Positions 1-64,000 of a DNA stretch of 64,000 nt are shown piece by piece (position 1 is the first letter of the stretch; every line of letters starts with the position of its first letter). The notes below the pieces were generated by a model. That model did no database searches. It was not told the origin of the DNA and saw nothing but the letters and a program-made list of their open reading frames with translations. The position numbers and the translations under genes were made by a program. Source of the stretch: Truepera radiovictrix DSM 17093 (GTDB lineage Bacteria > Deinococcota > Deinococci > Deinococcales > Trueperaceae); NCBI RefSeq assembly GCF_000092425.1, contig NC_014221.1, positions 1,617,001 to 1,681,000 on the forward strand. The letters run 5' to 3'.

Positions 1-2
1 GC

Positions 3-725
3 GTGCGCGGCCACGCTCCGCGCCGCGCGGGGAGCAAGATGGTGGTGACCGCGCGCGAAGCGCACGGCAGCGTCGGCGGCGGCAACCTCGAGGCCACCGC
101 CACCGCGCGCGCCCGGGAGCTCCTCGCATCTGGCGCGCGCGACCCCGAGCTGCTGAGCTTGCCCCTGGGCCCGCAGGGGGGCGCGCACGGGGTGCAGTGC
201 TGCGGCGGCGAGGTGACGCTCCTCTTGGAGCCCTTCGCCCTCGCGCGCCCCAGCGTCGCCCTCTTCGGCGCGGGCCACGTCGGGTGGGCGCTCGTACAGG
301 TGCTCGGCACCCTGCCCTTAAACCTCCACCTCATCGACTCGCGCGCGAGCGCCCTCGCGCGCCCCCTGCCGAGCCCGCTCGCCGCGACCCTCACGCGCCA
401 CCACGCCCCGGTGCCCGAGAGCGCGCTCGCGGCGCTCCCCGCGGGCACCCACCTGCTCATCCTGACCCACGACCACGCCGAGGACCTGGCGGTGCTCGAG
501 CGCGCCCTGCGGGGCCCCTTCGGTATGGTCGGGCTCATCGGTTCGGCGAGCAAGTGGGCCCACTTCCGGCGCGAGCTCGCGCGGCAGGGCCTCTCCGAAA
601 CCGACTTAGCGCGCGTGGTGACGCCCATCGGCGACCCGGAGCTGGGCAAGAGCCCGCCGGCGATCGCCATCGGCGTGGCGGCGCAGCTCCTCAGCGTTCT
701 AGAGCTCCCCGAAGGGCTCTTTTAG
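3..725 (+). CDS. xdhC: XdhC-family molybdoenzyme accessory protein, 5' end missing
   Basis: This is the C-terminal part of an XdhC/CoxI protein, which in characterised bacteria binds and delivers sulfurated molybdenum cofactor to xanthine dehydrogenase-type hydroxylases in the cytoplasm. The visible N-terminus reads RRAGSKMVV then SVGGGNLEA, the XdhC N-terminal signature. The Rossmann part follows with ALFGAGHVGWAL near residue 87 and ends with GLIGSASK and the GKSPPAIAIG segment typical of the family. The GTG at position 3 falls inside the conserved domain, so the true start is off the left edge. The stop lies 2 bases before the next start, suggesting co-transcription with the methyltransferase. 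The partner molybdoenzyme is not in the window. Confidence 0.88.
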   Translation: MRGHAPRRAGSKMVVTAREAHGSVGGGNLEATATARARELLASGARDPELLSLPLGPQGGAHGVQCCGGEVTLLLEPFALARPSVALFGAGHVGWALVQVLGTLPLNLHLIDSRASALARPLPSPLAATLTRHHAPVPESALAALPAGTHLLILTHDHAEDLAVLERALRGPFGMVGLIGSASKWAHFRRELARQGLSETDLARVVTPIGDPELGKSPPAIAIGVAAQLLSVLELPEGLF

Positions 726-727
726 CG

Positions 728-1576
728 GTGATCACCCCCCGCACCCCCCCTTCCCGCGAGCGCGTCGCACACCACTACGATGAGCTCGACCCCCTCTACC
801 GCCGCCTCTGGGGGGAGCACCTGCACCACGGCCTCTGGCGCTCGGGTCGCGAGTCACCCGCGAGCGCGACGCTGAGGCTTTTAGACGAGGTCGCCGCGCG
901 CGCCGCGCTGCGCCCCGGGATGGCCGTGTGCGACGTCGGCGCGGGGTACGGCGCCACCGCGCGCTACCTGGCGCAGCGGCTGGGCGCCCACGTCACCGCG
1001 CTCACCCTCTCGAGCGCCCAAGCCGCGTACGCGCGCGCCCAACCCCTCGCCTCCGGCGCCCCGCCCCCGCGCTACTTGCTCCGCGACTGGCTCGACAACG
1101 GCCTGCCGGACGCCGCCTTCGACGCGGTGCTGGCGCTCGAGAGCACCGAGCACATGCCGCTCGCGCCCTGCTTGCGCGAGGTCTACCGGGTGCTCAAACC
1201 GGGCGGCCGCTTCGTCGCCTGCGTCTGGCTCGCCCGCGAGGGGGCGGGGGCGCTCGAGGTGCGCGCCCTACTGGAGCCCATCTGCCGCGAGGGCCGCCTC
1301 GTGGGGCTATGCAGCTTGCGCGAGTACGGTGCGGCGCTCGAGCGCGCCGGCTTCGCCGTTAAGCGCGCCGACGACGTCAGCCCGCTCGTGCGCCGCACCT
1401 GGGGGGTGGTGCTCGGCCGCCTCGCGTGGGGCCTGCTCACGCGAGGCGAGCTCTGGGCGTATCTGCTGGGCGCGGGGCACCTCGAGCGCCCGTTTGGCGT
1501 GACCGTGCTGCGGTTGTGGCTCGCCTACCGCACCGGCGCGCTGCGCTACGGGATCTTTAGCGCCGTGCGGCCCTAG
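728..1576 (+). CDS. SAM-dependent class I methyltransferase
   Basis: A cytoplasmic methyltransferase of 282 residues, starting at a GTG two bases after the xdhC stop. An open frame extends further upstream but it overlaps xdhC in another frame and lacks conserved sequence, so the GTG at 728 is preferred. Motif I for AdoMet binding is VCDVGAGYGA (about residues 67-76). LALESTEHM and VLKPGGRFVA are the later Methyltransf_11 motifs. The domain order and the YRRLWGEHLHHGLW opening resemble the sterol/tocopherol-type C-methyltransferase group. The substrate cannot be told from sequence, and the link to xdhC is only by position. Confidence 0.8.
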   Translation: MITPRTPPSRERVAHHYDELDPLYRRLWGEHLHHGLWRSGRESPASATLRLLDEVAARAALRPGMAVCDVGAGYGATARYLAQRLGAHVTALTLSSAQAAYARAQPLASGAPPPRYLLRDWLDNGLPDAAFDAVLALESTEHMPLAPCLREVYRVLKPGGRFVACVWLAREGAGALEVRALLEPICREGRLVGLCSLREYGAALERAGFAVKRADDVSPLVRRTWGVVLGRLAWGLLTRGELWAYLLGAGHLERPFGVTVLRLWLAYRTGALRYGIFSAVRP

Positions 1577-1587
1577 CGGTCGCCCCG

Positions 1588-1660
1588 CGCCGTGGCCCGT
1601 GGCTTGTAGCCCGTGGTCCACCAGCCACAAACCACGAGCTACAAACCACGATCCACGAGC
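1588..1660. repeat. Long imperfect hairpin between convergent genes
   Basis: Bases 1598-1617 (CGTGGCTTGTAGCCCGTGGT) are nearly the reverse complement of 1631-1650, with two mismatches in 20 and a 13-base loop. Pairing continues more weakly out to 1588/1660. The right arm also holds CAAACCACGA twice (1628-1637 and 1642-1651). It separates the 3' ends of the methyltransferase and the amidohydrolase, so it could act as a bidirectional terminator, although there is no T tract. It looks like a member of a dispersed intergenic repeat family. Confidence 0.6.
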
Positions 1661-1664
1661 CAAG

Positions 1665-2612
1665 CTACATCGGCTCGCTCAGCGCGGGGCGGTCGTAGAG
1701 CCTTCGCGCGGTGCCCACGCGGAGGTTGAACCGCGCCTCGTCGCTAAGAGCGTCCAGAAAGGGGGTAAAGCGTGCCATGGTGCTTGCCAGACGGTCAAAA
1801 CGCCCGAAGAGGTCCGAACCCAGGCAGAGGCGGTCGCTGTAGCGCTCGGTGAGCGCCAGCCAGGCGTCGTCGGGCACCCCGCCGGGGCAGACGAGCGTGT
1901 CGAACACGAGCCACGACAGATCGCCGTAGAGGTTGGGAAAGCGCTCCAAAAGCCCCGCGACGTAGGCGGCGTGGTCGGGCAGCCGCACGCGCCGCGAGAA
2001 CCCGAGGTGCGCCCACACGAAGGTCGTCTCGGGGTGCTCGGCGAGCGCCCCTATCAGCTCGCCCTCGTATAGGGGCACCTCCCGCCCGATGGCGGTGATG
2101 TCTTGGTGCACCAAGACCGGCAGCCCGCGTTCGCCGGCGAGCGCGTAGACCCCGTGGAGCGCCGGGTGGTTCGCGCGCGGCGGCTGCCCGTAGAGCAAGT
2201 TCGTGAGGTCGTCGTGGCGCAGCAGCAGCTCGCCGATCCCGCGAAACACCCCCGGGTAGAGCTTGATAAGGCGCTGCACGTGTTTAAGCGCGTACTTGTC
2301 GACCGGGTTGAAACCGCACAGCAGCGGGATGAAGCGCGCGCGCTCCTCTGCGGAGAGCGCGAGGTAGCGCTCCGCGACGAGCGCGTCGGTGAGGCTGTAG
2401 GGATAGAGGCGGGCGTTGTCGGCGAGGTAGTAGTCGGGCCCCTGCGGCTCCCACTCGGCCCACTCTTTGGTCACGGGCATCCCGAAGATCACCGCGCGTT
2501 CGACCCTAGCCTCGTCCATACGCGTCAAAAGCGCCCGCAACCCGTCGGACTCCTGCAGAAAGTCGACGACGTGCAGGTGCGCGTCGAAGGTCTCGTAAGC
2601 GGGCGTGCTCAC
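1665..2612 (-). CDS. Amidohydrolase-family metal-dependent hydrolase
   Basis: A TIM-barrel hydrolase of the Amidohydro_2 group, 315 residues from a GTG at 2612. The frame is open further upstream but there it overlaps the PASTA gene and shows no conserved sequence. The metal-binding AHLH is at residues 11-14. Later conserved blocks are LPVLVHQD, VWAHLGFSRR and LGSDLFGRFD, the last supplying the usual strand-8 aspartate. Family members hydrolyse or decarboxylate small ring or amide substrates, and nothing here fixes the substrate. The gene starts 17 bases after the PASTA gene stop on the same strand, so the two are probably one transcript. Confidence 0.72.
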   Translation of the reverse strand: MSTPAYETFDAHLHVVDFLQESDGLRALLTRMDEARVERAVIFGMPVTKEWAEWEPQGPDYYLADNARLYPYSLTDALVAERYLALSAEERARFIPLLCGFNPVDKYALKHVQRLIKLYPGVFRGIGELLLRHDDLTNLLYGQPPRANHPALHGVYALAGERGLPVLVHQDITAIGREVPLYEGELIGALAEHPETTFVWAHLGFSRRVRLPDHAAYVAGLLERFPNLYGDLSWLVFDTLVCPGGVPDDAWLALTERYSDRLCLGSDLFGRFDRLASTMARFTPFLDALSDEARFNLRVGTARRLYDRPALSEPM

Positions 2613-2628
2613 CCCTCGCGCCTCGCGC

Positions 2629-3906
2629 TCACGGGTTGGGCGGGTTGTAGGCCAGGATGATCTGCCCGTCGATATACATGCGCAGCTCGGCCTCGCCGAA
2701 GACGACGACGGTGTCCGAGACGGGTTCGTCGGGCCCCATCTGCCGGTCGATGGCGACGCGCTCCCCCTGCTCGTCGGTGATCTCGACGCGAAAGGCGTAG
2801 GCGCGCCCCCGCAAAAAGCCGTAGTTGGCCGGGTCGTATTCGATGGGGATCGCGCGCCCTCCGATGGGCACCGCCGCCTCCGGTGGGGTCTGGTCCGGAG
2901 CGTCTGGCGCCGCAGCGCCCGCGGCGGTGTCCGCGCGGGGGCCCTGCAGGGGCCCTCCGCGCGGCGGCGGGGCGGGTTCGGGGGCCTCGAAAGCTGTGAC
3001 CTCGCCGTTAACGGTGAGCGCGACGGGGCTCCCCCAGAGGGTGTAGTCGGAGGGGGTAACGGCTGTGACGCCGCGCGGCCGGCTGGGGTCAAAAGAGGTC
3101 TGCAACGGGCCGACGCGCAGCCCGGCGGCCGAGAGCCGCCGCGCGGCGGCCTCGAGCGGGAGACCGACGACATTTGGCACGCGCACCACCTGCGGGTTGC
3201 TGACCGACGTGTAGAGGGTGACCTGCGTGCTTAAAGGCACCCGCTCCCCGGCGGCCGGAAGCTGCGCGTGCACGCCGGGGGGGCCGAGCCGGCTGGGGAT
3301 CACCTCGATGCGGCGAAAGCCGAGCGCGAGAAGTTCGTCGCGCGCCGGTGCCGCGCGGCGACCGACGAGGTTGGGCACGGCCACGGTCGGCGGCTCGGGT
3401 CCGCGCGACACGACGAGGCTCGCCGTGTCGTGCGCGCTCGCCGCGCCCCCCGCCGCGGGCAGCTGCTCGAGCACCGTCCCTGCCGCTTCCGGCGCGTGGC
3501 GGTAGCGCAGCTCGGTGACCGTGAGCCCCGCCTCGGCGAGGAGGGTTTCGGCCGCCTCTTGGGGGGCGCCGACGACGTCCGGCACGTCCCCCCGTTCGGC
3601 GGCGCCGATGCCGAGCGACACGCTGCGCCCGCGCCGCACGGCGGTGCCCGCGTCGGGGGTCTGCGACACGACGCCCCCAGCGAGCGCGTCGGGAACGGTT
3701 TCGGTGTAGGTGCTGACGGCGAACCCGAGCGCTTCGAGGGTGCGCGTCGCGTGCGCCGCCTCCTGGCCGAGCACGTCGGGGATCACCACCTCATCGACCT
3801 GCAAGTAGCGCGCCGCCGACAGGGCGATGAGCCCGGCGAGCGCGAGCAGCAGCCCTAGCGAAAGCAGCGCGCGCACCAAAGGGGCGCGCTTTGCGGAAAC
3901 GACCAC
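2629..3906 (-). CDS. Membrane-anchored protein with four PASTA domains
   Basis: A 425-residue single-pass membrane protein. A short basic N-terminus is followed by a hydrophobic helix at about residues 9-28, then four PASTA repeats beginning near VVIPDVLG, DVPDVVGA, VAVPNLVG and VRVPNVVG. A proline-rich linker and a roughly 75-residue C-terminal beta-type domain of unknown role follow. PASTA domains bind muropeptides or beta-lactams and usually sit outside the membrane on Ser/Thr kinases or penicillin-binding proteins. No kinase or transpeptidase domain is present here. A cell-wall sensing or scaffolding role is an inference. The GTG start has a TAGACT box 6 bases upstream, indicating a leaderless mRNA. 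Confidence 0.82.
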   Translation of the reverse strand: MVVSAKRAPLVRALLSLGLLLALAGLIALSAARYLQVDEVVIPDVLGQEAAHATRTLEALGFAVSTYTETVPDALAGGVVSQTPDAGTAVRRGRSVSLGIGAAERGDVPDVVGAPQEAAETLLAEAGLTVTELRYRHAPEAAGTVLEQLPAAGGAASAHDTASLVVSRGPEPPTVAVPNLVGRRAAPARDELLALGFRRIEVIPSRLGPPGVHAQLPAAGERVPLSTQVTLYTSVSNPQVVRVPNVVGLPLEAAARRLSAAGLRVGPLQTSFDPSRPRGVTAVTPSDYTLWGSPVALTVNGEVTAFEAPEPAPPPRGGPLQGPRADTAAGAAAPDAPDQTPPEAAVPIGGRAIPIEYDPANYGFLRGRAYAFRVEITDEQGERVAIDRQMGPDEPVSDTVVVFGEAELRMYIDGQIILAYNPPNP

Positions 3907-3912
3907 CCGCCG

Positions 3913-3954
3913 AGTCTAACACGGCGCGGCGGGTCGTCGCGCGGCCGTTATAGT
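3913..3954. promoter_or_regulatory. Two divergent leaderless promoters
   Basis: TAGACT on the minus strand (3918-3913) ends 6 bases before the GTG of the PASTA gene. TATAGT on the plus strand (3949-3954) ends 6 bases before the ATG at 3961. Both spacings put the transcription start at or next to the start codon. Confidence 0.6.
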
Positions 3955-3960
3955 AGCCTT

Positions 3961-4608
3961 ATGGATCCCCGCCCGCCCGCCCCGCCGGACCCGCTTTTCA
4001 GCCTCGCAGCGCTCCCCGAAGGCCTCGAGCCCGAGCTCTCGGCGCTCGCGCAGCTTCAGCGTGCGGGGCTGCCCGTCGCGCCGCTGCGCGTGCTCTCGCC
4101 GGACGCCGAGGAGGCGTTTTACCGCCTCAACAACCTCCCCGCGCAGCTCCTGAAGCTCTTCTCCGGCCTCGACCTCACCGACCCCGACGAAGACGACCTC
4201 GAGGAGCGCGCGCCGGAGGCGCAGCGCCTCATCAAAGCGCACTTTCTGCTCGACGAGTTTATCGACGCCTTTTACGCGGGGCTCGCACCGCTGCCTTCGC
4301 AGCTGCGCCTGCGGCGCGCGACCCCCCCGGGCGGTCCCTTGGAGTCGGGGCAGGTCGCCCTCAAAGGGCGCCCGGCGCTGCTCGCGCTAAAAAACCTCTG
4401 GGCCGAGGATTGGTCCGTCGAGGCGCTCCTAAGCCGCACCGCCGCGACGGCGTCGGTGGGGCTCGCGGCGCGCGCGGTGCTCCTCGTCGCGCCCGAGCAG
4501 GCGCCTGCGGAGGCGGCTCTGACCGCCCGCGCGGCCGAGGTCTTGGGTGCGCCCCCCGTCCTGACGGTCGCGCCGAGCGGGATCACCGGCGTGCAGCTCG
4601 CGCGCTGA
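3961..4608 (+). CDS. Conserved hypothetical cytoplasmic protein
   Basis: I do not recognise this 215-residue protein. It has no signal peptide or membrane helix. The first half is helical and rich in Leu and Pro, with an acidic stretch TDPDEDDLEE near residue 78. The C-terminal half holds alternating hydrophobic strands (RAVLLVAPEQ, PPVLTVAPSGITGVQL) that could be a small alpha/beta domain. The ATG has TATAGT 6 bases upstream and no Shine-Dalgarno sequence, so a leaderless mRNA is likely. It faces away from the PASTA gene across a 54-base gap. Codon use with strong third-position G/C supports a real gene. Confidence 0.62.
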   Translation: MDPRPPAPPDPLFSLAALPEGLEPELSALAQLQRAGLPVAPLRVLSPDAEEAFYRLNNLPAQLLKLFSGLDLTDPDEDDLEERAPEAQRLIKAHFLLDEFIDAFYAGLAPLPSQLRLRRATPPGGPLESGQVALKGRPALLALKNLWAEDWSVEALLSRTAATASVGLAARAVLLVAPEQAPAEAALTARAAEVLGAPPVLTVAPSGITGVQLAR

Positions 4609-4665
4609 GTCGGCTGCGCGACGCGCGCGCCGCGACGCGAAACGCTAAGGTGTAAAGACAAAAGC

Positions 4666-4697
4666 CCTCGCCGCGCCCCGCGCCCTAGGCGGCGAGG
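4666..4697 (+). promoter_or_regulatory. Hairpin ahead of the acyltransferase gene
   Basis: CCTCGCCGC (4666-4674) and GCGGCGAGG (4689-4697) are perfect 9-base inverted arms. The right arm ends 6 bases before the GAAGGAG ribosome site at 4704-4710, so it lies in the likely leader. No T run follows, which argues against an intrinsic terminator. Confidence 0.45.
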
Positions 4698-4715
4698 TCA
4701 TCCGAAGGAGGCGCC

Positions 4716-5597
4716 ATGCCGTGGCTCGTCCCCCGCGCGCTCCCCCCCGAAGGGGAGCGGGTGCTCTCGCGTTTTCTCGGCGAGCTCACCGAAAAGCTCG
4801 ACGATCCTGCTCTCGACCGCAACGAGGTCGTGCGCGACACCCTCGCCGAGGTCCTCTACGCCGCTCCCTTTACCGAGCTCGCCGAGCGCGCCCCGCTGGC
4901 GGCGTTTGCGCTCGACCCGCGCAACGTGACCTTCGAAGCCGAACGCTACGTCGTCACCGACCCCGAGCGCTTCGCGCGGGTGAAACCGCTGCTCTGGCTC
5001 TGGAAAAGCCTCGACCTCACACCCTTCGGGCAGTCGGTCGAGAGCGGCCTCCGGTTGCGCGCCCTGCTCGCTGCGCGCGTCTTCGCCCACGCGGGGAAAA
5101 ACCTCAAGATCTTTCAAAACGTCGAGGTCTCCGTCGGCTACAACCTCTGGGTCGGCGACGACGTCACCATCCACCGGGGCGTCTTTATCGACGATATCGG
5201 CGGGGTGACCTTGCACGACGGGGTCAGCTTGTCGGACTTCGTCAACGTCTACTCGCACACCCACAGCGTGCTCGAGTCCCCCGACGTGACCCTTAAAGAG
5301 ACGGTCATCGGCAAGGGGGTGCGGGTCGCTTACCACGCGACCGTTTTGGCGGGCACCGTGCTCTCGGACGACAGCATGGTCGGGGCGATGGCGCTCGCCA
5401 CCCGCGACCTCGAGCCGCACGTTATCGGCCTCGGGATCCCGGCCAAGGCGCGCGTCTGGAAGGAGCGCGCGGGCGACCCGCGCTTCGCCTCACTCGTCGT
5501 CGACGCGCGCACCTACGCGCGCAAGGCCCCCGTGCGCGCCAACCCCGACTTCCGCACCGAGGAGCCCGCCGACCCGGTCGAAGAGCCCTCGGTGTAG
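4716..5597 (+). CDS. Left-handed beta-helix (hexapeptide repeat) acyltransferase
   Basis: A 293-residue protein with an N-terminal helical domain of about 120 residues and a C-terminal hexapeptide-repeat beta-helix. The repeats begin around VGYNLWVGDDVTIHRG, and the catalytic-type histidine region is YSHTHSVLE near residue 188, as in LbetaH O-acetyltransferases. The helix end shows the usual VIGLGIPAK. Such enzymes move acetyl or succinyl groups from CoA to sugars or amino acids. The acceptor is unknown, and the long N-terminal domain is not the standard maltose acetyltransferase type. A strong GAAGGAG site sits 5 bases before the ATG. Confidence 0.75.
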   Translation: MPWLVPRALPPEGERVLSRFLGELTEKLDDPALDRNEVVRDTLAEVLYAAPFTELAERAPLAAFALDPRNVTFEAERYVVTDPERFARVKPLLWLWKSLDLTPFGQSVESGLRLRALLAARVFAHAGKNLKIFQNVEVSVGYNLWVGDDVTIHRGVFIDDIGGVTLHDGVSLSDFVNVYSHTHSVLESPDVTLKETVIGKGVRVAYHATVLAGTVLSDDSMVGAMALATRDLEPHVIGLGIPAKARVWKERAGDPRFASLVVDARTYARKAPVRANPDFRTEEPADPVEEPSV

Positions 5598-5598
5598 G

Positions 5599-5811
5599 CT
5601 ACTTCGCCGTGGGGGCGCCCGTGTGGAGGGTCTCGAGCGCTTCGGCGAGCGCCTCGAGGGAGCGCGGTTCGAGGCGCGCCAACGCTGCGATCTCGGCCTC
5701 CGGCACCCCCGCCTCGAGCAGGGTGCGCCGCAAGTCGCGAAAGAGGCGAGCGCGATACTGCGGGTCGATGAGCGCCCGGTTAAAGGCGAAATTCAGTGCT
5801 CTGCTGCGCAT
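5599..5811 (-). CDS. Small NHLP/Os1348-like helical protein
   Basis: A 70-residue protein with the pattern FNRALIDPQYRARLF, an alpha-helical middle, then AEIAALARLEPRSLEALAEAL. This layout (a DPxYRxxL helix followed by a glycine turn and an E-xx-AL-xx-L helix) matches my memory of the Os1348/Franean1_4349 members of the nitrile-hydratase-leader-peptide clan, which serve as RiPP leader-like domains or stand-alone small proteins. No core peptide, maturase or exporter is nearby, so a RiPP role is unsupported. It is convergent with the acyltransferase (1-base gap). An A plus seven-G run 9-16 bases before the ATG may be the ribosome site. Confidence 0.5.
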   Translation of the reverse strand: MRSRALNFAFNRALIDPQYRARLFRDLRRTLLEAGVPEAEIAALARLEPRSLEALAEALETLHTGAPTAK

Positions 5812-5878
5812 GACGAAAGGCCCCCCCTAGCGTGGTCTACACCGCGGCGGTCTCGAAGAGGATTATTTGGACTCTAGC

Positions 5879-5896
5879 ACACGCCTCTAGGCGTGT
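5879..5896. repeat. Perfect 7-bp hairpin with TCTA loop
   Basis: ACACGCC (5879-5885) and GGCGTGT (5890-5896) flank TCTA. The site lies in the 239-base gap between two divergent small genes, about 70 bases upstream of the minus-strand start, where it could be an operator. The rest of that gap holds repeat copy A and the -10 box of the next gene. Confidence 0.4.
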
Positions 5897-5966
5897 ACAT
5901 AGATACTTTTGTCCTCGAAAGAAGGCGCTTCGCCCGCCATCGTCACCGAGCTCAAGGGGATACAAA

Positions 5967-5999
5967 TTTCACGAGCAAGGGTATTGTGAAAAGTTTCTT
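5967..5999 (+). repeat. Dispersed 33-base element, copy A
   Basis: TTTCACGA (5967-5974), spacer GCAAGGGTA, TTGTGAAA (5984-5991), then AGTTTCTTT. It shares arms, spacer length and spacer sequence with copies B, C and D, and more distantly E. The GTGA-N6-TCAC part is degenerate here (TCTT). It is centred about 60 bases upstream of the ATG at 6051, a usual position for an activator site. Confidence 0.65.
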
Positions 6000-6038
6000 T
6001 TTAGCATGGAGCCACGTCACGACCTCCAAGCACCGGTC

Positions 6039-6044
6039 TACAAT
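6039..6044 (+). promoter_or_regulatory. Leaderless -10 box
   Basis: TACAAT ends exactly 6 bases before ATG 6051. There is no Shine-Dalgarno sequence. The spacing is what defines this start rather than an earlier in-frame ATG at 5832. Confidence 0.6.
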
Positions 6045-6050
6045 ACGGTT

Positions 6051-6263
6051 ATGCCGCACTTTGCACTCATCAAGCCGACCGAACTGGCGCACCTGGCCGA
6101 GCTGAGCGAACGTCACGAGGAGCTGATGCAGCAGCTGCGGGTGGGGGAGGGGACGCCGAACGTCCTCAGCGCGCGCGAGCTGCAGATCGAGGCGCGGCAG
6201 CTGCGCCAAGAGACCCTCAAGGTGCTCGCGGCGCTCTCAAAAAAGATCGAAGCGCTCGGTTAG
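6051..6263 (+). CDS. Small helical protein of unknown function
   Basis: A 70-residue protein, probably one long helical hairpin or coiled coil. LAELSERHEELMQQL and REQL-type heptads (LQIEARQLRQETLKVL) alternate charged and aliphatic residues. I do not recognise a family. An in-frame ATG lies 219 bases upstream, but the added sequence runs through repeat copy A and the -10 box, so the ATG at 6051 is chosen. The stop is 6 bases before the CHAD gene start, so the pair is probably one operon, possibly controlled through repeat A. Confidence 0.6.
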   Translation: MPHFALIKPTELAHLAELSERHEELMQQLRVGEGTPNVLSARELQIEARQLRQETLKVLAALSKKIEALG

Positions 6264-6269
6264 GCTGCC

Positions 6270-7208
6270 GTGGCGTACCGCCTCGAACCCCACGAACCCC
6301 TCTCCGAGGGTCTCCGGCGCGTCGCGGCGGCGGAGCTCGCGGGGGCGCGGGCGTCATTAGAGGCGGCGCTGCGCTCGCTACCCGACGGAGCGGACGCGGA
6401 CCGCGACGCCCCGATCCACGACGCCCGCAAGCGCCTGAAAAAACTCCGCGCCCTCGTCTACCTCGTCCGCGACGACCTCGGCCGGGCGCCCGCAAAACGC
6501 CTCAACGGGCGCTTGCGCGAGGCGGGGCGCGCGCTCTCGGCGCTGCGCGACGCCGGGGTGATGCTTAAGACGCTGGCGGCGCTCGTCGCTGCCGACGCTG
6601 CTCCCCAGCCCCCCGAACGCGCCCAGCGCGCCGTTAGGCGCGCGCTCAAGCAGCACCAGCGCGTGGCCTTCGACCCAGTGTCCACGCGCCAGCGTCTGGA
6701 GAGCGCCCTGGCGGGTGTCTGCAGCGTCCAGGCCGAGGTCGCTACCTGGCCCCTCGCCGACCGCTGGGAGGGGGTTGGCGCGCGCCTTCGGCGCGGCTAC
6801 CGTGAGGGGCGGCGGGCAATGGCGAGCGCGTACGGCGAAAGGCAGGGCGACCTGACGGACGAGCGCTTTCACACCTGGCGCAAGGCGGTTAAGCGCCTGT
6901 GGTATCACCTGCGGCTCCTGCACCCGCTCTGGCCACCGGTGATGGGCGCGTACGCCGCCGAGGCGGAGGCGCTCGGGGAGCTCCTGGGCCGCGACAACGA
7001 CCTCGCCGTCTTGCTGCGTTTTCTCGCCGCCGATCCCGAGCGTTTCGGCGGCGAGGAGGCGGTGCGGGCGTTGGTCACCGCGGGCGCCGCTCAGATGAGC
7101 GCGCTTCGCAGCGCCGCAGCGCCCCTCGGCAAGCGGCTCTACGCGGAGCCCCCCGAGGCCTTTGCGCGGCGGCTGGCGGCGCTCTACGAGGTGATGCGTG
7201 ACGGGTGA
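6270..7208 (+). CDS. CHAD domain protein
   Basis: A 312-residue all-helical CHAD protein. CHAD domains carry conserved histidines and basic residues, bind polyphosphate and often accompany CYTH triphosphatases. The typical first motif IHDARKRLKKLRALV is at about residues 49-63. The second copy, FHTWRKAVKRLWYHLRLL, is near residue 197, followed by LGELLGRDNDLAVLL, so both helical repeats are complete. No CYTH domain is fused or adjacent. The GTG start is 6 bases after the small helical gene, implying one transcript. A role in polyphosphate binding is family knowledge, not shown here. Confidence 0.85.
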   Translation: MAYRLEPHEPLSEGLRRVAAAELAGARASLEAALRSLPDGADADRDAPIHDARKRLKKLRALVYLVRDDLGRAPAKRLNGRLREAGRALSALRDAGVMLKTLAALVAADAAPQPPERAQRAVRRALKQHQRVAFDPVSTRQRLESALAGVCSVQAEVATWPLADRWEGVGARLRRGYREGRRAMASAYGERQGDLTDERFHTWRKAVKRLWYHLRLLHPLWPPVMGAYAAEAEALGELLGRDNDLAVLLRFLAADPERFGGEEAVRALVTAGAAQMSALRSAAAPLGKRLYAEPPEAFARRLAALYEVMRDG

Positions 7209-7239
7209 CCTCGCAAAGAATCATTTCAGCAAAGAATCA

Positions 7240-7272
7240 TTTCACGAGCAGTGGTGTCGTGAAAGTTTTCAC
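7240..7272 (+). repeat. Dispersed 33-base element, copy B
   Basis: TTTCACGA (7240-7247), spacer GCAGTGGTG, TCGTGAAA (7257-7264), with perfect arms. GTGA-AAGTTT-TCAC spans 7259-7272. Just upstream CAAAGAATCATTTCA occurs twice in tandem (from 7214 and 7230), so the left part of the element has been duplicated. It sits 75 bases before the gene at 7347. Confidence 0.7.
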
Positions 7273-7346
7273 TTTTTCCCCACCAAACCCGCGCCATCAC
7301 GCACTCTCTTCCCCCCGCCCCGCTTAGGCTGCAGCTGGAGGAACCC

Positions 7347-7646
7347 ATGTCACTCCCCGGCCCTCACCACGTCAGCCCCCGTTACCGGCACCTCTGCGAC
7401 CGCTGCCACTGCCTCGGTCACATGAGCCTCAACGGCAAGAGCGCCGACCTCTTCGTCTGTGACGGCGTCGCGATCGCGCGTTTTAGCGACCAGCCAGAGG
7501 ACTACCTCGCCGCGCACCTCAGCAGCCTTTCGGCTCACTCGGACGTCTTTTTGCTAGCCGCGTTTCGGCTCTACCTCGACGCCCGCGGCGAGACGGCGCC
7601 TCGCAGCGCGCTGCGTCACGGGCCGACCCCACCCCTGCAGAGCTAG
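7347..7646 (+). CDS. Small hypothetical protein with a Cys-rich N-terminus
   Basis: A 99-residue protein I do not recognise. Near the N-terminus it has HLCDRCHCLGH, a cluster of Cys and His that could bind a metal, and one more Cys near residue 38 (FVCDGVA). The middle is acidic and helical (SDQPEDYLAAHLSSL). There is no signal peptide. A good GGAGGA site (7337-7342) supports the ATG. Repeat copy B lies in the promoter region. It ends 31 bases before the convergent exonuclease gene. Confidence 0.6.
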   Translation: MSLPGPHHVSPRYRHLCDRCHCLGHMSLNGKSADLFVCDGVAIARFSDQPEDYLAAHLSSLSAHSDVFLLAAFRLYLDARGETAPRSALRHGPTPPLQS

Positions 7647-7677
7647 GCCACGGGGGGCGCTCACGCCGCCCCGGGGG

Positions 7678-8313
7678 CTAGCGCTGCGGTGTCCGGAGGG
7701 CGGCGCGCAGCACCTCGAGGACGAACTGCACGTCGCCGCGGGCGCGGTGGCTCGCGTAACATTCCAGCAGCTCCGAGAGCCCCTCGTCGGCAAGAGCGCG
7801 GTGCAGGCCGTAGCTCCGCCGCCCGCGCGCGCGCGCGTAGAGCCGCATGGCGCAGGCGAAAAGGAGCCGCGGGTGGGGAAGACCCCAGGCGGCGCTCGTC
7901 GCCTCGAGCATCCGCGCGTCGAAGGGCGCGTTCCAGGCCAGAACGGTCGCCCGCTCGGCGAGGCGCCGCAGTTCGGGGAGCACCTCGGGCCAGGTCGGTC
8001 GGTCGGCGAGCTCGGCGAGCGTGATCCGGTGAACGCGCGCGGCGTAAGGGTTGAGCCGCATCACCTTGGGCCGCACGAGGGTGTCGAGCAGCACCTCGCC
8101 GCGGGTGCTCAGCAGGGCAAGTTCGATCACCTCGGCGCTTTTGAGGCCGGTCGTCTCGGTGTCGAGGATGAGGACGTCGTCGCGCGCCAAAAGGGCGGCG
8201 ATCGCCGCCAACGCGCGGCGCTGCTCGGGTGATGGGGGGGTGCAGCCGCAGCGGGCGTGGCGGAGCGGGCGGCCGCAGCGCGGGCAGGGGAGATGCGGCG
8301 TGTCAGGGAGCAC
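7678..8313 (-). CDS. DnaQ-like 3'-5' exonuclease with N-terminal zinc ribbon
   Basis: A 211-residue DEDDh exonuclease. Exo I is LILDTETTGL (about residues 48-57), Exo II is VLAWNAPFDARML, and Exo III is SHRARGDVQF with the catalytic His and Asp. The fold is that of the DNA polymerase III epsilon/proofreading family. The N-terminus adds CPRCGR and HARCGC, a likely four-cysteine zinc ribbon that is not part of standard epsilon. It may trim DNA or RNA ends, and the exact role is unknown. The GTG start is 5 bases after a TATAGT box (8324-8319), so the mRNA is probably leaderless. Confidence 0.83.
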   Translation of the reverse strand: MLPDTPHLPCPRCGRPLRHARCGCTPPSPEQRRALAAIAALLARDDVLILDTETTGLKSAEVIELALLSTRGEVLLDTLVRPKVMRLNPYAARVHRITLAELADRPTWPEVLPELRRLAERATVLAWNAPFDARMLEATSAAWGLPHPRLLFACAMRLYARARGRRSYGLHRALADEGLSELLECYASHRARGDVQFVLEVLRAALRTPQR

Positions 8314-8318
8314 CCTTT

Positions 8319-8324
8319 ACTATA
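8319..8324 (-). promoter_or_regulatory. Leaderless -10 box of the exonuclease gene
   Basis: TATAGT on the minus strand, 5 bases before the GTG at 8313. Confidence 0.5.
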
Positions 8325-8411
8325 GCGCCCAGGGCCCTTCTCGCACGTCTTTCGTTCGCTGCGGGAGTTTCCCGCCGACACCCGCGGCGCTCGCGGGGCG
8401 AGCGTTCGGGG

Positions 8412-8417
8412 TAGACT
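8412..8417 (+). promoter_or_regulatory. -10 box of the 6PGD gene
   Basis: TAGACT lies 7 bases before an in-frame ATG at 8425 and 37 bases before the ATG at 8455. The latter has a good GGAGG (8445-8449), so either a leaderless or a leadered start could be used. Confidence 0.5.
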
Positions 8418-8454
8418 CTTGGCCATGCGCCCCGAGCGCCATCTGGAGGACGTT

Positions 8455-9924
8455 ATGTGCCCACCTACCCCCGAAACGCCCCCACAAGCCGAGCTCGGAC
8501 TGATCGGACTCGCCGTGATGGGGCGCAACTTGGTCCTCAACCTCGCCGACCACGGCTACACGGTCGCCGTCTTTAACCGCACCACGCAGCGGATGACGGA
8601 CTTTCTCGAGGGCGAGGCCAAGGGACGCAGCGTCGTCGGCTACGAGCGGCTGGAGGACTTTGTCGGCGCGCTCGAGCGCCCCCGCAAGGTCATGCTGATG
8701 GTCGAGGCGGGCCGCGGGGTCGACGCGGTCATCGGGGCGCTCCTGCCGCTCCTCGAGCCCGGCGACGTCATCATCGACGGGGGCAACTCGAACTTTCTAG
8801 ACACCCGCCGTCGGGAACGCGACCTGCGCGAACGGGGGATTCACTTCCTCGGCGTCGGCATCTCCGGCGGCGAGGAGGGGGCGCGCCACGGCCCCTCGAT
8901 CATGCCGGGCGGTTCGCGCGAGGCCTGGGAGCTCGTCCGCCCCATCTTGCAGCGCGTCGCCGCGCACGTCGGGGGCGCGCCTTGCTGCGACTACGTCGGC
9001 GAGGACGGCGCGGGCCACTTCGTCAAGATGGTCCACAACGGGATCGAGTACGGCGACATGCAGCTCATCGGCGAAGCCTACGACCTGATGAGGAGCGTTC
9101 TCGGCATGAACGCCGATGAGCTCGCCGAGACCTTCGCGCGGTGGAACGAGGGGCCGCTCAACTCGTACCTGATCGACATCACCGCGACCATCTTCCGGGT
9201 TAGAGACCGCGACGGCACCCCTTTGGTCGAAAACATCCTCGACGTCGCGGGGCAAAAGGGCACGGGTCGCTGGACGGTCGTCGCCGCGCTCGAGGAGGGG
9301 GTGCCGCTCACGCTGATCGCCGAGGCGGTGTTCGCCCGCTCGCTCTCGGCGCTTAAGAGCGAGCGCGTCGCCGCCGCAGCGCACCTCACGGGGCCGGCGC
9401 CGAGCGCCGCGCCGGAGCGCGAGGCGGTGCTCGCCGACCTCGAGGCGGCGCTCTACGCCGCCAAGATCACCTCGTACGCGCAGGGCTACATGCTCCTGCG
9501 CGCCGCCGCGAAGACCTACGGTTGGTCGCTCAACTACGGCGGCGTGGCGCAGATGTGGCGCGGCGGCTGCATCATCCGCTCGGCGTTTTTAGACCACATC
9601 AAAGCCGCCTACGACGCCGACCCCGAGCTGCCCAATCTGCTCCTCGCCCCCTACTTCCGCGACGCCGTGACGCGCGCGCAGGGCGCGTGGCGGCGCACGG
9701 TCGCTTTCGGCGTGCAGCACGGGGTGCCGCTCCCCGCCTTCGGTGCCGCGCTGGCTTTTTTCGACGGTCTGCGGCGCGCCACGGGGCCAGCCAACTTGCT
9801 CCAAGCCCAGCGCGACTTTTTCGGGGCCCACACCTTCGAGCGCGTCGACGGCCCGCGGGGCACCTTCTACCACGCCGATTGGCTGGGGCAGGGCGGGGGG
9901 ACGTCGGACGGCGGGGGCGCGTAA
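8455..9924 (+). CDS. gnd: 6-phosphogluconate dehydrogenase, decarboxylating
   Basis: Oxidatively decarboxylates 6-phosphogluconate to ribulose 5-phosphate with NADP(+) in the pentose phosphate pathway. The protein is 489 residues, the usual length. The Rossmann start is IGLAVMGRNLVLNLADHGY. The signature block IIDGGNSNF, the catalytic region GAGHFVKMVHNGIEY with its Lys, and LDVAGQKGTGRWT are all present. The C-terminal tail ends GTFYHADWLGQGG, giving the conserved His of the active site. ATG 8455 is chosen for its GGAGG site 5 bases upstream. An in-frame ATG at 8425 following TAGACT is an alternative that would add 10 residues. Confidence 0.93.
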   Translation: MCPPTPETPPQAELGLIGLAVMGRNLVLNLADHGYTVAVFNRTTQRMTDFLEGEAKGRSVVGYERLEDFVGALERPRKVMLMVEAGRGVDAVIGALLPLLEPGDVIIDGGNSNFLDTRRRERDLRERGIHFLGVGISGGEEGARHGPSIMPGGSREAWELVRPILQRVAAHVGGAPCCDYVGEDGAGHFVKMVHNGIEYGDMQLIGEAYDLMRSVLGMNADELAETFARWNEGPLNSYLIDITATIFRVRDRDGTPLVENILDVAGQKGTGRWTVVAALEEGVPLTLIAEAVFARSLSALKSERVAAAAHLTGPAPSAAPEREAVLADLEAALYAAKITSYAQGYMLLRAAAKTYGWSLNYGGVAQMWRGGCIIRSAFLDHIKAAYDADPELPNLLLAPYFRDAVTRAQGAWRRTVAFGVQHGVPLPAFGAALAFFDGLRRATGPANLLQAQRDFFGAHTFERVDGPRGTFYHADWLGQGGGTSDGGGA

Positions 9925-9947
9925 GCGTTTTGTGAGCCGGCACCTGC

Positions 9948-9953
9948 TAGGCT
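9948..9953 (+). promoter_or_regulatory. Leaderless -10 box
   Basis: TAGGCT ends 6 bases before the ATG at 9960. Confidence 0.5.
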
Positions 9954-9959
9954 AACGGC

Positions 9960-12299
9960 ATGCCCCGCCCCGCTGCCGCCCCCGAGCGCGCGCGCCTCGC
10001 CGCGCTCGCCCGGCTGCGCGCGGCGGGGGGCGTGCCGGTCGGGCTCTACAAGCCTCTGCTGGCCCTCGGAGCACACGCGCTGGGCACCCCGATCGCCGCC
10101 GTAGGGCTGGTCGACGCCGCGCAGGTCGCCTTTCCGGTGGCACTCGGGTTGCCGGCGGGGTTTACAGCGCCCCGCCTGGACGCCTTCTTGCACCCCGCCC
10201 CGCTCGTCGTAGGGGACGTCAGCAGCTCCCCGGACTGGGCCGCGTCGCCGCTCGTGGGCGCGTTGGGGGTGCGCTTCTACGCGGGAGCGCCCCTGCGCAC
10301 CCCTGCGGGGCAGCTCGTGGGCGCGCTGTCGCTGATGGACCGGGCGCCGCGCGACGCGAGCGACCTGGGCGGCGACCTCTTCGCACTCTTGGAGGCGCTC
10401 GCCGCCGCGGCTACGGCGGCCCTCGAGCGCCCCGGGCCGAAGCGCCGCGCCCGACCGGCAAACCCCCCAAGGGCCGAGGTGCTCGAGCTGATCGCGCGCG
10501 GCGCCCCCCTGCCGGCGGTGCTGCTGCACCTCACCCGCGCGCTCGAAGCGGCGCAGCCGGGTCTGTGGGCGTCGGTGTCGCGGCTCGAGGGAGGCAGGCT
10601 GCTGCTCGAGGTCGCCCCGAGCCTGCCGAACACCTTGGCGAGGGCGCTCGAGGCGTTGCCGATAACCCCGCGCGTCGGCGCTCTGGCGGCGGCGGCGCGC
10701 GGCGAGCGGGTGTTAACGGCCGACGTCCGCTCAGACCCCTTGTGGCACCCTTTCCGCTTTGCGGCCCTGCAGCACGGCCTGCACGCGGTCTGCGCCGACC
10801 CCATCGTGAGCGACGAGGGGGAGGTGCTGGGGACGTTTCACCTCTACAGCCGCGAGGTCGCCGGCATCACCGAGGAGCGCTTACGCGACCTGCGCGAAGC
10901 GGCGCAGCTCGCGAGCCTCGCGCTGACGCGCGAGCGCCTGCAGCAGCGGTTGCAACACCAAGCGCGGCACGACCCGCTGACGGGGCTCCCCAACCGCGCC
11001 CTGATGCACGAGCGCCTCGAGCAGACCCTCGCGCACGCCCAGCGCACCAGCGGCGTCGTCGCCGCGCTGCTTTTGGACCTCGACGACTTTAAACGCGTCA
11101 ACGACGCCCTCGGCCACGCCACCGGCGACAGGCTGCTGCAGGAGGTCGCCAGGCGCCTCCGCGCGGCGGTGCGCGCGCTCGACACGGTGGCGCGCCTCGG
11201 GGGCGACGAGTTCGTCATCATCGCCCCCTTAGCGGCCGCCGAGGACGCCCCCGCGTGCGCGCAACGGGTGCTCGAGGCGCTCCGCCCCCCCTTCAAGGTG
11301 CAGGAGCACACCTTCGAGATGCGCGCGAGCGTCGGCGTCAGCCTCTACCCCTGCGACGCCCAGGACGCCGAGACGCTCCTGCGCGCGGCCGACAGCGCCC
11401 TCTACGCGGCGAAAGGGGACGCTCGGGCGAGCTTTCACCGCTACCAGCAGGCGATGACCGAGACCCTGGAGACGCGGCTCACCCTCGAGGTCGCGCTGCG
11501 CGAAGCGCTCGCCGTAGGCGCGCTCGAGCTCTTCGCGCAACCGCGGTTTGCCCTCCGCACGGGGGCGGTGGCCGCCTTCGAGGCGCTGGTGCGCTGGCCC
11601 CACCCCGAACGCGGCCTGCTCTTGCCGGGGTGCTTTTTGGAGGTCGCCGAGAGGGGGGGTCTTATGGCCTCCCTCGACGCGTGGGTTTTCGAGCAGGCCT
11701 TGGTGCACCTCAGCCGCTGGCAGCGGCTGGGGCTCCCGTACCGGCTCTCGTGCAACCTCTCGGCGGCCTCGTTCCGGCGCGGCGACGTCGCCGCGGGGCT
11801 CGGGGAGCTGGCGGGACGTTACGGGGTCGATCCCGCGCGGCTCGAGCTCGAGGTCACCGAAGACCTGTTGATGCACGACCTCGACAGGGCGGCGCAACAG
11901 CTGCGTCAGCTTAAGGCGCAGCTCCCGGGGCTCCGGGTCGCGCTCGACGACTTCGGACGCGGGTACTCCTCACTCGCCTACTTGCGCCACCTCCCCCTCG
12001 ACACCCTCAAGATCGACCGCGCGTTCGTCGCCGACCTCGCAGCGCCGAACCTCGCTGCGCCACGCGTGCGCGAGGGCGCCCCGCGCACCCAACGGACCGC
12101 GCTCGCGGTGATCCGCGCGGTCGTCGCGCTCGGGCACGAGTTGGGGTTGAGTGTGGTGGCCGAGGGGGTGGAGTCGGCGGCGCAGCTCGGCATGCTCACG
12201 GCGCTCGGGGTCGACGAGGTGCAGGGGTTTTTCGTCGGCTCCCCCGCGCCACTTCGTGAGGTCGCCGGTGCAGGCGCGGCGCCAGTCCCCGACGCGTAG
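9960..12299 (+). CDS. GAF-GAF-GGDEF-EAL cyclic-di-GMP turnover protein
   Basis: A 779-residue soluble signalling protein. Two GAF-like sensor domains occupy about residues 20-155 and 165-320. A short coiled coil leads into a GGDEF diguanylate cyclase domain with an intact LGGDEF and an RALD inhibitory I-site five residues upstream. An EAL phosphodiesterase domain follows with FEALVRW, LELEVTED, VALDDFGRGYSS and LKIDRAFV, so the metal-binding acidic residues appear intact. It may therefore make or break c-di-GMP, or use one domain as a sensor. There are no membrane segments. The start follows a leaderless-type TAGGCT box. Confidence 0.9.
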   Translation: MPRPAAAPERARLAALARLRAAGGVPVGLYKPLLALGAHALGTPIAAVGLVDAAQVAFPVALGLPAGFTAPRLDAFLHPAPLVVGDVSSSPDWAASPLVGALGVRFYAGAPLRTPAGQLVGALSLMDRAPRDASDLGGDLFALLEALAAAATAALERPGPKRRARPANPPRAEVLELIARGAPLPAVLLHLTRALEAAQPGLWASVSRLEGGRLLLEVAPSLPNTLARALEALPITPRVGALAAAARGERVLTADVRSDPLWHPFRFAALQHGLHAVCADPIVSDEGEVLGTFHLYSREVAGITEERLRDLREAAQLASLALTRERLQQRLQHQARHDPLTGLPNRALMHERLEQTLAHAQRTSGVVAALLLDLDDFKRVNDALGHATGDRLLQEVARRLRAAVRALDTVARLGGDEFVIIAPLAAAEDAPACAQRVLEALRPPFKVQEHTFEMRASVGVSLYPCDAQDAETLLRAADSALYAAKGDARASFHRYQQAMTETLETRLTLEVALREALAVGALELFAQPRFALRTGAVAAFEALVRWPHPERGLLLPGCFLEVAERGGLMASLDAWVFEQALVHLSRWQRLGLPYRLSCNLSAASFRRGDVAAGLGELAGRYGVDPARLELEVTEDLLMHDLDRAAQQLRQLKAQLPGLRVALDDFGRGYSSLAYLRHLPLDTLKIDRAFVADLAAPNLAAPRVREGAPRTQRTALAVIRAVVALGHELGLSVVAEGVESAAQLGMLTALGVDEVQGFFVGSPAPLREVAGAGAAPVPDA

Positions 12300-12303
12300 C
12301 CGC

Positions 12304-13656
12304 TTACCAGTCCTCGATCCCCTCGCCGACGACCTTGTCGGCCATCTTCGCGTAGCGCCGCGCGGTGTCGACGCTCGCCTGGCGTAGGTGTTGCGCGACC
12401 CGGCCGAGGTCTCGAAACTGCCCGTAGACGCGCGTCCCCGCCCCGTGGCGCAGGCCGTGCACCTCGCGCCCCTCGTACACCACCCCAGCCCGCAGGCAGA
12501 GGCGCTGGAAGCGCTCGCGGGCGCGGTAGGCGCGAAAGGGGAGGACGTAACCCTGCGCCGCGGGGTCGCCCGCGAGCCGGGTTTCACGTAGCGCTTCGCG
12601 TAGGCGCCGCGTCATCGCGACGCGGGCCGTTTTGCCGCCCTTGCCGCGGCGCACGACGAGCTCCTTGGCGCGCCAGTCGATGTCCGACCAGCGCAGGGCG
12701 GCCATCTCGGCGATGCGCAGCCCCGCGTGCGCCCCCAAAAGCACCATCACCCTGTCCGGCCCCTCGGCGACCCCCAAAAGGGCCTCGACCTCCTCGGGGG
12801 TGTACGCCCCCCGCTTTTCCCAAGCGGGCACCGGGTCTTTGGCCGCTTTGACGTTATCGAAAGGGGTCGCCGTCGTCGCCCCCGACCAGCGGAGCGCCCG
12901 GTAGAGGGCGCGCGCGGCGGCGAGTTTGGCCTGCACCGTCGCCGGGCTAAGCCGCTTGGGGGTCCCCGTGCGGGGGCCCAAGACCGGTTCGCCGGTCTGC
13001 CGGTCGCGCAGCGTGCGCTGCTCGAGGCGCCGCACCCAGATCACCCCCGCGTCGCGGCTCGGCCGCAGGAGGTTTTCGCCCCCCCAGTCCTCCACGAGGT
13101 CGCGCACGCCGCGCCGGTAGCTCTCGCGGGTGCGCGCGCTGAGCGCCGACCCCTTGGCGCCGTGCAGCGTCAAGTAGGCGTCGGTGAGCGCCCAGAGCGC
13201 GTCGGCGTCGCGTTCGGCGGCGGCGCTCATGGCGCGCCGTTTGAGCTCGTCGGGGGGCAGCGAGGCCCATGAGATCGCCTGCTCGAGCGCGTCGCCGCGG
13301 TAGCGCTCGAGCGCCTCACCGCTCGGGGTATCGGCGGTGGTGCTCGCAGCGCGCGCGGCGCGTTCAAGGGCCCCCAGCGCCTGTTGCGCCATTTTCCGGA
13401 CGCGCTCACGGCTGACGCCGAGCTCGAGGCTGAGCTGGGCGAGCGTCGCCTCTTTGGCGCCGCCGAGTCCGAGGAGCCGCGCCAGAACGTCGCCGTGGCG
13501 CGGGGGCACGGCGACGTTCAACGCGCTGAGGAGAGCCTCAAGGGCCGCCAAGCGGGTCGGCGTCGCCCGCAGCTCCCTGAGACTGGGGACGCCCTCGCCA
13601 AAGAGGGTGGCGTAGATCTCTCGAACGTCGTTCGGCGGTCGTGCTCTTGGTGCCAC
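12304..13656 (-). CDS. Tyrosine recombinase with N-terminal sigma-region-4-like HTH
   Basis: A 450-residue site-specific recombinase. The C-terminal catalytic domain keeps the full set: Arg in HAGLRIAEM, Lys in RRGKGGKTARV, HGLRHGAGT, the His in VAQHLRQAS and the nucleophile in RRYAKM near the end. A SAM-like core-binding domain is at about residues 160-270. Unusually, the first 110 residues contain LSLELGVSRERVRKMAQQAL, which closely matches the helix-turn-helix of sigma-70 region 4. This could bind DNA or regulate the gene itself. The gene starts with GTG after GAGGGTC and is preceded by TTGACA-17-TACCGT. No phage genes are adjacent. Confidence 0.85.
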   Translation of the reverse strand: MAPRARPPNDVREIYATLFGEGVPSLRELRATPTRLAALEALLSALNVAVPPRHGDVLARLLGLGGAKEATLAQLSLELGVSRERVRKMAQQALGALERAARAASTTADTPSGEALERYRGDALEQAISWASLPPDELKRRAMSAAAERDADALWALTDAYLTLHGAKGSALSARTRESYRRGVRDLVEDWGGENLLRPSRDAGVIWVRRLEQRTLRDRQTGEPVLGPRTGTPKRLSPATVQAKLAAARALYRALRWSGATTATPFDNVKAAKDPVPAWEKRGAYTPEEVEALLGVAEGPDRVMVLLGAHAGLRIAEMAALRWSDIDWRAKELVVRRGKGGKTARVAMTRRLREALRETRLAGDPAAQGYVLPFRAYRARERFQRLCLRAGVVYEGREVHGLRHGAGTRVYGQFRDLGRVAQHLRQASVDTARRYAKMADKVVGEGIEDW

Positions 13657-13720
13657 GGTGACCCTCGCTCCCTAGGCGCGCCCTGACCCTAAACGCTGTC
13701 GCTTTCTCGGCGCTGCGTCT

Positions 13721-13749
13721 ACGGTAAGCGGGTTTGTCGGATTTGTCAA
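13721..13749 (-). promoter_or_regulatory. Promoter of the recombinase gene
   Basis: On the minus strand TTGACA (13749-13744), 17-base spacer, TACCGT (13726-13721). The -35 box lies inside the left arm of the 13743-13790 palindrome, which suggests an operator at the -35 element. The predicted leader is about 50 bases. Confidence 0.55.
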
Positions 13750-13790
13750 CACCTACCCACCTAATCAGCCTTAGGTGGGGGTGTTGACAA
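13743..13790. repeat. Long inverted repeat upstream of the recombinase
   Basis: Left arm 13743-13764 begins TTGTCAACACC and ends CACCTAA. Right arm 13771-13790 is TTAGGTGGGGGTGTTGACAA. The arms match over 18-20 bases except for a two-base bulge and one mismatch, with a 6-base loop TCAGCC. Each arm carries a TTGACA. It may be an operator, a recombinase binding or crossover site, or both. Confidence 0.65.
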
Positions 13791-14009
13791 GCCTACAGGC
13801 CGTCGCACGCCCTACGCTGAGGTGTGCTGAGTGTATGGGTACCCGCACCCCGAGCGCAAGCTCGAGGTAACACCCTGTGAGCACCCCGTCGTCGGTCGTC
13901 AGGGGTCAGTGGTCCAGGAGCCAGGGGGCGCTCGCCACCGGCTCGAGGCGCCGCTGGCTGCGGTACCTGCAAACCGAGGCGCTGCCCCGGTGCCTCTTAG
14001 AGCGTCGGC

Positions 14010-14041
14010 GGGTGTTACGAGGGCACGGGTGTTACGAGGGC
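14010..14041. repeat. Tandem 17-base repeat, two copies
   Basis: GGGTGTTACGAGGGC occurs at 14010-14024 and 14027-14041, separated by AC. Confidence 0.6.
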
Positions 14042-14343
14042 CCCTCGAGCGGGCCTCGCTGGCCCGGTGACCCCCAACGCGCACGGTAGGTGGGCGCCGA
14101 CCCTGCGGGCCCCGCGCGCCAGTGGCATGCACCTCGAGGCCCAACGCGCGGCGCTCGTCGGCGGGTGCACAGGGGTGGACGAGGGAGCGGGCGCGCAGCT
14201 CGAGCTTGTCTTTCGTACGTCGCTGCGACGTTGTCTCGGGCGTCGTGCGGCTCTACACGCCCCCGATCGCTGCCAGCAAGGGGGGTGCCCCTTTGGCGCC
14301 AGCGCCGCCGCGTGCTTCGGCCGCTCTCTTTGAGGGTGCGAAA

Positions 14344-14373
14344 GTGATTTGTTTCACGTTACTGTGCCCGTGA
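14344..14373 (-). repeat. Dispersed element, diverged copy E
   Basis: GTGA-TTTGTT-TCAC (14344-14357) is perfectly kept, then TTACTGTGC and CCGTGA. The spacer is one base shorter than in copies A-D and the far arm has drifted. It ends about 45 bases upstream of the putative -10 box TACCAT at 14418-14423 of the pxpA operon. Confidence 0.5.
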
Positions 14374-14441
14374 GGGAACGGGTTCCTTCTGACCCGGACT
14401 GCGGGTCGCGGTCCTGCTACCATGGTGCATCATGGTGACGT

Positions 14442-15206
14442 ATGGCCTCTAGCGTCGACCTCAACGCCGACCTCGGCGAGGCCTTCGGGGTCTGGCAACT
14501 CGGTCAGGACGAGGCACTGATGCCGCAGCTCACGTCGGCCAACCTCGCCTGTGGCTTTCACGCGGGTGACCCCCTGACGATCCGGCGCAGCGTCGCGCTC
14601 GCCCGAGAGCACGGGGTGCAAATAGGCGCGCATCCCGGCTTTCCCGACCGGGTCGGTTTCGGCCGCCGCGACCTCGCCGCGACCCCCGAAGAGGTCTACG
14701 CCGACGTGCTCTACCAGCTGGGGGCGCTCGAGGCCTTTTTGCGGCCCCACGGCGCCAAGCTGCACCACGTTAAGGCGCACGGTGCGCTCTACCTCAAGCT
14801 GCACGCCGACCCCGCTATCGCCGAGGCGGTCGCGGCGGCCGTGGGCGACTTCGACGCGTCCTTGCCGCTCGTCTTGCTCGCCGGAGCGGGCGGTGCGGAG
14901 GCGGCGCGCGTCGCGCGGGGGCGGGGGCTCAGGGTGGTCTTCGAGGCCTTCCCCGACCGCGCGTACGTCGCCGGCGGCCGCCTCGCCCCGCGCGCGCTCG
15001 CCGGAGCGGTGCTCCATGACCCCGAGAGGGTCGCCGAGCGCGCGGTGCAGATGGCTGCGGGGAGCGTCACCACGCTCGAGGGGGACACGGTGGCGCTGGA
15101 GGCGGGGACGCTCTGCCTGCACGGCGATCACCCGCGCGCGGTCGAGAACGCGCGCGCGGTGCGCCGCGCGCTAGCGGCGGCGGGCGTGCAGGTCGCCGCC
15201 TTTTAG
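14442..15206 (+). CDS. pxpA: 5-oxoprolinase subunit PxpA (LamB/YcsF family)
   Basis: PxpA works with PxpB and PxpC to hydrolyse 5-oxoproline (pyroglutamate) to glutamate with ATP. The 254-residue protein opens with SVDLNADLGEAFG, followed by LTSANLACGFHAGDP, IGAHPGFPDRVGFGRR and HVKAHGALYL, all hallmark YcsF blocks with the conserved Asp, Asn and His residues. The end reads LCLHGDHP, again conserved. The ATG lacks a strong ribosome site. A TACCAT box 18 bases upstream and GTG/ATG codons between leave the exact start slightly open. It heads an operon with the pxpBC fusion 5 bases downstream. Confidence 0.92.
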   Translation: MASSVDLNADLGEAFGVWQLGQDEALMPQLTSANLACGFHAGDPLTIRRSVALAREHGVQIGAHPGFPDRVGFGRRDLAATPEEVYADVLYQLGALEAFLRPHGAKLHHVKAHGALYLKLHADPAIAEAVAAAVGDFDASLPLVLLAGAGGAEAARVARGRGLRVVFEAFPDRAYVAGGRLAPRALAGAVLHDPERVAERAVQMAAGSVTTLEGDTVALEAGTLCLHGDHPRAVENARAVRRALAAAGVQVAAF

Positions 15207-15211
15207 CTGGC

Positions 15212-16738
15212 GTGATGGCGCTTTACGGGCTCTACAAGCGCTTCGCCAGCCCTACGGACCCGCCCGACCGCGCGGTCAGTGCCGCCGTGCAGGGACTCGC
15301 TCGAGCCCTCCTCGAGGCGCCCCTGGCGGGGGTTACGGACCTCATCCCCGCCTACGCGTCGCTCTACGTGGAGTTCGACGCCACGCGGGTGAGCGCGCAG
15401 CGGGTGCGGGCGTGGTTAGAGCGCGGCGAGCGCGTCTCTCCCCCACCTCCCAGCCGCACCGTGGAGCTAGCGGTCCACTACGACGGCCCCGACCTCGCGA
15501 GCGTCGCCGAGCGCACCGGGCTCACGGTGGACGAGGTCGTCGCGCGGCACGCAGGCCGCGCCTACTACGTCTACGCGGTGGGGTTTACGCCGGGCCTCGC
15601 CTTTATGGGCGAGGTCGACCCCCAGCTGCAGCTCCCGCGCCGCCCGAAGCCGCGAGGCCGCGTAGCGGCGGGGAGCGTCGCCATCGCGGGCGCCCAGACG
15701 ACCGTCTACCCCGTCGCGTCGCCGGGCGGGTGGCACCTCCTGGGGCGCACCCTGGAGCCGGTCTACGACCCGCACGCGCGCGAGCCGCTGCGGCTCGCGG
15801 CGGGCGACACGGTGCGCTTTCGCCCCTCACCGATCCCGCCCCACCACACGGGCTTGGACGAGCGGCCGCTCGAGCTCCTCCCGGAGGGGCCGGAGCGGCC
15901 ACTTTTGCGGGTGCTCGAGCCCGGCCTCCTCGACCTCGTCGTGGACGCGGGGCGCTTTTGGGCGGGGCGTTACGGCTTCGCCCGCAGCGGCCCCCTGGAC
16001 GCGCGTTCGGCGGCGCTCGCCAACCGCTTGGTCGGCAACCCGCCGGGGGCAGCGCTCCTCGAGCTGAACGCGCGCGGCGGCCTCTACGAGGCGCTCGCCG
16101 CGGGGGTGCTCGCGTTCGCGGGGTACGGTCTGCGGCCGCTTCGCAACGGCGAACCGATGCCGCCCTTTACGAGCTTCGCGGTGCGCGAAGGCGACCGGCT
16201 CGCCTTCGCGCCGACCCCCCGCGGTTGCCGGGGGTACCTCGCCCTGGCCGGCGGCGTCGAGAGCGGGCGCTTTCTGGGGAGCGCGGCGGTCGACCTCAAG
16301 GGGCGGATCGGCCGCGCGCTGCGCGCCGGCGACGTGCTCGGCACCGCGCGCAGCGCGCCCGTCCGGCCGGGCCGGAGCTTCGTCCCCCACGGTGAACCGG
16401 GGCCGGACACGACCCTGCGGGTGCTGCCGGGGCCGCAGGCGAGCGGCGAGGCGCTCGCCGCCCTCACGGCGGGGGCGTTTACCGTGGTGCGCGCCGACCG
16501 GATGGGGGTGCAGCTCGGGGGCCCGCCCGTCCCCGGGGGCGAGGTGCGCTCCGAAGGGGTCCCCCTCGGGGCGGTGCAGGTCCCGCCGGGGGGTGAGCCC
16601 ATCGTCCTGCTCGCCGACCGCGGTACGATGGGCGGCTACGCCAAACCGGCCGTCCTCCACCCCGCCGACCTCGCGCGCGCGGGGCAGCTGCGGCCGGGGG
16701 ACCGGGTCCGCTTTCGGCGCCTCGCAGGGGGGGCGTAG
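15212..16738 (+). CDS. PxpB-PxpC fusion, 5-oxoprolinase subunits B and C
   Basis: A 508-residue fusion of the KipI-like (PxpB, about residues 1-205) and KipA-like (PxpC, about 225-505) subunits, which are separate genes in E. coli and Bacillus. The first half has FTPGLAFMGEVD and the SVAIAGAQTTVYP block with GGWHLLGRT. The second half has GRYGFARSGPLDARS, ALLELNARGG and the closing GTMGGYAKPAVLHPADL. With PxpA it should form the complete ATP-dependent pyroglutamate hydrolase in the cytoplasm. It starts with GTG-ATG five bases after pxpA. Fused forms occur elsewhere, so this is uncommon rather than unique. Confidence 0.9.
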   Translation: MMALYGLYKRFASPTDPPDRAVSAAVQGLARALLEAPLAGVTDLIPAYASLYVEFDATRVSAQRVRAWLERGERVSPPPPSRTVELAVHYDGPDLASVAERTGLTVDEVVARHAGRAYYVYAVGFTPGLAFMGEVDPQLQLPRRPKPRGRVAAGSVAIAGAQTTVYPVASPGGWHLLGRTLEPVYDPHAREPLRLAAGDTVRFRPSPIPPHHTGLDERPLELLPEGPERPLLRVLEPGLLDLVVDAGRFWAGRYGFARSGPLDARSAALANRLVGNPPGAALLELNARGGLYEALAAGVLAFAGYGLRPLRNGEPMPPFTSFAVREGDRLAFAPTPRGCRGYLALAGGVESGRFLGSAAVDLKGRIGRALRAGDVLGTARSAPVRPGRSFVPHGEPGPDTTLRVLPGPQASGEALAALTAGAFTVVRADRMGVQLGGPPVPGGEVRSEGVPLGAVQVPPGGEPIVLLADRGTMGGYAKPAVLHPADLARAGQLRPGDRVRFRRLAGGA

Positions 16739-16739
16739 C

Positions 16740-17450
16740 GTGCGCGTGACGCTTCCCGTCTTCAACGACCGCGGCTTGGCGGCGCTCCAGGGGCCGCTCG
16801 AGCCCTACCTCCGCCCGGAGGACACCCTCATGCTGGTCTCGGGCAACGTGGACAAACCGCTCTCGCTCCCCTGGCTGGAAGCGACCCTGCCGGCGCTGCG
16901 CGCTCTCCCCCCGCAGCGCCTGCTCGCCGCGACCGCCGGGCACGCGCACCTCGCCGCGCTCGCAGACGCGGGGCTTAAGGTCGCCGGGCTCGTCTACATC
17001 TACGAACCGGGCTTCGCCAACGTCCCGGAGTTTTCCTGGGAGGCGCCGCGAACGCTGTGGGCCCTGCAGGAGGCACGCGCCCTCGCCCAGGGCTACCCGC
17101 TCGTCTTCAAACCGACCGGCCGAGCGCTGCTGCAGGGCTACTTGAGGCGCTACGGTTGGCACTACGGCCGCTTCGCCGAGCGCTGCGACGCGCTCTTCGT
17201 ACAGACCCAGACGTACTGCCGCGCGGGGACCTTCGGCGCGGCGCTCGAGAAGCTGGCGCGCGAGTGCGCCGCGCACCTGGACCGGACCTACGTCCAGGTC
17301 ACCGCCGACCCGGCGGCCCCCAACGGCGTGCCGAGCGCGCAGGCGCTTGCGTGTCTGCGCGCGGCGCACCCCTTCGCGGGGGCGACGCTCTGGTGGTCGC
17401 CGCGCGCGCAGGACGCGGTGCGCGCCTGCCTTGCCGCGCTGCGCCCCTAG
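16740..17450 (+). CDS. Unknown protein in the 5-oxoprolinase operon
   Basis: A 236-residue cytoplasmic protein I cannot assign. The GTG overlaps the region just after the pxpBC stop (1-base gap), so it is translated from the same mRNA. A longer open frame upstream overlaps pxpBC and is rejected. Regularly spaced strands and helices (TLMLVSGNV, LLAATAGHAH, AGLVYIYEPGF, PLVFKPTGRAL, ALFVQTQTY, ATLWWSPRAQ) look like a TIM-barrel or similar alpha/beta repeat with strand-end Glu, Lys and Gln residues that could form an active site. A role in pyroglutamate or a related lactam pathway is inferred only from position. Confidence 0.6.
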   Translation: MRVTLPVFNDRGLAALQGPLEPYLRPEDTLMLVSGNVDKPLSLPWLEATLPALRALPPQRLLAATAGHAHLAALADAGLKVAGLVYIYEPGFANVPEFSWEAPRTLWALQEARALAQGYPLVFKPTGRALLQGYLRRYGWHYGRFAERCDALFVQTQTYCRAGTFGAALEKLARECAAHLDRTYVQVTADPAAPNGVPSAQALACLRAAHPFAGATLWWSPRAQDAVRACLAALRP

Positions 17451-17616
17451 CAATCGTGGGCTAAAAGCCGTTTGTCACGCGCTTTAGCGGGTACACTTGG
17501 CCCACCACGCGACCCACATGCACACGGTACGCGCCGCACACCAAACACGCTCGACAAGACGGGGTGCCGCACGGCTTGGGTGGCCTGGTGCGAGATGCCT
17601 TGGAGAAAGGGAGCCT

Positions 17617-18870
17617 ATGCCGAACCCCAGCCGCAGAGCCCGCTTCGCCTCACTCGGCGCCTTGGCCGCGCTCGCGCCGCTCGCCGGCGCGCAGACCCTG
17701 ACCGTGGCGACCCACTACCCCCCCGAAAACGTCGCGGTGTTAGAGCCCTGCTTCGCGCGCTACACCGAGGAGACGGGCGTGCAGATCGTGCACCAACAGA
17801 TCCCCTACGGCGACTACCTGCAGACGATCCTCACCGCGCGCATCGGCGGGCAGACGCCCGACATCCTGCACGTGTACTCGATCTGGGCGGCGCAGCTCGT
17901 ACATAACGGCATCCTGGCCGCTCCACCCGAGGAGACGCTGGCGTTTATCCGCGACAACTACGTGGCCAACACCGTCGACGCCGTCACCATCCAGGGTCAA
18001 GTCTGGGGGATCCCCACGGAGGTCTCGAACTACCTGCTGGTGTACAACAAGCGCCTCTTGCAAGAAGCGGGGTACGACGCACCCCCCAGCACCTGGGACG
18101 AACTACTGGAGATCGCCGAAGCCACCACCGAGCGTGACGCGCAGGGGCGCCTGACGCGGGCAGGTTTCGCCTTCGGGCCGACCGTGGCCAACGTCGTCCA
18201 CCCCTACCTGACGCTGCTCTACTCCAAGGGCGTGGACCTCTTTACCGAGGACTTCTCCGCCACCAACCTCACCACCCCCGAAGCGATCGAGGCGCTCGAG
18301 CAGCAAGTCCGCCTCTTCGAGGCGGGCGTCGCGGACTTTAGCCTCCCCGTCGCGGAGTTTCAGGCGGGCGACGTGGCGATGACGATCCAGGCGGTCTGGA
18401 CGAAGGGCGGGCACCGCGAGGCGTTCGGTGAGGCCTTCGAGGAGACCGTCGGCGTCGCTCCTATCCCCATGGGCGACGCTTGGCGCAGCCTGCAGTACGC
18501 CTTTTTCTACGGGGTCGACGCGGGGAGCCCCAACCAAGACGAGGCGTGGCGCTTTTTGGAGTGGCTCAACACCGCTCAGGAGGCGGGAGAGACGTCGTGC
18601 ATGGGCGCGATGCTCGTCGACTTGGGGGCCCTAACCGCCAACACCACCGATATCGAGGCCGCCCAGGATGAGCTCGGCGACGCTTTTAGCGCGCCTTTTG
18701 TCGAAGCGTTGGCGCGTTCGGTCACCGAACCCAACGTGATCCAAGCCGCCGAGATCCAGGCGATTTTGCAGACCTATATCGAACGCGCTTGGCGCGGCGA
18801 GCTGAGTCCCGAGGCGGCGCTGACCCAAGCTGACCAGGAGATCAGCACCATCCTCGCCGAGTTCTACTAG
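17617..18870 (+). CDS. ABC transporter extracellular solute-binding protein (sugar type)
   Basis: A 417-residue family 1 solute-binding protein. The start at ATG 17617 gives an RR-containing signal sequence ending ALAPLAGAQ, followed at once by the mature start TLTVATHYPPEN. Conserved blocks are PDILHVYSIWAAQL, GIPTEVSNYLLVYNKRLL and AMTIQAVWTKG, as in maltose- or oligosaccharide-binding proteins. AAAGGGAG upstream is the ribosome site. It heads an operon with two permeases. TACACT at 17492-17497 may be the -10 box of a roughly 115-base leader. No ATPase gene is adjacent, so a shared MsmX-type ATPase elsewhere is likely. Confidence 0.88.
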   Translation: MPNPSRRARFASLGALAALAPLAGAQTLTVATHYPPENVAVLEPCFARYTEETGVQIVHQQIPYGDYLQTILTARIGGQTPDILHVYSIWAAQLVHNGILAAPPEETLAFIRDNYVANTVDAVTIQGQVWGIPTEVSNYLLVYNKRLLQEAGYDAPPSTWDELLEIAEATTERDAQGRLTRAGFAFGPTVANVVHPYLTLLYSKGVDLFTEDFSATNLTTPEAIEALEQQVRLFEAGVADFSLPVAEFQAGDVAMTIQAVWTKGGHREAFGEAFEETVGVAPIPMGDAWRSLQYAFFYGVDAGSPNQDEAWRFLEWLNTAQEAGETSCMGAMLVDLGALTANTTDIEAAQDELGDAFSAPFVEALARSVTEPNVIQAAEIQAILQTYIERAWRGELSPEAALTQADQEISTILAEFY

Positions 18871-18873
18871 CCC

Positions 18874-19800
18874 GTGGCCTCGCCGTCCGTCCAGCGAAGG
18901 GGTGCACCCCAGCGGGCGCGCCGCGCCGCCCTGCCGCAAAAGGCGTGGGCGCCCTACGTCTTTTTGCTCCCCGCGCTCGTCTTTTTCGTGGTGTTCTTTC
19001 TCCTGCCGGTCCTTTTCTCCTTGTACCTCACCTTTACGAGCTGGAACGCCCTCTCTCCCCCGCGCTGGGTGGGGGGGCTCAACTACCGCTTTCTCTTGAC
19101 CCAAGACCCCGCCTTTTACACCACCTTGCGTAACACCCTGGTGTTCGCCTTCGGCACGGTGCTTTTAGGCATCCCCATCGCCCTGGGGTTCGCCTTTCTC
19201 TTTACCCGCAGCCGCTACAAAGCTCTCTGGCGCGCCCTTTACTGGCTGCCGATGGTCACCAACGTGGTGGCTATCGCCTACTTGTGGCAGTTTATCCTCG
19301 ACGGGCGCTTCGGGCTCTTTAACCGGGTGCTGGGGTGGGTGGGGATCACCGGCCCCAACTGGCTCACCACGCCGGGGTTCGACATGGCGGCGGTCATCAT
19401 CGTCGCGGTGTGGGCGGGGTTGGGGCAGAACATGGTGCTCTTCTCGGCCGGTTTGGAGGGGATCGACGGGTCGTACTACGACGCCGCACAGACCGACGGC
19501 GCGGGGCTCTGGGCGAGCTTTTGGCACGTGACCCTGCCGCTGTTGCGCCCCACGCTGCTCTTTGTCAGCGTCACGAGCTTTATCGCCGGGATGGGGTCTT
19601 TCGCCCTCATCTTGGTCCTTACAGGTGGCAACCCCAGCCCGACGACGAACGTCACCGCCCTTTACATGTACCAGATGGCCTTTCAGGACCTGCGCCTCGG
19701 GCGCGCGTCGGCGGCGTCGTTTCTGCTCTTCGTGGTGATCTTCCTCCTCACCCTCGTGCAGCTCCGGCTCTTTCGGCGCGGCGGCGTGGAGGCGTACTGA
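18874..19800 (+). CDS. Sugar ABC transporter permease, MalF type
   Basis: A 308-residue inner-membrane protein with six predicted hydrophobic segments, beginning YVFLLPALVFFVVFFLLPV and ending in a helix before RLFRRGGVEAY. The cytoplasmic EAA loop is SYYDAAQTDGAGLWASFWHV, where the DAA-x3-GA pattern docks the ATPase. It starts with GTG three bases after the binding-protein stop and overlaps the next permease by one base. The substrate is probably a sugar or glycerol derivative but cannot be fixed. Confidence 0.88.
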   Translation: MASPSVQRRGAPQRARRAALPQKAWAPYVFLLPALVFFVVFFLLPVLFSLYLTFTSWNALSPPRWVGGLNYRFLLTQDPAFYTTLRNTLVFAFGTVLLGIPIALGFAFLFTRSRYKALWRALYWLPMVTNVVAIAYLWQFILDGRFGLFNRVLGWVGITGPNWLTTPGFDMAAVIIVAVWAGLGQNMVLFSAGLEGIDGSYYDAAQTDGAGLWASFWHVTLPLLRPTLLFVSVTSFIAGMGSFALILVLTGGNPSPTTNVTALYMYQMAFQDLRLGRASAASFLLFVVIFLLTLVQLRLFRRGGVEAY

Positions 19801-20675
19801 TGGCCCGTCGGCTCCTCGTCGCGGCCCTCAAGTACGGTGCGCTGCTGCTCGGCGCCGCCCTGATGCTGCTCCCCTTTTTGGAGATGTTCGTCGGTGCGCT
19901 CCGCACCCCCGCCGAGCGCTTCGCCCGCCCCCCCGTGTTCTGGCCGAGCGATCCGCAGTGGGGGGTCTACGCGCGGGTCTTTAGCGAGTTGCCGATGGGG
20001 CGGTGGTACCTCAACAGCCTCATCGTGTCGGTGAGCGTGACGGCGATCCAGCTCCTAACGAGCGCGGCGGCGGGGTTCGCGCTCGCCAAGTACACCTTTC
20101 GCGGCCGCGCGCTCCTCTTTCGCACCATCTTGTCGGCGCAGATGTTCCCCTTTTTCCTCTTTCTCATCCCCATGTTTTTCCTGATCCGCTACTGGCCGCT
20201 CGCGGGGGGCAACGACCTCTTCGGGGGGGGCGGCAACGGGCTACTGGGCACCTACGCCTCGCTGATCCTGCCCTTTACGATCACCTGGTACGGCATCTTT
20301 TTGATGCGGCAGTTTATGGTGACGATCCCCGACGAGCTTCTCGACGCCGCCCGCATCGACGGCTGCTCCGAGTGGCGCATCTTTTCGCACGTCGTCTTGC
20401 CCCTCGTTAAACCGGCCCTGGCGACCTTGGGGATCTTCTCGTTTATCTACCAGTGGAACGAGTTTATCTGGACGGTGACGGTAACCCGCACCGCCCCCCA
20501 GCTGCAGACGCTGCCCGTGGGGATTTTCCTGATGAGCGGGGCTTACAACACGGTCGCGCAGGAGTCGTTTCGGCAGGCCGCGCTCGCTGTCTCTATCGTC
20601 CCGTTGGTGGTGCTCTTCTTGTTGCTGCAGCGCTTTTACGTCAAGGGCGTGGTGATGTCGGGGCTCAAGGGGTAG
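19800..20675 (+). CDS. Sugar ABC transporter permease, MalG type
   Basis: A 291-residue permease with six hydrophobic segments. The ATG overlaps the stop of the first permease (TGATGG). The EAA loop is LLDAARIDGCSEWRIFSHVV followed by LPLVKPAL, a perfect carbohydrate-uptake-1 match. The C-terminus ends QRFYVKGVVMSGLKG, the usual MalG-family tail. With the two preceding genes it makes a binding-protein/two-permease importer lacking its own ATPase. The IS element lies 109 bases downstream, so any fourth gene of the operon may have been cut off. Confidence 0.9.
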   Translation: MARRLLVAALKYGALLLGAALMLLPFLEMFVGALRTPAERFARPPVFWPSDPQWGVYARVFSELPMGRWYLNSLIVSVSVTAIQLLTSAAAGFALAKYTFRGRALLFRTILSAQMFPFFLFLIPMFFLIRYWPLAGGNDLFGGGGNGLLGTYASLILPFTITWYGIFLMRQFMVTIPDELLDAARIDGCSEWRIFSHVVLPLVKPALATLGIFSFIYQWNEFIWTVTVTRTAPQLQTLPVGIFLMSGAYNTVAQESFRQAALAVSIVPLVVLFLLLQRFYVKGVVMSGLKG

Positions 20676-20826
20676 CTGCGTAGCTGCAGACGCCTGCGCG
20701 GCGTACCGGTGGTGCACCATAAAAGCGTGGCCTCCCCGACCCCCGACACCGAGCTCTCCCCCGGGCGGATCCTCCGCTACCTAGGTTCTGTTGACACTTT
20801 AACGAGCGTAGATGCTAGAAATAGGT

Positions 20827-21587
20827 ATGAGCACGGTAGAACTCAGGCAAGACCAGTGGCGAAAAATCCTCAAGTTTCTACGCGAGCACCCTCGGGTACA
20901 TGTGGGCAAAGCGCGTAAGTGCAAACGCTTTATCGAGGCTGTGATGTGGATGGACCGCAGCGGCGCACAGTGGCGCTTGTTGCCAGAGAAGTATGGCAGT
21001 TGGAACAGCGTCTACAAACGCTTTGACCGCTGGAGCGAGCGGGGAGTCTGGCATGAGATGTTCGAGCATTTTGCCGCCGACCCCGATATGGAAAGCGTAA
21101 TGATTGACAGCTCAGTGATTCGCGCACATGCTTGTGCTGCGGGCGCACCCAAAGTAAAAGGGGGCAAGAAGCGCAAGCCCTCGGTTACAGCAGAGGTGGG
21201 TTCAGCAGCAAGATTCACGTAACCGTCGATGCTTTGGGCAATCCTTTGCGTCTCTTGCTCACGGCAGGTCAAGCGCACGAGGCACCTCACGCTGAGGCCT
21301 TGCTGACGGGGTACGAAGCCGACTTCGTTCTTGGCGACAGAGGCTACGACGCCGAACACATCCGCACCACTATCGCCGAGAACGGAGCACAAGCGGTTAT
21401 TCCACCCAGGTCAAATCGCAAAGACCCCAGCGCGTATGACCCGGAGCTTTACAAAGAACGCCACCTCATCGAATGTTTCATTGGCAAGCTGAAACACTAC
21501 AGACGTTGCTTCTCGCGCTTCGACAAGCTCGCTCGCAATTACCTCAGTTTCCTCCATTTTGCCTCTACCCTCATCTGGCTACGGTGA
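20827..21587 (+). CDS. IS5-family transposase made by -1 frameshifting
   Basis: The first frame (stop at 21222) encodes the N-terminal part with FIEAVMWMDRSGAQWRLLPEKYG and the first catalytic Asp in VMIDSSVIRAHACA. The second frame (open to 21587) continues with AQALGYSRGGFSSKIHV, the second Asp in VLGDRGYDAEH and the Glu in ERHLIECFIGKLKHYRR, completing the DDE triad. A -1 shift at AAAAGGGGG (21156-21164) joins them into a full-length protein of about 253 residues. An upstream in-frame ATG at 20812 is possible. No internal stops beyond the shift are seen, so it is probably active. Confidence 0.87.
21156..21164 (+). other. Frameshift site in the transposase
   Basis: The run AAAAGGGGG lies where the two reading frames must be joined by a -1 shift to give the conserved family sequence. 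Confidence 0.6.
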
Positions 21588-21728
21588 AACGTCAACAGAA
21601 CCTAGACACCTTCGTCAGCCTGGTCTTCTTCGCCAAGGTCGGCAACGTCGTGTGCGCTCGCGACCGGCTCGCCTGCCTCAAATGGGGTAGCTGCTGCGTT
21701 GGGAGCGGCTCGACGGTAGGTAGGTTTA

Positions 21729-21761
21729 GTGATTTATTTCACGACACTCCTGCTCGTGAAA
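21729..21761 (-). repeat. Dispersed 33-base element, copy D
   Basis: GTGA-TTTATT-TCAC (21729-21742) overlaps TTTCACGA (21737-21744), then a 9-base spacer and TCGTGAAA (21754-21761). Its arms are perfect, as in copy B. It lies 10 bases after the stop of the iron ABC ATPase gene and 123 bases from the IS element. Confidence 0.7.
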
Positions 21762-21771
21762 ATTTTGTCTT

Positions 21772-22812
21772 CTACGCTTCGAGCACCACCGCCTCCGCCG
21801 CGGTTGCAACGTAACCGACGTCCCCTTCGCGTAAGGGGCACACCGGGCCCGTGTGGACGGTCAGCACGCACGGCTCTTGGGCGCCGACGAGTTGGCACGT
21901 GTAGGTGAGGTCGTGGCCCTTAAAGGCGCGGCTCAAGACCCGCACGGGGGCGCCGCGGGCACAAAACTGGAGGCATTCGGGGCGCAACGAGAGCAGTACG
22001 GGCCCTTGGGCCGGGCGCGAAAGCTCGAGCGGCCCGACCGGCGTGTGCGCCACGCTGCCCTCGGCGATCCCCTGCAGCAGGTTCGTCGCCCCCAGAAAGC
22101 TCGCCACGAAGGCGTTGCGCGGGGCGCGGTAGACCGCTTCGGGCGCGCCCATCTGCTCCAAGCGCCCCTGGCGCATGATCGCTAGGCGCTCGGCAAACGT
22201 CATCGCCTCCTCCTGGTCGTGGGTCACCAGCAGCGCGCTAGCGCCGCTCGCTTTGAGGATGCGGCGCACCTCGCCCCGGGTCTCCTCGCGCAGCGCGGCG
22301 TCGAGGTTGCTAAAGGGCTCGTCTAACAGGAGCACCTCGGGCTCCGGGGCGAGCGCGCGCGCTAGGGCCACGCGCTGCTGCTGCCCGCCGGAGAGCTGGT
22401 GTGGGTAGCGGTGGCCGAAGTCCTGCAGGCCGACGAGCGCCAGCACCTCCTCCACGCGCGCCCGGCGCTGCCGCCGCGGGAGTGCGCGGAGACCGAAAGC
22501 CACGTTGTGCAACACGCTGAGGTGGGGAAACAGGGCGTAGTCCTGAAACACCACCCCGAGGCGCCGCGCTTCGGGGGGGAGCTGGCGCTCGGGCGTCGCC
22601 ACGACCGTTCCAGCGACCGCGACCTCCCCCTCGTCGGGCACCTCGAAACCCGCGAGCAGCCGCAGCAGGGTCGTCTTACCGCACCCCGAGGGTCCCAGGA
22701 GCGCGACGAGTTCCCCCCGCGCGACCTCGAGGTCGACGCGGTGCAGAGCGGGCGGTTGGGAGGCGCTGTAACGCTTGGAGAGGTGGCGGACGGCGAGCAC
22801 GGGCGCTTCCAT
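21772..22812 (-). CDS. fbpC: Ferric-iron ABC transporter ATP-binding protein
   Basis: A 346-residue ATPase of the iron(III)/spermidine-type family. Walker A is LLGPSGCGKTTLL, the Q-loop VFQDYALFPHLSV, the signature QLSGGQQQRVALARAL, Walker B VLLLDEPFSNLD and the switch His in LLVTHDQEEA. A C-terminal TOBE-like regulatory domain of about 100 residues follows. ATG 22812 is chosen because TAGACT lies 7 bases upstream. A longer open frame to 22947 runs through the divergent promoter. It is divergent from the binding protein and permease genes, with which it should form one Fe(3+) importer at the inner membrane. Confidence 0.88.
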   Translation of the reverse strand: MEAPVLAVRHLSKRYSASQPPALHRVDLEVARGELVALLGPSGCGKTTLLRLLAGFEVPDEGEVAVAGTVVATPERQLPPEARRLGVVFQDYALFPHLSVLHNVAFGLRALPRRQRRARVEEVLALVGLQDFGHRYPHQLSGGQQQRVALARALAPEPEVLLLDEPFSNLDAALREETRGEVRRILKASGASALLVTHDQEEAMTFAERLAIMRQGRLEQMGAPEAVYRAPRNAFVASFLGATNLLQGIAEGSVAHTPVGPLELSRPAQGPVLLSLRPECLQFCARGAPVRVLSRAFKGHDLTYTCQLVGAQEPCVLTVHTGPVCPLREGDVGYVATAAEAVVLEA

Positions 22813-22819
22813 GGGGGGC

Positions 22820-22840
22820 AGTCTACCAGATATCCGAGTG
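22820..22840 (-). promoter_or_regulatory. Leaderless promoter of fbpC with operator-like half-site
   Basis: TAGACT (22825-22820) ends 7 bases before the ATG. Immediately upstream on the plus strand is ATATCCGA (22830-22837), the same 8 bases found in the left arm of the fbpA-side palindrome, so one repressor may bind both promoters. Confidence 0.45.
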
Positions 22841-22905
22841 TTTTGCTGCAGTTTTAAAGATGCGTGCTGCAGCGGCTTCTCGCCACTTCGTCGGCGCAAG
22901 AGGGG

Positions 22906-22974
22906 TTGACACCCCGAGGGAACGGCTGCTAGAGTCCAGGTGCCCAATATCCGACCTTTCTACTCGGGTATTGG
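22906..22974 (+). promoter_or_regulatory. Promoter and operator-like palindrome of the iron-uptake genes
   Basis: TTGACA (22906-22911), 18-base spacer, TAGAGT (22930-22935) form a strong sigma-70-type promoter. Starting about 8 bases later, CCAATATCCGA (22944-22954) and TCGGGTATTGG (22964-22974) are inverted with one wobble position and a 9-base centre. Placement just after the transcription start fits a repressor such as a Fur- or DtxR-type metal regulator, but the motif itself is not one I recognise. Confidence 0.6.
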
Positions 22975-23025
22975 CAGATCTGATAACACGCCGCACCGCA
23001 CGGTGTCGGCGCGAGGAGGACACGC

Positions 23026-24015
23026 ATGCCGCTTTTTCGGGTGACGACCGCCGTAGTGCTCGGGGCGCTGTTGGGCGCCGCGCTGGCCCAGGACCTGACG
23101 GTCTACTCGGGCCGCTCGGAGGACTTTATCGCCCCCTTGGTCGAGCGCTTCGAGGCGGAGACGGGGTTACAGGTCGACGTGCGCTACGGCAACACCGCGG
23201 AGCTCGCCGCGACGCTCCTCGAAGAGGGGGCCAACTCGCCCGCGGACGTCTTTTTCCCGCAAGATGGCGGCGCGCTCGGGGCGGTCGCGCGCGAGGGGCT
23301 CTTCGCCGAACTGCCCGGTGAGCTGTTGGAGCGCGTCGACGCCCGCTTCCGCTCCCCCGAGGGGCTCTGGGTCGGGGTCACGGGCCGCGCCCGCGTGCTC
23401 GCGTACAACACCGACAGCGTCAGCGAGGACGAGCTGCCCGCGAGCGTCTTTGAGCTCACCGAGCCCCAGTGGCAGGGGCGCGTCGGTTGGGCGCCGACGA
23501 ACGCCTCGTTCCAGGCGTTCGTCACCGCCATGCGGCTTTTGGAGGGCGAGGCGCGCACCCGCGAGTGGCTAGAGGGGATGCTCGCCAACGGCGTGCGGGC
23601 GTACGAGGGCAACACCCCTATCCTCGAGGCGCTCGGCCGCGGGGAGATCGACGCCGGCATCACCAACCACTACTACCTCTACCGCTTTCTAGAGGAGCAG
23701 GGCGAGAGCTTCCCGGTGCGCAACCACCTCTTCGAAGGCGGCGACGTCGGCTCGCTCATCAACGTCGCCGGCGTCGGCGTGCTCGCGAGCAGCGACCAGC
23801 GCGAAAACGCCGAGGCGTTCGTGGCCTACCTTTTAGAGGACGACGCGCAGACCTACTTTACCGAGACCGTGTTCGAGTACCCGCTCGTCCCCGGCATCCC
23901 GACCAACGAGCTTCTGGTACCGCTCGAGGAGATCGAGACACCCGAGATCGACCTCTCGAACCTCGACGACCTCGAGGCGACCCTGGAGCTCCTCGAGGAG
24001 GTCGGTGCCCTTTAA
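23026..24015 (+). CDS. fbpA: Ferric-iron ABC transporter substrate-binding protein
   Basis: A 329-residue exported protein of the FutA/FbpA family. The signal peptide runs to ALLGAALAQ, and the mature protein starts DLTVYSGRSEDFI. Conserved blocks are DVRYGNTAELAATLLEEG, ADVFFPQDGGALGAV, IDAGITNHYYLYRF with the pair of tyrosines used to hold Fe(3+), and FEYPLVPGIP. It should capture ferric ions outside the membrane and pass them to the permease encoded 111 bases downstream. A strong GAGGAGGA precedes the ATG. Transcription is probably iron-controlled through the palindrome at 22944-22974. Confidence 0.9.
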   Translation: MPLFRVTTAVVLGALLGAALAQDLTVYSGRSEDFIAPLVERFEAETGLQVDVRYGNTAELAATLLEEGANSPADVFFPQDGGALGAVAREGLFAELPGELLERVDARFRSPEGLWVGVTGRARVLAYNTDSVSEDELPASVFELTEPQWQGRVGWAPTNASFQAFVTAMRLLEGEARTREWLEGMLANGVRAYEGNTPILEALGRGEIDAGITNHYYLYRFLEEQGESFPVRNHLFEGGDVGSLINVAGVGVLASSDQRENAEAFVAYLLEDDAQTYFTETVFEYPLVPGIPTNELLVPLEEIETPEIDLSNLDDLEATLELLEEVGAL

Positions 24016-24126
24016 GCGCGGGAGCATCAGGAGCGGGCGGCGTGCCGCCCGCTTTCGCCTTGCGCTGAAGCGGGGCAGCGCTGACGTCGGTACCCACACG
24101 GGCGCCCGCGTCAAGTGGGGGGCGTT

Positions 24127-25716
24127 GTGAACACCCCGTCACCCGTTAGGGCGCGCCTGTGGCCCGCCGGAGCGCGCCGCCCCCCCCTGGTGCTCCTCGT
24201 ACCGAGCCTGCTCGTCACGGCGCTTATGCTCCTGCCGCTGCTCTACCTGCCGCTGCGCGCCCAGGACGCCTCGGGGGGGATGCTCGCCTACCTCACCCGA
24301 CCGCGCACCTTGCAGATCCTGTGGAACACGCTGCTGCTGGTGACCAGCGTGTCGGTCGCGAGCCTCGTCATCGCGCTGCCGGTTGCCTGGCTGACGCTGC
24401 GCACCGACCTCCCCGGTCGGCGGGTGTGGCTGGTGCTGGCCGCCTTGCCTTTGGTGATCCCCAGCTACGTCGGGTCGTTTGCCTATATCTCGGCGTTCGC
24501 CACCGGCGGGCTGCTCGCTTGGCTCCCCGTGAGGCTCCCCGCGCAGGGCTTCTGGGGGGCGTTTACCGTCCTTACACTCTTTAACTACCCCTATCTGCTG
24601 CTCGCGCTGCGCGCCGGGATGCAGGGGCTCGACCCGAGCTTGGAGGAGGCGTCGCGCAGCCTCGGGCACACCCGTTGGGGGGTTTTCTGGCGCGTGACGC
24701 TGCCGCTGCTGCGCCCAGCCATCGCCGCGGGCACGGTGCTCGTCGCGCTCTACGTGCTCTCGGACTTCGGCGCCGTGGCCATGCTGCGCTACGACACCTT
24801 TACCCGCGCCATCTTCGTGCAGTATCAAAACTCGTTTAACCGCGCCAACGCCGCGCTGCTCGCCCTCGTGTTGGTGGCGCTGATGGTGCTGATCCTGGCG
24901 GCCGACCAGCTTGTACGCGGCAGCAAGCGCGTCGCCCGCGTCGGGTCGGGGGTGCGGCGCAAAGCGGCGACGGTGCCGCTCGGGCGCTGGAAGCTGCCCG
25001 CGCTGCTCCTAATGACGCTGCTCGTCGGTACGGCGCTCGTCGCCCCGCTCTCGGTCGTCGGGGTGTGGTTCTGGCGGGGCGTCGCGGGCGGCCAAGCGCT
25101 CACGTTTAGCTGGCCGAGCGTGTGGAACACGGTGGGCGTAAGCGCCGCGAGCGCCCTTTTAAGCGTCGTCGCGGCGCTCCCCATCGCGGTGCTCGCGGTG
25201 CGCTACCCGTCGCCCTGGAGCGCGCTCGTCGAGCGGCTCTCGTACGTCGGCTTCGCCCTCCCCGGGGTGGTCGTGGGGCTCGCCTTCGTGTTTTTCGGGG
25301 TGCGTTACGTGCCCGCGCTGTACCAGACGCACGCGATGCTGCTCACGGCCTACCTAGTGCTCTTTTTGCCTCAGGCGGTCGCCAATGTGCGCGCCTCGCT
25401 CGTGCAGCTAAGCCCCAACCTCGAGGAGGCCGCCCGCAGCCTCGGGCGCAGCCCCTGGCGCACGCTCGTCGAGGTGACGCTGCCGCTCATTCGCGCCGGG
25501 CTCTTAAGCGGCGCGACGCTGGTCTTTCTGACCACCATGAAAGAGCTCCCCGTCACCCTGATTTTGCACCCGACGGGTTTTGAGACCCTGGCGACCAACG
25601 TGTGGCAAAAGACCTTCGGCGCCTTTTTCGCGCAAGCCGCGCCGTACGCGCTGGCGATCGTCGCCGTGTCGGCGGTGTCGGGGGGGCTGCTGCTCTGGCG
25701 TGAAGGGCGGTCGTAG
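24127..25716 (+). CDS. fbpB: Ferric-iron ABC transporter permease, fused double domain
   Basis: A 529-residue inner-membrane protein with two homologous halves, each of about six helices, as in FbpB/AfuB permeases. The two ATPase-docking loops are LEEASRSLGHTRWGVFWRVT and LEEAARSLGRSPWRTLVEVT, near residues 175 and 435. The central linker is basic (GSKRVARVGSGVRRK). I use GTG 24127 because a G-rich ribosome site precedes it. GTG 24115 is an alternative. Together with fbpA and the divergent fbpC this completes a ferric-iron importer. Confidence 0.9.
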   Translation: MNTPSPVRARLWPAGARRPPLVLLVPSLLVTALMLLPLLYLPLRAQDASGGMLAYLTRPRTLQILWNTLLLVTSVSVASLVIALPVAWLTLRTDLPGRRVWLVLAALPLVIPSYVGSFAYISAFATGGLLAWLPVRLPAQGFWGAFTVLTLFNYPYLLLALRAGMQGLDPSLEEASRSLGHTRWGVFWRVTLPLLRPAIAAGTVLVALYVLSDFGAVAMLRYDTFTRAIFVQYQNSFNRANAALLALVLVALMVLILAADQLVRGSKRVARVGSGVRRKAATVPLGRWKLPALLLMTLLVGTALVAPLSVVGVWFWRGVAGGQALTFSWPSVWNTVGVSAASALLSVVAALPIAVLAVRYPSPWSALVERLSYVGFALPGVVVGLAFVFFGVRYVPALYQTHAMLLTAYLVLFLPQAVANVRASLVQLSPNLEEAARSLGRSPWRTLVEVTLPLIRAGLLSGATLVFLTTMKELPVTLILHPTGFETLATNVWQKTFGAFFAQAAPYALAIVAVSAVSGGLLLWREGRS

Positions 25717-25724
25717 CGCCCCCG

Positions 25725-26141
25725 TCAGGGGGCGCCGCGCGGCGGGTCGCCCTCGGCGGCGAGCTGCTGCAGCTCGTCGTCGGTAAAGAGCCGCGAACGG
25801 ATCAAAAAGCGCACCCCTTCAGGCGCTTCGACGGAAAAGCCGCTCCCGCGCCCCTTGACGACGTCCACCGTGAGGTGGGTGTGCTTCCAGTAGGCGTACT
25901 GCGAGGCGCTCATGTAAAAGGGGGTGCCCGCGACGGTGCCCAGAAAGACGTCGGAGCCGCCCACCTTGAACTCGCCGCGGGGGTAACACATCGGCGAGGA
26001 GCCGTCGCAGCAGCCGCCCGACTGGTGAAACATCAGGGGGCCGTGAAGCGCCTCGAGCCGCCTCAAAAGCGCCGCCGCCTGCGGGGTGATGGCGACGCGC
26101 TCCAAGCGTCGGGGGGCGGTTGCACCCTCTGCACTAGCCAT
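25725..26141 (-). CDS. DUF779 protein
   Basis: A 138-residue member of the DUF779 family, whose genes often sit next to aldehyde dehydrogenases. The diagnostic stretch FHQSGGCCDGSSPMCYP with three cysteines is at about residues 39-55 and may bind a metal or act in redox chemistry. VFLGTVAGTPFYMS and YWKHTHLTVDVV are also family blocks. A strong AAGGAGG precedes the ATG. It follows the aldehyde dehydrogenase gene on the same strand across 91 bases that contain the bistable hairpin. The molecular function is not known to me, and association with the dehydrogenase is an inference from context. Confidence 0.85.
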   Translation of the reverse strand: MASAEGATAPRRLERVAITPQAAALLRRLEALHGPLMFHQSGGCCDGSSPMCYPRGEFKVGGSDVFLGTVAGTPFYMSASQYAYWKHTHLTVDVVKGRGSGFSVEAPEGVRFLIRSRLFTDDELQQLAAEGDPPRGAP

Positions 26142-26174
26142 AGTCCTCCTTTTCGGCGTCTCGCTTACACGCGC

Positions 26175-26236
26175 CTAGCCGTTACGGGGTGTGTGGCCCG
26201 TAACCCACACACAGGCCACACGCCCGTAGAGGCTAG
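26175..26236 (-). promoter_or_regulatory. Bistable inverted-repeat array between two co-directional genes
   Basis: Four abutting 8-mers read A-B-A'-B': GTTACGGG (26181-26188), GTGTGTGG, CCCGTAAC (26197-26204), CCACACAC (to 26212). The A/A' and B/B' hairpins cannot form together. A third, longer pairing joins CTAGCC-TACGGG-GTGTGGCC (26175-26198) to GGCCACAC-CCCGTA-GGCTAG (26214-26236), about 20 base pairs. The last bases overlap the aldehyde dehydrogenase stop codon. Confidence 0.65.
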
Positions 26237-27753
26237 AAAAAGCCGAGCGGCTGCTCGCTATAGGAGACCAGCAGGTTCTTCGTCTGCTGGTAGTGCGCGA
26301 GCATCATCTTGTGGGTTTCGCGCCCGACGCCCGACTGCTTGTAACCGCCGAAGGCCGCGTGTGCGGGGTAGGCGTGGTAGTTGTTCACCCACACGCGCCC
26401 CGCCTGGATCCCCCGCCCCATCCGGTAGCAGGTGTTGGCGTCGCGGCTCCACACCCCGGCGCCGAGGCCGTAGAGGGTGTCGTTGGCGATCTCGAGCGCT
26501 TCGGCCTCGTCTTCGAAGGCGGTCACCGAGACGACCGGGCCGAAGATCTCCTCCTGGAAGATGCGCATCTGGTTGTGCCCCTCGAAGACGGTGGGTTCGA
26601 CGTAGTAGCCCCCCTCGAGGTCGCCCTCGAGCGTCGCGCGCTCACCGCCGGCGAGCACCTTGGCGCCCTCTTGTTTGCCGATGTCGAGGTACGAGAGGAT
26701 CTTCTCGAGCTGGTCGTTCGAAGCCTGCGCGCCGAGCACCGTGTTGGGGTCCAGGGGGTTGCCGGGGCGGATCTTCTCGACGCGCGCCAGCGCCCGCTCC
26801 ATAAAGGCGTCGTAGATGCTCTTTTGGATGAGCGCCCGCGAGGGGCAGGTGCAGACCTCGCCCTGGTTAAGGGCGAACATCGCAAAGCCCTCCAAGCACT
26901 TGTCGAAGAAGGCGTCATCCTCGCGCATGACGTCCTCGAAAAAGATGTTCGGCGACTTGCCGCCGAGCTCCAAGGTCACCGGGATGAGGTTTTCCGAGGC
27001 GTACTGCATGATCAAGCGGCCCGTGGTGGTCTCCCCCGTAAAGGCGACCTTGCCGACGCGCGGGGAGCTCGCCAGCGGTTTGCCGGCCTCGACGCCAAAG
27101 CCCTGCACGATGTTGAGGACCCCGGCGGGGAGGAGGTCGGCGACGAGTTCGGCGACGTGCATGATGCCCACGGGCGTCTGCTCGGCGGGTTTGATGACGA
27201 CGCAGTTACCCGCCGCGAGCGCCGGCGCGAGCTTCCAGGCGGCCATCAAGATGGGGAAGTTCCAGGGGATGATCTGCCCGACCACGCCGATCGGTTCGTG
27301 GAAGTGGTACGCCACGGTGTCGTCGTCGATCTGGCTGATCCCCCCCTCTTGGGCGCGAATCGCACCGGCGAAGTAGCGGAAGTGGTCGATGGCCAGGGGC
27401 AGGTCGGCCGCGAGCGCCTCGCGGATCGGTTTACCGTTGTCCCAGGTCTCGATCTTGGCGAGCGTCTCGAGGTTCTCCTCGAGGCGTTCGGCGATCTTGA
27501 GGAGCACCGCAGCGCGTTCGGCGACCGAGGTCTTGCCCCAGGCGCCCTTCGCGGCGTGCGCCGCGTCGAGGGCCCGCTCGACATCCTCGGCGGTCGAACG
27601 CGCCACTTCGCAGAACACCTGGCCGGTGATCGGGGTCGGGTTCTCGAAGTACTGGCCCTTCGCGGGGGGGACGAACTCGCCCCCGATAAAGTTGTCGTAA
27701 CGCTTTTTAAAGGTGACGGGGGGGGAAACGCGGCTCTCGACATCCTGGATCAT
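26233..27753 (-). CDS. NAD-dependent aldehyde dehydrogenase
   Basis: A 506-residue aldehyde dehydrogenase that oxidises aldehydes, probably acetaldehyde, to acids. Key motifs are the NAD-site block [38 protein letters not shown], the general base Glu in [14 protein letters not shown], and the catalytic Cys in [11 protein letters not shown]. The sequence style ([20 protein letters not shown] opening) is that of the AdhB/ExaC-type acetaldehyde dehydrogenases found with DUF779. AAGGAGG lies 5 bases before the ATG. It sits between an alcohol dehydrogenase gene and DUF779 on the same strand, near the glyoxylate-shunt genes. Confidence 0.93.
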
Positions 27754-27886
27754 GGGGACCTCCTTCGGTCCAAAGGCGAGGACTTCTCGGGCGACCCCCT
27801 CTCCCAGGGGGCGCCGCTCGCACCTTGTTGCCGGCGTTCGTTTAGACCTTCTAGTATAGCGCCAACGCCGGGCGCGGGTGTAAGGG

Positions 27887-28909
27887 TCAGACCTGCAACA
27901 CCACGCGGCCGCTGATCTTGCCGGCGCGCATCTCGTCGAACACCGCGTTGACGTTCTCCAGGGGTTCGGTGCGGATGTTCGCCTTGACCTTGCCCGCGCC
28001 GGCGAACTCGAGCGCCTCGTTGAGGTCGCTGCGCGTGCCGACGATCGAGCCGCGGAGCGTGATGCCTTTTAGGACGACGTCGAAGATCGGAACCGGAAAG
28101 CTCCCCGGCGGCAGCCCGTTAAAGGCGATCGTCGCGCCGCGGCGCACGGCCCCGAGGATCTGCTCGAAAGCGCGCGCCGACACAGCCGTCACGAGCGCGC
28201 CGTGCACCCCGCCGAGGTCGCGTTGAATGCGCTCGGCGGGGTCGGCGTCGCGGGCGTTAACCACGTAGTCGGCGCCGAGGCGCGACGCGAGCTCGAGCTT
28301 GTCGTCGGCGACGTCGATGGCTGCGACGTTCATCCCCATCGCTTTGGCGTACTGCACCGCCATGTGCCCGAGCCCCCCGATGCCCGAGACCGCCACCCAC
28401 TGCCCGGGGCGCACCTCGGTCGCTTTGAGCCCCTTGTAGACGGTGACGCCCGCGCAGAGCACGGGGGCCGCTTCGGGGAAGTCGAGCCCGTCCGGCAAAT
28501 GCCCCACGTAGTTGGGGTCGGCGAGCACGTACTCGGCGTACCCCCCGTCGACCGAGTAGCCGGCGTTTTGCTGCTGCTCGCAGAGCGTCTCGCGCCCGCT
28601 TAGGCAGAACTCGCAGCGGCCGCAGGCGCTGTAGAGCCACGGCACCCCGATGCGCTCCCCCTCGCTGATCCCCTTGACGCCCGCCCCGACGGCGGCGACG
28701 TAGCCGACCCCCTCGTGGCCGGGGATCAGCGGCAGTTTGGGTTTGACCGGCCAGTCGCCCTCGGCGGCGTGCAGGTCGGTGTGGCACACCCCCGAGGCGA
28801 CGACTTTCATCACGATCTGCCCCGGCCCGGGTTCGGGCACCGGCACCTCGTCGATCGTCAGGGGTTGGTGAAAGGCGTGCACGACGGCAGCTTTCATCGT
28901 TTGGGGCAT
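27887..28909 (-). CDS. adhP: Zinc-dependent alcohol dehydrogenase, AdhP type
   Basis: A 340-residue medium-chain dehydrogenase that interconverts primary alcohols and aldehydes with NAD. The catalytic zinc ligands are in [14 protein letters not shown] and IPGHEGVG. The structural zinc cluster is [15 protein letters not shown]. The Rossmann site is [26 protein letters not shown] is 5 bases before the ATG at 28909. It is transcribed toward the aldehyde dehydrogenase 133 bases downstream, suggesting an alcohol to aldehyde to acid route. The leader region shared with malate synthase contains a perfect 12-bp palindrome. Confidence 0.93.
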
Positions 28910-29229
28910 CGCGTCCTCCTTCCTAGGGGCTAGGGTGCAGCTCGCGGCCACGCCCGGCAGCGGCCGACGAGCCCGCTCGGCGCTGGCGACCTCCTCTCCG
29001 GCAAGCCCAGCCAGGAGCTCCCCAGCGAGGCCCGCTTCACGCTTTGGTGTGAGCTGAAGTGTAGCGCGGCGAGGTTGGTTTTAGGTTGGTGCGCCGAGGC
29101 GGCCGCTCGGGAGCGCGGTGTGGTGGTGTAGCTTGGCGAAGCTACACCACGGGGGCGTGTAGCGCCCGGGCGATTACACGGCCCCTCGGCCGCGCGCGGC
29201 TGGGCATACTGCGGCCTAGGAGGTGGCAT
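28910..29229. other. 320-base divergent regulatory region
   Basis: No gene is seen. It separates adhP (minus) from malate synthase (plus). It contains AGGTTGGT twice with an 11-base period (29072-29079 and 29083-29090), the palindrome at 29123-29150, and an extended -10-like TGGGCATACT (29201-29210) about 20 bases before the malate synthase GTG. Confidence 0.55.
29123..29150. promoter_or_regulatory. Perfect 12-bp stem with GGCG loop
   Basis: GTGGTGTAGCTT (29123-29134), GGCG, AAGCTACACCAC (29139-29150). It lies at the 5' side of both flanking genes and has no T run, so an operator is more likely than a terminator. Confidence 0.6.
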
Positions 29230-30783
29230 GTGACGGTTGAGGTACAGGCCAAAACGCCAGAGGCGGCGCAGACGGTCTTGAGCCCAGGGGCGCTCGAGTT
29301 TTTAAGGGCGCTCCAGCGCGAGTTTGGCACCCGGCGCCGCGAGCTCTTGGCGCGGCGCGCGGCGCGGCAGCGGGCCTTTGACGCGGGGGAAGACCCCGAC
29401 TTTCTCCCCGAGACGCGCGCGGTGCGAGAGGGCGACTGGCGCGTCGCGGAGGCGCCCGCTGACCTGATGGACCGCCGCGTCGAGATCACCGGCCCCGCCG
29501 AACCCAAGATGATCATCAACGCGCTCAACTCGGGCGCAAAGGTCTTCATGGCCGACTTCGAGGACGCGCTGTCGCCGACGTGGCACAACGTCTTAGCGGG
29601 GCAGCGGGCGCTCGCCGCGGCGGTGCGGCGGACGCTCGTGCACGAAGCGCAGGGCAAGACCTACCGGCTCGGGGAGGCTTTGGCGACGCTCGTGGTGCGC
29701 CCCCGCGGGTGGCACCTCGAGGAGCGGCACGTGCACGTAGACGGCGCGCCGATCTCGGCGAGCCTCTTCGACTTCGGGCTCTTCTTGTTCGGCAACGCCC
29801 ACGAGCTCCTCGAGCGCGGTTCGGGCCCTTACTTCTACCTGCCCAAGCTCGAGAGCCACCTCGAGGCGCGGCTCTGGAACGACGTCTTCAACTTCGCCCA
29901 GGACTACCTAAGAATCCCGCGCGGGACGATTCGGGCGACCGTCCTGATCGAGACGCTCCCCGCCGCCTTCGAGATGGACGAGATCCTCTTCGAACTCAAA
30001 GACCACGCCGCGGGGCTTAACGCCGGGCGCTGGGACTACATCTTCTCGTTTATCAAGACCTTCCGCGCGCGCCCCGACAAGCTCTTGCCCGACCGCGCGC
30101 AGGTCACCATGACGGTGCCCTTTATGCACGCCTACACGGAGCTGCTCATTAAAACGTGCCACAAGCGCGGGGCGCACGCCATGGGCGGAATGGCGGCCTT
30201 TATCCCCAACCGCAAGGACCCCGAGGTCACCGAGCGGGCGCTCGAAAAGGTGCGCGAGGACAAACGCCGCGAGGCTAGGGCGGGGTGCGACGGCACCTGG
30301 GTCGCCCACCCCGACCTCATCCCGGTCGCCATGGCCGAGTTCGACGCGGTGCTTGGGGACGCCCCCCACCAGAAGGCGCGCGGACGCGAGGAGGTCGCGG
30401 TGCGCGCCGAGGACCTCGTCAACGCCGACGTGCCCGGGGGGGCGGTGACCGAGGCGGGGGTCAGGAACAACATCAACGTGGCGCTGCAGTACCTCAGCGC
30501 GTGGCTCTCGGGTACGGGCGCCGCCGCCATCCACAACCTCATGGAGGACGCCGCGACGGCCGAGATCTCGCGCGCGCAGCTCTGGCAGTGGCGCACGCAC
30601 GGGGCGACGCTCGAGGGAGGCGAGCGGGTCTCCGAGGCGCTCTACCGGCGCCTCAAAGATGAGGAGCTGGCCAGCCTTCAAGGGGCGCACCTCGAAACGG
30701 CGGCCGAGCTGCTCGATCACCTCGTGCTAAACCCCGAGTTCGAAACCTTTTTGACCCTGCGCGCTTACGCGCACCTCGACTAG
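29230..30783 (+). CDS. aceB: Malate synthase A
   Basis: Condenses glyoxylate and acetyl-CoA to malate in the glyoxylate shunt. The 517-residue length fits the A isoform. Signatures are the [15 protein letters not shown] block with active-site acids, [39 protein letters not shown] shortened to its core [12 protein letters not shown], and the C-terminal [20 protein letters not shown] region with the catalytic Asp. GTG 29230 is preferred because AGGAGGT precedes it. The longer frame upstream runs through the palindrome. It is followed 63 bases later by isocitrate lyase. Confidence 0.94.
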
Positions 30784-30846
30784 GCCCGTATCCCCCACCC
30801 CCCACGCACCTCGCGCCAGGGAGGCGCGAACGCGAAAGGAGAGCCC

Positions 30847-32133
30847 ATGTCGCAGCCCCAAACGACCCAAGACGCCCAAACCCTAGCGAGCCTCTGGTCC
30901 ACCGACCCGCGCTGGAGCGGGATCGAGCGGCCCTACAGCGCCGAGGAGGTGCTCGCCCTGCGCCCCTCGGTCAAGGTCGAGTACACCCTCGCGCGCCGCG
31001 GCGCCGAAAAGCTCTGGGACCTGCTGCACACCGAGCCCTACGTGAACACCTTCGGCGCGCTCACCGGCGCCCAGGCCGTGCAGATGGTCAAAGCGGGCCT
31101 TAAAGCCATCTACCTCTCGGGGTGGCAGGTCGCCGCCGACGCCAACCTCGCCGCCCACACCTACCCCGACCAGAGCCTCTACCCCGCCAACAGCGTCCCG
31201 GCCGTGGTGCGGCGCCTCAACAACGCCCTCATGCGCGCCGATCAGATCGACAAGCTAGAGGGCAACACCGCGACCGACTACTACGCGCCCATCGTCGCCG
31301 ACGCCGAGGCGGGTTTTGGCGGCCCCCTCAACGCCTTTGAGCTGATGCGCGCGATGATCGAAGCGGGTGCCGCCGGGGTGCACTTCGAGGACCAGCTCGC
31401 GAGCGAGAAAAAGTGCGGCCACCTAGGCGGCAAGGTGCTCGTACCGACCGGCACCTTTATCCGCACGCTGGCCGCCGCGCGCCTCGCCGCGGACGTCATG
31501 GACGTGCCGACGGTGCTGATTGCCCGCACCGACGCGCACGCCGCCACGCTCCTGACTTCTGACGTCGACGAGCGCGACCACCCCTTCCTCACCGGCGAAC
31601 GCACCCCCGAGGGGTACTTCTACGTCCGGCCGGGGCTCGAGGCCTCCGTCGCGCGGGCGCTCGCCTACGCCCCGTACGCCGACCTCATCTGGATGGAGAC
31701 CTCGACGCCCGACCTGGAAGAAGCGCGGCGGTTCGCCGAGGCGGTCCACGAGCACTTCCCTGGCAAGGGGTTGGCCTACAACTGCTCGCCCTCGTTTAAC
31801 TGGCGGCGCCACCTCGACGACGCCACCATCGCCGCGTTCCAGCGCGAGCTGGGCGCCATGGGGTACCGCTTCCAGTTCATCACCCTGGCGGGGTGGCACA
31901 CCCTCAACCTGCGCACCTTCGAGCTCGCGCGTGGCTACGCCGAATCCGGTATGAGCGCCTACGTCGCGCTCCAAGAGGAGGAGTTCGCCCGCGAACGCGA
32001 CGGCTACACCGCGACGCGCCACCAGCGCGAGGTCGGCACGGGTTACTTCGACCGCGTGCTGCAGACCGCCACCGCCGGGCAAGCGTCGACCGCCGCGCTG
32101 GTCGGCTCGACCGAAGCGGAGCAGTTTCACTAG
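30847..32133 (+). CDS. aceA: Isocitrate lyase
   Basis: Cleaves isocitrate to succinate and glyoxylate, the first step of the glyoxylate shunt. The 428-residue enzyme has the active-site signature [16 protein letters not shown] with the catalytic Cys near residue 190. [22 protein letters not shown] and [15 protein letters not shown] are further conserved blocks. AAAGGAG sits 6 bases before the ATG. Adjacent malate synthase completes the shunt, and the alcohol and aldehyde dehydrogenases upstream supply a source of acetyl units. An intrinsic terminator follows at 32162-32186. Confidence 0.95.
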
Positions 32134-32161
32134 CGCGCCGCTCGAGCCTTCGCCAACGCTC

Positions 32162-32186
32162 AAAGCCCTCGCAAGGGGGCTTTTTG
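32162..32186. terminator. Intrinsic terminator after isocitrate lyase
   Basis: AAAGCCCTC, GCAA loop, GGGGGCTTT followed by further Ts. It can serve both converging genes since the reverse strand also has an A/T-rich end. Confidence 0.75.
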
Positions 32187-32187
32187 G

Positions 32188-35055
32188 CTAGGCCACCCTC
32201 TCGGCGGGCGCGGCGCTCGGCGCGCTCGCCAGACCGCCGTGAAAGCGCAGCGCGAGCGCCTCGGGCAGCGCGAGCGTCGGGTTGGCGTGGGGGTTGAGCC
32301 AGCGCTCGGCGAGCGCCTCCTGGCCCCGCTCCACGAGGCAGCGCCCCCACACGCGGCCGAGCTGCGCCCGAAAAGCGCGCGGCAGGGTGAGCGCCTCGGC
32401 GATCACGTCCCCGGCCGTCTCACCCTGACCGAGGTCGAGCAGCAGCTCGGCCTCGAGCGCCGCGCGCCAGGCGCGCAGACCGGGGTCGGGGGGGAGGGTG
32501 CGCAGGCGGGCGAGGTAGGAGGCCGCCTCCGCCGTCTCGCGCCCGCGCAGCAACGCTTCGGTAAGCGCGAGGCGCAAGGTCACCTTGAGGTAGTCGGGGA
32601 CCGCGTGCTCGAGCCCGCGCAGCACCGCGAGCGCCTGCGGCGCCGGCAGCACGAGCGCGAGGGCGCGGGCGACGTCGAGGTGGAGCGAAGCGTAGCGGTC
32701 GGCGCTCCCAGCGAGCGGCGCGACCTCGTCTAAAAGCTCGCGCAACAACCCCTCGGCGCGCTCGGTCGAACGCAGCGGGCTCTGCACCCCCCGAAAGGGT
32801 GGGCAGTAGGGGTCGCCGGTGGCCCACACGAAGTAGGCGACCGCGAGGCGGTAGCGCGTCCGGCGCGCCCGGTAGCGTGCCTCCTCGAGCCGGGTGGTCG
32901 CCGCCTCGAGGTACCCCCGGTAAAAGGTGTCGGCCGCGGCCGCGAGCTGCAGCGCCTCCCACGGCCGCGCCTGCGCCGACTCGACGACCGCCGCTTCGGA
33001 CTGCACGCGCGCTTTGGTAAAGGGGTCGGGGGCCGCCGCGAGCGCCGCCGAGAACTGCGCGCGCGCCTCCGTAAAACGGCCGCTAAGGCGCAACGCGGTC
33101 CCCAAACGGGCGAGCACCCGCGCGCGCTCCTCGCTAGACACGCTGCTCCCGAGCCGCTGCAGCGCCTCCGAGATGGCGCGCACCCCCCCTACCGGGTCGC
33201 CGAGGCGGGTGCGCAGGTCCCCCTCCTGGTAGCGGGCGCGGCCGACCAAAAGCGGGTTGTGAGCGACCTGTGAAAGGCTCTCGAAGGCCTCGTCGAAGCG
33301 CCCCGCGTCCTTGGCCACGAGCCCGCGCCAGAGCCGCGCGCGGTCCTCCAAAAGGGGGGGGATGGGTAGCTTGAGCGCCCTCTGCACGTGCGCTTCGGCC
33401 TCCGCGTAGGCGCCGCGCCAGCGCGCGAGCGCCGCGCGCACGAGCAGCAGCTCGGCGGCGGCCTCACCCGAGAGCGGGGGCAGCGCCGCGATCAGCGCCG
33501 CCGCCTCGGTAAAACGCCCCTCGTCGATGCGGGCTTCGGCCATCTTGACCCGCGCCCACGCGCTCGCTTGCGGGTCGTGAGAGCTCGAAAGCCGCGCCAG
33601 CGCGCGCTGCGCCTCGGGGTGGGTGTAGTCGCCCAACACGGCGCGGTAGCGCACGACCGCAAACGCGAGCCCGATCTGCGCCTCGGGAGGCCAGCTTTGC
33701 GCCTCCTCCCACAACCCTGGCAGGAGCGCGAGGCGCGAGGGGTCTTCGTTAAGGAGCGCGACGAGCTCGTCGTAAGCGCCCGCCTCTTTGGCGTGGTAGA
33801 GCCAGCGGAAGCGGTTGGGACCGCCGCGGTAGAACGCCAACGCGCGCCGGTGCAGCTCCCTAGGGACCGCTTGGGGTAACAGCGAGCGCAGCGTCACCTT
33901 GACGAAAGCGCCCTCTAGAGGCTCGATGAGCGCCGCTTCGGCTTGCGTCAGCGCCGTCAGGGGGCGCCCCAGGAGCGTTTCGAGGAGCGCCACGGGAACC
34001 GCCGGGTCAGCCTCCGGCGAGAGCGCGGCGAGCGCCTGGAGGAGGGGTTGGAGGGCGGGGTCGCGCTGCAACCGCCCCTCGCCGCCCGCGCCCGCGCGCG
34101 AGCGCTCGAGCAGCGCGAGCCGCGACAGCTCGCCGTAGTTGAGCCCCGCGCGGTTGAGCAGGCTCTCCAACAGGTCGCTCGGAGCGCCCGGCAGCCGCTC
34201 GCTCAAAAAGCGGCGCGCTTCGCGGCGGCTCGGGGGGCGTAGCGGTTTGTACGGGAGGTGCTGCGGCGGTTCGGAGAGCGCGGCGAGGTAGGGCACCTTG
34301 AGCGCCACGAGGAACGGCTCGAGCCACGTGGTGAGCGTCACCTCGGCGCCGTCGGCGCCGCGCAGCGCGACCCCGGCGAGCGTCGCGCGCGCCTCGGCGC
34401 GCAGCAGCAGGGGGCGCTGGGCAGCGTTAAGGTGCGCCGCGAGCTCCCGCCGCAGGTGCTCTTGCAGGGCTGCGCTCTGCGCAAAGGGTTGCTGCGGCGA
34501 GAGCTGCGCGCTCAGGCGTTTGTAGCTGCCAGTGACGCCGAGGGTCTCGGCGAGGACGAAGAGCGCCGGCGAGAGGTCGCGGGCGAGGTTGAGCACCAAG
34601 CTCTCGGGGAGCGCCGCCTGCACCCCCTCGAGCAGGACGCTCTTGCCGGTCGCCGCGCCGCCGACGACGACGAGCTGCGGCCGCGCCCCCGCGCGCACCT
34701 CGCGCACGAAGCGCGCAAAGTGCAGGCGTTTGTCACGCCCCAAAAGCCGCTTTGCCCCCGCGCTGCGGAGCGCTTCGGGTTCGTCGGGCGTGGGGAGGCC
34801 CGCCTCGGCGTAGAGCTCGCGCAGGAGGTCGAAGAGCCGACGCTTCTCCTCGAACGACCCGAGGTCTTTGTAGAGAATGTTGCGGACGCTCCCCCCGCGC
34901 CCGCCGCGCGCCACCACAGCCCGCTCGAGCCAGCGCAGGCTCCCCTTTTTTCCCCAAGCGTCGCGCGTCCCCAGGCGCTCGCGGAGCGGCGCGAGCAGCG
35001 CGAGCCAAGGGGTCTCCTCGGCGGGCGCAGGGCGCTTTTGCATCTGCGTGGTCAT
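32188..35055 (-). CDS. Large P-loop ATPase with TPR-like helical repeats
   Basis: A 955-residue cytoplasmic protein. Residues 20-90 form a basic helical domain of unknown type. Walker A is VVVGGAATGKSVL at about 130-141. The ATPase region runs to about residue 400, and about 500 residues of TPR-like helical pairs follow (ARVKMAEARIDEGRFTEAAA, ARYQEGDLRTRLGDPVGG, RLSGRFTEARAQFSAALAAA). This order resembles STAND signalling ATPases such as MalT, but I see no C-terminal HTH. It may be a Deinococcota-type regulator or scaffold. The ATG at 35055 lacks a strong ribosome site. Confidence 0.7.
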   Translation of the reverse strand: MTTQMQKRPAPAEETPWLALLAPLRERLGTRDAWGKKGSLRWLERAVVARGGRGGSVRNILYKDLGSFEEKRRLFDLLRELYAEAGLPTPDEPEALRSAGAKRLLGRDKRLHFARFVREVRAGARPQLVVVGGAATGKSVLLEGVQAALPESLVLNLARDLSPALFVLAETLGVTGSYKRLSAQLSPQQPFAQSAALQEHLRRELAAHLNAAQRPLLLRAEARATLAGVALRGADGAEVTLTTWLEPFLVALKVPYLAALSEPPQHLPYKPLRPPSRREARRFLSERLPGAPSDLLESLLNRAGLNYGELSRLALLERSRAGAGGEGRLQRDPALQPLLQALAALSPEADPAVPVALLETLLGRPLTALTQAEAALIEPLEGAFVKVTLRSLLPQAVPRELHRRALAFYRGGPNRFRWLYHAKEAGAYDELVALLNEDPSRLALLPGLWEEAQSWPPEAQIGLAFAVVRYRAVLGDYTHPEAQRALARLSSSHDPQASAWARVKMAEARIDEGRFTEAAALIAALPPLSGEAAAELLLVRAALARWRGAYAEAEAHVQRALKLPIPPLLEDRARLWRGLVAKDAGRFDEAFESLSQVAHNPLLVGRARYQEGDLRTRLGDPVGGVRAISEALQRLGSSVSSEERARVLARLGTALRLSGRFTEARAQFSAALAAAPDPFTKARVQSEAAVVESAQARPWEALQLAAAADTFYRGYLEAATTRLEEARYRARRTRYRLAVAYFVWATGDPYCPPFRGVQSPLRSTERAEGLLRELLDEVAPLAGSADRYASLHLDVARALALVLPAPQALAVLRGLEHAVPDYLKVTLRLALTEALLRGRETAEAASYLARLRTLPPDPGLRAWRAALEAELLLDLGQGETAGDVIAEALTLPRAFRAQLGRVWGRCLVERGQEALAERWLNPHANPTLALPEALALRFHGGLASAPSAAPAERVA

Positions 35056-35284
35056 AGCCGTATCATGGCGGCTTTGTGTAGTGACGTCCTCTGTCTACCT
35101 CGAGCGGAGTACACCGCTAGACCGCACGGCGCGTCGCTCTGGCGGCCGATGTGGTACCCAAATACTTAAAGCACCAGTACCCCTTTCTCTACTCATCCCC
35201 CCCTCCCCCTGCTTTAATAGGGCGTATGCTACGTTTGGGGTTGGAGCGTGCTCCAACCAGGGCCGACGGGATAAGGAGGAAGTT

Positions 35285-35578
35285 GTGACGCCAAAACAGC
35301 TTGCCAAGTTGCGTGCGCGCAACGAAGCCGACGTCCGGACCATTCGTAGGCTGCTGTGCGAATACCGCCTGACCGGCGACCGCGAGATGGCGGAGTTCGT
35401 CGAGCACTACACCCGCTCGCTCGAGCTCGACTTTGAGCTCGCCGCCGCCGAGGGGGAGCACGGGCACCTCCAGCGGATCGCCGAGGACATCGAAGCGCTG
35501 CGCGACGACACCGCCCAACGCGTCGAGCGGGCGCGGCTCGGGCGCGCGGCCAGCAGCTCACGGCCGCTCGTCTGCTGA
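35285..35578 (+). CDS. Small helical protein of unknown function
   Basis: A 97-residue protein starting at GTG after a very strong AAGGAGGA (35274-35281). The frame is open much further upstream but without coding character. The sequence is mostly amphipathic helix, with KLRARNEADVRTIRRLLCEY and LELDFELAAAEGEHGHLQR as the clearest stretches, and one Cys near residue 27. I do not recognise a family. It is expressed away from the large ATPase. TATGCT near 35225 may be its -10 box. Confidence 0.6.
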   Translation: MTPKQLAKLRARNEADVRTIRRLLCEYRLTGDREMAEFVEHYTRSLELDFELAAAEGEHGHLQRIAEDIEALRDDTAQRVERARLGRAASSSRPLVC

Positions 35579-35640
35579 CGCCCGCCCCGTAGCCTTCACC
35601 CCTGTGCTGTGACGACACGCCCGCGGGGTTCGAGCATTAA

Positions 35641-35674
35641 GGCTTCGTGAAGCCCAAGATTGTAAGCTGGGCTT
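35641..35674. promoter_or_regulatory. Two mutually exclusive hairpins overlapping a -35 box
   Basis: GGCTTC-GT-GAAGCC (35641-35654) and AAGCCCA (35650-35656) with TGGGCTT (35668-35674) share bases, so only one can form. The second reaches into the TTTACA -35 box at 35673, suggesting an operator or an upstream attenuator. Confidence 0.45.
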
Positions 35675-35702
35675 TACACACCTCTGCGCCCTGCTGTATA
35701 CT
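35673..35702 (+). promoter_or_regulatory. Sigma-70-type promoter of the small RNA
   Basis: TTTACA (35673-35678), 18-base spacer, TATACT (35697-35702). It is one of the best promoter matches in the window, and no coding frame follows it. Confidence 0.65.
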
Positions 35703-35708
35703 TAGCGC

Positions 35709-35775
35709 AAGCTTTGAGGGTAGAGCTCCACACCCGCTGCCCCCCGGTGGAGATCCTCTCAAAGCTTCTTTTTTT
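35709..35775 (+). ncRNA. Candidate 67-nt hairpin small RNA
   Basis: The predicted start 7 bases after TATACT coincides with the first base of a perfect 10-bp stem, AAGCTTTGAG (35709-35718) with CTCAAAGCTT (35758-35767). An inner stem CTCCAC (35726-35731) pairs with GTGGAG (35747-35752) around a C-rich loop. Seven Ts (35769-35775) follow the outer stem, as in an intrinsic terminator. The whole transcript would therefore be one closed hairpin. It matches no RNA family I know. A plain terminator is the alternative, but the promoter immediately in front argues for a separate RNA. Confidence 0.5.
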
Positions 35776-36001
35776 GCCCGCCGTGACCAGGTCTTCGCGG
35801 GGCGCGCCGCTAAGGCACCCCTAACCGCGCTCACAGCGCCGACGCCACGGCTCAGCACGGGAGTGACACGGCGTTTTTCGGTTGCCCGCAGTTGTTGGTT
35901 ACCCATCGTGCAGAGCGCCCGCGCGTCGCTGGCACCCTGTAGACGCCCCCCTCGGCTGAAACGAAACGCGAGTAGCTGGGCCCCGCCACCGGAGGAGGCG
36001 G

Positions 36002-36676
36002 CTACTCCTCGGCGTAACCCTGTTTGCGCGCCCACACCACCGCCTCGGCGCGCGAGTGCACCCCGAGTTTGTCTTAGATGCGCGAGATGTAGTTGCGCAC
36101 GGTCTGCTCAGCCAGGTCGAACTCGGCGGCGATGCGGCGGTTGTCCCAACCGCGGGCGATGCCCACAAGCATCTCGACCTCGCGGGGGGTGAAGTCGGTC
36201 GGGGAGGGCGCCCGATCGTTGCCGTCGACGAGCTTTTGCACCACCGCCCGGCTGAAATAGGTGCCGCCCCGAGCGAGCGCCGTCAGCGCCTGGAGCAGCG
36301 CCTCGGTGGCCTCGTCTTTGAGGAGGTAGCCGTCGACCCCCGCGCTCACCATCCCGCGCACATAGGTGTCGTCGTCGTAGGCGGTGAGCACGAGCACGCG
36401 GGTGCGGGGGGCGCGGGCGCGGACCGCGGCGAGCGTCTCGAGGGGCGAGGGGCCGGGCATGCTGAGGTCCAGGAGCAGCACGTCCGGCTGCTGCGCGGCG
36501 CAGAGGCGCTGCGCCTCGAAACCGTCCGTCGCCTCACCGACGAGCTCGATGTGCGCCTCCCCGGCGAGGGTCGCTCGGATGCCGGAGCGCACGAGCGGGT
36601 GGTCGTCGGCGAGGAGCACCCGCAGCTTGCGCGGTGCAGGACTGGATGTCGGGGCGCCGTCGCCCGTTTCGCTCAC
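36002..36676 (-). pseudogene. NarL/LuxR-type response regulator interrupted by an in-frame TAA
   Basis: A receiver domain with ADDHPLVRSG, the phospho-acceptor Asp in LLLDLSMPG (residue 70), and YLLKDEA is followed by a LuxR-type HTH starting FTPREVEMLVGIARG. Translation stops after residue 200 at TAA (36076-36074), within TVRNYISRI. The same frame then continues without error as DKLGVHSRAEAVVWARKQGY and ends at TAG (36004-36002). The missing residue corresponds to a Tyr (TAC) in the homologous PAS-LuxR protein at 58380. So this is a single-base nonsense change, a sequencing error or a readthrough site. The start GTG has AAGGAGG. No sensor kinase is adjacent. Confidence 0.85.
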
Positions 36677-36984
36677 GCTGACCTCCTTGCGCTACTCGCT
36701 GCCGCAGCCCGCGCCCCCGCACCCGTCGTCGTACCCGACCCGTAGTCGCCCCTCGCGGCGACGAAGCGTGGCGCTGGGCGCTCACGGTACGGTCTGTCGT
36801 CCCCGTATCCCCCGCCCACACACCACGACCCACACCACGGCGGACAACGCGCGCGTCTCGGCGTGATCCAAGCCGTGCGCGAGGCGCTGCTGCAGCGCCT
36901 CGAGTTGCGTGCAGGGCGACGCTCTTTAGCGTGCAGCCGACCAAATGATACCCACTCTCGCAAGGGGTGGCAACCGCCGCGAGG
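36677..36984. other. 308-base gap upstream of the response regulator
   Basis: Frames on both strands are short or have unlikely composition. No hairpin or strong promoter is evident apart from the AAGGAGG for the downstream GTG. It could be the remnant of a lost partner kinase gene, but I see no kinase motif. Confidence 0.4.
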
Positions 36985-37683
36985 CTACGGGAGCGGGCGC
37001 ACCCGCCCCTGGAGAGCGTGAAGCCGCCCATAGGCGTCGCGCACGCGCAGCCGCCCGTGGGCGTCGACCCCGTCGGCGACGCCGGTGACCTCGCCGCGCG
37101 GCGTGCTCACGCAGACCCGCCCCCCCGCGAGGAGGTCAAAGGGGGCGAAGGCGCTCGGGAGGTCGAAGTGCGCGTCGTTAAGGTGCTCTAGGCCGCGCTG
37201 CAACCCCTCGAGCACGACCGCGTGCACCGCCTCCAGGTCCCACCCACGTAACCCGACCGCCCCCGGCGGTACGGGGTTGTCGACGTTGAGGCCGACGCCT
37301 ATGAGCAGGTGCCCGCGCAGCGCCTCGACGAGCAGACCGGCGAGCTTTTGGCGGCGGTAAAAGAGGTCGTTGGGCCACTTGATCTGCACCCGCGCGCCGT
37401 AGCGCGGCAGCGTCTGCGCCAGACCGAGCGCCAACACGAGCGCAGCGTACGAGGGGGGGTGGGGTGCCAGGTAGCGCACCGCGAGCGTCTGGTACGACCC
37501 TCCAGCGGCGCTCGCCCAGTCGCGCGCGCGCGACCCGCGCCCGCTCTCCTGGACGCGGGCGCGCACCACGAGCCCGTGAACCGCTTCGCCCGCCTCGAGC
37601 CGCCGGCGCAGCTCGTCTTGGGTCGAGTCGAGGCGGTCGAAGGCGAGGATGCGTAGCGCCAGCTCCTCCACAGTCTCGTCCAC
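36985..37683 (-). CDS. birA: Biotin--[acetyl-CoA-carboxylase] ligase without HTH domain
   Basis: Attaches biotin to the biotin carboxyl carrier protein via biotinyl-5'-AMP. The 232-residue protein starts at the catalytic domain, with LDSTQDELRRRLEAGE, ARVQESGRGSRARDW (the RGR-type biotin/ATP loop), IKWPNDLFYRRQKLAGLLVE, and IGVGLNVDNP. There is no N-terminal DNA-binding domain, so it is the simple class that does not repress biotin genes. A small SH3-like C-terminal domain is present. The GTG lies 7 bases after the smc stop, so smc and birA are one transcript. Confidence 0.9.
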   Translation of the reverse strand: MDETVEELALRILAFDRLDSTQDELRRRLEAGEAVHGLVVRARVQESGRGSRARDWASAAGGSYQTLAVRYLAPHPPSYAALVLALGLAQTLPRYGARVQIKWPNDLFYRRQKLAGLLVEALRGHLLIGVGLNVDNPVPPGAVGLRGWDLEAVHAVVLEGLQRGLEHLNDAHFDLPSAFAPFDLLAGGRVCVSTPRGEVTGVADGVDAHGRLRVRDAYGRLHALQGRVRPLP

Positions 37684-37690
37684 AGCCCCC

Positions 37691-40600
37691 TTAAGCCGCC
37701 CGCTCGCGGCGGATGCTAAAGACGCGGCTCACCCCGCGCTCGGTCGTCACCCCCCAGAGCGCCCCCGCCGTCTCCATCGTCGCTTTCTGGTGGGTGATGA
37801 GGATAAACTGCGTCCCGCGGCGCGACAGCTCCGACAAAAAGGTGCAGAAGCGGCGGATGTTGGCCTCGTCGAGGGGGGCGTCGACCTCGTCGAGCACGGC
37901 CAGCGGCAGCCCCGCGGGTCCTGAACCCGGTTGCGGAGCGCAGAGGGCGAACAAAAAGGCAAGCGCCCCCATCGTCCGTTCGCCGACCGACAGCAGCGAG
38001 AGCGAACGCGTCGTCTTACCGGGGGGTTGCAGCGCGAGCTTGAGCCCGCTCGGCCGACCATCCTCCCAGAGGAGCTCGGTGCTGGCGGCCGCGCCGCGCC
38101 CGAAGAGGTGTTCGGCGTAGCGCGCGAAGTCCTCACTGAGCTGCGCCGCGCCCGCTACTAGGCGCGCTCTCACCGTCTCGTCGAGTTCGGCCACGACCGC
38201 GTGCAGCTCGCGCACAGCGCGCTCCCCCTCGCCGCGCTGCGCGTCGAGCGCCGTGAGGCGTTCGCGCAGCGCGGCGAGCTCGGTGGCCGCGCGGTGGTTG
38301 ACCGGCCCGAGCGCTGCGAGGCGCGCTTCGGCCGCCGCGAGGCGCTCGCGCAGCGTCCGCGCGGGCGCCTCCAGAGGCGCGAGGCCGGGCGGAAACGCTG
38401 CGAGCTCCGCCTCGGCGGCTTCGAGCGCCGCCTCGCGGCGCGCCACGGTGAGATTGAGCGCCTCGAGCTCACCCCTTTGCGCCGCCTGCTGCTGGCTGAG
38501 GTGCTCGAGCGCCCCCTCGGCCTCCCGCTCGCGCGCGCGCGCCGCCGCAAGCGCCACGTGGGGGGCGTCGGGGTCGGTGGGCAGCGCCGCGCGGGCGGCC
38601 TCCAAGGCCGCTGCGGCCTCCGCCTCGGCGTCTGCGGCCGCCGCCTGCGCGGCGCGGAGTTCGGCCGCGCGCGCGCGCAGCGCGCCGAGCCGGGCGCGCG
38701 TCTCGTCGAAGTGGCGCCGCGCCGCCTCGTAGCTCGAGCGCCGCTCGAGCCACACGGCGAGCGCCCGCTGCGCCTCAGCTACCGCGCGCTGCGCCGCCGA
38801 AGCGCCCTCGCGCGCCCCTTGCAGGCGCGCTGTGGCCGCCTCGAGCGCCCCCTCCAGGGCGCCGAGGTCACCCCCCGGCAGCGGCGGCGGCGGCTCGAGC
38901 CCACGGGTCGCCGCCTCCAGGGCGCGGCGGCGCCGCTCGAGGTCGGCCTCGAGCGAGGCGCGCGCGGCCGCCGCCTCGCGCAGCTTGGCGTCCTCGGCGC
39001 GCGCTGCCTCGAGCGCCCGCTCGGCGCGCTCGCGCGCCTCGCGCAGCGCCCTTAGCGTCCCCTGCTGCGCGACGAGCGCCGCCTCGGCCTCCGCCGCCGC
39101 CCCTTCGGCGGCCGCAGCCTCCTCCTCGGCACCTTTGAGCTCAGCCGCCGCCCCCAAGACGAGGCCCGCGGTCTGCGGACGCCCGCCGGAGAGGGCGCCG
39201 TAGGCTTCGAGGACGTCCCCTTCGAGGGTGACCATGCGCGGCCGCTGCGGGTAGCGCCGCGCGAGCGCGACCCCCGCGTCGAGGGTCGTCACGAGCAGCG
39301 TCGCCCCCAGCAGGTTTTCCACCACCGCCGCGAAACGCGCGTCACAGCGAACGAGCTCGCTGCAGCGGCCGATCACCGCCCCTTCGGCGAGCAGCTCGGG
39401 GGCGACGCGGGTGCTGCGCGCCTGGATGAGGTCTAAAGGCAGCACGGTGACCCACCCCCCCGCGCGCCGGACGTGCGCGAGCACCGCCTGCGCGACCTCC
39501 GCAGAGGCCACCACGACGTTTTCGGCGCGGCGCCCGAGGGCGCTCGCGAGCGCGACGCGGTAGCGCTCCGGCACCGCGATGAGGTCGGCGACCGACCCGA
39601 AGACGCCCGCGATCCCCGACGTCAGGGCGCTCTTGGGGCCCTGGGTGTAGCCGCGGCGCGCCTCGAAAGCGGCGCGCAGCCGCGCGGCGGCCGTGCGCTT
39701 CGCCTGGTGCTCGGCGACCGCCGCCGCGTGCCGCCCCTGCAGCGCTACGACCGCCTCCTGGGCGGTGGCGAGCGCGCGCAGCGCGCGTTCGCGCTCGGCC
39801 TGCGCCGCTTCGAGGGCCGCCGCGGCGTCGCCCTGCGCCGCCTGCGAGGCCGCCGCGCGCGCCTCGAGGGCGGCCTCGTCGGCGGCGAGCGCCGCGCGCT
39901 GCTTTTCGAGCGCCTCGAGCTGCGCTTGGTAGCGCGAGCGCGCCGCGCGCGCGTCGGCGTCGCGGCGCTGCGCCTCGCGGAGCGCCGCCGCTCGGGCAGC
40001 GACCTCCTCCTCCAACGTGGCGAGCGCCGCCTGTGTCTCGGCTGCCTGCGCCTCGGCCGTTTGCAGGCGGTCGCGCAGGGTCGCTTCGTCCCCTTCGGGG
40101 GGCTCGGGCGGGGTGAGCGCCTCGCCGGCGGTGACGTCGCGCGCGACGCGCGCGGCCTCTTCGGCGAGGGCGGCGCGGCGCGCCCCGAGCGACGCCAGCC
40201 GCTCCTCGGCGAGGCGCACGTCGGCGCGCCGCGCCGCGTGCTGCGCGACGGCGGCCCGCAACGCCGCCTCGGCGGCCTCCGACGCCGCGCGCGCCGCGCG
40301 GCGCTCAGCCTCGGCCTCGACGAGCGCTTCGCGCCCCGCCGCGACAGCCTCCTCGAGCTCGGCGCGGCGCGCGCGCAACCCCTTAAGCTCCTCCCGAAGC
40401 CCCCGCACGCGGCCGTGGGCGAGCGAAAAGCGCACCTGCAAGCGCTCGCGTTCGGCCGCGGCGGCGCTCGCGGCGTCGGCGGCCTCGCGCTCCAGACCCG
40501 AGAGGCGCGCCGCGAGCTCGCCGCGCAGATCCCCTAAACGCGCGAGGTGCTCCTGCGCCTCGGCGAGGCGCGCCAGGGTCGTCTCGCGGCGCGCGGCGAG

Positions 40601-41086
40601 GCGGGCGACACCGACGCTCTCGGCGAGGAAGGCGAGCAGCTTGGGCGGGTCAGCCATGAGCACGCTGCCGACCTCCCCTTGCCCGATGACCGCCAATGCG
40701 CCGCGCCCGAGCCCGCTGCCCGCGAGCGCCTCCTCGAGGTCCAAAAAGCGCGCCGCGCGCCCCCCGAGGCGCAGCTGGCTCTCACCGCTACGCAGCAGCG
40801 TGCGCGACACGCAGAGCGTCTCGCCCTCGCGCTCGAACTCGAGCTGCACCTCGGCGAACCCCAAGCTGCGTTTGCCCGCCGAACCGTGAAAGATGAGCTC
40901 GGTCTTGTCGCCCGCGCGAAACGCCTCCGCCCGCCCCCCACCGGTCGCCCAGCGCAGCGCGTCGATCAGGTTGGATTTGCCCGAACCGTTGGGCCCGACG
41001 ATCGCCGTGACCCCTTCGGTGAACTCCAAGGTGGTGCGGTCGGCGAAGCTTTTAAAACCCTGCAAGGTGAGCGAGGTCAGGCGCAC
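37691..41086 (-). CDS. smc: Chromosome segregation protein SMC
   Basis: A 1131-residue condensin ATPase. Walker A is IVGPNGSGKSNLIDALRW at residues 30-47. Two long Ala/Arg/Glu-rich coiled-coil arms flank a hinge near residues 490-640 (VFGSVADLIAVPERYRVAL onward). Walker B is PLAVLDEVDAPLDEANI near the C-terminus. The ABC signature reads SLLSVGERTM, where most SMCs have SGGE, so the central glycine is valine. Coiled-coil composition is highly Ala-rich. The GTG start has TACACT 7 bases upstream, a leaderless arrangement. birA follows directly. Confidence 0.95.
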   Translation of the reverse strand: MRLTSLTLQGFKSFADRTTLEFTEGVTAIVGPNGSGKSNLIDALRWATGGGRAEAFRAGDKTELIFHGSAGKRSLGFAEVQLEFEREGETLCVSRTLLRSGESQLRLGGRAARFLDLEEALAGSGLGRGALAVIGQGEVGSVLMADPPKLLAFLAESVGVARLAARRETTLARLAEAQEHLARLGDLRGELAARLSGLEREAADAASAAAAERERLQVRFSLAHGRVRGLREELKGLRARRAELEEAVAAGREALVEAEAERRAARAASEAAEAALRAAVAQHAARRADVRLAEERLASLGARRAALAEEAARVARDVTAGEALTPPEPPEGDEATLRDRLQTAEAQAAETQAALATLEEEVAARAAALREAQRRDADARAARSRYQAQLEALEKQRAALAADEAALEARAAASQAAQGDAAAALEAAQAERERALRALATAQEAVVALQGRHAAAVAEHQAKRTAAARLRAAFEARRGYTQGPKSALTSGIAGVFGSVADLIAVPERYRVALASALGRRAENVVVASAEVAQAVLAHVRRAGGWVTVLPLDLIQARSTRVAPELLAEGAVIGRCSELVRCDARFAAVVENLLGATLLVTTLDAGVALARRYPQRPRMVTLEGDVLEAYGALSGGRPQTAGLVLGAAAELKGAEEEAAAAEGAAAEAEAALVAQQGTLRALREARERAERALEAARAEDAKLREAAAARASLEADLERRRRALEAATRGLEPPPPLPGGDLGALEGALEAATARLQGAREGASAAQRAVAEAQRALAVWLERRSSYEAARRHFDETRARLGALRARAAELRAAQAAAADAEAEAAAALEAARAALPTDPDAPHVALAAARAREREAEGALEHLSQQQAAQRGELEALNLTVARREAALEAAEAELAAFPPGLAPLEAPARTLRERLAAAEARLAALGPVNHRAATELAALRERLTALDAQRGEGERAVRELHAVVAELDETVRARLVAGAAQLSEDFARYAEHLFGRGAAASTELLWEDGRPSGLKLALQPPGKTTRSLSLLSVGERTMGALAFLFALCAPQPGSGPAGLPLAVLDEVDAPLDEANIRRFCTFLSELSRRGTQFILITHQKATMETAGALWGVTTERGVSRVFSIRRERAA

Positions 41087-41093
41087 GGGCCCC

Positions 41094-41099
41094 AGTGTA
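41094..41099 (-). promoter_or_regulatory. Leaderless -10 box of smc
   Basis: TACACT on the minus strand, 7 bases before the GTG at 41086. Repeat copy C is centred about 83 bases upstream. Confidence 0.5.
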
Positions 41100-41162
41100 A
41101 CAAGCCGTAGCCCCGACGCGGCCGCCAGGCGCGCCTACGGCGACTGAGGCCGCGGCATTTAG

Positions 41163-41195
41163 GTGAAAGTATTCACAATACTCTTGCTCGTGAAA
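41163..41195 (-). repeat. Dispersed 33-base element, copy C
   Basis: GTGA-AAGTAT-TCAC (41163-41176), ATTCACAA arm (41171-41178), 9-base spacer, TCGTGAAA (41188-41195). It lies almost midway between the divergent smc and lipoprotein starts (about 84 bases from each). Confidence 0.7.
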
Positions 41196-41241
41196 TCTTT
41201 GTTTGATCTCACCCTCTAAAGCGCTTCTCAAAGGAACCTGG

Positions 41242-41247
41242 TACGCT
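41242..41247 (+). promoter_or_regulatory. Leaderless -10 box of the cohesin-like lipoprotein gene
   Basis: TACGCT ends 6 bases before the ATG at 41254. Confidence 0.5.
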
Positions 41248-41253
41248 GGCGCC

Positions 41254-42096
41254 ATGCTTCGGCCCTCTCGATCCAGGCTGCGCCTCGGCGGCGCCCTGCT
41301 CCTGCTCCTCGCGGGGTGCGGCGGCGAACTCGACTCCCCGGGGGAGGCGCTGCGCCTCTTTTCGTCCTCGTTAGACCCCGCCTTCGTCGGCGAGGCGTAC
41401 AGCTTCGACCTCGTCGTCACGGGCGGGCTCGCCCCCTACCGCTTCGAACTCCAAGGGGGCAGCCTCCCCCCCGGCGTGACGCTGCAAAACGGCACGCTGA
41501 GCGGGGTGCCGACGCGCGAGGGGCGCTTCGACTTCTCCGTTTCGGTGAGCGACGCGCGGCTCTCGCGCACGGTGCAGGACTTTTCGCTCGAGGTCACCAC
41601 GCCCCCCCCCGCCGAGCTGGTGCTAAACGTCCCGCCGACCGAGGTGCGCGACGTCGTCACGGTGCCCATTAGCGTCCGCGGGGGGCGCAACCTCCAGGCG
41701 CTGCGCACGCAGCTTCGCTGGAACGACGCGCGCTTCGAGCTCGTACCGGGGAGCGTGCGCGCCGCGCGCGGCAACCTCGCGCTCTTGCAGCGCGCGCAGG
41801 CGGGGGAGCTGAGCGTGGACGTGGCCTTTTTGGGGCCCGCTCTCACCGGCGACGCGCAGCTCTTTACCTTCGACCTCCGGCCCGTTCAGCCGAGCACCCT
41901 GCGGCTCACGGCCCGCACCGAGTACCGCACCCGGGACGGCGAACACGGGTTTTCGGCAGCCGAGGCCGGTACCGAACCGGTGGAGGAGGCAGAGGTGGAG
42001 GAGGCGGAACAAGGGGCGCCCGAACCGGAGCCCGACCCCACGGAGGAAGACGACACCACCGGCGGCAGCGACCCCGAGGATGGGGGGGGCTTATGA
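41254..42096 (+). CDS. Lipoprotein with Ig-like and cohesin-like domains
   Basis: A 280-residue exported lipoprotein. The lipobox is LLLLLAGC with the lipidated Cys at residue 22. Residues 34-115 form a putative He_PIG/Ig-like domain (AYSFDLVVTGGLAPYRFELQ, SLPPGVTLQNGTLSGVPT). Residues 117-235 look like a cohesin domain: EVRDVVTVPISVRGGRNLQA, QLRWNDARFELVPGSV and LFTFDLRP follow the pattern of a beta-sandwich that binds dockerins. The C-terminal 45 residues are acidic and disordered. The gene is the first of three overlapping genes, the third of which encodes a dockerin-like module. Cohesin assignment is by pattern only. Confidence 0.72.
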   Translation: MLRPSRSRLRLGGALLLLLAGCGGELDSPGEALRLFSSSLDPAFVGEAYSFDLVVTGGLAPYRFELQGGSLPPGVTLQNGTLSGVPTREGRFDFSVSVSDARLSRTVQDFSLEVTTPPPAELVLNVPPTEVRDVVTVPISVRGGRNLQALRTQLRWNDARFELVPGSVRAARGNLALLQRAQAGELSVDVAFLGPALTGDAQLFTFDLRPVQPSTLRLTARTEYRTRDGEHGFSAAEAGTEPVEEAEVEEAEQGAPEPEPDPTEEDDTTGGSDPEDGGGL

Positions 42097-42671
42097 CGCG
42101 CGCCCATTGGGGAGCGTTCACACCGCACGGGAGCTTCGGCTGGCTGAGCGTCCTTTTGCTGCTCGGCTTGGCCCTCAGCGCCTCTGCAACCGCGACGACC
42201 TTTCGCGAGCGGTCGCTCGACGAGCTTTTTCGCGCCGCGGAGATCGGCTTTTACGGGACGGTCCGCGAGCTCAGCACCGAAAACCGCGGCGGCGACCCCT
42301 ACACGCTTGTCACTTTCGAGGTCGCGCGCGCCTTTCGGGGGGTGCCCGAAGGGGCGGCCGGGGAGGCGCCGACCGTGCAGCTGGCCTTTTTAGGGGGCAC
42401 GCTGCCGAACGGGCAGACGCTCTCGGTCGCGGGGATGCCCGAGTTTGCGCTCGGCGACGAGGTGCTCGTGCTCGCCTACGACGCCCCCTACTACTCCCCC
42501 ATCGTGGGGTTTTCGCAGGGGCTGTGGCGGCGCACGCCCTCGGGGCTCGTCGACCCCTTTAACCGCACGCTCGCGCTTAGCGCCGCGGGCACGCTCGTCC
42601 GGGGCGGTGACGACACCGACGTGCAGGCGGTTCTGGCGGCCGTGCAGCGGCGCCTCTCGGGGGCGCCGTGA
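42093..42671 (+). CDS. Secreted protein of unknown function in the cohesin operon
   Basis: A 192-residue exported protein. A hydrophobic signal helix (WLSVLLLLGLALSASATA) is followed by a mature domain starting TTFRERSLDELFRAAEIGFYGTV shown by its core SLDELFRAAEIGFYGTV. Alternating strands such as PYTLVTFEVARAFRG and ALGDEVLVLAYDAPYYSP suggest a small beta domain of a kind seen in proteins of unknown role that carry secreted metalloprotease-like modules. It overlaps both neighbours by 4 bases, so expression is tightly coupled. I cannot name a family with confidence. Confidence 0.65.
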   Translation: MTRAHWGAFTPHGSFGWLSVLLLLGLALSASATATTFRERSLDELFRAAEIGFYGTVRELSTENRGGDPYTLVTFEVARAFRGVPEGAAGEAPTVQLAFLGGTLPNGQTLSVAGMPEFALGDEVLVLAYDAPYYSPIVGFSQGLWRRTPSGLVDPFNRTLALSAAGTLVRGGDDTDVQAVLAAVQRRLSGAP

Positions 42672-43489
42672 GGCGGCTTTGGGGCGCGCTCGCCGCCTCC
42701 ACCCTGATCGTCGGGGGCGCAGCGTTCGCGGTCGACTACCGCCTCAACGCCGAAGGGGGCCCGGGGGACCTCGGTGAACGGGTCGCGCGCGCTTTCGAGC
42801 GGTGGGCGGCGGTCGAGGGGGGCGAGGTACGCTTTAACGAGGACCCGGCCGCGCCCGCCGTCATCCGCTACGGCGACGGGACCCGCTTCGGCCCCGACAC
42901 CCTGTCACTCACCGTGCAGCGCACGCCGGAGACCGAGACGCGGGTGCTCTTAAACCCGACCGCACCCGACGAGCGCGCCCTGCTCCACGAGGTCGGGCTG
43001 CTCTTGGGGCTCGCGCCAGCCCCGCTCACCCAGAGCGTGATGAACCCCCTGCTGGGGCCCGGTGCGGGCGCCGAGCTCACCCCCGCCGACGAAGCTGCGC
43101 TGCGCGCGCGCGTCGCGTTTGCCCCCGAGGACATCAACCAAGATGGGGTGGTGGACTTTTACGACCTCGCCGCCCTCGCCGCCGCCTACGGCTCGAGGGG
43201 GGTGAACTTGCCCGAAGACATCACGGGCGACGGCGTGGTCGACGGCGCCGACCTCGAGCGCCTGCGGGCGGCTTATGTGTTCGGCGCCCCCGCCGAGGTG
43301 CCGCCGGAAGCGGCGGTTGAAGGCGACCCGGAGGCGATGACCGGTGGCGCGATGACGGGTGGCGCGATGACGGGCGGGGCGTTGACGGGTGAAGAGGGGC
43401 GTGCGGACGTTGCCGGTGGCGGCGAGGCAGACGCCGACGCGCCCGACGACCTCGACGGTGCGGACGACGCGGCGGAGGGCGGCCTCTAG
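42668..43489 (+). CDS. Exported degenerate matrixin with dockerin-like repeats
   Basis: A 273-residue exported protein. A signal peptide ends near GGAAFA. Residues 30-150 follow the matrixin layout (RAFERWAAVEGG, RVLLNP, then the zinc region). The zinc motif reads LLHEVGLLLGLAPAP with SVMNP behind it. HE is kept at 107-108 but both other zinc ligands are replaced, so catalysis is unlikely. Residues 154-205 hold two dockerin/EF-hand type loops, EDINQDGVVDFYDLAAL and EDITGDGVVDGADLERL. A tail with four TGG(A/A)M repeats and acidic stretches ends the chain. It overlaps the preceding gene by 4 bases. Confidence 0.75.
   Translation: MRRLWGALAASTLIVGGAAFAVDYRLNAEGGPGDLGERVARAFERWAAVEGGEVRFNEDPAAPAVIRYGDGTRFGPDTLSLTVQRTPETETRVLLNPTAPDERALLHEVGLLLGLAPAPLTQSVMNPLLGPGAGAELTPADEAALRARVAFAPEDINQDGVVDFYDLAALAAAYGSRGVNLPEDITGDGVVDGADLERLRAAYVFGAPAEVPPEAAVEGDPEAMTGGAMTGGAMTGGALTGEEGRADVAGGGEADADAPDDLDGADDAAEGGL
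43334..43393 (+). repeat. Four tandem 15-base coding repeats
   Basis: Units start at 43334, 43349, 43364 and 43379, each close to GCGATGACGGGTGGC and encoding AMTGG-type pentapeptides in the tail of the dockerin-like protein. Such repeats change copy number easily by slippage. Confidence 0.8.
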
Positions 43490-43657
43490 GCGCAGCGAAG
43501 CGCGTCTCGCGCACCGGCGCCAAACCCGACTCCGGGAGCTAACGCCGGCAGCGGCGGGAGTGCTATGCTCAGCTCCCAAGGCGCTAGCGCGGGTGCGCGG
43601 CACCCGCGCGCTGCACCGCCCGCCGAGCGCCAGTGCCGCGCTCTCAAGGAGACCGCT

Positions 43658-44017
43658 ATGAACCGCCGTTACCGCTCGATGCTCGTGCTCCTTATCCCCC
43701 TCCTCCTCCTCGCAGGCTGCCGCAACGAGACCCAAAACCGCATCCGGCGTGAGATCCAAGACTTCACCGGTCAGCGCATGTTTATCACCGTCTACGCCTT
43801 TGATGGCACGCCGGTGTACGAGGGGCGCACCAACGGCCAGGTGACGCGCTCGGTCTCGAGCGTCGTTAACGGCGCCCCCACCGAGCTCGCCTCGTACGTC
43901 TACTGGTTCGACGAGACGGGGCGATACTTTCAGACCAACATGCCCTATTTGCTCTCCTCAGCGCCCCTCACCCCCGCTCAGGGCGGCGGCGCGTCGACCA
44001 CGCCGACGGCCCCTTGA
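43658..44017 (+). CDS. Small lipoprotein of unknown function
   Basis: A 119-residue exported lipoprotein. The signal and lipobox are LLIPLLLLAGC with Cys at residue 21. The mature part has TGQRMFITVYAFDGTPVYEG and YVYWFDETGRYFQTN, a short beta-rich domain. The C-terminus is a low-complexity Gly/Ala/Thr/Pro tail. AAGGAG precedes the ATG, and TATGCT (43564-43569) is a plausible -10 box. The gene follows the cohesin operon after a 168-base gap that otherwise holds nothing I recognise. Confidence 0.68.
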   Translation: MNRRYRSMLVLLIPLLLLAGCRNETQNRIRREIQDFTGQRMFITVYAFDGTPVYEGRTNGQVTRSVSSVVNGAPTELASYVYWFDETGRYFQTNMPYLLSSAPLTPAQGGGASTTPTAP

Positions 44018-44130
44018 GGCGGCGGCGCGTCGCCTTTCACTGCGGGGTCAGGGGCTGCTTGTGAAACTTTTCTTCTTTGTGTGAAGCTTTCGTGGAGGCC
44101 TCCCCGCGCCGCTGCGCCCCGAAAGCTTGC

Positions 44131-44136
44131 TACACT
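44131..44136 (+). promoter_or_regulatory. Leaderless -10 box
   Basis: TACACT ends 6 bases before ATG 44143. A weak repeat-like GTGAAACTTTTCTT lies upstream at 44061. Confidence 0.5.
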
Positions 44137-44142
44137 AGCGCC

Positions 44143-44589
44143 ATGAGCCGCTACCGCGTCACCTTCGTGGCCCTTTTGGCCCTCGTTTTAGGTGGATGTA
44201 CGGTCTACGTCCGCCCCGACACCACCCCCCCCGTACGCCCCGTGCCGGTCAGCGTCGAGGCGATCCGCACCTTTGAACCGACGCGCGGCGCGGGGGCGGT
44301 CTACGACCTCGGCAGCACGATCTCCTTTCGCCTGCTCACCACCCAAGACGGCTACGTCACGCTGACCTCGTTCGGCGCGGGCGGGGTGGTGCGCGTGTTC
44401 GAGCGCAACGTCTTCGTGCGCGCCAACACCCCGGTCGAACTGCCCGGGGACGTGCGCAGGGTCGCCTACGAGGTCTCGCCGCCGCGCGGCGAACGCACGG
44501 TGCGGGCCTCGTTTAGCCCCGAACCCTTCCCCGATGAGCTCCCCGAAGGGGCGCTCGACGAAGCCGAAACGACCTTTTTCGTCCGTTGA
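44143..44589 (+). CDS. Lipoprotein with a DUF4384-like domain
   Basis: A 148-residue lipoprotein with lipobox LALVLGGC (Cys near residue 19). The mature sequence YDLGSTISFRLLTTQDGYVT followed by SFGAGGVVRVFERN is typical of DUF4384 domains, small beta-sandwiches seen in secreted or lipoproteins of Deinococcota and others. The function is unknown. The ATG follows a leaderless promoter. The stop overlaps the TTG start of the CAP-domain gene (TTGA), so the two are translationally coupled. Confidence 0.72.
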   Translation: MSRYRVTFVALLALVLGGCTVYVRPDTTPPVRPVPVSVEAIRTFEPTRGAGAVYDLGSTISFRLLTTQDGYVTLTSFGAGGVVRVFERNVFVRANTPVELPGDVRRVAYEVSPPRGERTVRASFSPEPFPDELPEGALDEAETTFFVR

Positions 44590-45716
44590 AGCTCCCCGGG
44601 GCGCGCTTCGCGCTCACCGTGATCCTGTGGGGGACGCTCGTGGGCGCCGCCGTTCGTGCGGCCCCCGCCCCCTACCCCCCGCTCCCCGCAGACCCCACCC
44701 TCGAGGCCGAGCTGCTAAACCTCACCAACGCGGCGCGCGCGCGCGAGGGGCTCGGCGCGCTCGTCCCCGACGAGGCGCTCGCGCTCGCCGCGCGCCACCA
44801 CGCGCTCGAGATGCGCACGCTGGGGTTTTTCGCGCACACCTCGCCGACGCCGGAGAACGCCACCCTAAGCCGGCGGGTCGCTCGCTCCGGGAGCTTTGCC
44901 CGCGTGCTCGGCGAAAACCTCGCCTGGATCCGGGGTGGGGCGGTCGCCGCGGAGAGCGTCGCGGGGTGGCTGAGCTCCCCCGGCCACCGCGCGAACCTGC
45001 TCAGCCCCGACTTTACCCACGTCGGGTTCGGGAGCGCCGCCGCCGAAGACGGCCGCACCTTCGTCGCGCAGGTGTTCGCCTACCTGCCCGCGCCCCTCGA
45101 GGCCGCAGAGGTCGTCGCCACCCCGGAGCAGGTCACCCTCACGGCGGTGCGGTTCGAGCTCACCCGGCCCGCCGAGGTCGCCCTCTTTTACGAGGGTGAC
45201 CTCGGCGGCGCGCACACCCCGGTGACGGCCCTGGAGGCGGGGGAGCACACCCTCACCACCGAGGCGTTGGGCGCTGGGGAGGCGGTGCACCTCCAGCTCG
45301 GCGTACGTGCGCCGGGCGCGAACGGGAGCTTTTCCGCGCAGGACGAGGGCTGGCTCGAGGCGGGCAGGTGGCGGGGGGGCGGGGGCGCGCCGCGCGACGG
45401 CGCGCGCCTCCTGCAGGTCACGCAGCGGCGCCAGGAGCGGCGCACCGAGGAGGTGCAGCTGCGCTTCGCGGGGCGCTTGCCGAGAGGGCTCGGTGGGTGG
45501 TGGGGGGAGCGGTTTTTCGCGCCCACCCTCGAGGAGACGGCCGTGGGGACGGTGCTGCGCGCGACCGTCCCCACCGCGGACGGCGCCGAAGGGCCGCCCG
45601 TTCTGCTTTTAGGGGAGCCGGACGGGGCGGGGACGTACCGGGTCGTGTACGGTTTTCAGCTCCTCCGGGAGGGTGACGCGCCGCGCCTCGTCCCCGCTCC
45701 CCCCGACGCGCCGTAG
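44586..45716 (+). CDS. Secreted CAP-domain (SCP/PR1-like) protein
   Basis: A 376-residue exported protein. The N-terminal signal helix LTVILWGTLVGAAVRA follows Lys and Arg if the TTG start overlapping the upstream stop is used. The CAP domain spans about residues 30-165: LLNLTNAARAREGLGALVPD, LAARHHALEMRTLGFFAHTS, LGENLAWIRGG and SPGHRANLLSPDFTHVGFG hold the conserved His and Glu cavity residues. The remaining 200 residues are beta-rich repeats of unknown kind. Bacterial CAP proteins are often cell-envelope or spore-coat associated. The activity here is unknown. Confidence 0.85.
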   Translation: MKLPGARFALTVILWGTLVGAAVRAAPAPYPPLPADPTLEAELLNLTNAARAREGLGALVPDEALALAARHHALEMRTLGFFAHTSPTPENATLSRRVARSGSFARVLGENLAWIRGGAVAAESVAGWLSSPGHRANLLSPDFTHVGFGSAAAEDGRTFVAQVFAYLPAPLEAAEVVATPEQVTLTAVRFELTRPAEVALFYEGDLGGAHTPVTALEAGEHTLTTEALGAGEAVHLQLGVRAPGANGSFSAQDEGWLEAGRWRGGGGAPRDGARLLQVTQRRQERRTEEVQLRFAGRLPRGLGGWWGERFFAPTLEETAVGTVLRATVPTADGAEGPPVLLLGEPDGAGTYRVVYGFQLLREGDAPRLVPAPPDAP

Positions 45717-45719
45717 GCG

Positions 45720-47143
45720 CTACGCCACCGCGTCAAAGGGGGCTACGGGCCGGAGGGTCTCCTCGTCCTCGGGGTGCCCCGCGTGGTAGCGCCCGTCGAA
45801 GCACGCCAGACAGGTTGAGGCGAGGCCGATGGCGCGCGCGAGCCCCCCTTCGGAGATAAAGCGCAGCGAGTCCGCCCCGATGCGCTCGCGGATCTCCTCT
45901 AGGGTCATGGTGGCGGCCGCGAGCTCTTTGCGCGCCGCCGTGTCGATGCCGTAGTAGCAGGGGTACTTGATGGGGGGCGAGGAGACGCGGAAGTGCACCT
46001 CGGTGGCGCCGGCGCTCCGCAGAAGCTGCACGATGCGCCCGCTCGTGGTGCCGCGGACGATGGAGTCGTCGACCAACACCACCCGCTTGCCCGCGACCGA
46101 ACTCGTGGTGGCGAGCTTGAGGCGGACCTTAAGCTCGCGCAGGCGCTGGGTGGGGTTGATAAAGGTGCGCCCCGCGTAGGGCGACTTGTAGAGCCCCAGG
46201 TCGAAGGGGATCCCCGAGGCGCGCGAAAACCCCACCGCCGCCGCCAAACCCGACTCGGGCACCCCGACCACCACGTCGGCCTCGGCGGGGGCTTCGGCGG
46301 CCAAAACCTCGCCCATCCGCACCCGCGCGGCGTGCACGTCGACGCCGTCTAGAGCGCCGTCGCCGCGCGCGAAGTAGATCCACTCGAAGGCGCAGGGGGT
46401 GGGGTTGGGCGTCAGCACCTGCCGCGAGTGGAGGCCCTGGCTGTCGGCCACCACGAGCTCCCCGGGCCGCACGTCGCGCACGAAGGTCGCGCCGACGACG
46501 TGGAGCGCCGAGGGCTCGGAGGCGAAGACGTAACCGCCACCTAGTTCGCCGATCACCAGCGGCCGCACCCCGTTGCGGTCGCGCAACCCCAGGATCCGGT
46601 CGCGGTCCATCAAGACGACCGCGAAGCCCCCCTGGAGCTCGCCCATGACCCGCGCGGTGGCGTCCTCCAACGAGAGCCGGCTGTAGCGGGCGATGAGGTT
46701 GAGCATCACCTCCGAGTCGTTGGTGGTGTTAAAGATCGCCCCCGCCTCGAGCATCTCCCGGCGGATGCGCCCCGCGTTGGTGAAGTTGCCGTTGTGGGCC
46801 AGAGCCAAGATGCCCTTGTTCGAGCGCACCGTCAGGGGCTGCGCGTTAAAGCGCAGCGACGCGCCCGTGGTGGCGTAGCGCGTGTGCCCGAGCCCCACGC
46901 GCGCCCCGGGCAGGCGGAGCTTGTCGAGGCGCGCCTCGGTAAAGACCTCCGCCACGAGCCCCATGTCCTTTTCGATAACGAGCTCCTCGCCGTTCGAGAC
47001 GCAGATGCCGCACGACTCCTGGCCGCGGTGTTGGAGCGCGAAGAGCCCCAGGTGACACAGCGAGGCGACGTCGGCGGGTTCGGGGAGCCGCACGGCGAAG
47101 ACGCCGCACTCCTCGCGGGGTTTGTCCAGAGCGTGGGGGTGGC

Positions 47144-47147
<4 letters not shown>
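45720..47147 (-). CDS. purF: Amidophosphoribosyltransferase
   Basis: First committed enzyme of purine synthesis, making phosphoribosylamine from PRPP and glutamine. The 475-residue protein keeps the short propeptide ending EE before the nucleophilic Cys of [10 protein letters not shown] (residue 14). Glutaminase blocks are [11 protein letters not shown] and [10 protein letters not shown]. The PRPP site is [15 protein letters not shown]. No clear Fe-S cysteine ligands are seen beyond the usual C-terminal pattern [19 protein letters not shown]. The GTG overlaps the purL stop by 3 bases, so it is the third gene of purQLF. Confidence 0.95.
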
Positions 47148-49392
<2,245 letters not shown>

Positions 49393-49396
<4 letters not shown>

Positions 49397-50142
49397 GCCG
49401 CCCCCGCCAGGGCGCTCAGGAGCGAGGCGAACACCCCGACGCCGTCTTCGGAGCCGAGCAGCGCCTCGACCGCCCGCTCGGGGTGCGGCATGAGCCCGAG
49501 GACGTTGCCGCGCTCGTTTGTCACCCCCGCGATCGCGTTCAGGCTGCCGTTGGGGTTGGCCTCTGCGGTGACCTCCCCTGCGGGGGTCGCGTAGCGGAAG
49601 ACGACCCGCCCCTCACCCTCGAGCCGCTCCAAGGTGGGGACGTCGGCCACGAACCGCCCCTCGCCGTGCGCCACGGGGAGCGCCAAGACCTGCCCCGCGC
49701 GGTAGGCGTTTGTAAAGGGGGTGTCGGCGCGTTCGACGCGCACGAAAGCGCGTCTGCAGACGAAGTGCAAGCCCGTGTTGCGCGCGAGCGCCCCCGGCAA
49801 GAGGCGCGCTTCGGTGAGCAGCTGAAAACCGTTGCAGATGCCCAAAACAGGGCCGCCGCGCGCCGCGAAGCGCGCGACCTCGCTCATGACGGGGCTAAGG
49901 GCCGCCATCGCGCCGCTGCGGAGGTAGTCGCCGTAGGAAAAGCCGCCCGGCAACACCACCGCGTCGCTGCCCTTAAGGTCGGTGTCGGTGTGCCAGACGC
50001 GCCGCACCCCGAACCCCAGGTGCTCCAGGGCGAAACAGGTGTCTTCGTCGCAGTTCGAACCGGGAAAGCGCACGACGGCGACCCTAAACGCCGCTGCGGG
50101 GCGGGGCTTCGGGGCGGTAGGCGCGGTTGTGGCGGCTGTCAT
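49393..50142 (-). CDS. purQ: Phosphoribosylformylglycinamidine synthase subunit PurQ
   Basis: The glutaminase subunit that supplies ammonia to PurL. The 249-residue class-I amidotransferase has [25 protein letters not shown], the nucleophilic Cys in [15 protein letters not shown], and the closing [13 protein letters not shown] with the catalytic His and Glu. I take ATG 50142. The long upstream extension of the frame crosses the palindrome-rich intergenic region and is not conserved. The first 19 residues ([19 protein letters not shown]) are an Ala/Pro extension not found in most PurQ. It heads the purQLF operon. Confidence 0.93.
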
Positions 50143-50295
50143 GGCGTGGGTCCAAGGGCCGAGGCGTTCACCCCTGTAGCTTAGCATCCCCCCCGACAGG
50201 GGGGGGCTAGCGCACCTTTCACCGGGGCCGCCGCGCCCTACACGGCGCGTGGTACACACCCCAACGTCAGCTAAGCGTAAAATGCCCAGCGACGA

Positions 50296-50321
50296 CGCCC
50301 TCGGGGGATCCCCCGAGGGCG
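50296..50321. repeat. Perfect 26-bp palindrome
   Basis: The 13-base half CGCCCTCGGGGGA (50296-50308) is followed directly by its exact reverse complement TCCCCCGAGGGCG. There is no loop and no T run. Confidence 0.75.
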
Positions 50322-50362
50322 CTACCGGGGGCGCGCAACCACGGTGGGGCCTCGGGTGGCGC

Positions 50363-50396
50363 ACCCCTTGGCGGCGGGCACGCCGAGGGGTAGAAT
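50363..50396 (+). promoter_or_regulatory. Inverted repeat overlapping the -10 box of the sphingolipid-like operon
   Basis: ACCCCTTGGCG (50363-50373) and CGCCGAGGGGT (50381-50391) match with one mismatch. TAGAAT (50391-50396), a good -10 box, begins on the last base of the right arm, so a bound protein would block it. Confidence 0.5.
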
Positions 50397-50408
50397 GCAC
50401 CCTTAAGT

Positions 50409-50439
50409 GTTCGTGAAAGCTCCCTAAAGCTTCATGAAC
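50409..50439 (+). promoter_or_regulatory. Leader inverted repeat
   Basis: GTTCGTGAAAGCT (50409-50421) and AGCTTCATGAAC (50428-50439) match with one bulge and one mismatch, in the predicted leader about 90 bases before the start codon. Confidence 0.45.
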
Positions 50440-50525
50440 GGGCTACGAAACCGTGGCATTCGCGCGACGACCCGCGGGCGCACCACGCGCTCTCCCGAGG
50501 TTTTGGTGCGTAGTTGGAGGGTCTT

Positions 50526-51851
50526 TTGTCAGACGCCTTGGAAAACGTGATCGAATCGGGTTCGGCGAGGCGCGCGGAGCTCGAGCTTTTAGAACCCCAA
50601 CCGGACGCACCGAGTAGCCCCTGCAGGGCGGTTCAAGGAGAGAAGCCCAACGGCGCGTCGCGGCGCGGTGACGTCTTCGACAAAGCGTTCGCTTTTACCC
50701 GCGCCGACGAGGCCGAGGCGGCGGGGATGCACCCCTACTTCAAACCCATCGCCGAGCAGCACGGCGGCACGGTCGTCGTGGGTGGGCGCGAGATGGTGAT
50801 CACCGGCTCGAACGACTACCTGGGGCTCACCCAAGACCCGCGGCTTAAAGAGGCCTCGCGGCGGGCGCTCGACACCTTCGGCACCTCGTGCACCGGTTCG
50901 CGGTTTTTGACGGGGACGCTGACGCTCCACGAAACGCTCGAAAAGCGCCTCGCCGAGTTTTTACGGGCCGAGTCGGCGCTCACCTTTAGCGCCGGTTTCC
51001 TGGGTTCTTTGGCCGTACTCAGCGCGCTCACCGGTCGCCAGGACATCCTCTACTTCGACCGCGAAAACCACGCCTGCTTGTATGACGGCGCGCGCCTCTC
51101 CTACGGGACGCTGCGCAAGTACGAGCACGGCAACCTCGCCGACTTAGAGCGGCTGTTGCAGCGCGACCGCGACAAACCCGGCGGCCGCATGATCGTCACC
51201 GACGGGGTGTTTTCGATGACCGGGCACGTCGCCGATCTGCCGGGGATCATCGCGATCGCTAGGCGTTACGGCGCGCGGGTCGTGGTCGACGACGCCCACG
51301 CGACGGGGGTCTTGGGCCCGACGGGGCGCGGCACCGCCGAGCACTTCGGGCTCGAGCGCGAGGTCGACCTCATCCTCGGGACCTTTTCGAAGTCGTTCGC
51401 TTCGGTCGGGGGGTTCGTCACGGGCCCGCGCGCGGTGGTGAACTTTATCAAGCATAAAGCGCGCCCCTTTATCTTTACGGCGGCGCTGCCGGCGATGCAG
51501 ATGGCGGCCGCCTTGGCGGCGCTTGAAATCATGGACGCCGAACCCGAACACCGGCAGCGGCTCTGGGAGAACGTCGCGGTGCTGCGCACCGGGATGAACG
51601 AGCTCGGCTTCGACACCCTCGGCTCACAGACCCCCATCGTACCGGTGCTTATCGGCGACGACGAGCTCACCATGGCGGTCTGGAAGGGGTTGTGGGAGGA
51701 GGGCATCTTCACCACCCCGGCGCTGCCGCCGAGCGTGCCGGTCGGGCAGGCGATCATCCGCACCTCGGTTAACGCCAACCATACCCCGGAGCAGCTGGAA
51801 AAGCTGCTCACGGCCTTCGGTCGGGTCGGGAAGCGCTTCGGCGTGATCTGA
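50526..51851 (+). CDS. Serine palmitoyltransferase-like alpha-oxoamine synthase
   Basis: A 441-residue PLP enzyme of the family that joins an amino acid to an acyl thioester. The block GSNDYLGLTQDPRL, then GTSCTGSRFLTGTLTLHETL, matches bacterial serine palmitoyltransferases (first step of sphingolipid synthesis) better than BioF or Kbl as I know them. The PLP Lys is in GTFSKSFASVGG and the Asp/His pair in VVDDAHATGVLG. The N-terminal 45 residues are an unusual extension. TTG 50526 is chosen for GGAGGG 4 bases upstream. The chain of genes behind it supports a ceramide route. Substrate choice is inferred. Confidence 0.75.
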   Translation: MSDALENVIESGSARRAELELLEPQPDAPSSPCRAVQGEKPNGASRRGDVFDKAFAFTRADEAEAAGMHPYFKPIAEQHGGTVVVGGREMVITGSNDYLGLTQDPRLKEASRRALDTFGTSCTGSRFLTGTLTLHETLEKRLAEFLRAESALTFSAGFLGSLAVLSALTGRQDILYFDRENHACLYDGARLSYGTLRKYEHGNLADLERLLQRDRDKPGGRMIVTDGVFSMTGHVADLPGIIAIARRYGARVVVDDAHATGVLGPTGRGTAEHFGLEREVDLILGTFSKSFASVGGFVTGPRAVVNFIKHKARPFIFTAALPAMQMAAALAALEIMDAEPEHRQRLWENVAVLRTGMNELGFDTLGSQTPIVPVLIGDDELTMAVWKGLWEEGIFTTPALPPSVPVGQAIIRTSVNANHTPEQLEKLLTAFGRVGKRFGVI

Positions 51852-51975
51852 GCGGCCCTCACAGCGCCTTGAGACCGCGACCGAAAGCCCCTCCCCAGAG
51901 CCCCGCGACCGGCGGCGAGGGCGCGCGCGTGACGCTGCGGGCGCGCGGGCACACCCACCCCGGGCAGGGGCGGGC

Positions 51976-53079
51976 GTGAACGTCCGCCCCGTCGTCTCGA
52001 GGCGCGACCTGGCGCGCTTTATCGAGCTGCCCTACGCGCTGCACCGCGGCGACCCGAGCTGGGTGCCGCCCCTGCGGCTCACCGAGCGGGCGCGCTTCTC
52101 GCGCAAAAACCCCTTTTTCGAGCACGCCACCATGCAGCTCTTTTTGGCCGAGGATCGCGGGCGCACCGTCGGCCGCGTCGCCGCCATCGACGACCGGCTC
52201 CACAACGACACCCACGGCGACAACCTCGCCTTCTTCGGCTTTTTCGAGGCGCTCGACGAGACGAGCGCGCTCGCGCTCCTCGCGGCGGTCGAGGCGTGGG
52301 CGCGCGCGCGGGGGCGCGCCGCCGTGCGCGGCCCCGCCAACCCCTCGATGAACGACGGCTCGGGGTTTCAGATCGACGCTTTCGGCACCCCCCCGTACGT
52401 GATGATGCCCTGGAACCCGCCGGCCTACCCGCGCTACCTGGCGCGGGCCGGTTACACCAAGGTCAAGGACCTCTACGCCTGGCTCTTCGACCACCACAGC
52501 GCGGCAGTCTCGCGGCTCGAGCGGCTCGCGGCGCGCGTCCAGAGGCGCTACCCCGTGCGGGTGCGCCCGGTCGACCTCAAACGCTTCGAGGCCGAGCTGG
52601 CGATCGTCGAGCGCCTCTACAACGGCGCTTGGGAGGAGAACTGGGGGTTCGTGCGCTACACCGAGGCCGAGTTTCGGGCGCTCGCGCGCGAGCTCAGGCT
52701 CATCATCGACCCCGAGATCGCCGTCTTTGCCGAGCTCGCCGGGGAGCCCGTCGGCCTCGCGCTGGCGCTGCCCGACATCAACCAGGTGCTCAAAAAGATG
52801 AACGGGCGCATCGTGCCGTTTGGCTTCGTTCACCTTCTGCGGCGCCGCCAGCTCATCGACCAGGCGCGGCTGCCGATCCTGGGGGTCGTCAAGGAGCACC
52901 GGCACAAGGGGTTCGAGCTCGTCTTGATCCACGAGATCATCCGGCGTTCGCGCGCGCGCGGCTACCGGCGCGGCGAGTGCTCGTGGATCTTGGAGGACAA
53001 CGAGGCGATGAACAAGGGGATCGCGGCGGCGGGGGCGGAGCGCTACAAGACCTACCGGCTCTTTCAAAAGGCCCTCTAG
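51976..53079 (+). CDS. GNAT-like N-acyltransferase, candidate bacterial ceramide synthase
   Basis: A 367-residue cytoplasmic protein of the GNAT-like group that opens LARFIELPYALHRGDPSWVPPL. Its central region has GRVAAIDDRLHND and RGPANPSMNDGSGFQIDAF, and the end has LGVVKEHRHKGFELVLIHEI and SWILEDNEAMNKGI. I recall the Caulobacter ceramide synthase (bCerS) as belonging to this family, where it N-acylates the oxidised sphingoid base. Location right after the SPT-like gene supports this, but sequence alone cannot prove the acceptor. The GTG lacks a strong ribosome site. Confidence 0.6.
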   Translation: MNVRPVVSRRDLARFIELPYALHRGDPSWVPPLRLTERARFSRKNPFFEHATMQLFLAEDRGRTVGRVAAIDDRLHNDTHGDNLAFFGFFEALDETSALALLAAVEAWARARGRAAVRGPANPSMNDGSGFQIDAFGTPPYVMMPWNPPAYPRYLARAGYTKVKDLYAWLFDHHSAAVSRLERLAARVQRRYPVRVRPVDLKRFEAELAIVERLYNGAWEENWGFVRYTEAEFRALARELRLIIDPEIAVFAELAGEPVGLALALPDINQVLKKMNGRIVPFGFVHLLRRRQLIDQARLPILGVVKEHRHKGFELVLIHEIIRRSRARGYRRGECSWILEDNEAMNKGIAAAGAERYKTYRLFQKAL

Positions 53080-53105
53080 GGGGGACGCCGCGCCCGCGTT
53101 CCCGG

Positions 53106-53111
53106 TAAACT
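53106..53111 (+). promoter_or_regulatory. Leaderless -10 box inside the cluster
   Basis: TAAACT ends 6 bases before the GTG at 53118, suggesting an internal promoter for the four following genes. Confidence 0.5.
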
Positions 53112-53117
53112 CTCCTC

Positions 53118-53846
53118 GTGCTCTCCCCCCTTGCCTCGCTCAAGCTCGTCTTCGGCGACCTCAGGGCGCTTTTACAGCCCCCCAAGCTCGCGCTCTACCT
53201 CGCGGCCGGCCTCGCGCTCCAGGCGGCCTACTGGACCCTCGGGAGCCCGGGGCCGCAGCTCGTGGGGGGCGCGCCGCGCGGGCTCGGCAGCGCGCTGCAG
53301 AACGTCGCGTGGGCGCTTGTGCTCCTGCTCGCCCTCCCCGCGCTCCTCATGCGCGCGCTCGGCGACGACCCCAGGCGCGCGGGGCTCACGCGCGGCGACC
53401 TGCGCTTTGGCCTCTCGCTGCTCGTGGGCGCGCTCCTCGTGGCGCTCCCCGTGCTCTTCGTCGCCGCCGCGTCGCCCGCGCTGCAGGCGGTCTACCCGTG
53501 GGCGGGCGACTGGCCGGGGCGCAGCCCGCTGCACCTGGTCGTCTGGCTGGGGGTGTACGGGCTCTACTACCTCGCGTTCGAGTTTTTCTACCGCGGCTTT
53601 ATGCTGCGCACCCTCGAGCCCCACTGGGGGCTCCCGGCCGCCATCTGGGCGCAGACGCTCGCCTCGACCCTGGTCCACCTCGGCAAACCCCTCCCCGAAA
53701 CCTTGGGCGCTATCCCCATGGGGCTCCTTTTCGCGCTGGTCGCCGTGCGCGGCCGCTCGCTCGTTCCGGCTGTCGCCCTGCACCTGTTGATCGGCGCCCT
53801 GACCGACACCTTCGCCCTCTGGCACCAGGGCCAGCTCTTCTGGTGA
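53118..53846 (+). CDS. CPBP (CAAX protease/bacteriocin-processing) family membrane protein
   Basis: A 242-residue membrane protein with about six helices. The CPBP motif 1, normally EExxxR, is FEFFYRGFML, with Phe at the second position. Motif 2 is STLVHLGKPLPET and motif 3 VALHLLIGALTD. Three of the usual metal or catalytic residues therefore remain (Glu, Arg, His). Such proteins are intramembrane glutamic proteases or related non-proteolytic members. It is transcribed with the reductase 7 bases downstream, but a role in lipid synthesis is not obvious. Confidence 0.75.
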   Translation: MLSPLASLKLVFGDLRALLQPPKLALYLAAGLALQAAYWTLGSPGPQLVGGAPRGLGSALQNVAWALVLLLALPALLMRALGDDPRRAGLTRGDLRFGLSLLVGALLVALPVLFVAAASPALQAVYPWAGDWPGRSPLHLVVWLGVYGLYYLAFEFFYRGFMLRTLEPHWGLPAAIWAQTLASTLVHLGKPLPETLGAIPMGLLFALVAVRGRSLVPAVALHLLIGALTDTFALWHQGQLFW

Positions 53847-53853
53847 GGGCGCC

Positions 53854-54858
53854 GTGAAAGTTCTCGTCACGGGCGCGCACGGCTTTATCGGCAGCCACCT
53901 CACCCGGCTGCTGCTCGAAGAAGGGTGCGCGGTGCGGGCCCTGGTGAGCCCGTGGGGGCGACCGGACAACCTGAGAAGCGTGCTGGAAAACCCGCGGCTC
54001 GAGCTCGTGCGCGCCGACGTCACCGAGCCCCACACCCTCACCGGCAGCTGCCGCGACGTCGAGGTCGTCTTTCACGCCGCCGCGCGGGTCGCAGAGTGGG
54101 GGCCGTGGGGGCCCTTCGAACGGGTCAACGTGCGGGGCACCGAGAACCTGCTGCGCGAGGCCGAGCGCGCCCGCGTGCGGCGTTTCGTGCTCGTCTCGAG
54201 CGTCGCCGTGCACCGCTACACGGGTTTTCGGCACGCCGACCCACGCGCGCTGCCCCTAGACGGCGACGTCAACGCCTACGCCCGCTCCAAGGCGCTCGCC
54301 GAGGCGCTGGTGATGCGCGCAGGGGGGCTCGAGCCCGTCGCCGTGCGCCCCGGCCTGCTCCCTTTCGGCGCGCGCGACCCCAACTTGGCGCGGCAGGTCG
54401 CGGCGCTGCGCTGGGGCGGCGTGCCGCTCGTCGGGGGGGGCCGGGCGGTCTTTAACACCGCCTACGTCGGCGACCTCGCGCGCGGCCTGCTGCTCGCGGG
54501 AACCGTGGGGGCCGCCGCGGGCCGCGTCTACGTCATCGGCGACGCGGGGATGACCTCGTGGCGCGACTGGTTCGGGACGCTCGCGCACCTCGCCGGCGCC
54601 CCGCGGCCCCGGCTGCACCTCCCGGGTGATGCGGCAATGGCGCTCAGCAGCGGGGTCGAAAGGGTGTGGGCGCGCCTCGCCCCGCGCACGCCGCCCCCCC
54701 TAAGCCGCTACCTCGCCTACGTGGTGCGCCGCGACGTGCACTTTTCGCTCGCGCACGCCGAGCGCGAGCTCGGCTACCACCCCCGCTGGCGCTGGCCGGA
54801 GGCGCTGGAACGCACCCTCGCCGAGATGGGGGCGCTTAGGAGGCGCGAGCAGCGGTGA
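53854..54858 (+). CDS. NAD(P)-dependent extended SDR, candidate CerR-like reductase
   Basis: A 334-residue Rossmann enzyme of the epimerase/3-beta-hydroxysteroid type. The cofactor loop is VLVTGAHGFIGSHLTRLLLE. The catalytic dyad is NAYARSKALAEAL (Tyr and Lys three apart), with Ser in VSSVAVHRY. The substrate-side region GDAGMTSWRDWFGTLAH and the C-terminal helices match 3-beta-HSD-like dehydrogenases. In bacterial ceramide synthesis an enzyme of this class (CerR) reduces the 3-oxo group after N-acylation. The call rests on gene context. The stop overlaps the next GTG by 4 bases. Confidence 0.65.
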   Translation: MKVLVTGAHGFIGSHLTRLLLEEGCAVRALVSPWGRPDNLRSVLENPRLELVRADVTEPHTLTGSCRDVEVVFHAAARVAEWGPWGPFERVNVRGTENLLREAERARVRRFVLVSSVAVHRYTGFRHADPRALPLDGDVNAYARSKALAEALVMRAGGLEPVAVRPGLLPFGARDPNLARQVAALRWGGVPLVGGGRAVFNTAYVGDLARGLLLAGTVGAAAGRVYVIGDAGMTSWRDWFGTLAHLAGAPRPRLHLPGDAAMALSSGVERVWARLAPRTPPPLSRYLAYVVRRDVHFSLAHAERELGYHPRWRWPEALERTLAEMGALRRREQR

Positions 54859-56006
54859 AACCTCACCTCTTTTTCGCCACCCTCGCCGCCGGCGGCGGGC
54901 ACGTCGCCACCGCGCGGGCGCTCGCGCAGGCCGTCGAGCGGCACTATCCGGGGCGCTTTACCCCAATCGTCTCGGACTACATGAGCGACCTCGGCTTTCA
55001 CGCCGAGGACGAGCGCCACAAAGCCCTCTGGCGCTGGATGCTCGCGCACCCCTGGAGCGCGCGTTGGGGGCAACGCCTTATGGACCGGCTGCCGACGCTG
55101 ACCAACCGGCTCCACCGCCGCACGCTCGACGCCGTCGCGAAGGCCGCCGCCGCGCACCTCGGCGCGCTCCGCCCCGCGCTGGTCGTCGCCAACCACGGCT
55201 GGCTCGCCGTCGCGCTGACGCGGGCGCAGCGGCGCTACGGGCTCCGCGCGCGGGTGCTCACCTTCGCCACCGAACCGCTCGACGCCTCGGCGCTCTGGGC
55301 CGAAAGGGAGGCCGAGCGCTTCGTGGTGCCCTCCTCGGGGGCGCTCGCGGACCTCGTGCGCTTCGGCGTCCCCGAAGCCCGCATCGACCTCATCGGCTAC
55401 CCCGTTCAGGACGCTTTCCTGCACCCGCCGGCGCAGGCCCAAGCGCGGCGGGCGCTAGGCCTTGGCGACCGCCTCACCTGCCTCGTCTCGCTGGGCGGGG
55501 AGGGGGTCGGCCGGGAGGCGCAGCGGGTCGTCGAGACGCTCGCAACCCACCCCACGGCGCCACAAGTGGTGGTCGTCACGGGCCGCAACGCGGCGCTGCG
55601 GGAGCGCCTCGAGGCCCGCGGGGGCGTTCACGTCTTCGGCTTCGTCGACACCATGGCCGAACTCGTCGCGGCCGCCGACGTGGTGGTCGGCAAAGCCGGT
55701 CCCGCGTCGGTCATGGAGGCGCTCGCGGTCGGCCGCCCGCTGCTCCTCACCGCCTACGCGGGGCTTAACGAGCAGAAGCTCGTGCGCTTCGTCAAGGCTA
55801 GAGGTTTTGGCGACTTCGTCCCGACGCCCGAGGCGCTCGGGCGCTCGCTCGCGCGCTACGCCCAACCCGCGGTGCGCGAGCGCGTCTTTACCGAGAGCCG
55901 CCGCTTGGGTTTTGACGCGATGACGCGTCACCTCGCCCACTACCTCGCGGCGGCGGCAACCCAGGGCTTCCCCACGCGACCGGTGCGGGAGCGGGGGCTG
56001 GCGTAA
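54855..56006 (+). CDS. MGDG-synthase-like family 28 glycosyltransferase
   Basis: A 383-residue GT-B glycosyltransferase. The N-terminal membrane-lipid acceptor domain starts TLAAGGGHVATARALAQAVE, the pattern of monogalactosyldiacylglycerol synthases and UgtP-like enzymes. The C-terminal nucleotide-sugar domain has SLGGEGVG, FVDTMAELVAAADVVVGKAGP and YAGLNEQKLV. It should add a sugar from UDP- or GDP-sugar to a lipid on the cytoplasmic face. In this cluster the acceptor could be ceramide or diacylglycerol. GTG overlaps the reductase stop (GTGA). Confidence 0.78.
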   Translation: MKPHLFFATLAAGGGHVATARALAQAVERHYPGRFTPIVSDYMSDLGFHAEDERHKALWRWMLAHPWSARWGQRLMDRLPTLTNRLHRRTLDAVAKAAAAHLGALRPALVVANHGWLAVALTRAQRRYGLRARVLTFATEPLDASALWAEREAERFVVPSSGALADLVRFGVPEARIDLIGYPVQDAFLHPPAQAQARRALGLGDRLTCLVSLGGEGVGREAQRVVETLATHPTAPQVVVVTGRNAALRERLEARGGVHVFGFVDTMAELVAAADVVVGKAGPASVMEALAVGRPLLLTAYAGLNEQKLVRFVKARGFGDFVPTPEALGRSLARYAQPAVRERVFTESRRLGFDAMTRHLAHYLAAAATQGFPTRPVRERGLA

Positions 56007-56060
56007 AGGTCAAGGCCCCTGTGGGGCGCGCCGCACCCTCAAGGGTGGCGTGAGATGGGC

Positions 56061-56066
56061 TATACT
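56061..56066 (+). promoter_or_regulatory. Leaderless -10 box of glf
   Basis: TATACT, one base off consensus, ends 8 bases before the ATG at 56075. Confidence 0.5.
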
Positions 56067-56074
56067 CATGCGCT

Positions 56075-57184
56075 ATGGCCCCAGGCTTCGACTACCTCAT
56101 CGTAGGGGCGGGTTTTGCCGGTAGCGTGCTCGCCGAGCGCCTCGCGTCGGTGCGCAACCGCCGCGTGCTCATCATCGACCGCCGCGCGCACCTCGGCGGC
56201 AACGCTTTTGACGCCTACGACGAGCACGGCGTCCTCGTTCACCGCTACGGCCCCCACATCTTTCACACCAACTCGGAGCGCGTTTTCGCGTACCTGTCGC
56301 GTTTTACCGCCTGGCGCCCCTATCAGCACCGCGTGCGCACGCTCGTCGACGGCCGCCTGCTCCCCTTTCCCATCAACCTAGACACCATTAACGAGCTCTA
56401 CGGGCTAAGCCTCAGCAGCCTCGAGCTCGAGCAGTTTTTCGCCGAGCGCGCCGAAGCGCGCGAGGTCGTCGCCACCGCCGAAGACGCGGTGGTCACCAAG
56501 GTGGGCCGTGAGCTCTTCGAGAAGTTTTTTCGCGGCTACACCCGCAAGCAGTGGGGGCGGGAGCCGAGCGAGCTCGACGCCTCGGTGACCGCGCGCGTCC
56601 CCGTACGCTTGAACCGCGACGACCGCTACTTCACCGACACCTACCAGGGCGTCCCCAAAGAGGGCTACACGCGGCTTTTTGAACGTCTGCTCGCGCACCC
56701 CAACATCAAGGTGATGCTGCAGACCGACTTTTGCGAGGTCAAGGGGTTGATCCCGTACAAGCACCTCGTCTACACGGGGCCCATCGACAGCTTTTTCGGC
56801 TTTTCGCTCGGCCGCCTCCCCTACCGCTCGCTGCGCTTTCACCAAGAGGTCCTCGACACGCCGGAGCAGGGCCTCGTGCAGCCGGTAGCGACCATCAACA
56901 CCCCCAACGACACGCCCTACACGCGCGCGACCGAGATGCGGCAGCTCACCGGGCAGAAGCACCACAAGTCGGTGGTCATCTTCGAGGAGCCGCAAGCCGA
57001 AGGCGACCCCTACTACCCCATCCCCTGCCCCGACAACCAGGCCCTTTACGAGGCGTATCGGCAGCTCGCGAGGGAGCGTAAGGACGTCACCTTCGCGGGG
57101 CGGCTGGCGAGCTACCGCTACTACAATATGGATCAGGTGGTCGCACAGGCCCTTAAGCTCGCCGACACGCTGCCGGACGTTTGA
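56075..57184 (+). CDS. glf: UDP-galactopyranose mutase
   Basis: Flavoenzyme of 369 residues that interconverts UDP-galactopyranose and UDP-galactofuranose. The FAD site is YLIVGAGFAGSVLAERLA, then GGNAFDAYDEHGVLVHRYGP and HIFHTNSERVFAYL. The substrate region has TRKQWGREPSELDASV and RYYNMDQVVAQAL with the conserved Tyr and Arg residues near the C-terminus. It would provide galactofuranose donors for envelope glycans or glycolipids made by neighbours. TATACT 8 bases upstream suggests a leaderless start, though it may also be read through from the glycosyltransferase 68 bases upstream. Confidence 0.94.
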   Translation: MAPGFDYLIVGAGFAGSVLAERLASVRNRRVLIIDRRAHLGGNAFDAYDEHGVLVHRYGPHIFHTNSERVFAYLSRFTAWRPYQHRVRTLVDGRLLPFPINLDTINELYGLSLSSLELEQFFAERAEAREVVATAEDAVVTKVGRELFEKFFRGYTRKQWGREPSELDASVTARVPVRLNRDDRYFTDTYQGVPKEGYTRLFERLLAHPNIKVMLQTDFCEVKGLIPYKHLVYTGPIDSFFGFSLGRLPYRSLRFHQEVLDTPEQGLVQPVATINTPNDTPYTRATEMRQLTGQKHHKSVVIFEEPQAEGDPYYPIPCPDNQALYEAYRQLARERKDVTFAGRLASYRYYNMDQVVAQALKLADTLPDV

Positions 57185-57241
57185 CGTGGCGCCCCGCGTA
57201 ACCCCGCTAGCGCGCCGCGCCGCCCCATGGAGAGGCGTCCC

Positions 57242-58309
57242 GTGAAGAGGCCCATCAAAGGTGCCCCCCTCCGCCGGAGCGCCCCTGGCGGCTACGTGTG
57301 GCGAGCGGCCCTCGCCTCGGCCCTCTTCGGGCTTTTGGGGCTCGCTGCGGCGCTCTTTTGGTTCGGCGAACCCGGCGACCTGCGCGCGCTCGGCACGCTG
57401 TCGCCGGGGGCGCTGGCCACCTCCCTGGCGCTGCTCGGCCTCTCCTACCTCTGCGGCGGGCTGCGCGTCGCGCTCCTCGCCCGCGTGCTCGGCTACCGGA
57501 TGCGTTTGCGGAGCGCCGTGCGGGCCCACATCCTAGGCCTCTTTAGCGCGGCGGTGACCCCCTCGGGGAGCGGTAACGCGCCCGCGATCGCGCTCATGCT
57601 GATCCGCGACGGCGTCACCAAACCGCACGCTTGGTCGGTCGCCTTTTATACGGGGGTGGTCGACGTGCTGCTTTTCGTCTGGGCGCTGCCGCTCGCCCTC
57701 GTTGCGCTCACGAGAAGCCCCTATCTGCCCCCGGGGCTGCTCTGGTGGGGGTTGCTCTTTAGCCCGCTCCTCTTGGGCCTCTGGTACGCTCTGGCGTTTC
57801 GCTTGGGCAGCACCCTGGCGCTCCTCGAAAAGCTCTTCTACCTGCGCCCCTTGCGCCGCTACCGGGGGCGGATGCGGCGCTTTCTCGAGGGCTTCGGCGC
57901 CGCCGTGATGCTGCTCTCGCGCGAGCTGTCGTGGAACCGGCTGCGGTTTCTGGTCGCGCTGCAGCTCCTTAGCGCCGGGATGCACGGGAGCGTCTTCGCC
58001 ATCTTTTTGGTGGTCGCCTCGAGCCTCGCGCTGCACGTCGACCCCGCGGCGACGCTCGCGCTCTTTCTGGTCGTATCCGTGGCCTCGTTTCTGGTGCCGA
58101 CCCCCGGCGGGAGCGGTTTTTTAGAGTTTGCCCTGCTCGGTTTGATCGCCGCGCGGAGCGAAGCGGCGCTCGTCGCCCCCGCGCTCCTCGTCTGGCGCGC
58201 GCTGTCGTTTTACCTCGTCTTTATCCTCGGCCCGCTTTTAGGCGGCGCGGCGCTCCTCAAACCCTCCTCCGCCCCTCTCACCCCGCAGCCCACCGCGAGC
58301 GACGACTAG
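57242..58309 (+). CDS. LPG synthase TM/flippase-like membrane protein (TIGR00374 type)
   Basis: A 355-residue inner-membrane protein with about eight helices. The family signature near the C-terminus is PTPGGSGFLEFALLGLI. An earlier block GLFSAAVTPSGSGNAPAI is also typical of the MprF-flippase-like family that may flip lipids or lipid-linked sugars. GTG 57242 is used because GGAGAGG lies 6 bases upstream. ATG 57227 without a ribosome site is the alternative. It lies 57 bases after glf and closes the lipid-related cluster. Confidence 0.78.
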   Translation: MKRPIKGAPLRRSAPGGYVWRAALASALFGLLGLAAALFWFGEPGDLRALGTLSPGALATSLALLGLSYLCGGLRVALLARVLGYRMRLRSAVRAHILGLFSAAVTPSGSGNAPAIALMLIRDGVTKPHAWSVAFYTGVVDVLLFVWALPLALVALTRSPYLPPGLLWWGLLFSPLLLGLWYALAFRLGSTLALLEKLFYLRPLRRYRGRMRRFLEGFGAAVMLLSRELSWNRLRFLVALQLLSAGMHGSVFAIFLVVASSLALHVDPAATLALFLVVSVASFLVPTPGGSGFLEFALLGLIAARSEAALVAPALLVWRALSFYLVFILGPLLGGAALLKPSSAPLTPQPTASDD

Positions 58310-58342
58310 CCCCCCGTCAGCACCCCCTGGGCGCTCACGGCG

Positions 58343-58348
58343 TACAAT
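58343..58348 (+). promoter_or_regulatory. -10 box of the PAS-LuxR gene
   Basis: TACAAT lies 31 bases before the ATG. The leader has CAGAGC and GCTCTG as a small hairpin, then GGGGGG near the start. Confidence 0.45.
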
Positions 58349-58379
58349 GGCAGAGCCCTAAACTGCTCTGGGGGGTGCT

Positions 58380-59891
58380 ATGAAACTAGGGACGCTAGGG
58401 GGCGAGAGGCTGCTCTTTACGCTGCGGGGGGTCGGGGTCGTTCAGCTCGAGCCCGACACCGACCGGTTCGTGTGGGCGAACGCGACCTTTTGCGAGCTGG
58501 TGGGGCGGAGCGAGCGGGAGCTGCAGGGGTGCGTTTACGGCGACCTCGTCCGCCGCGACGACGGTGGGCTCGGCTACAGCGCCGCGCCCACCGTCGGGCG
58601 CTGCGTGCGCCAAGACGGCTCGGTGGTGTGGCTCGAGCGGCACGACACGGCCCTCACCGAAGGGGGCGAAGAGGTCACGTTCGCCGTCGTCACCGACGTC
58701 ACCGAGCACGTCCGCGCCGAGGCCGCGCGGCGCGAGGCGCAAGAGGGGCTAAGTATCGCCCTCGAGGCGGCGCAGATGGGGGTGTGGCACCTCGACCTGA
58801 CGCGCGACGTGGCGCCGCGGCGCTCGCTGCGTCACGATCAGATCTTCGGTTACGAGACGCTGCAGGAGACGTGGGGCGAAGAGGTCGCCAAACGCCACGT
58901 CGTCGCGGCCGACCGGCCGATCTTCGACGCGGCTTTCGCCGAAGCGCGTCAGACGGGGCGGCTCGAGTTCGAGGTGCGCATCCAGACGCCGGGGGGCGAG
59001 GTGCGCTGGATGGCGGCGCGCGGGCGCTTTTTCTTCGACGAGGCGGGGCGGCCGGTGCGCGGGGCGGGCGTCAACTTCGACATCACCGAGAGCAAGCGGA
59101 GTGAGGCGGAGCGGGAGCGGCTGCTGGGGGAGCTCAGGGCGCTTAACGAGACCCTCGAGCAGCAGGTGACGGAACGCACCGAGGCGCTCCGGCGCAGCCA
59201 GGCCCGCTTCGCTCAGGCGTTTCACCTGGGTCCCGTCGCGGCGTGCATCACCACCCTGGCGCGGGACGCGCGCCACGAGACCTTTTTGGAGGTCAACGGG
59301 ATGTTTACCGAGCTCACGGGGTACACCGCCGACGAGGTCCTCGGCCGTACGGCGCACGAGCTCGGCATGTGGTCGTCGCGTGAAGACCAAAGCAAGGTGC
59401 ACGCGGCGCTCGGTGCGGGGAGCGGGTTTCGCAACCTCGAGCTGCAGGTCGAGACCAAAGCCAACGGCCTGCGCGACGTGCTGCTCTCGGCCGAGACGAT
59501 CACCTTAGGGGGTGACGCGGGCGACGAGCGGGGGCTGCTCAAACTCTTTTACGACATCACCGAACGCAAAAGGGGTGAGGAGGCGCTTTTTCGGGCGCTG
59601 CAGGAGGTGATGTCGGACACGGCTTGGTTTTCAACCCAGGTGATGGAGCGCCTTGCGCAGATCCGCGCGGGTCGCCCCAAAGCCGCGCCGAGCGTGGCGC
59701 TCACCGAGCGCGAGCGGCAGGTTTTGGCGCAGCTCGCGCAGGGCAAGAGCAACGAGGCCATCGCCGCCGAACTCGGGCTCGCGCGGCAGACGGTGCGCAA
59801 CTACATCTCGGTGTTGTACGACAAGATCGGCGTGCATTCGCGCGCCGAAGCGGTGGTGTGGGCCAGGGAGCGGGGGATGACGGGGCTCTAG
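58380..59891 (+). CDS. Three-PAS-domain LuxR-type transcriptional regulator
   Basis: A 503-residue soluble regulator. Three PAS/PAC units lie at about residues 10-115, 125-240 and 275-395 (FAVVTDVTEHVRAEA, FDITESKRSEAE, FYDITERKRGEE ends). A coiled coil joins the second and third (LNETLEQQVTERTEALRR). The C-terminal LuxR HTH is LTEREREVLAQL-like: VALTERERQVLAQLAQGKS, then RQTVRNYISVLYDKIG. There is no kinase domain. A ligand or redox signal at the PAS domains probably controls DNA binding. Its HTH end shares VHSRAEAVVWAR with the broken response regulator at 36002. Confidence 0.88.
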   Translation: MKLGTLGGERLLFTLRGVGVVQLEPDTDRFVWANATFCELVGRSERELQGCVYGDLVRRDDGGLGYSAAPTVGRCVRQDGSVVWLERHDTALTEGGEEVTFAVVTDVTEHVRAEAARREAQEGLSIALEAAQMGVWHLDLTRDVAPRRSLRHDQIFGYETLQETWGEEVAKRHVVAADRPIFDAAFAEARQTGRLEFEVRIQTPGGEVRWMAARGRFFFDEAGRPVRGAGVNFDITESKRSEAERERLLGELRALNETLEQQVTERTEALRRSQARFAQAFHLGPVAACITTLARDARHETFLEVNGMFTELTGYTADEVLGRTAHELGMWSSREDQSKVHAALGAGSGFRNLELQVETKANGLRDVLLSAETITLGGDAGDERGLLKLFYDITERKRGEEALFRALQEVMSDTAWFSTQVMERLAQIRAGRPKAAPSVALTERERQVLAQLAQGKSNEAIAAELGLARQTVRNYISVLYDKIGVHSRAEAVVWARERGMTGL

Positions 59892-59900
59892 CGCCGCGCG

Positions 59901-60863
59901 TTACGACACCACCCGCCCGTCTTTATAAAAGCCCACGTACCAGAGCACCCGCCGGAGCGTGCGGTAGCTGATAAGGGTGCTCAGCGTCGTGCCGTGAAAC
60001 GCGGCGACCCCGCGCCGCATGGCGCGCTTTGGGAGCGGGCGGCGCTCCGTGCGGCGCTGGTAGCTGCGCAGGTCGCGTAGAGCGCGGGAAAAGGCGCCCC
60101 GCGCGCCCCGCCCGAGCGACGCGAGGAGGATAAACCCCGTCACGAAGCGCCCCAAGACGATGTCGTAGTAGCGCCAACCGTGGTAGTAGCGCCAGGCAGT
60201 CTGCAGGTCGTTGCGCAGCCCATAGAACACGTGGGGCAGCGAAAACCCCTGCTGCCTCGAGGGCATCTTGTGAAACACGCGCGCCTGGGGCAAAAACTCG
60301 ATGTCGAAGCCGTGCAAAAACACCTCGGCGGCGACCGGCGCCTCGTTGGCGTAGAGGAAAAAACCCTCGGGGTAGCCGCCGATAGCGCGCAGGAGCGCCG
60401 CGCGGATGAAAAAGCCGCACCCGACGAAGCAGTGCCAAGGGCGCGGGCGGGTGCCGGCGCGGCGCGGCAAGTAGGCCATGTCCCAGCGCCGCGCGCTGCC
60501 GGGTTCGATGATGTCGGCGGCAATCAGCCCCACCTCGGGCCGCTCGGCAAAGCGCGCGACCGCCGCCCCGATCGCCCCCGGCTCGGGCCAGGCGTCGTCG
60601 TCGAGCACCAAGATGATCTCGCCGGCGGCCGCCCGGAAGGGGGCGTTGAGCGCCTCGATACCGAGGTTGTGCGGGTGCGCGAAAAGCTTCACCTCGGGAA
60701 AGTCGCGCGCCAGCATCGCCTGCGTGCCATCTTCTGAGGCGTTGTCGGCGACCAGCAGCTCGAGCGTCCCGTAGGGGTCGCGCTGCAGCTGCCTCAACGT
60801 AAAAGCGAGGTCGTCGCGGCGGTTGTAGGAGAGGATGCACACGCTAACGAGGGGGCGGCCCAT
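59901..60863 (-). CDS. Family 2 glycosyltransferase
   Basis: A 320-residue GT-A enzyme. The N-terminus VSVCILSYNRRDDLAFTLRQ and ELLVADNASEDGT are the nucleotide-sugar site. The metal-binding acidic triad is in EIILVLDDDAWPEP near residue 95. RPWHCFVGCGFFIRAALLRA and YPEGFFLYANEAPV are rhamnosyl/dTDP-sugar transferase-like blocks. No membrane helix is evident, although the C-terminal 80 residues are aromatic-rich. It converges with the PAS-LuxR gene (9-base gap). ATG 60863 has GGAG before it. Acceptor unknown. Confidence 0.85.
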   Translation of the reverse strand: MGRPLVSVCILSYNRRDDLAFTLRQLQRDPYGTLELLVADNASEDGTQAMLARDFPEVKLFAHPHNLGIEALNAPFRAAAGEIILVLDDDAWPEPGAIGAAVARFAERPEVGLIAADIIEPGSARRWDMAYLPRRAGTRPRPWHCFVGCGFFIRAALLRAIGGYPEGFFLYANEAPVAAEVFLHGFDIEFLPQARVFHKMPSRQQGFSLPHVFYGLRNDLQTAWRYYHGWRYYDIVLGRFVTGFILLASLGRGARGAFSRALRDLRSYQRRTERRPLPKRAMRRGVAAFHGTTLSTLISYRTLRRVLWYVGFYKDGRVVS

Positions 60864-60924
60864 ATCTCCGGTACGCTAGCATAGCGCGGCGCGCCCCATC
60901 ACCTAGCACCCATGGAGGCTTTGA

Positions 60925-60930
60925 TAGACT
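60925..60930 (+). promoter_or_regulatory. Leaderless-type -10 box of the ABC permease
   Basis: TAGACT ends 8 bases before the ATG at 60939. Confidence 0.5.
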
Positions 60931-60938
60931 AGCTGGAT

Positions 60939-63533
60939 ATGCACCCGCTCTTTCGGCTCGCCCTGCGCAACCTCTTTCGCTACCGCAGCCGCACGCTCGC
61001 CACCACCCTCGGGGTGGCGCTCGGCATCGCGGCGGTGCTCGCCACCCTGTCGATCGGCGACAACGTCGAGGCCAACGTCCGCGGCGCGCTGCAAGCGGCC
61101 GCCGGACGCGCCAGCTTGCTCGTCACGCCGGGCGCCGAGGGGCGCGCCGTCTTCCCCGTGGCCGAGGTGCTGCCGAGCGTCCAGGCGACCCCCGGGGTGT
61201 CGCGGGCGTACCCGGTGCTCAACGTCCGCGCCGAACCGGTGCGCGACATCCAGGTGCAAGCGGACTCGGTGCTGCCGGGGGTGGACTCGGGGTTTCAGCT
61301 CTCGGGCCGCCGCACCGACGCCCCCGAAGACCTCCCCGCCGAGCTCGCCGAGGGGCGGCTGCCGGAGGCGGGTTCGATGGGCGTCGCGCTCGCCGAGGGG
61401 TTCGCGCGCAGCCGCAACATTGCCGTGGGTGACCCCATCACCTTCGCCTCGCAAGTCGGCGAGCTGACCTTTACCGTCACGGGCCTTTTAGACGACTCGC
61501 TCGGCTACCCGACGACCAACGGCGGGCGCGTCGGCATCGCCGCGCTGGCCGACCTGCAAGAGGCGCTGCGCCTACCTGGGCGGGCGTCGTTTATCGAGGT
61601 CATCACCGAACCCGGCGCCAGCACGCAGGTGCAAGAGGCGCTGCGCGCGCGCCTCGGCGAGGCCTACGCCGTCACGCTCCCCGCCGGCAGCGGCAACCTC
61701 GCGACGGGGGTGGTCGACACCCTGCAGTCGGGGTTGCAGATCCTCGCCGCGACGCTTATCGCCTTAGGCGGCTTTATGGCCTACAACACCTTTTCGGCGA
61801 GCGTCGTCGAGCGGCAGCGCGAGTTTGCCCTCTTGCGCACCGTCTGTTTGACGCGCGCGCAGGTGCAGCGCCTCGCGCTCGCCGAGGCGCTCCTGGTGAG
61901 CTTTCTGGGTATCCTCGTGGGGCTGACTATCGGCGTCGCCCTGTCGGCGGCCATCACCTACCTCAACGCGCTCACCCTGGGCTTCGAGTTCCGCACCCTC
62001 GTCGTGCCCGTGACGAGCGTCGTCGTCGCCAGCCTCGTCGGCGTGGGCGTGTCGCTACTGGCGGGGCTCCTGCCCGCCCGCACGGCCTCGAACACCCACC
62101 CGCTCGCGGCGGTGCGGCAGTCGAGCGAGCTCCCCTCCCTGCGCGCCCCCCTCTGGGGGTGGGGGCTGCTCGCCGCCGGCGTCGGCGCCTCCCTCGCCCC
62201 CTGGGAAGGGCGGCTCGCCGTCCTCGGCGCGGCGCTCGCCATGGGGCTCCTTTTTGCGGGCGTGAGCCTCACCGCGCCGGCGCTGCTGCGGCCCACGCTC
62301 GCGCTCATGACCCCTTTGCTGCGGCGCCTCTTCGGCGTCTCCGGCGCGCTCGGCTCGAGCTTTGCGCTGCGCAACGCGGCGCGTAACGGGGTGGCGGTCG
62401 GCGCGGTGGTCGTGGGGATGGGGCTGACTATCGGCGTCGGCGCGATGGTCGCGGGGATCAACACGGCTATTCGTTCGTGGGTCGACACCACGGTCGTCGG
62501 CGACCTTTTCGTCACCGCCCCCGTCAACTTCCCGCAGGACTTTCCCGAGGCGGTGCGCGCGCGCGTCCCGCAGATCGACGAGGTGAGCGGCGTCGGGCTG
62601 CGGGTGGTGCGCTTTATGCCCGAAGCGGAGCCCGAGGCGGCGGGCGAAAGCAGGGGGCGCGCGCGCGGCGCTGCGGGCCGCTCGGTGGCGCTCGTTTTGG
62701 TCGACCCCGAGCGCTTCAACCCCGAGAGCGGCTTCGGCCGCTTTCAGTTCATCCCCGGTCAGGGGGACGCGGCGAGCGCCTACGCCACCCTTAAAGCCGG
62801 CGGCCAGGTCCTCGCCGCGAACACCATGCTCGACCGCTTTGGGGTGTCTCAGGGCGACGAGGTCACCTTGCGCACCAACGAGGGGCTCCGCGACTTTCGC
62901 GTCGGCGGGGTGGTCGTGGACTTTACGGGGGGCGGCGAGGCGTTCGTCGCCAGCCTCGCCGACGCCGAGCTCTTCGGCGGCGGCACCCCCGACCTCTTCG
63001 TCATGACGCTCGTCCCCGGCACCGACCCCGAAGCGGCGCGCGAGGCGCTCGTGGCCGCTTTTCCCGAGCTCTACCTCGACGTGACGTTGAACCAGAACTA
63101 CCGCCAGCGCATCCTCACGCTCACCCAACAAACCTTTTCCACCACCAACGGCCTCCTGGCGCTCGCCATCTTTATCGCCGCTTTGGGGGTGGCCAACACC
63201 CTGGGGATGAACCTCGCGACCCGTCAGCACGAGATCGCCGTGTTACGCACCCTCGGGCTGAGCCGCCGTGGCGTCGGCCGCCTCGTCACCGCCGAGGGGA
63301 TCGTGATCGTCACCTTGGGAACCGTTTTGGGCGTCCTCGCGGGTGTGCTCCTGTCGTCGGTGATCACCGCCGGTGCGGGCGCCCTGACGGGATTTCGCAT
63401 CGAACCGGTCTACCCCTGGCGGCTCATGGCCGTGGCGCTCCTCGCGTCGCCTTTCGTCGGGCTCTTCGCCTCGCTCGCCCCCGCGCGCCGCGCCGCGCGC
63501 CTCTCCCCCGTAGCTGCCATGGGCGGCGCCTAG
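60939..63533 (+). CDS. FtsX/MacB-type ABC transporter permease, double domain
   Basis: An 864-residue inner-membrane protein. An N-terminal helix (LALRNLFRYRSRTLATTLGV) is followed by a periplasmic MacB-PCD-like domain of about 220 residues. Then come three helices of the first FtsX domain (residues 260-380), further helices around 400-460, a second periplasmic part, and a final FtsX domain near 735-860 (LGVANTLGMNLATRQHEIAVLR). This is the duplicated DUF214 layout of lipoprotein- or lipid-export permeases. The matching ATPase gene begins 65 bases downstream. Confidence 0.88.
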   Translation: MHPLFRLALRNLFRYRSRTLATTLGVALGIAAVLATLSIGDNVEANVRGALQAAAGRASLLVTPGAEGRAVFPVAEVLPSVQATPGVSRAYPVLNVRAEPVRDIQVQADSVLPGVDSGFQLSGRRTDAPEDLPAELAEGRLPEAGSMGVALAEGFARSRNIAVGDPITFASQVGELTFTVTGLLDDSLGYPTTNGGRVGIAALADLQEALRLPGRASFIEVITEPGASTQVQEALRARLGEAYAVTLPAGSGNLATGVVDTLQSGLQILAATLIALGGFMAYNTFSASVVERQREFALLRTVCLTRAQVQRLALAEALLVSFLGILVGLTIGVALSAAITYLNALTLGFEFRTLVVPVTSVVVASLVGVGVSLLAGLLPARTASNTHPLAAVRQSSELPSLRAPLWGWGLLAAGVGASLAPWEGRLAVLGAALAMGLLFAGVSLTAPALLRPTLALMTPLLRRLFGVSGALGSSFALRNAARNGVAVGAVVVGMGLTIGVGAMVAGINTAIRSWVDTTVVGDLFVTAPVNFPQDFPEAVRARVPQIDEVSGVGLRVVRFMPEAEPEAAGESRGRARGAAGRSVALVLVDPERFNPESGFGRFQFIPGQGDAASAYATLKAGGQVLAANTMLDRFGVSQGDEVTLRTNEGLRDFRVGGVVVDFTGGGEAFVASLADAELFGGGTPDLFVMTLVPGTDPEAAREALVAAFPELYLDVTLNQNYRQRILTLTQQTFSTTNGLLALAIFIAALGVANTLGMNLATRQHEIAVLRTLGLSRRGVGRLVTAEGIVIVTLGTVLGVLAGVLLSSVITAGAGALTGFRIEPVYPWRLMAVALLASPFVGLFASLAPARRAARLSPVAAMGGA

Positions 63534-63598
63534 CTCCTCTGCCGCGCCCTCTGTACGCTGCGTAGCCCCTAAGCTACTTCGCCCTCTGGAGTTGACCT

Positions 63599-64000
63599 GT
63601 GAGTAGATCCCTGACCCCCGCCCGACCGCGACGGGAGGCGCGCCCGAGCACCCCCGAAGACCGCACCCCTGCCCTACGCGCCTACGGCCTCTGCAAACGC
63701 TACCGCCTCGGCGACGAGACCATTGAAGCGCTCGTCGACCTCGAGCTGAGCGTCTACCCCGGCGAATTCGTCGCCGTGATGGGCCCTTCGGGGAGCGGCA
63801 AGAGCACCCTGCTGCACCTTTTGGGGCTCCTCGACGAAGCTGACGCCGGCGAGATCGAGCTGAGCGGGCAGCGCACGGCGGGGCTTTCGGACGACGCGCT
63901 GACGAAGCTGCGGCGCGAACGCCTGGGGTTCGTCTTTCAGGGCTTTGAGCTGATCCCCAACCTGAGCGCGCGCGAAAATATCCTCCTCCCGGCCGAGGTC
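63599..64000 (+). CDS. LolD/MacB-type ABC transporter ATP-binding protein, 3' end cut off
   Basis: An incomplete ATPase running off the right edge, 134 codons seen. After a 25-residue basic N-terminal extension the domain starts LRAYGLCKRYRLGDETIEAL. Walker A is VAVMGPSGSGKSTLLHLLG, the Q-loop LGFVFQGFELIPNLSARENI, typical of the MacB/LolD group. The start is GTG 63599 with GGAG 7 bases upstream. It follows the FtsX-type permease and together they form an exporter for lipids, lipoproteins or peptides. Signature and Walker B motifs lie beyond the window. Confidence 0.88.
   Translation, partial: MSRSLTPARPRREARPSTPEDRTPALRAYGLCKRYRLGDETIEALVDLELSVYPGEFVAVMGPSGSGKSTLLHLLGLLDEADAGEIELSGQRTAGLSDDALTKLRRERLGFVFQGFELIPNLSARENILLPAEV

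Follow-up and report, generated by a model that had tools for sequence, protein, structure and literature searches.

A candidate non-cellulosomal cohesin-dockerin pair encoded by one operon in Truepera radiovictrix and by a fused gene in Thermaceae

Genes and features of the operon

We analysed a 64,000-nucleotide stretch of the genome of Truepera radiovictrix DSM 17093, a bacterium that tolerates heat and radiation; this stretch is hereafter the window, to which all coordinates refer. Three genes lie on its plus strand, P0001 (41254-42096), P0002 (42093-42671) and P0003 (42668-43489), and neighbouring genes overlap by four bases, ATGA at 42093-42096 and GTGA at 42668-42671. The initial annotation had described three genes with 4-base overlaps, and coordinates, strand and overlaps all agree with it. 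All three products are predicted to be exported, and the N-termini of P0002 and P0003 look signal-peptide-like by eye, in keeping with the earlier description of the former as a small secreted protein. The features are as follows.

41254-42096, plus strand: P0001, a lipoprotein consisting of a signal peptide, a He_PIG Ig-like domain, a cohesin domain and an acidic low-complexity tail; 102 of the 111 Deinococcota genomes analysed have a homologue
41308-41319, plus strand: lipobox LAGC with Cys22 as the predicted lipidation site, from the sequence and an alignment in which the Cys is invariant
41386-41598, plus strand: He_PIG putative Ig domain, residues 45-115 (Pfam PF05345, E = 1.5e-9)
41605-41973, plus strand: predicted cohesin domain, about residues 118-240, nine strands in an AlphaFold2 model (Foldseek matches 2jh2, 2vo8 and 2xdh; profile match 2vo8)
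42093-42671, plus strand: P0002, a secreted protein of a matrixin-partner family whose Myxococcota relatives adjoin intact matrixins
42668-43489, plus strand: P0003, an exported protein with a degenerate matrixin-like domain, a dockerin and a Gly/acidic tail (Pfam, family profile and alignment)
42986-43042, plus strand: degenerate zinc-site region HEVGLLLGLAPAPLTQSVM, residues 107-125 of P0003 (weak Pfam Peptidase_M10 match)
43127-43285, plus strand: dockerin with two calcium loops, residues 154-206 of P0003 (Pfam Dockerin_1; family profile against 2y3n)

A mechanical call would start P0001 at a TTG at 41203. We prefer the start at 41254 because it yields a normal signal peptide with the LAGC lipobox and because the homologues start there; Cys22 is invariant across 19 aligned homologues. 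Scans for promoters and terminators at the operon gave no result. An smc-like gene (37691-41086) adjoins the operon divergently in Truepera; none of the Thermus loci checked showed such a gene nearby. Downstream (43658-45716) lie genes for a small lipoprotein, a DUF4384 lipoprotein and a CAP-domain protein; in the relatives checked, none of these matched anything close to the operon.

The dockerin and the cohesin-like domain

Judged by its sequence, the C-terminal module of P0003 is a real two-loop dockerin. The calcium loops DINQDGVVDFYDL and DITGDGVVDGADL at residues 155-167 and 184-196 lie 29 residues apart, and the type I arrangement (PF00404), a calcium loop then a helix in each of two repeats, is found in P0003 and in its split homologues. 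The loop spacing is exactly 29 in 23 of the 26 split proteins measured. With both repeats counted, P0003 passes the Pfam cut-off, and no other protein of the complete 3.26-Mb genome matches Dockerin_1; 22 of 22 aligned homologues match the same model (best E = 6.8e-11). A profile of the P0003 family also finds a solved dockerin, 2y3n, in the PDB (E = 6.5e-13). The two dockerin-type calcium loops previously assigned to the exported third protein are confirmed by these matches.

The cohesin-like domain is less easily recognised by general models. Pfam Cohesin (PF00963) matches neither P0001 nor any of 22 aligned homologues at its cut-off, nor anything else in the complete T. radiovictrix genome; one homologue scores below threshold (E = 0.022). 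An AlphaFold2 model of P0001 built from 20 sequences contains two well-defined domains, the second of which (residues 121 to 238) has the nine strands of the cohesin fold, with block-mean pLDDT of 74-94 across the cohesin-like domain. Its top PDB match in Foldseek is the Clostridium perfringens cohesin 2jh2 (TM 0.75 over the target, rmsd 2.7), and other high matches include 2vo8, 2o4e and the Archaeoglobus non-cellulosomal cohesin 2xdh (TM 0.65). Multi-domain Ig-type chains score well in the same list, but with low TM.

Comparison of a cohesin-domain profile (alignment A7, 22 homologues) with PDB sequences gave the cohesin 2vo8 at E = 2.9e-4 as the sole match below 0.1, the next being at 0.43. 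Since A7 contained no known cohesin, the profile match and the fold match corroborate one another. Alignment of the cohesin profile with one bacteroidal-looking cohesin in hhalign was not significant, perhaps because the template was a single sequence. The predicted fold and the family profile thus support the assignment of P0001 residues about 118-240 to the cohesins, though Pfam does not. With lipobox, profile match and fold match in hand, the earlier description of P0001 as a lipoprotein with a cohesin-like domain holds; of the checks proposed for that domain, the fold and the family profile answered positively and the Pfam model failed.

It is conceivable that the operon encodes two independent modules, an Ig-like stalk that merely resembles a cohesin and a dockerin that acts as a calcium-stabilised C-terminal cap, binding something else or nothing. 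The missing Pfam cohesin call and the many Ig-type chains in the fold search, where such matches dominate for a Thermus homologue, are consistent with it. Against it, a cohesin is both the top single-domain match by fold and the sole match by sequence profile; genomic evidence given below also bears on this alternative.

The complete T. radiovictrix genome holds, beside its single dockerin, one A7-type cohesin domain, and no other partner for the P0003 dockerin is visible in it. A cellulosome, with a multi-cohesin scaffoldin and several dockerin enzymes, is excluded because only one cohesin-like domain and one dockerin are present. A lone dockerin does not hold as a general rule, other dockerins being present in some relatives. 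In some Thermus genomes a second kind occurs, on two large frames of about 655-771 residues located about 2-3 kb apart (six contigs). A metagenome-assembled genome of the window's family has a 1209-residue frame in which a dockerin occurs together with a Pfam cohesin (1.7e-10); this frame looks bacteroidal and is perhaps contamination.

Conservation in Deinococcota and the fused form

Of the 111 Deinococcota genomes analysed, 102 contain the lipoprotein and likewise 102 its dockerin, a co-occurrence that partly reflects shared ancestry. Seven genomes have neither partner, with not even a trace of the lipoprotein, and the remaining cases with one partner only are contigs ending at the locus or incomplete genomes. 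The three-gene operon is the arrangement in three families: f1, which includes T. radiovictrix, f2 and f3. Chance is excluded as its origin since order and strand are kept in all 26 fetched split loci that hold the three genes; the 4-base overlap is kept at the first junction in 21 of them and at the second in 16. P0002 is confined to these three families, with one copy in each of 44 genomes, and in at least two genera it forms one ORF with the dockerin protein. Related loci were found with a Thermaceae-only alignment as query, and a search with P0003 alone returned none. Matches in the plasmid collection are apparently He_PIG proteins only, and we found no papers naming such a system in Deinococcota.

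In two further families, Thermaceae and its sister family (members named Thermus, Meiothermus and Calidithermus), a single ORF encodes lipobox, He_PIG domain, cohesin region and C-terminal dockerin in frame in 30 of the 32 fetched loci, one exception being frame-broken and the other cut by a contig end. The fusion gene lies in several frames in the otherwise complete Thermus parvatiensis genome and at one other locus, reflecting either sequencing error or a pseudogene. The operon-dockerin profile detects the fused dockerin with E-values down to 4e-17 and mostly passes over unrelated dockerins in some of the same genomes; the two are therefore most likely the same module. A neighbourhood common to Truepera and Thermus was rejected: smc is divergent in the former, and the flanks in the latter are histidine-biosynthesis-like and nrdR-like by their translations. 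Because the flanks differ, only the operon or the fusion accounts for the linkage. No outgroup was found that would order the split and fused forms.

The Thermaceae fusions do not have both calcium loops of a canonical dockerin: the calcium ligands of loop 1 are gone and the second repeat is intact. In Thermus the 29-residue register is kept, and helix 1 retains an aromatic residue at position 10 (F/Y), Leu13, Ala17, an aromatic at 20 (W) and Gly21. Retention of these residues while calcium binding is lost suggests a binding role for helix 1. Were the dockerin a generic cap, their survival after loss of the calcium loop would be unexpected, and two independent modules would make the operon linkage, the joint absence and the in-frame fusion a coincidence. 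We regard such independence as unlikely, though it is the alternative that we take most seriously.

The strongest evidence lies outside the window: conservation of the operon in three families, the fusion, joint absence in seven genomes, and one cohesin and one dockerin in a complete genome make a binding pair likely. We consider with good confidence that P0001 and P0003 bind each other, and this binding may depend on calcium. That they are neighbouring genes in Truepera and are joined in Thermus and Meiothermus suggests that they bind mutually at the envelope, in a role that has nothing to do with cellulose.

Sharing a chain does not oblige a cohesin and a dockerin to pair: both can sit on an adaptor scaffoldin whose dockerin has another specificity (PMC4959524), binding another scaffoldin and not its own cohesin. 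Modules of the same chain could also bind in trans. Assembly could then take place between molecules, with the dockerin protein bridging or capping several lipoproteins in Truepera and the Thermaceae fusion forming head-to-tail chains on the envelope. In Meiothermus the two dockerin halves are set roughly 50-150 residues apart by Pro/Gln-rich linkers, which would suit such an arrangement. In contrast, AlphaFold2 gives the Thermus caliditerrae fusion a compact and confident model in which the linker is short (pLDDT 92-97 through the dockerin helices, pTM 0.73 despite about 40 disordered residues), which favours closing, and the T. radiovictrix proteins have one module each, so that no chain could grow there. 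Assembly between molecules is thus rather improbable.

The tethered domain and the proposed clasp

The N-terminal part of P0003 reads HEVGLLLGL...VMNP where a matrixin has HExxHxxGxxH...M. In the zinc site HEVGLLLGLAP the second and third zinc-binding His are absent and the Met-turn-like VM is kept. No homologue has HExxH (0 of 28), and the HExxHxxGxxH site of an M10 metallopeptidase is accordingly lost; HE-x-G is kept in 16 of the 28 and a Met-turn-like motif in the aligned ones, and families f2 and f3 lack even the HE. Profile evidence for the relationship is weak: residues 105-144 match Pfam Peptidase_M10 at E = 0.036 (best homologue 0.0023), the P0003 family profile matches MMP and snapalysin at about 0.1, and hhalign against one matrixin aligned the motif region only, with probability 5. 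From these sequence features the domain is a probable pseudoprotease.

A search for P0002 relatives in six genomes, to which Myxococcota and unclassified loci had led, found them in the five that are myxobacterial. In all ten Myxococcota loci inspected the P0002-like gene directly adjoins a matrixin gene whose zinc motif is intact, which indicates that the pairing of P0002 and matrixin exists outside Deinococcota. The myxobacterial proteases in these bicistrons have an intact HExxHxxGxxH, whereas the Deinococcota domain is broken and bears a dockerin. We note the P0002-like family as a recurrent partner of bacterial matrixins; no Pfam or NCBIfam model was found for it, the nearest named model being NF041905 (MXAN_2677/2678), a weak NCBIfam match of P0002.

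The intact version beside P0002 in Myxococcota, the HE-x-G motif and the Met-turn-like motif could indicate a dormant protease, still an unusual metalloenzyme with fewer ligands that is tethered and held by P0002. We find this very improbable, given that HExxH is missing throughout, that the third His is gone as well and that f2 and f3 do without HE.

We propose instead that the operon encodes a private cohesin-dockerin pair forming a small exported complex tethered to the envelope, and that the Thermaceae fusion is a clasp; we put the probability of this reading at roughly two in three. P0001 would be the socket, made of lipid anchor, Ig-like stalk and cohesin, and P0003 the plug, whose calcium-loaded dockerin would dock into it. 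Docking would tether the matrixin-like domain, which is probably the tethered part, plus P0002 as its conserved partner. In Thermaceae and its sister family, which lack P0002 and the putative pseudoprotease, the dockerin fused to the lipoprotein probably packs onto its own cohesin; in our best reading this form is reduced to a single, possibly self-clasping protein. The initial annotation had inferred a minimal non-cellulosomal tethering system made of cohesin and dockerin from one operon. Its central idea is probably right, and the system extends further across the phylum than a single window could reveal. Tethering outside a cellulosome is the best-supported reading, given the fold, the profile, the genome-wide uniqueness and the Thermaceae fusion; "minimal" had to be dropped in view of the conserved third member and the degenerate matrixin-like domain on the dockerin protein. 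The matrixin-like N-terminus, the He_PIG domain and the Thermaceae fusion are new beyond that earlier reading.

Archaeoglobus fulgidus likewise has a cohesin-dockerin pair outside cellulosomes, whose cohesin 2xdh is among the P0001 fold matches (Voronov-Goldman 2011, as cited in PMC9705933). That pair is known from one archaeon, whereas in Deinococcota we see a phylum-wide single-copy operon and a fused version. To our knowledge, the archaeal pair involves no lipoprotein, pseudo-matrixin or P0002. Closest to P0001 by fold and profile are the cohesins of C. perfringens glycoside hydrolases (2jh2, 2vo8, 2o4e), an organism in which cohesin and dockerin form non-cellulosomal complexes of secreted proteins. 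There the modules sit on large glycoside hydrolases, whereas in Truepera a small lipoprotein carries the cohesin and a degenerate protease-like protein the dockerin. The module families are common to the scaffoldins and enzyme dockerins (type I/II) of cellulosomes, but Truepera has a single cohesin, no carbohydrate-active domain and no other dockerin protein in its genome.

Cohesin-dockerin binding has been studied almost solely in cellulosomes, and the non-cellulosomal cases lack an evident function. A pair kept in single copy in Thermus, Meiothermus, Calidithermus and Truepera that also exists as a natural fusion offers a small testable system of thermophilic proteins, and Thermus thermophilus is open to genetics. 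It may provide a new orthogonal, thermostable binding pair and would exemplify the conversion of a protease module into a structural one. More tentatively, and at somewhat less than even odds, we hypothesize that much of Deinococcota keeps a single-copy cohesin-dockerin clasp on an envelope lipoprotein, as a tether for a pseudoprotease and its ancestral partner in one branch and in the other as a self-closing chain in which one half of the dockerin would do without calcium. If so, the clasp would be a conserved device of the envelope and not one for substrate degradation.
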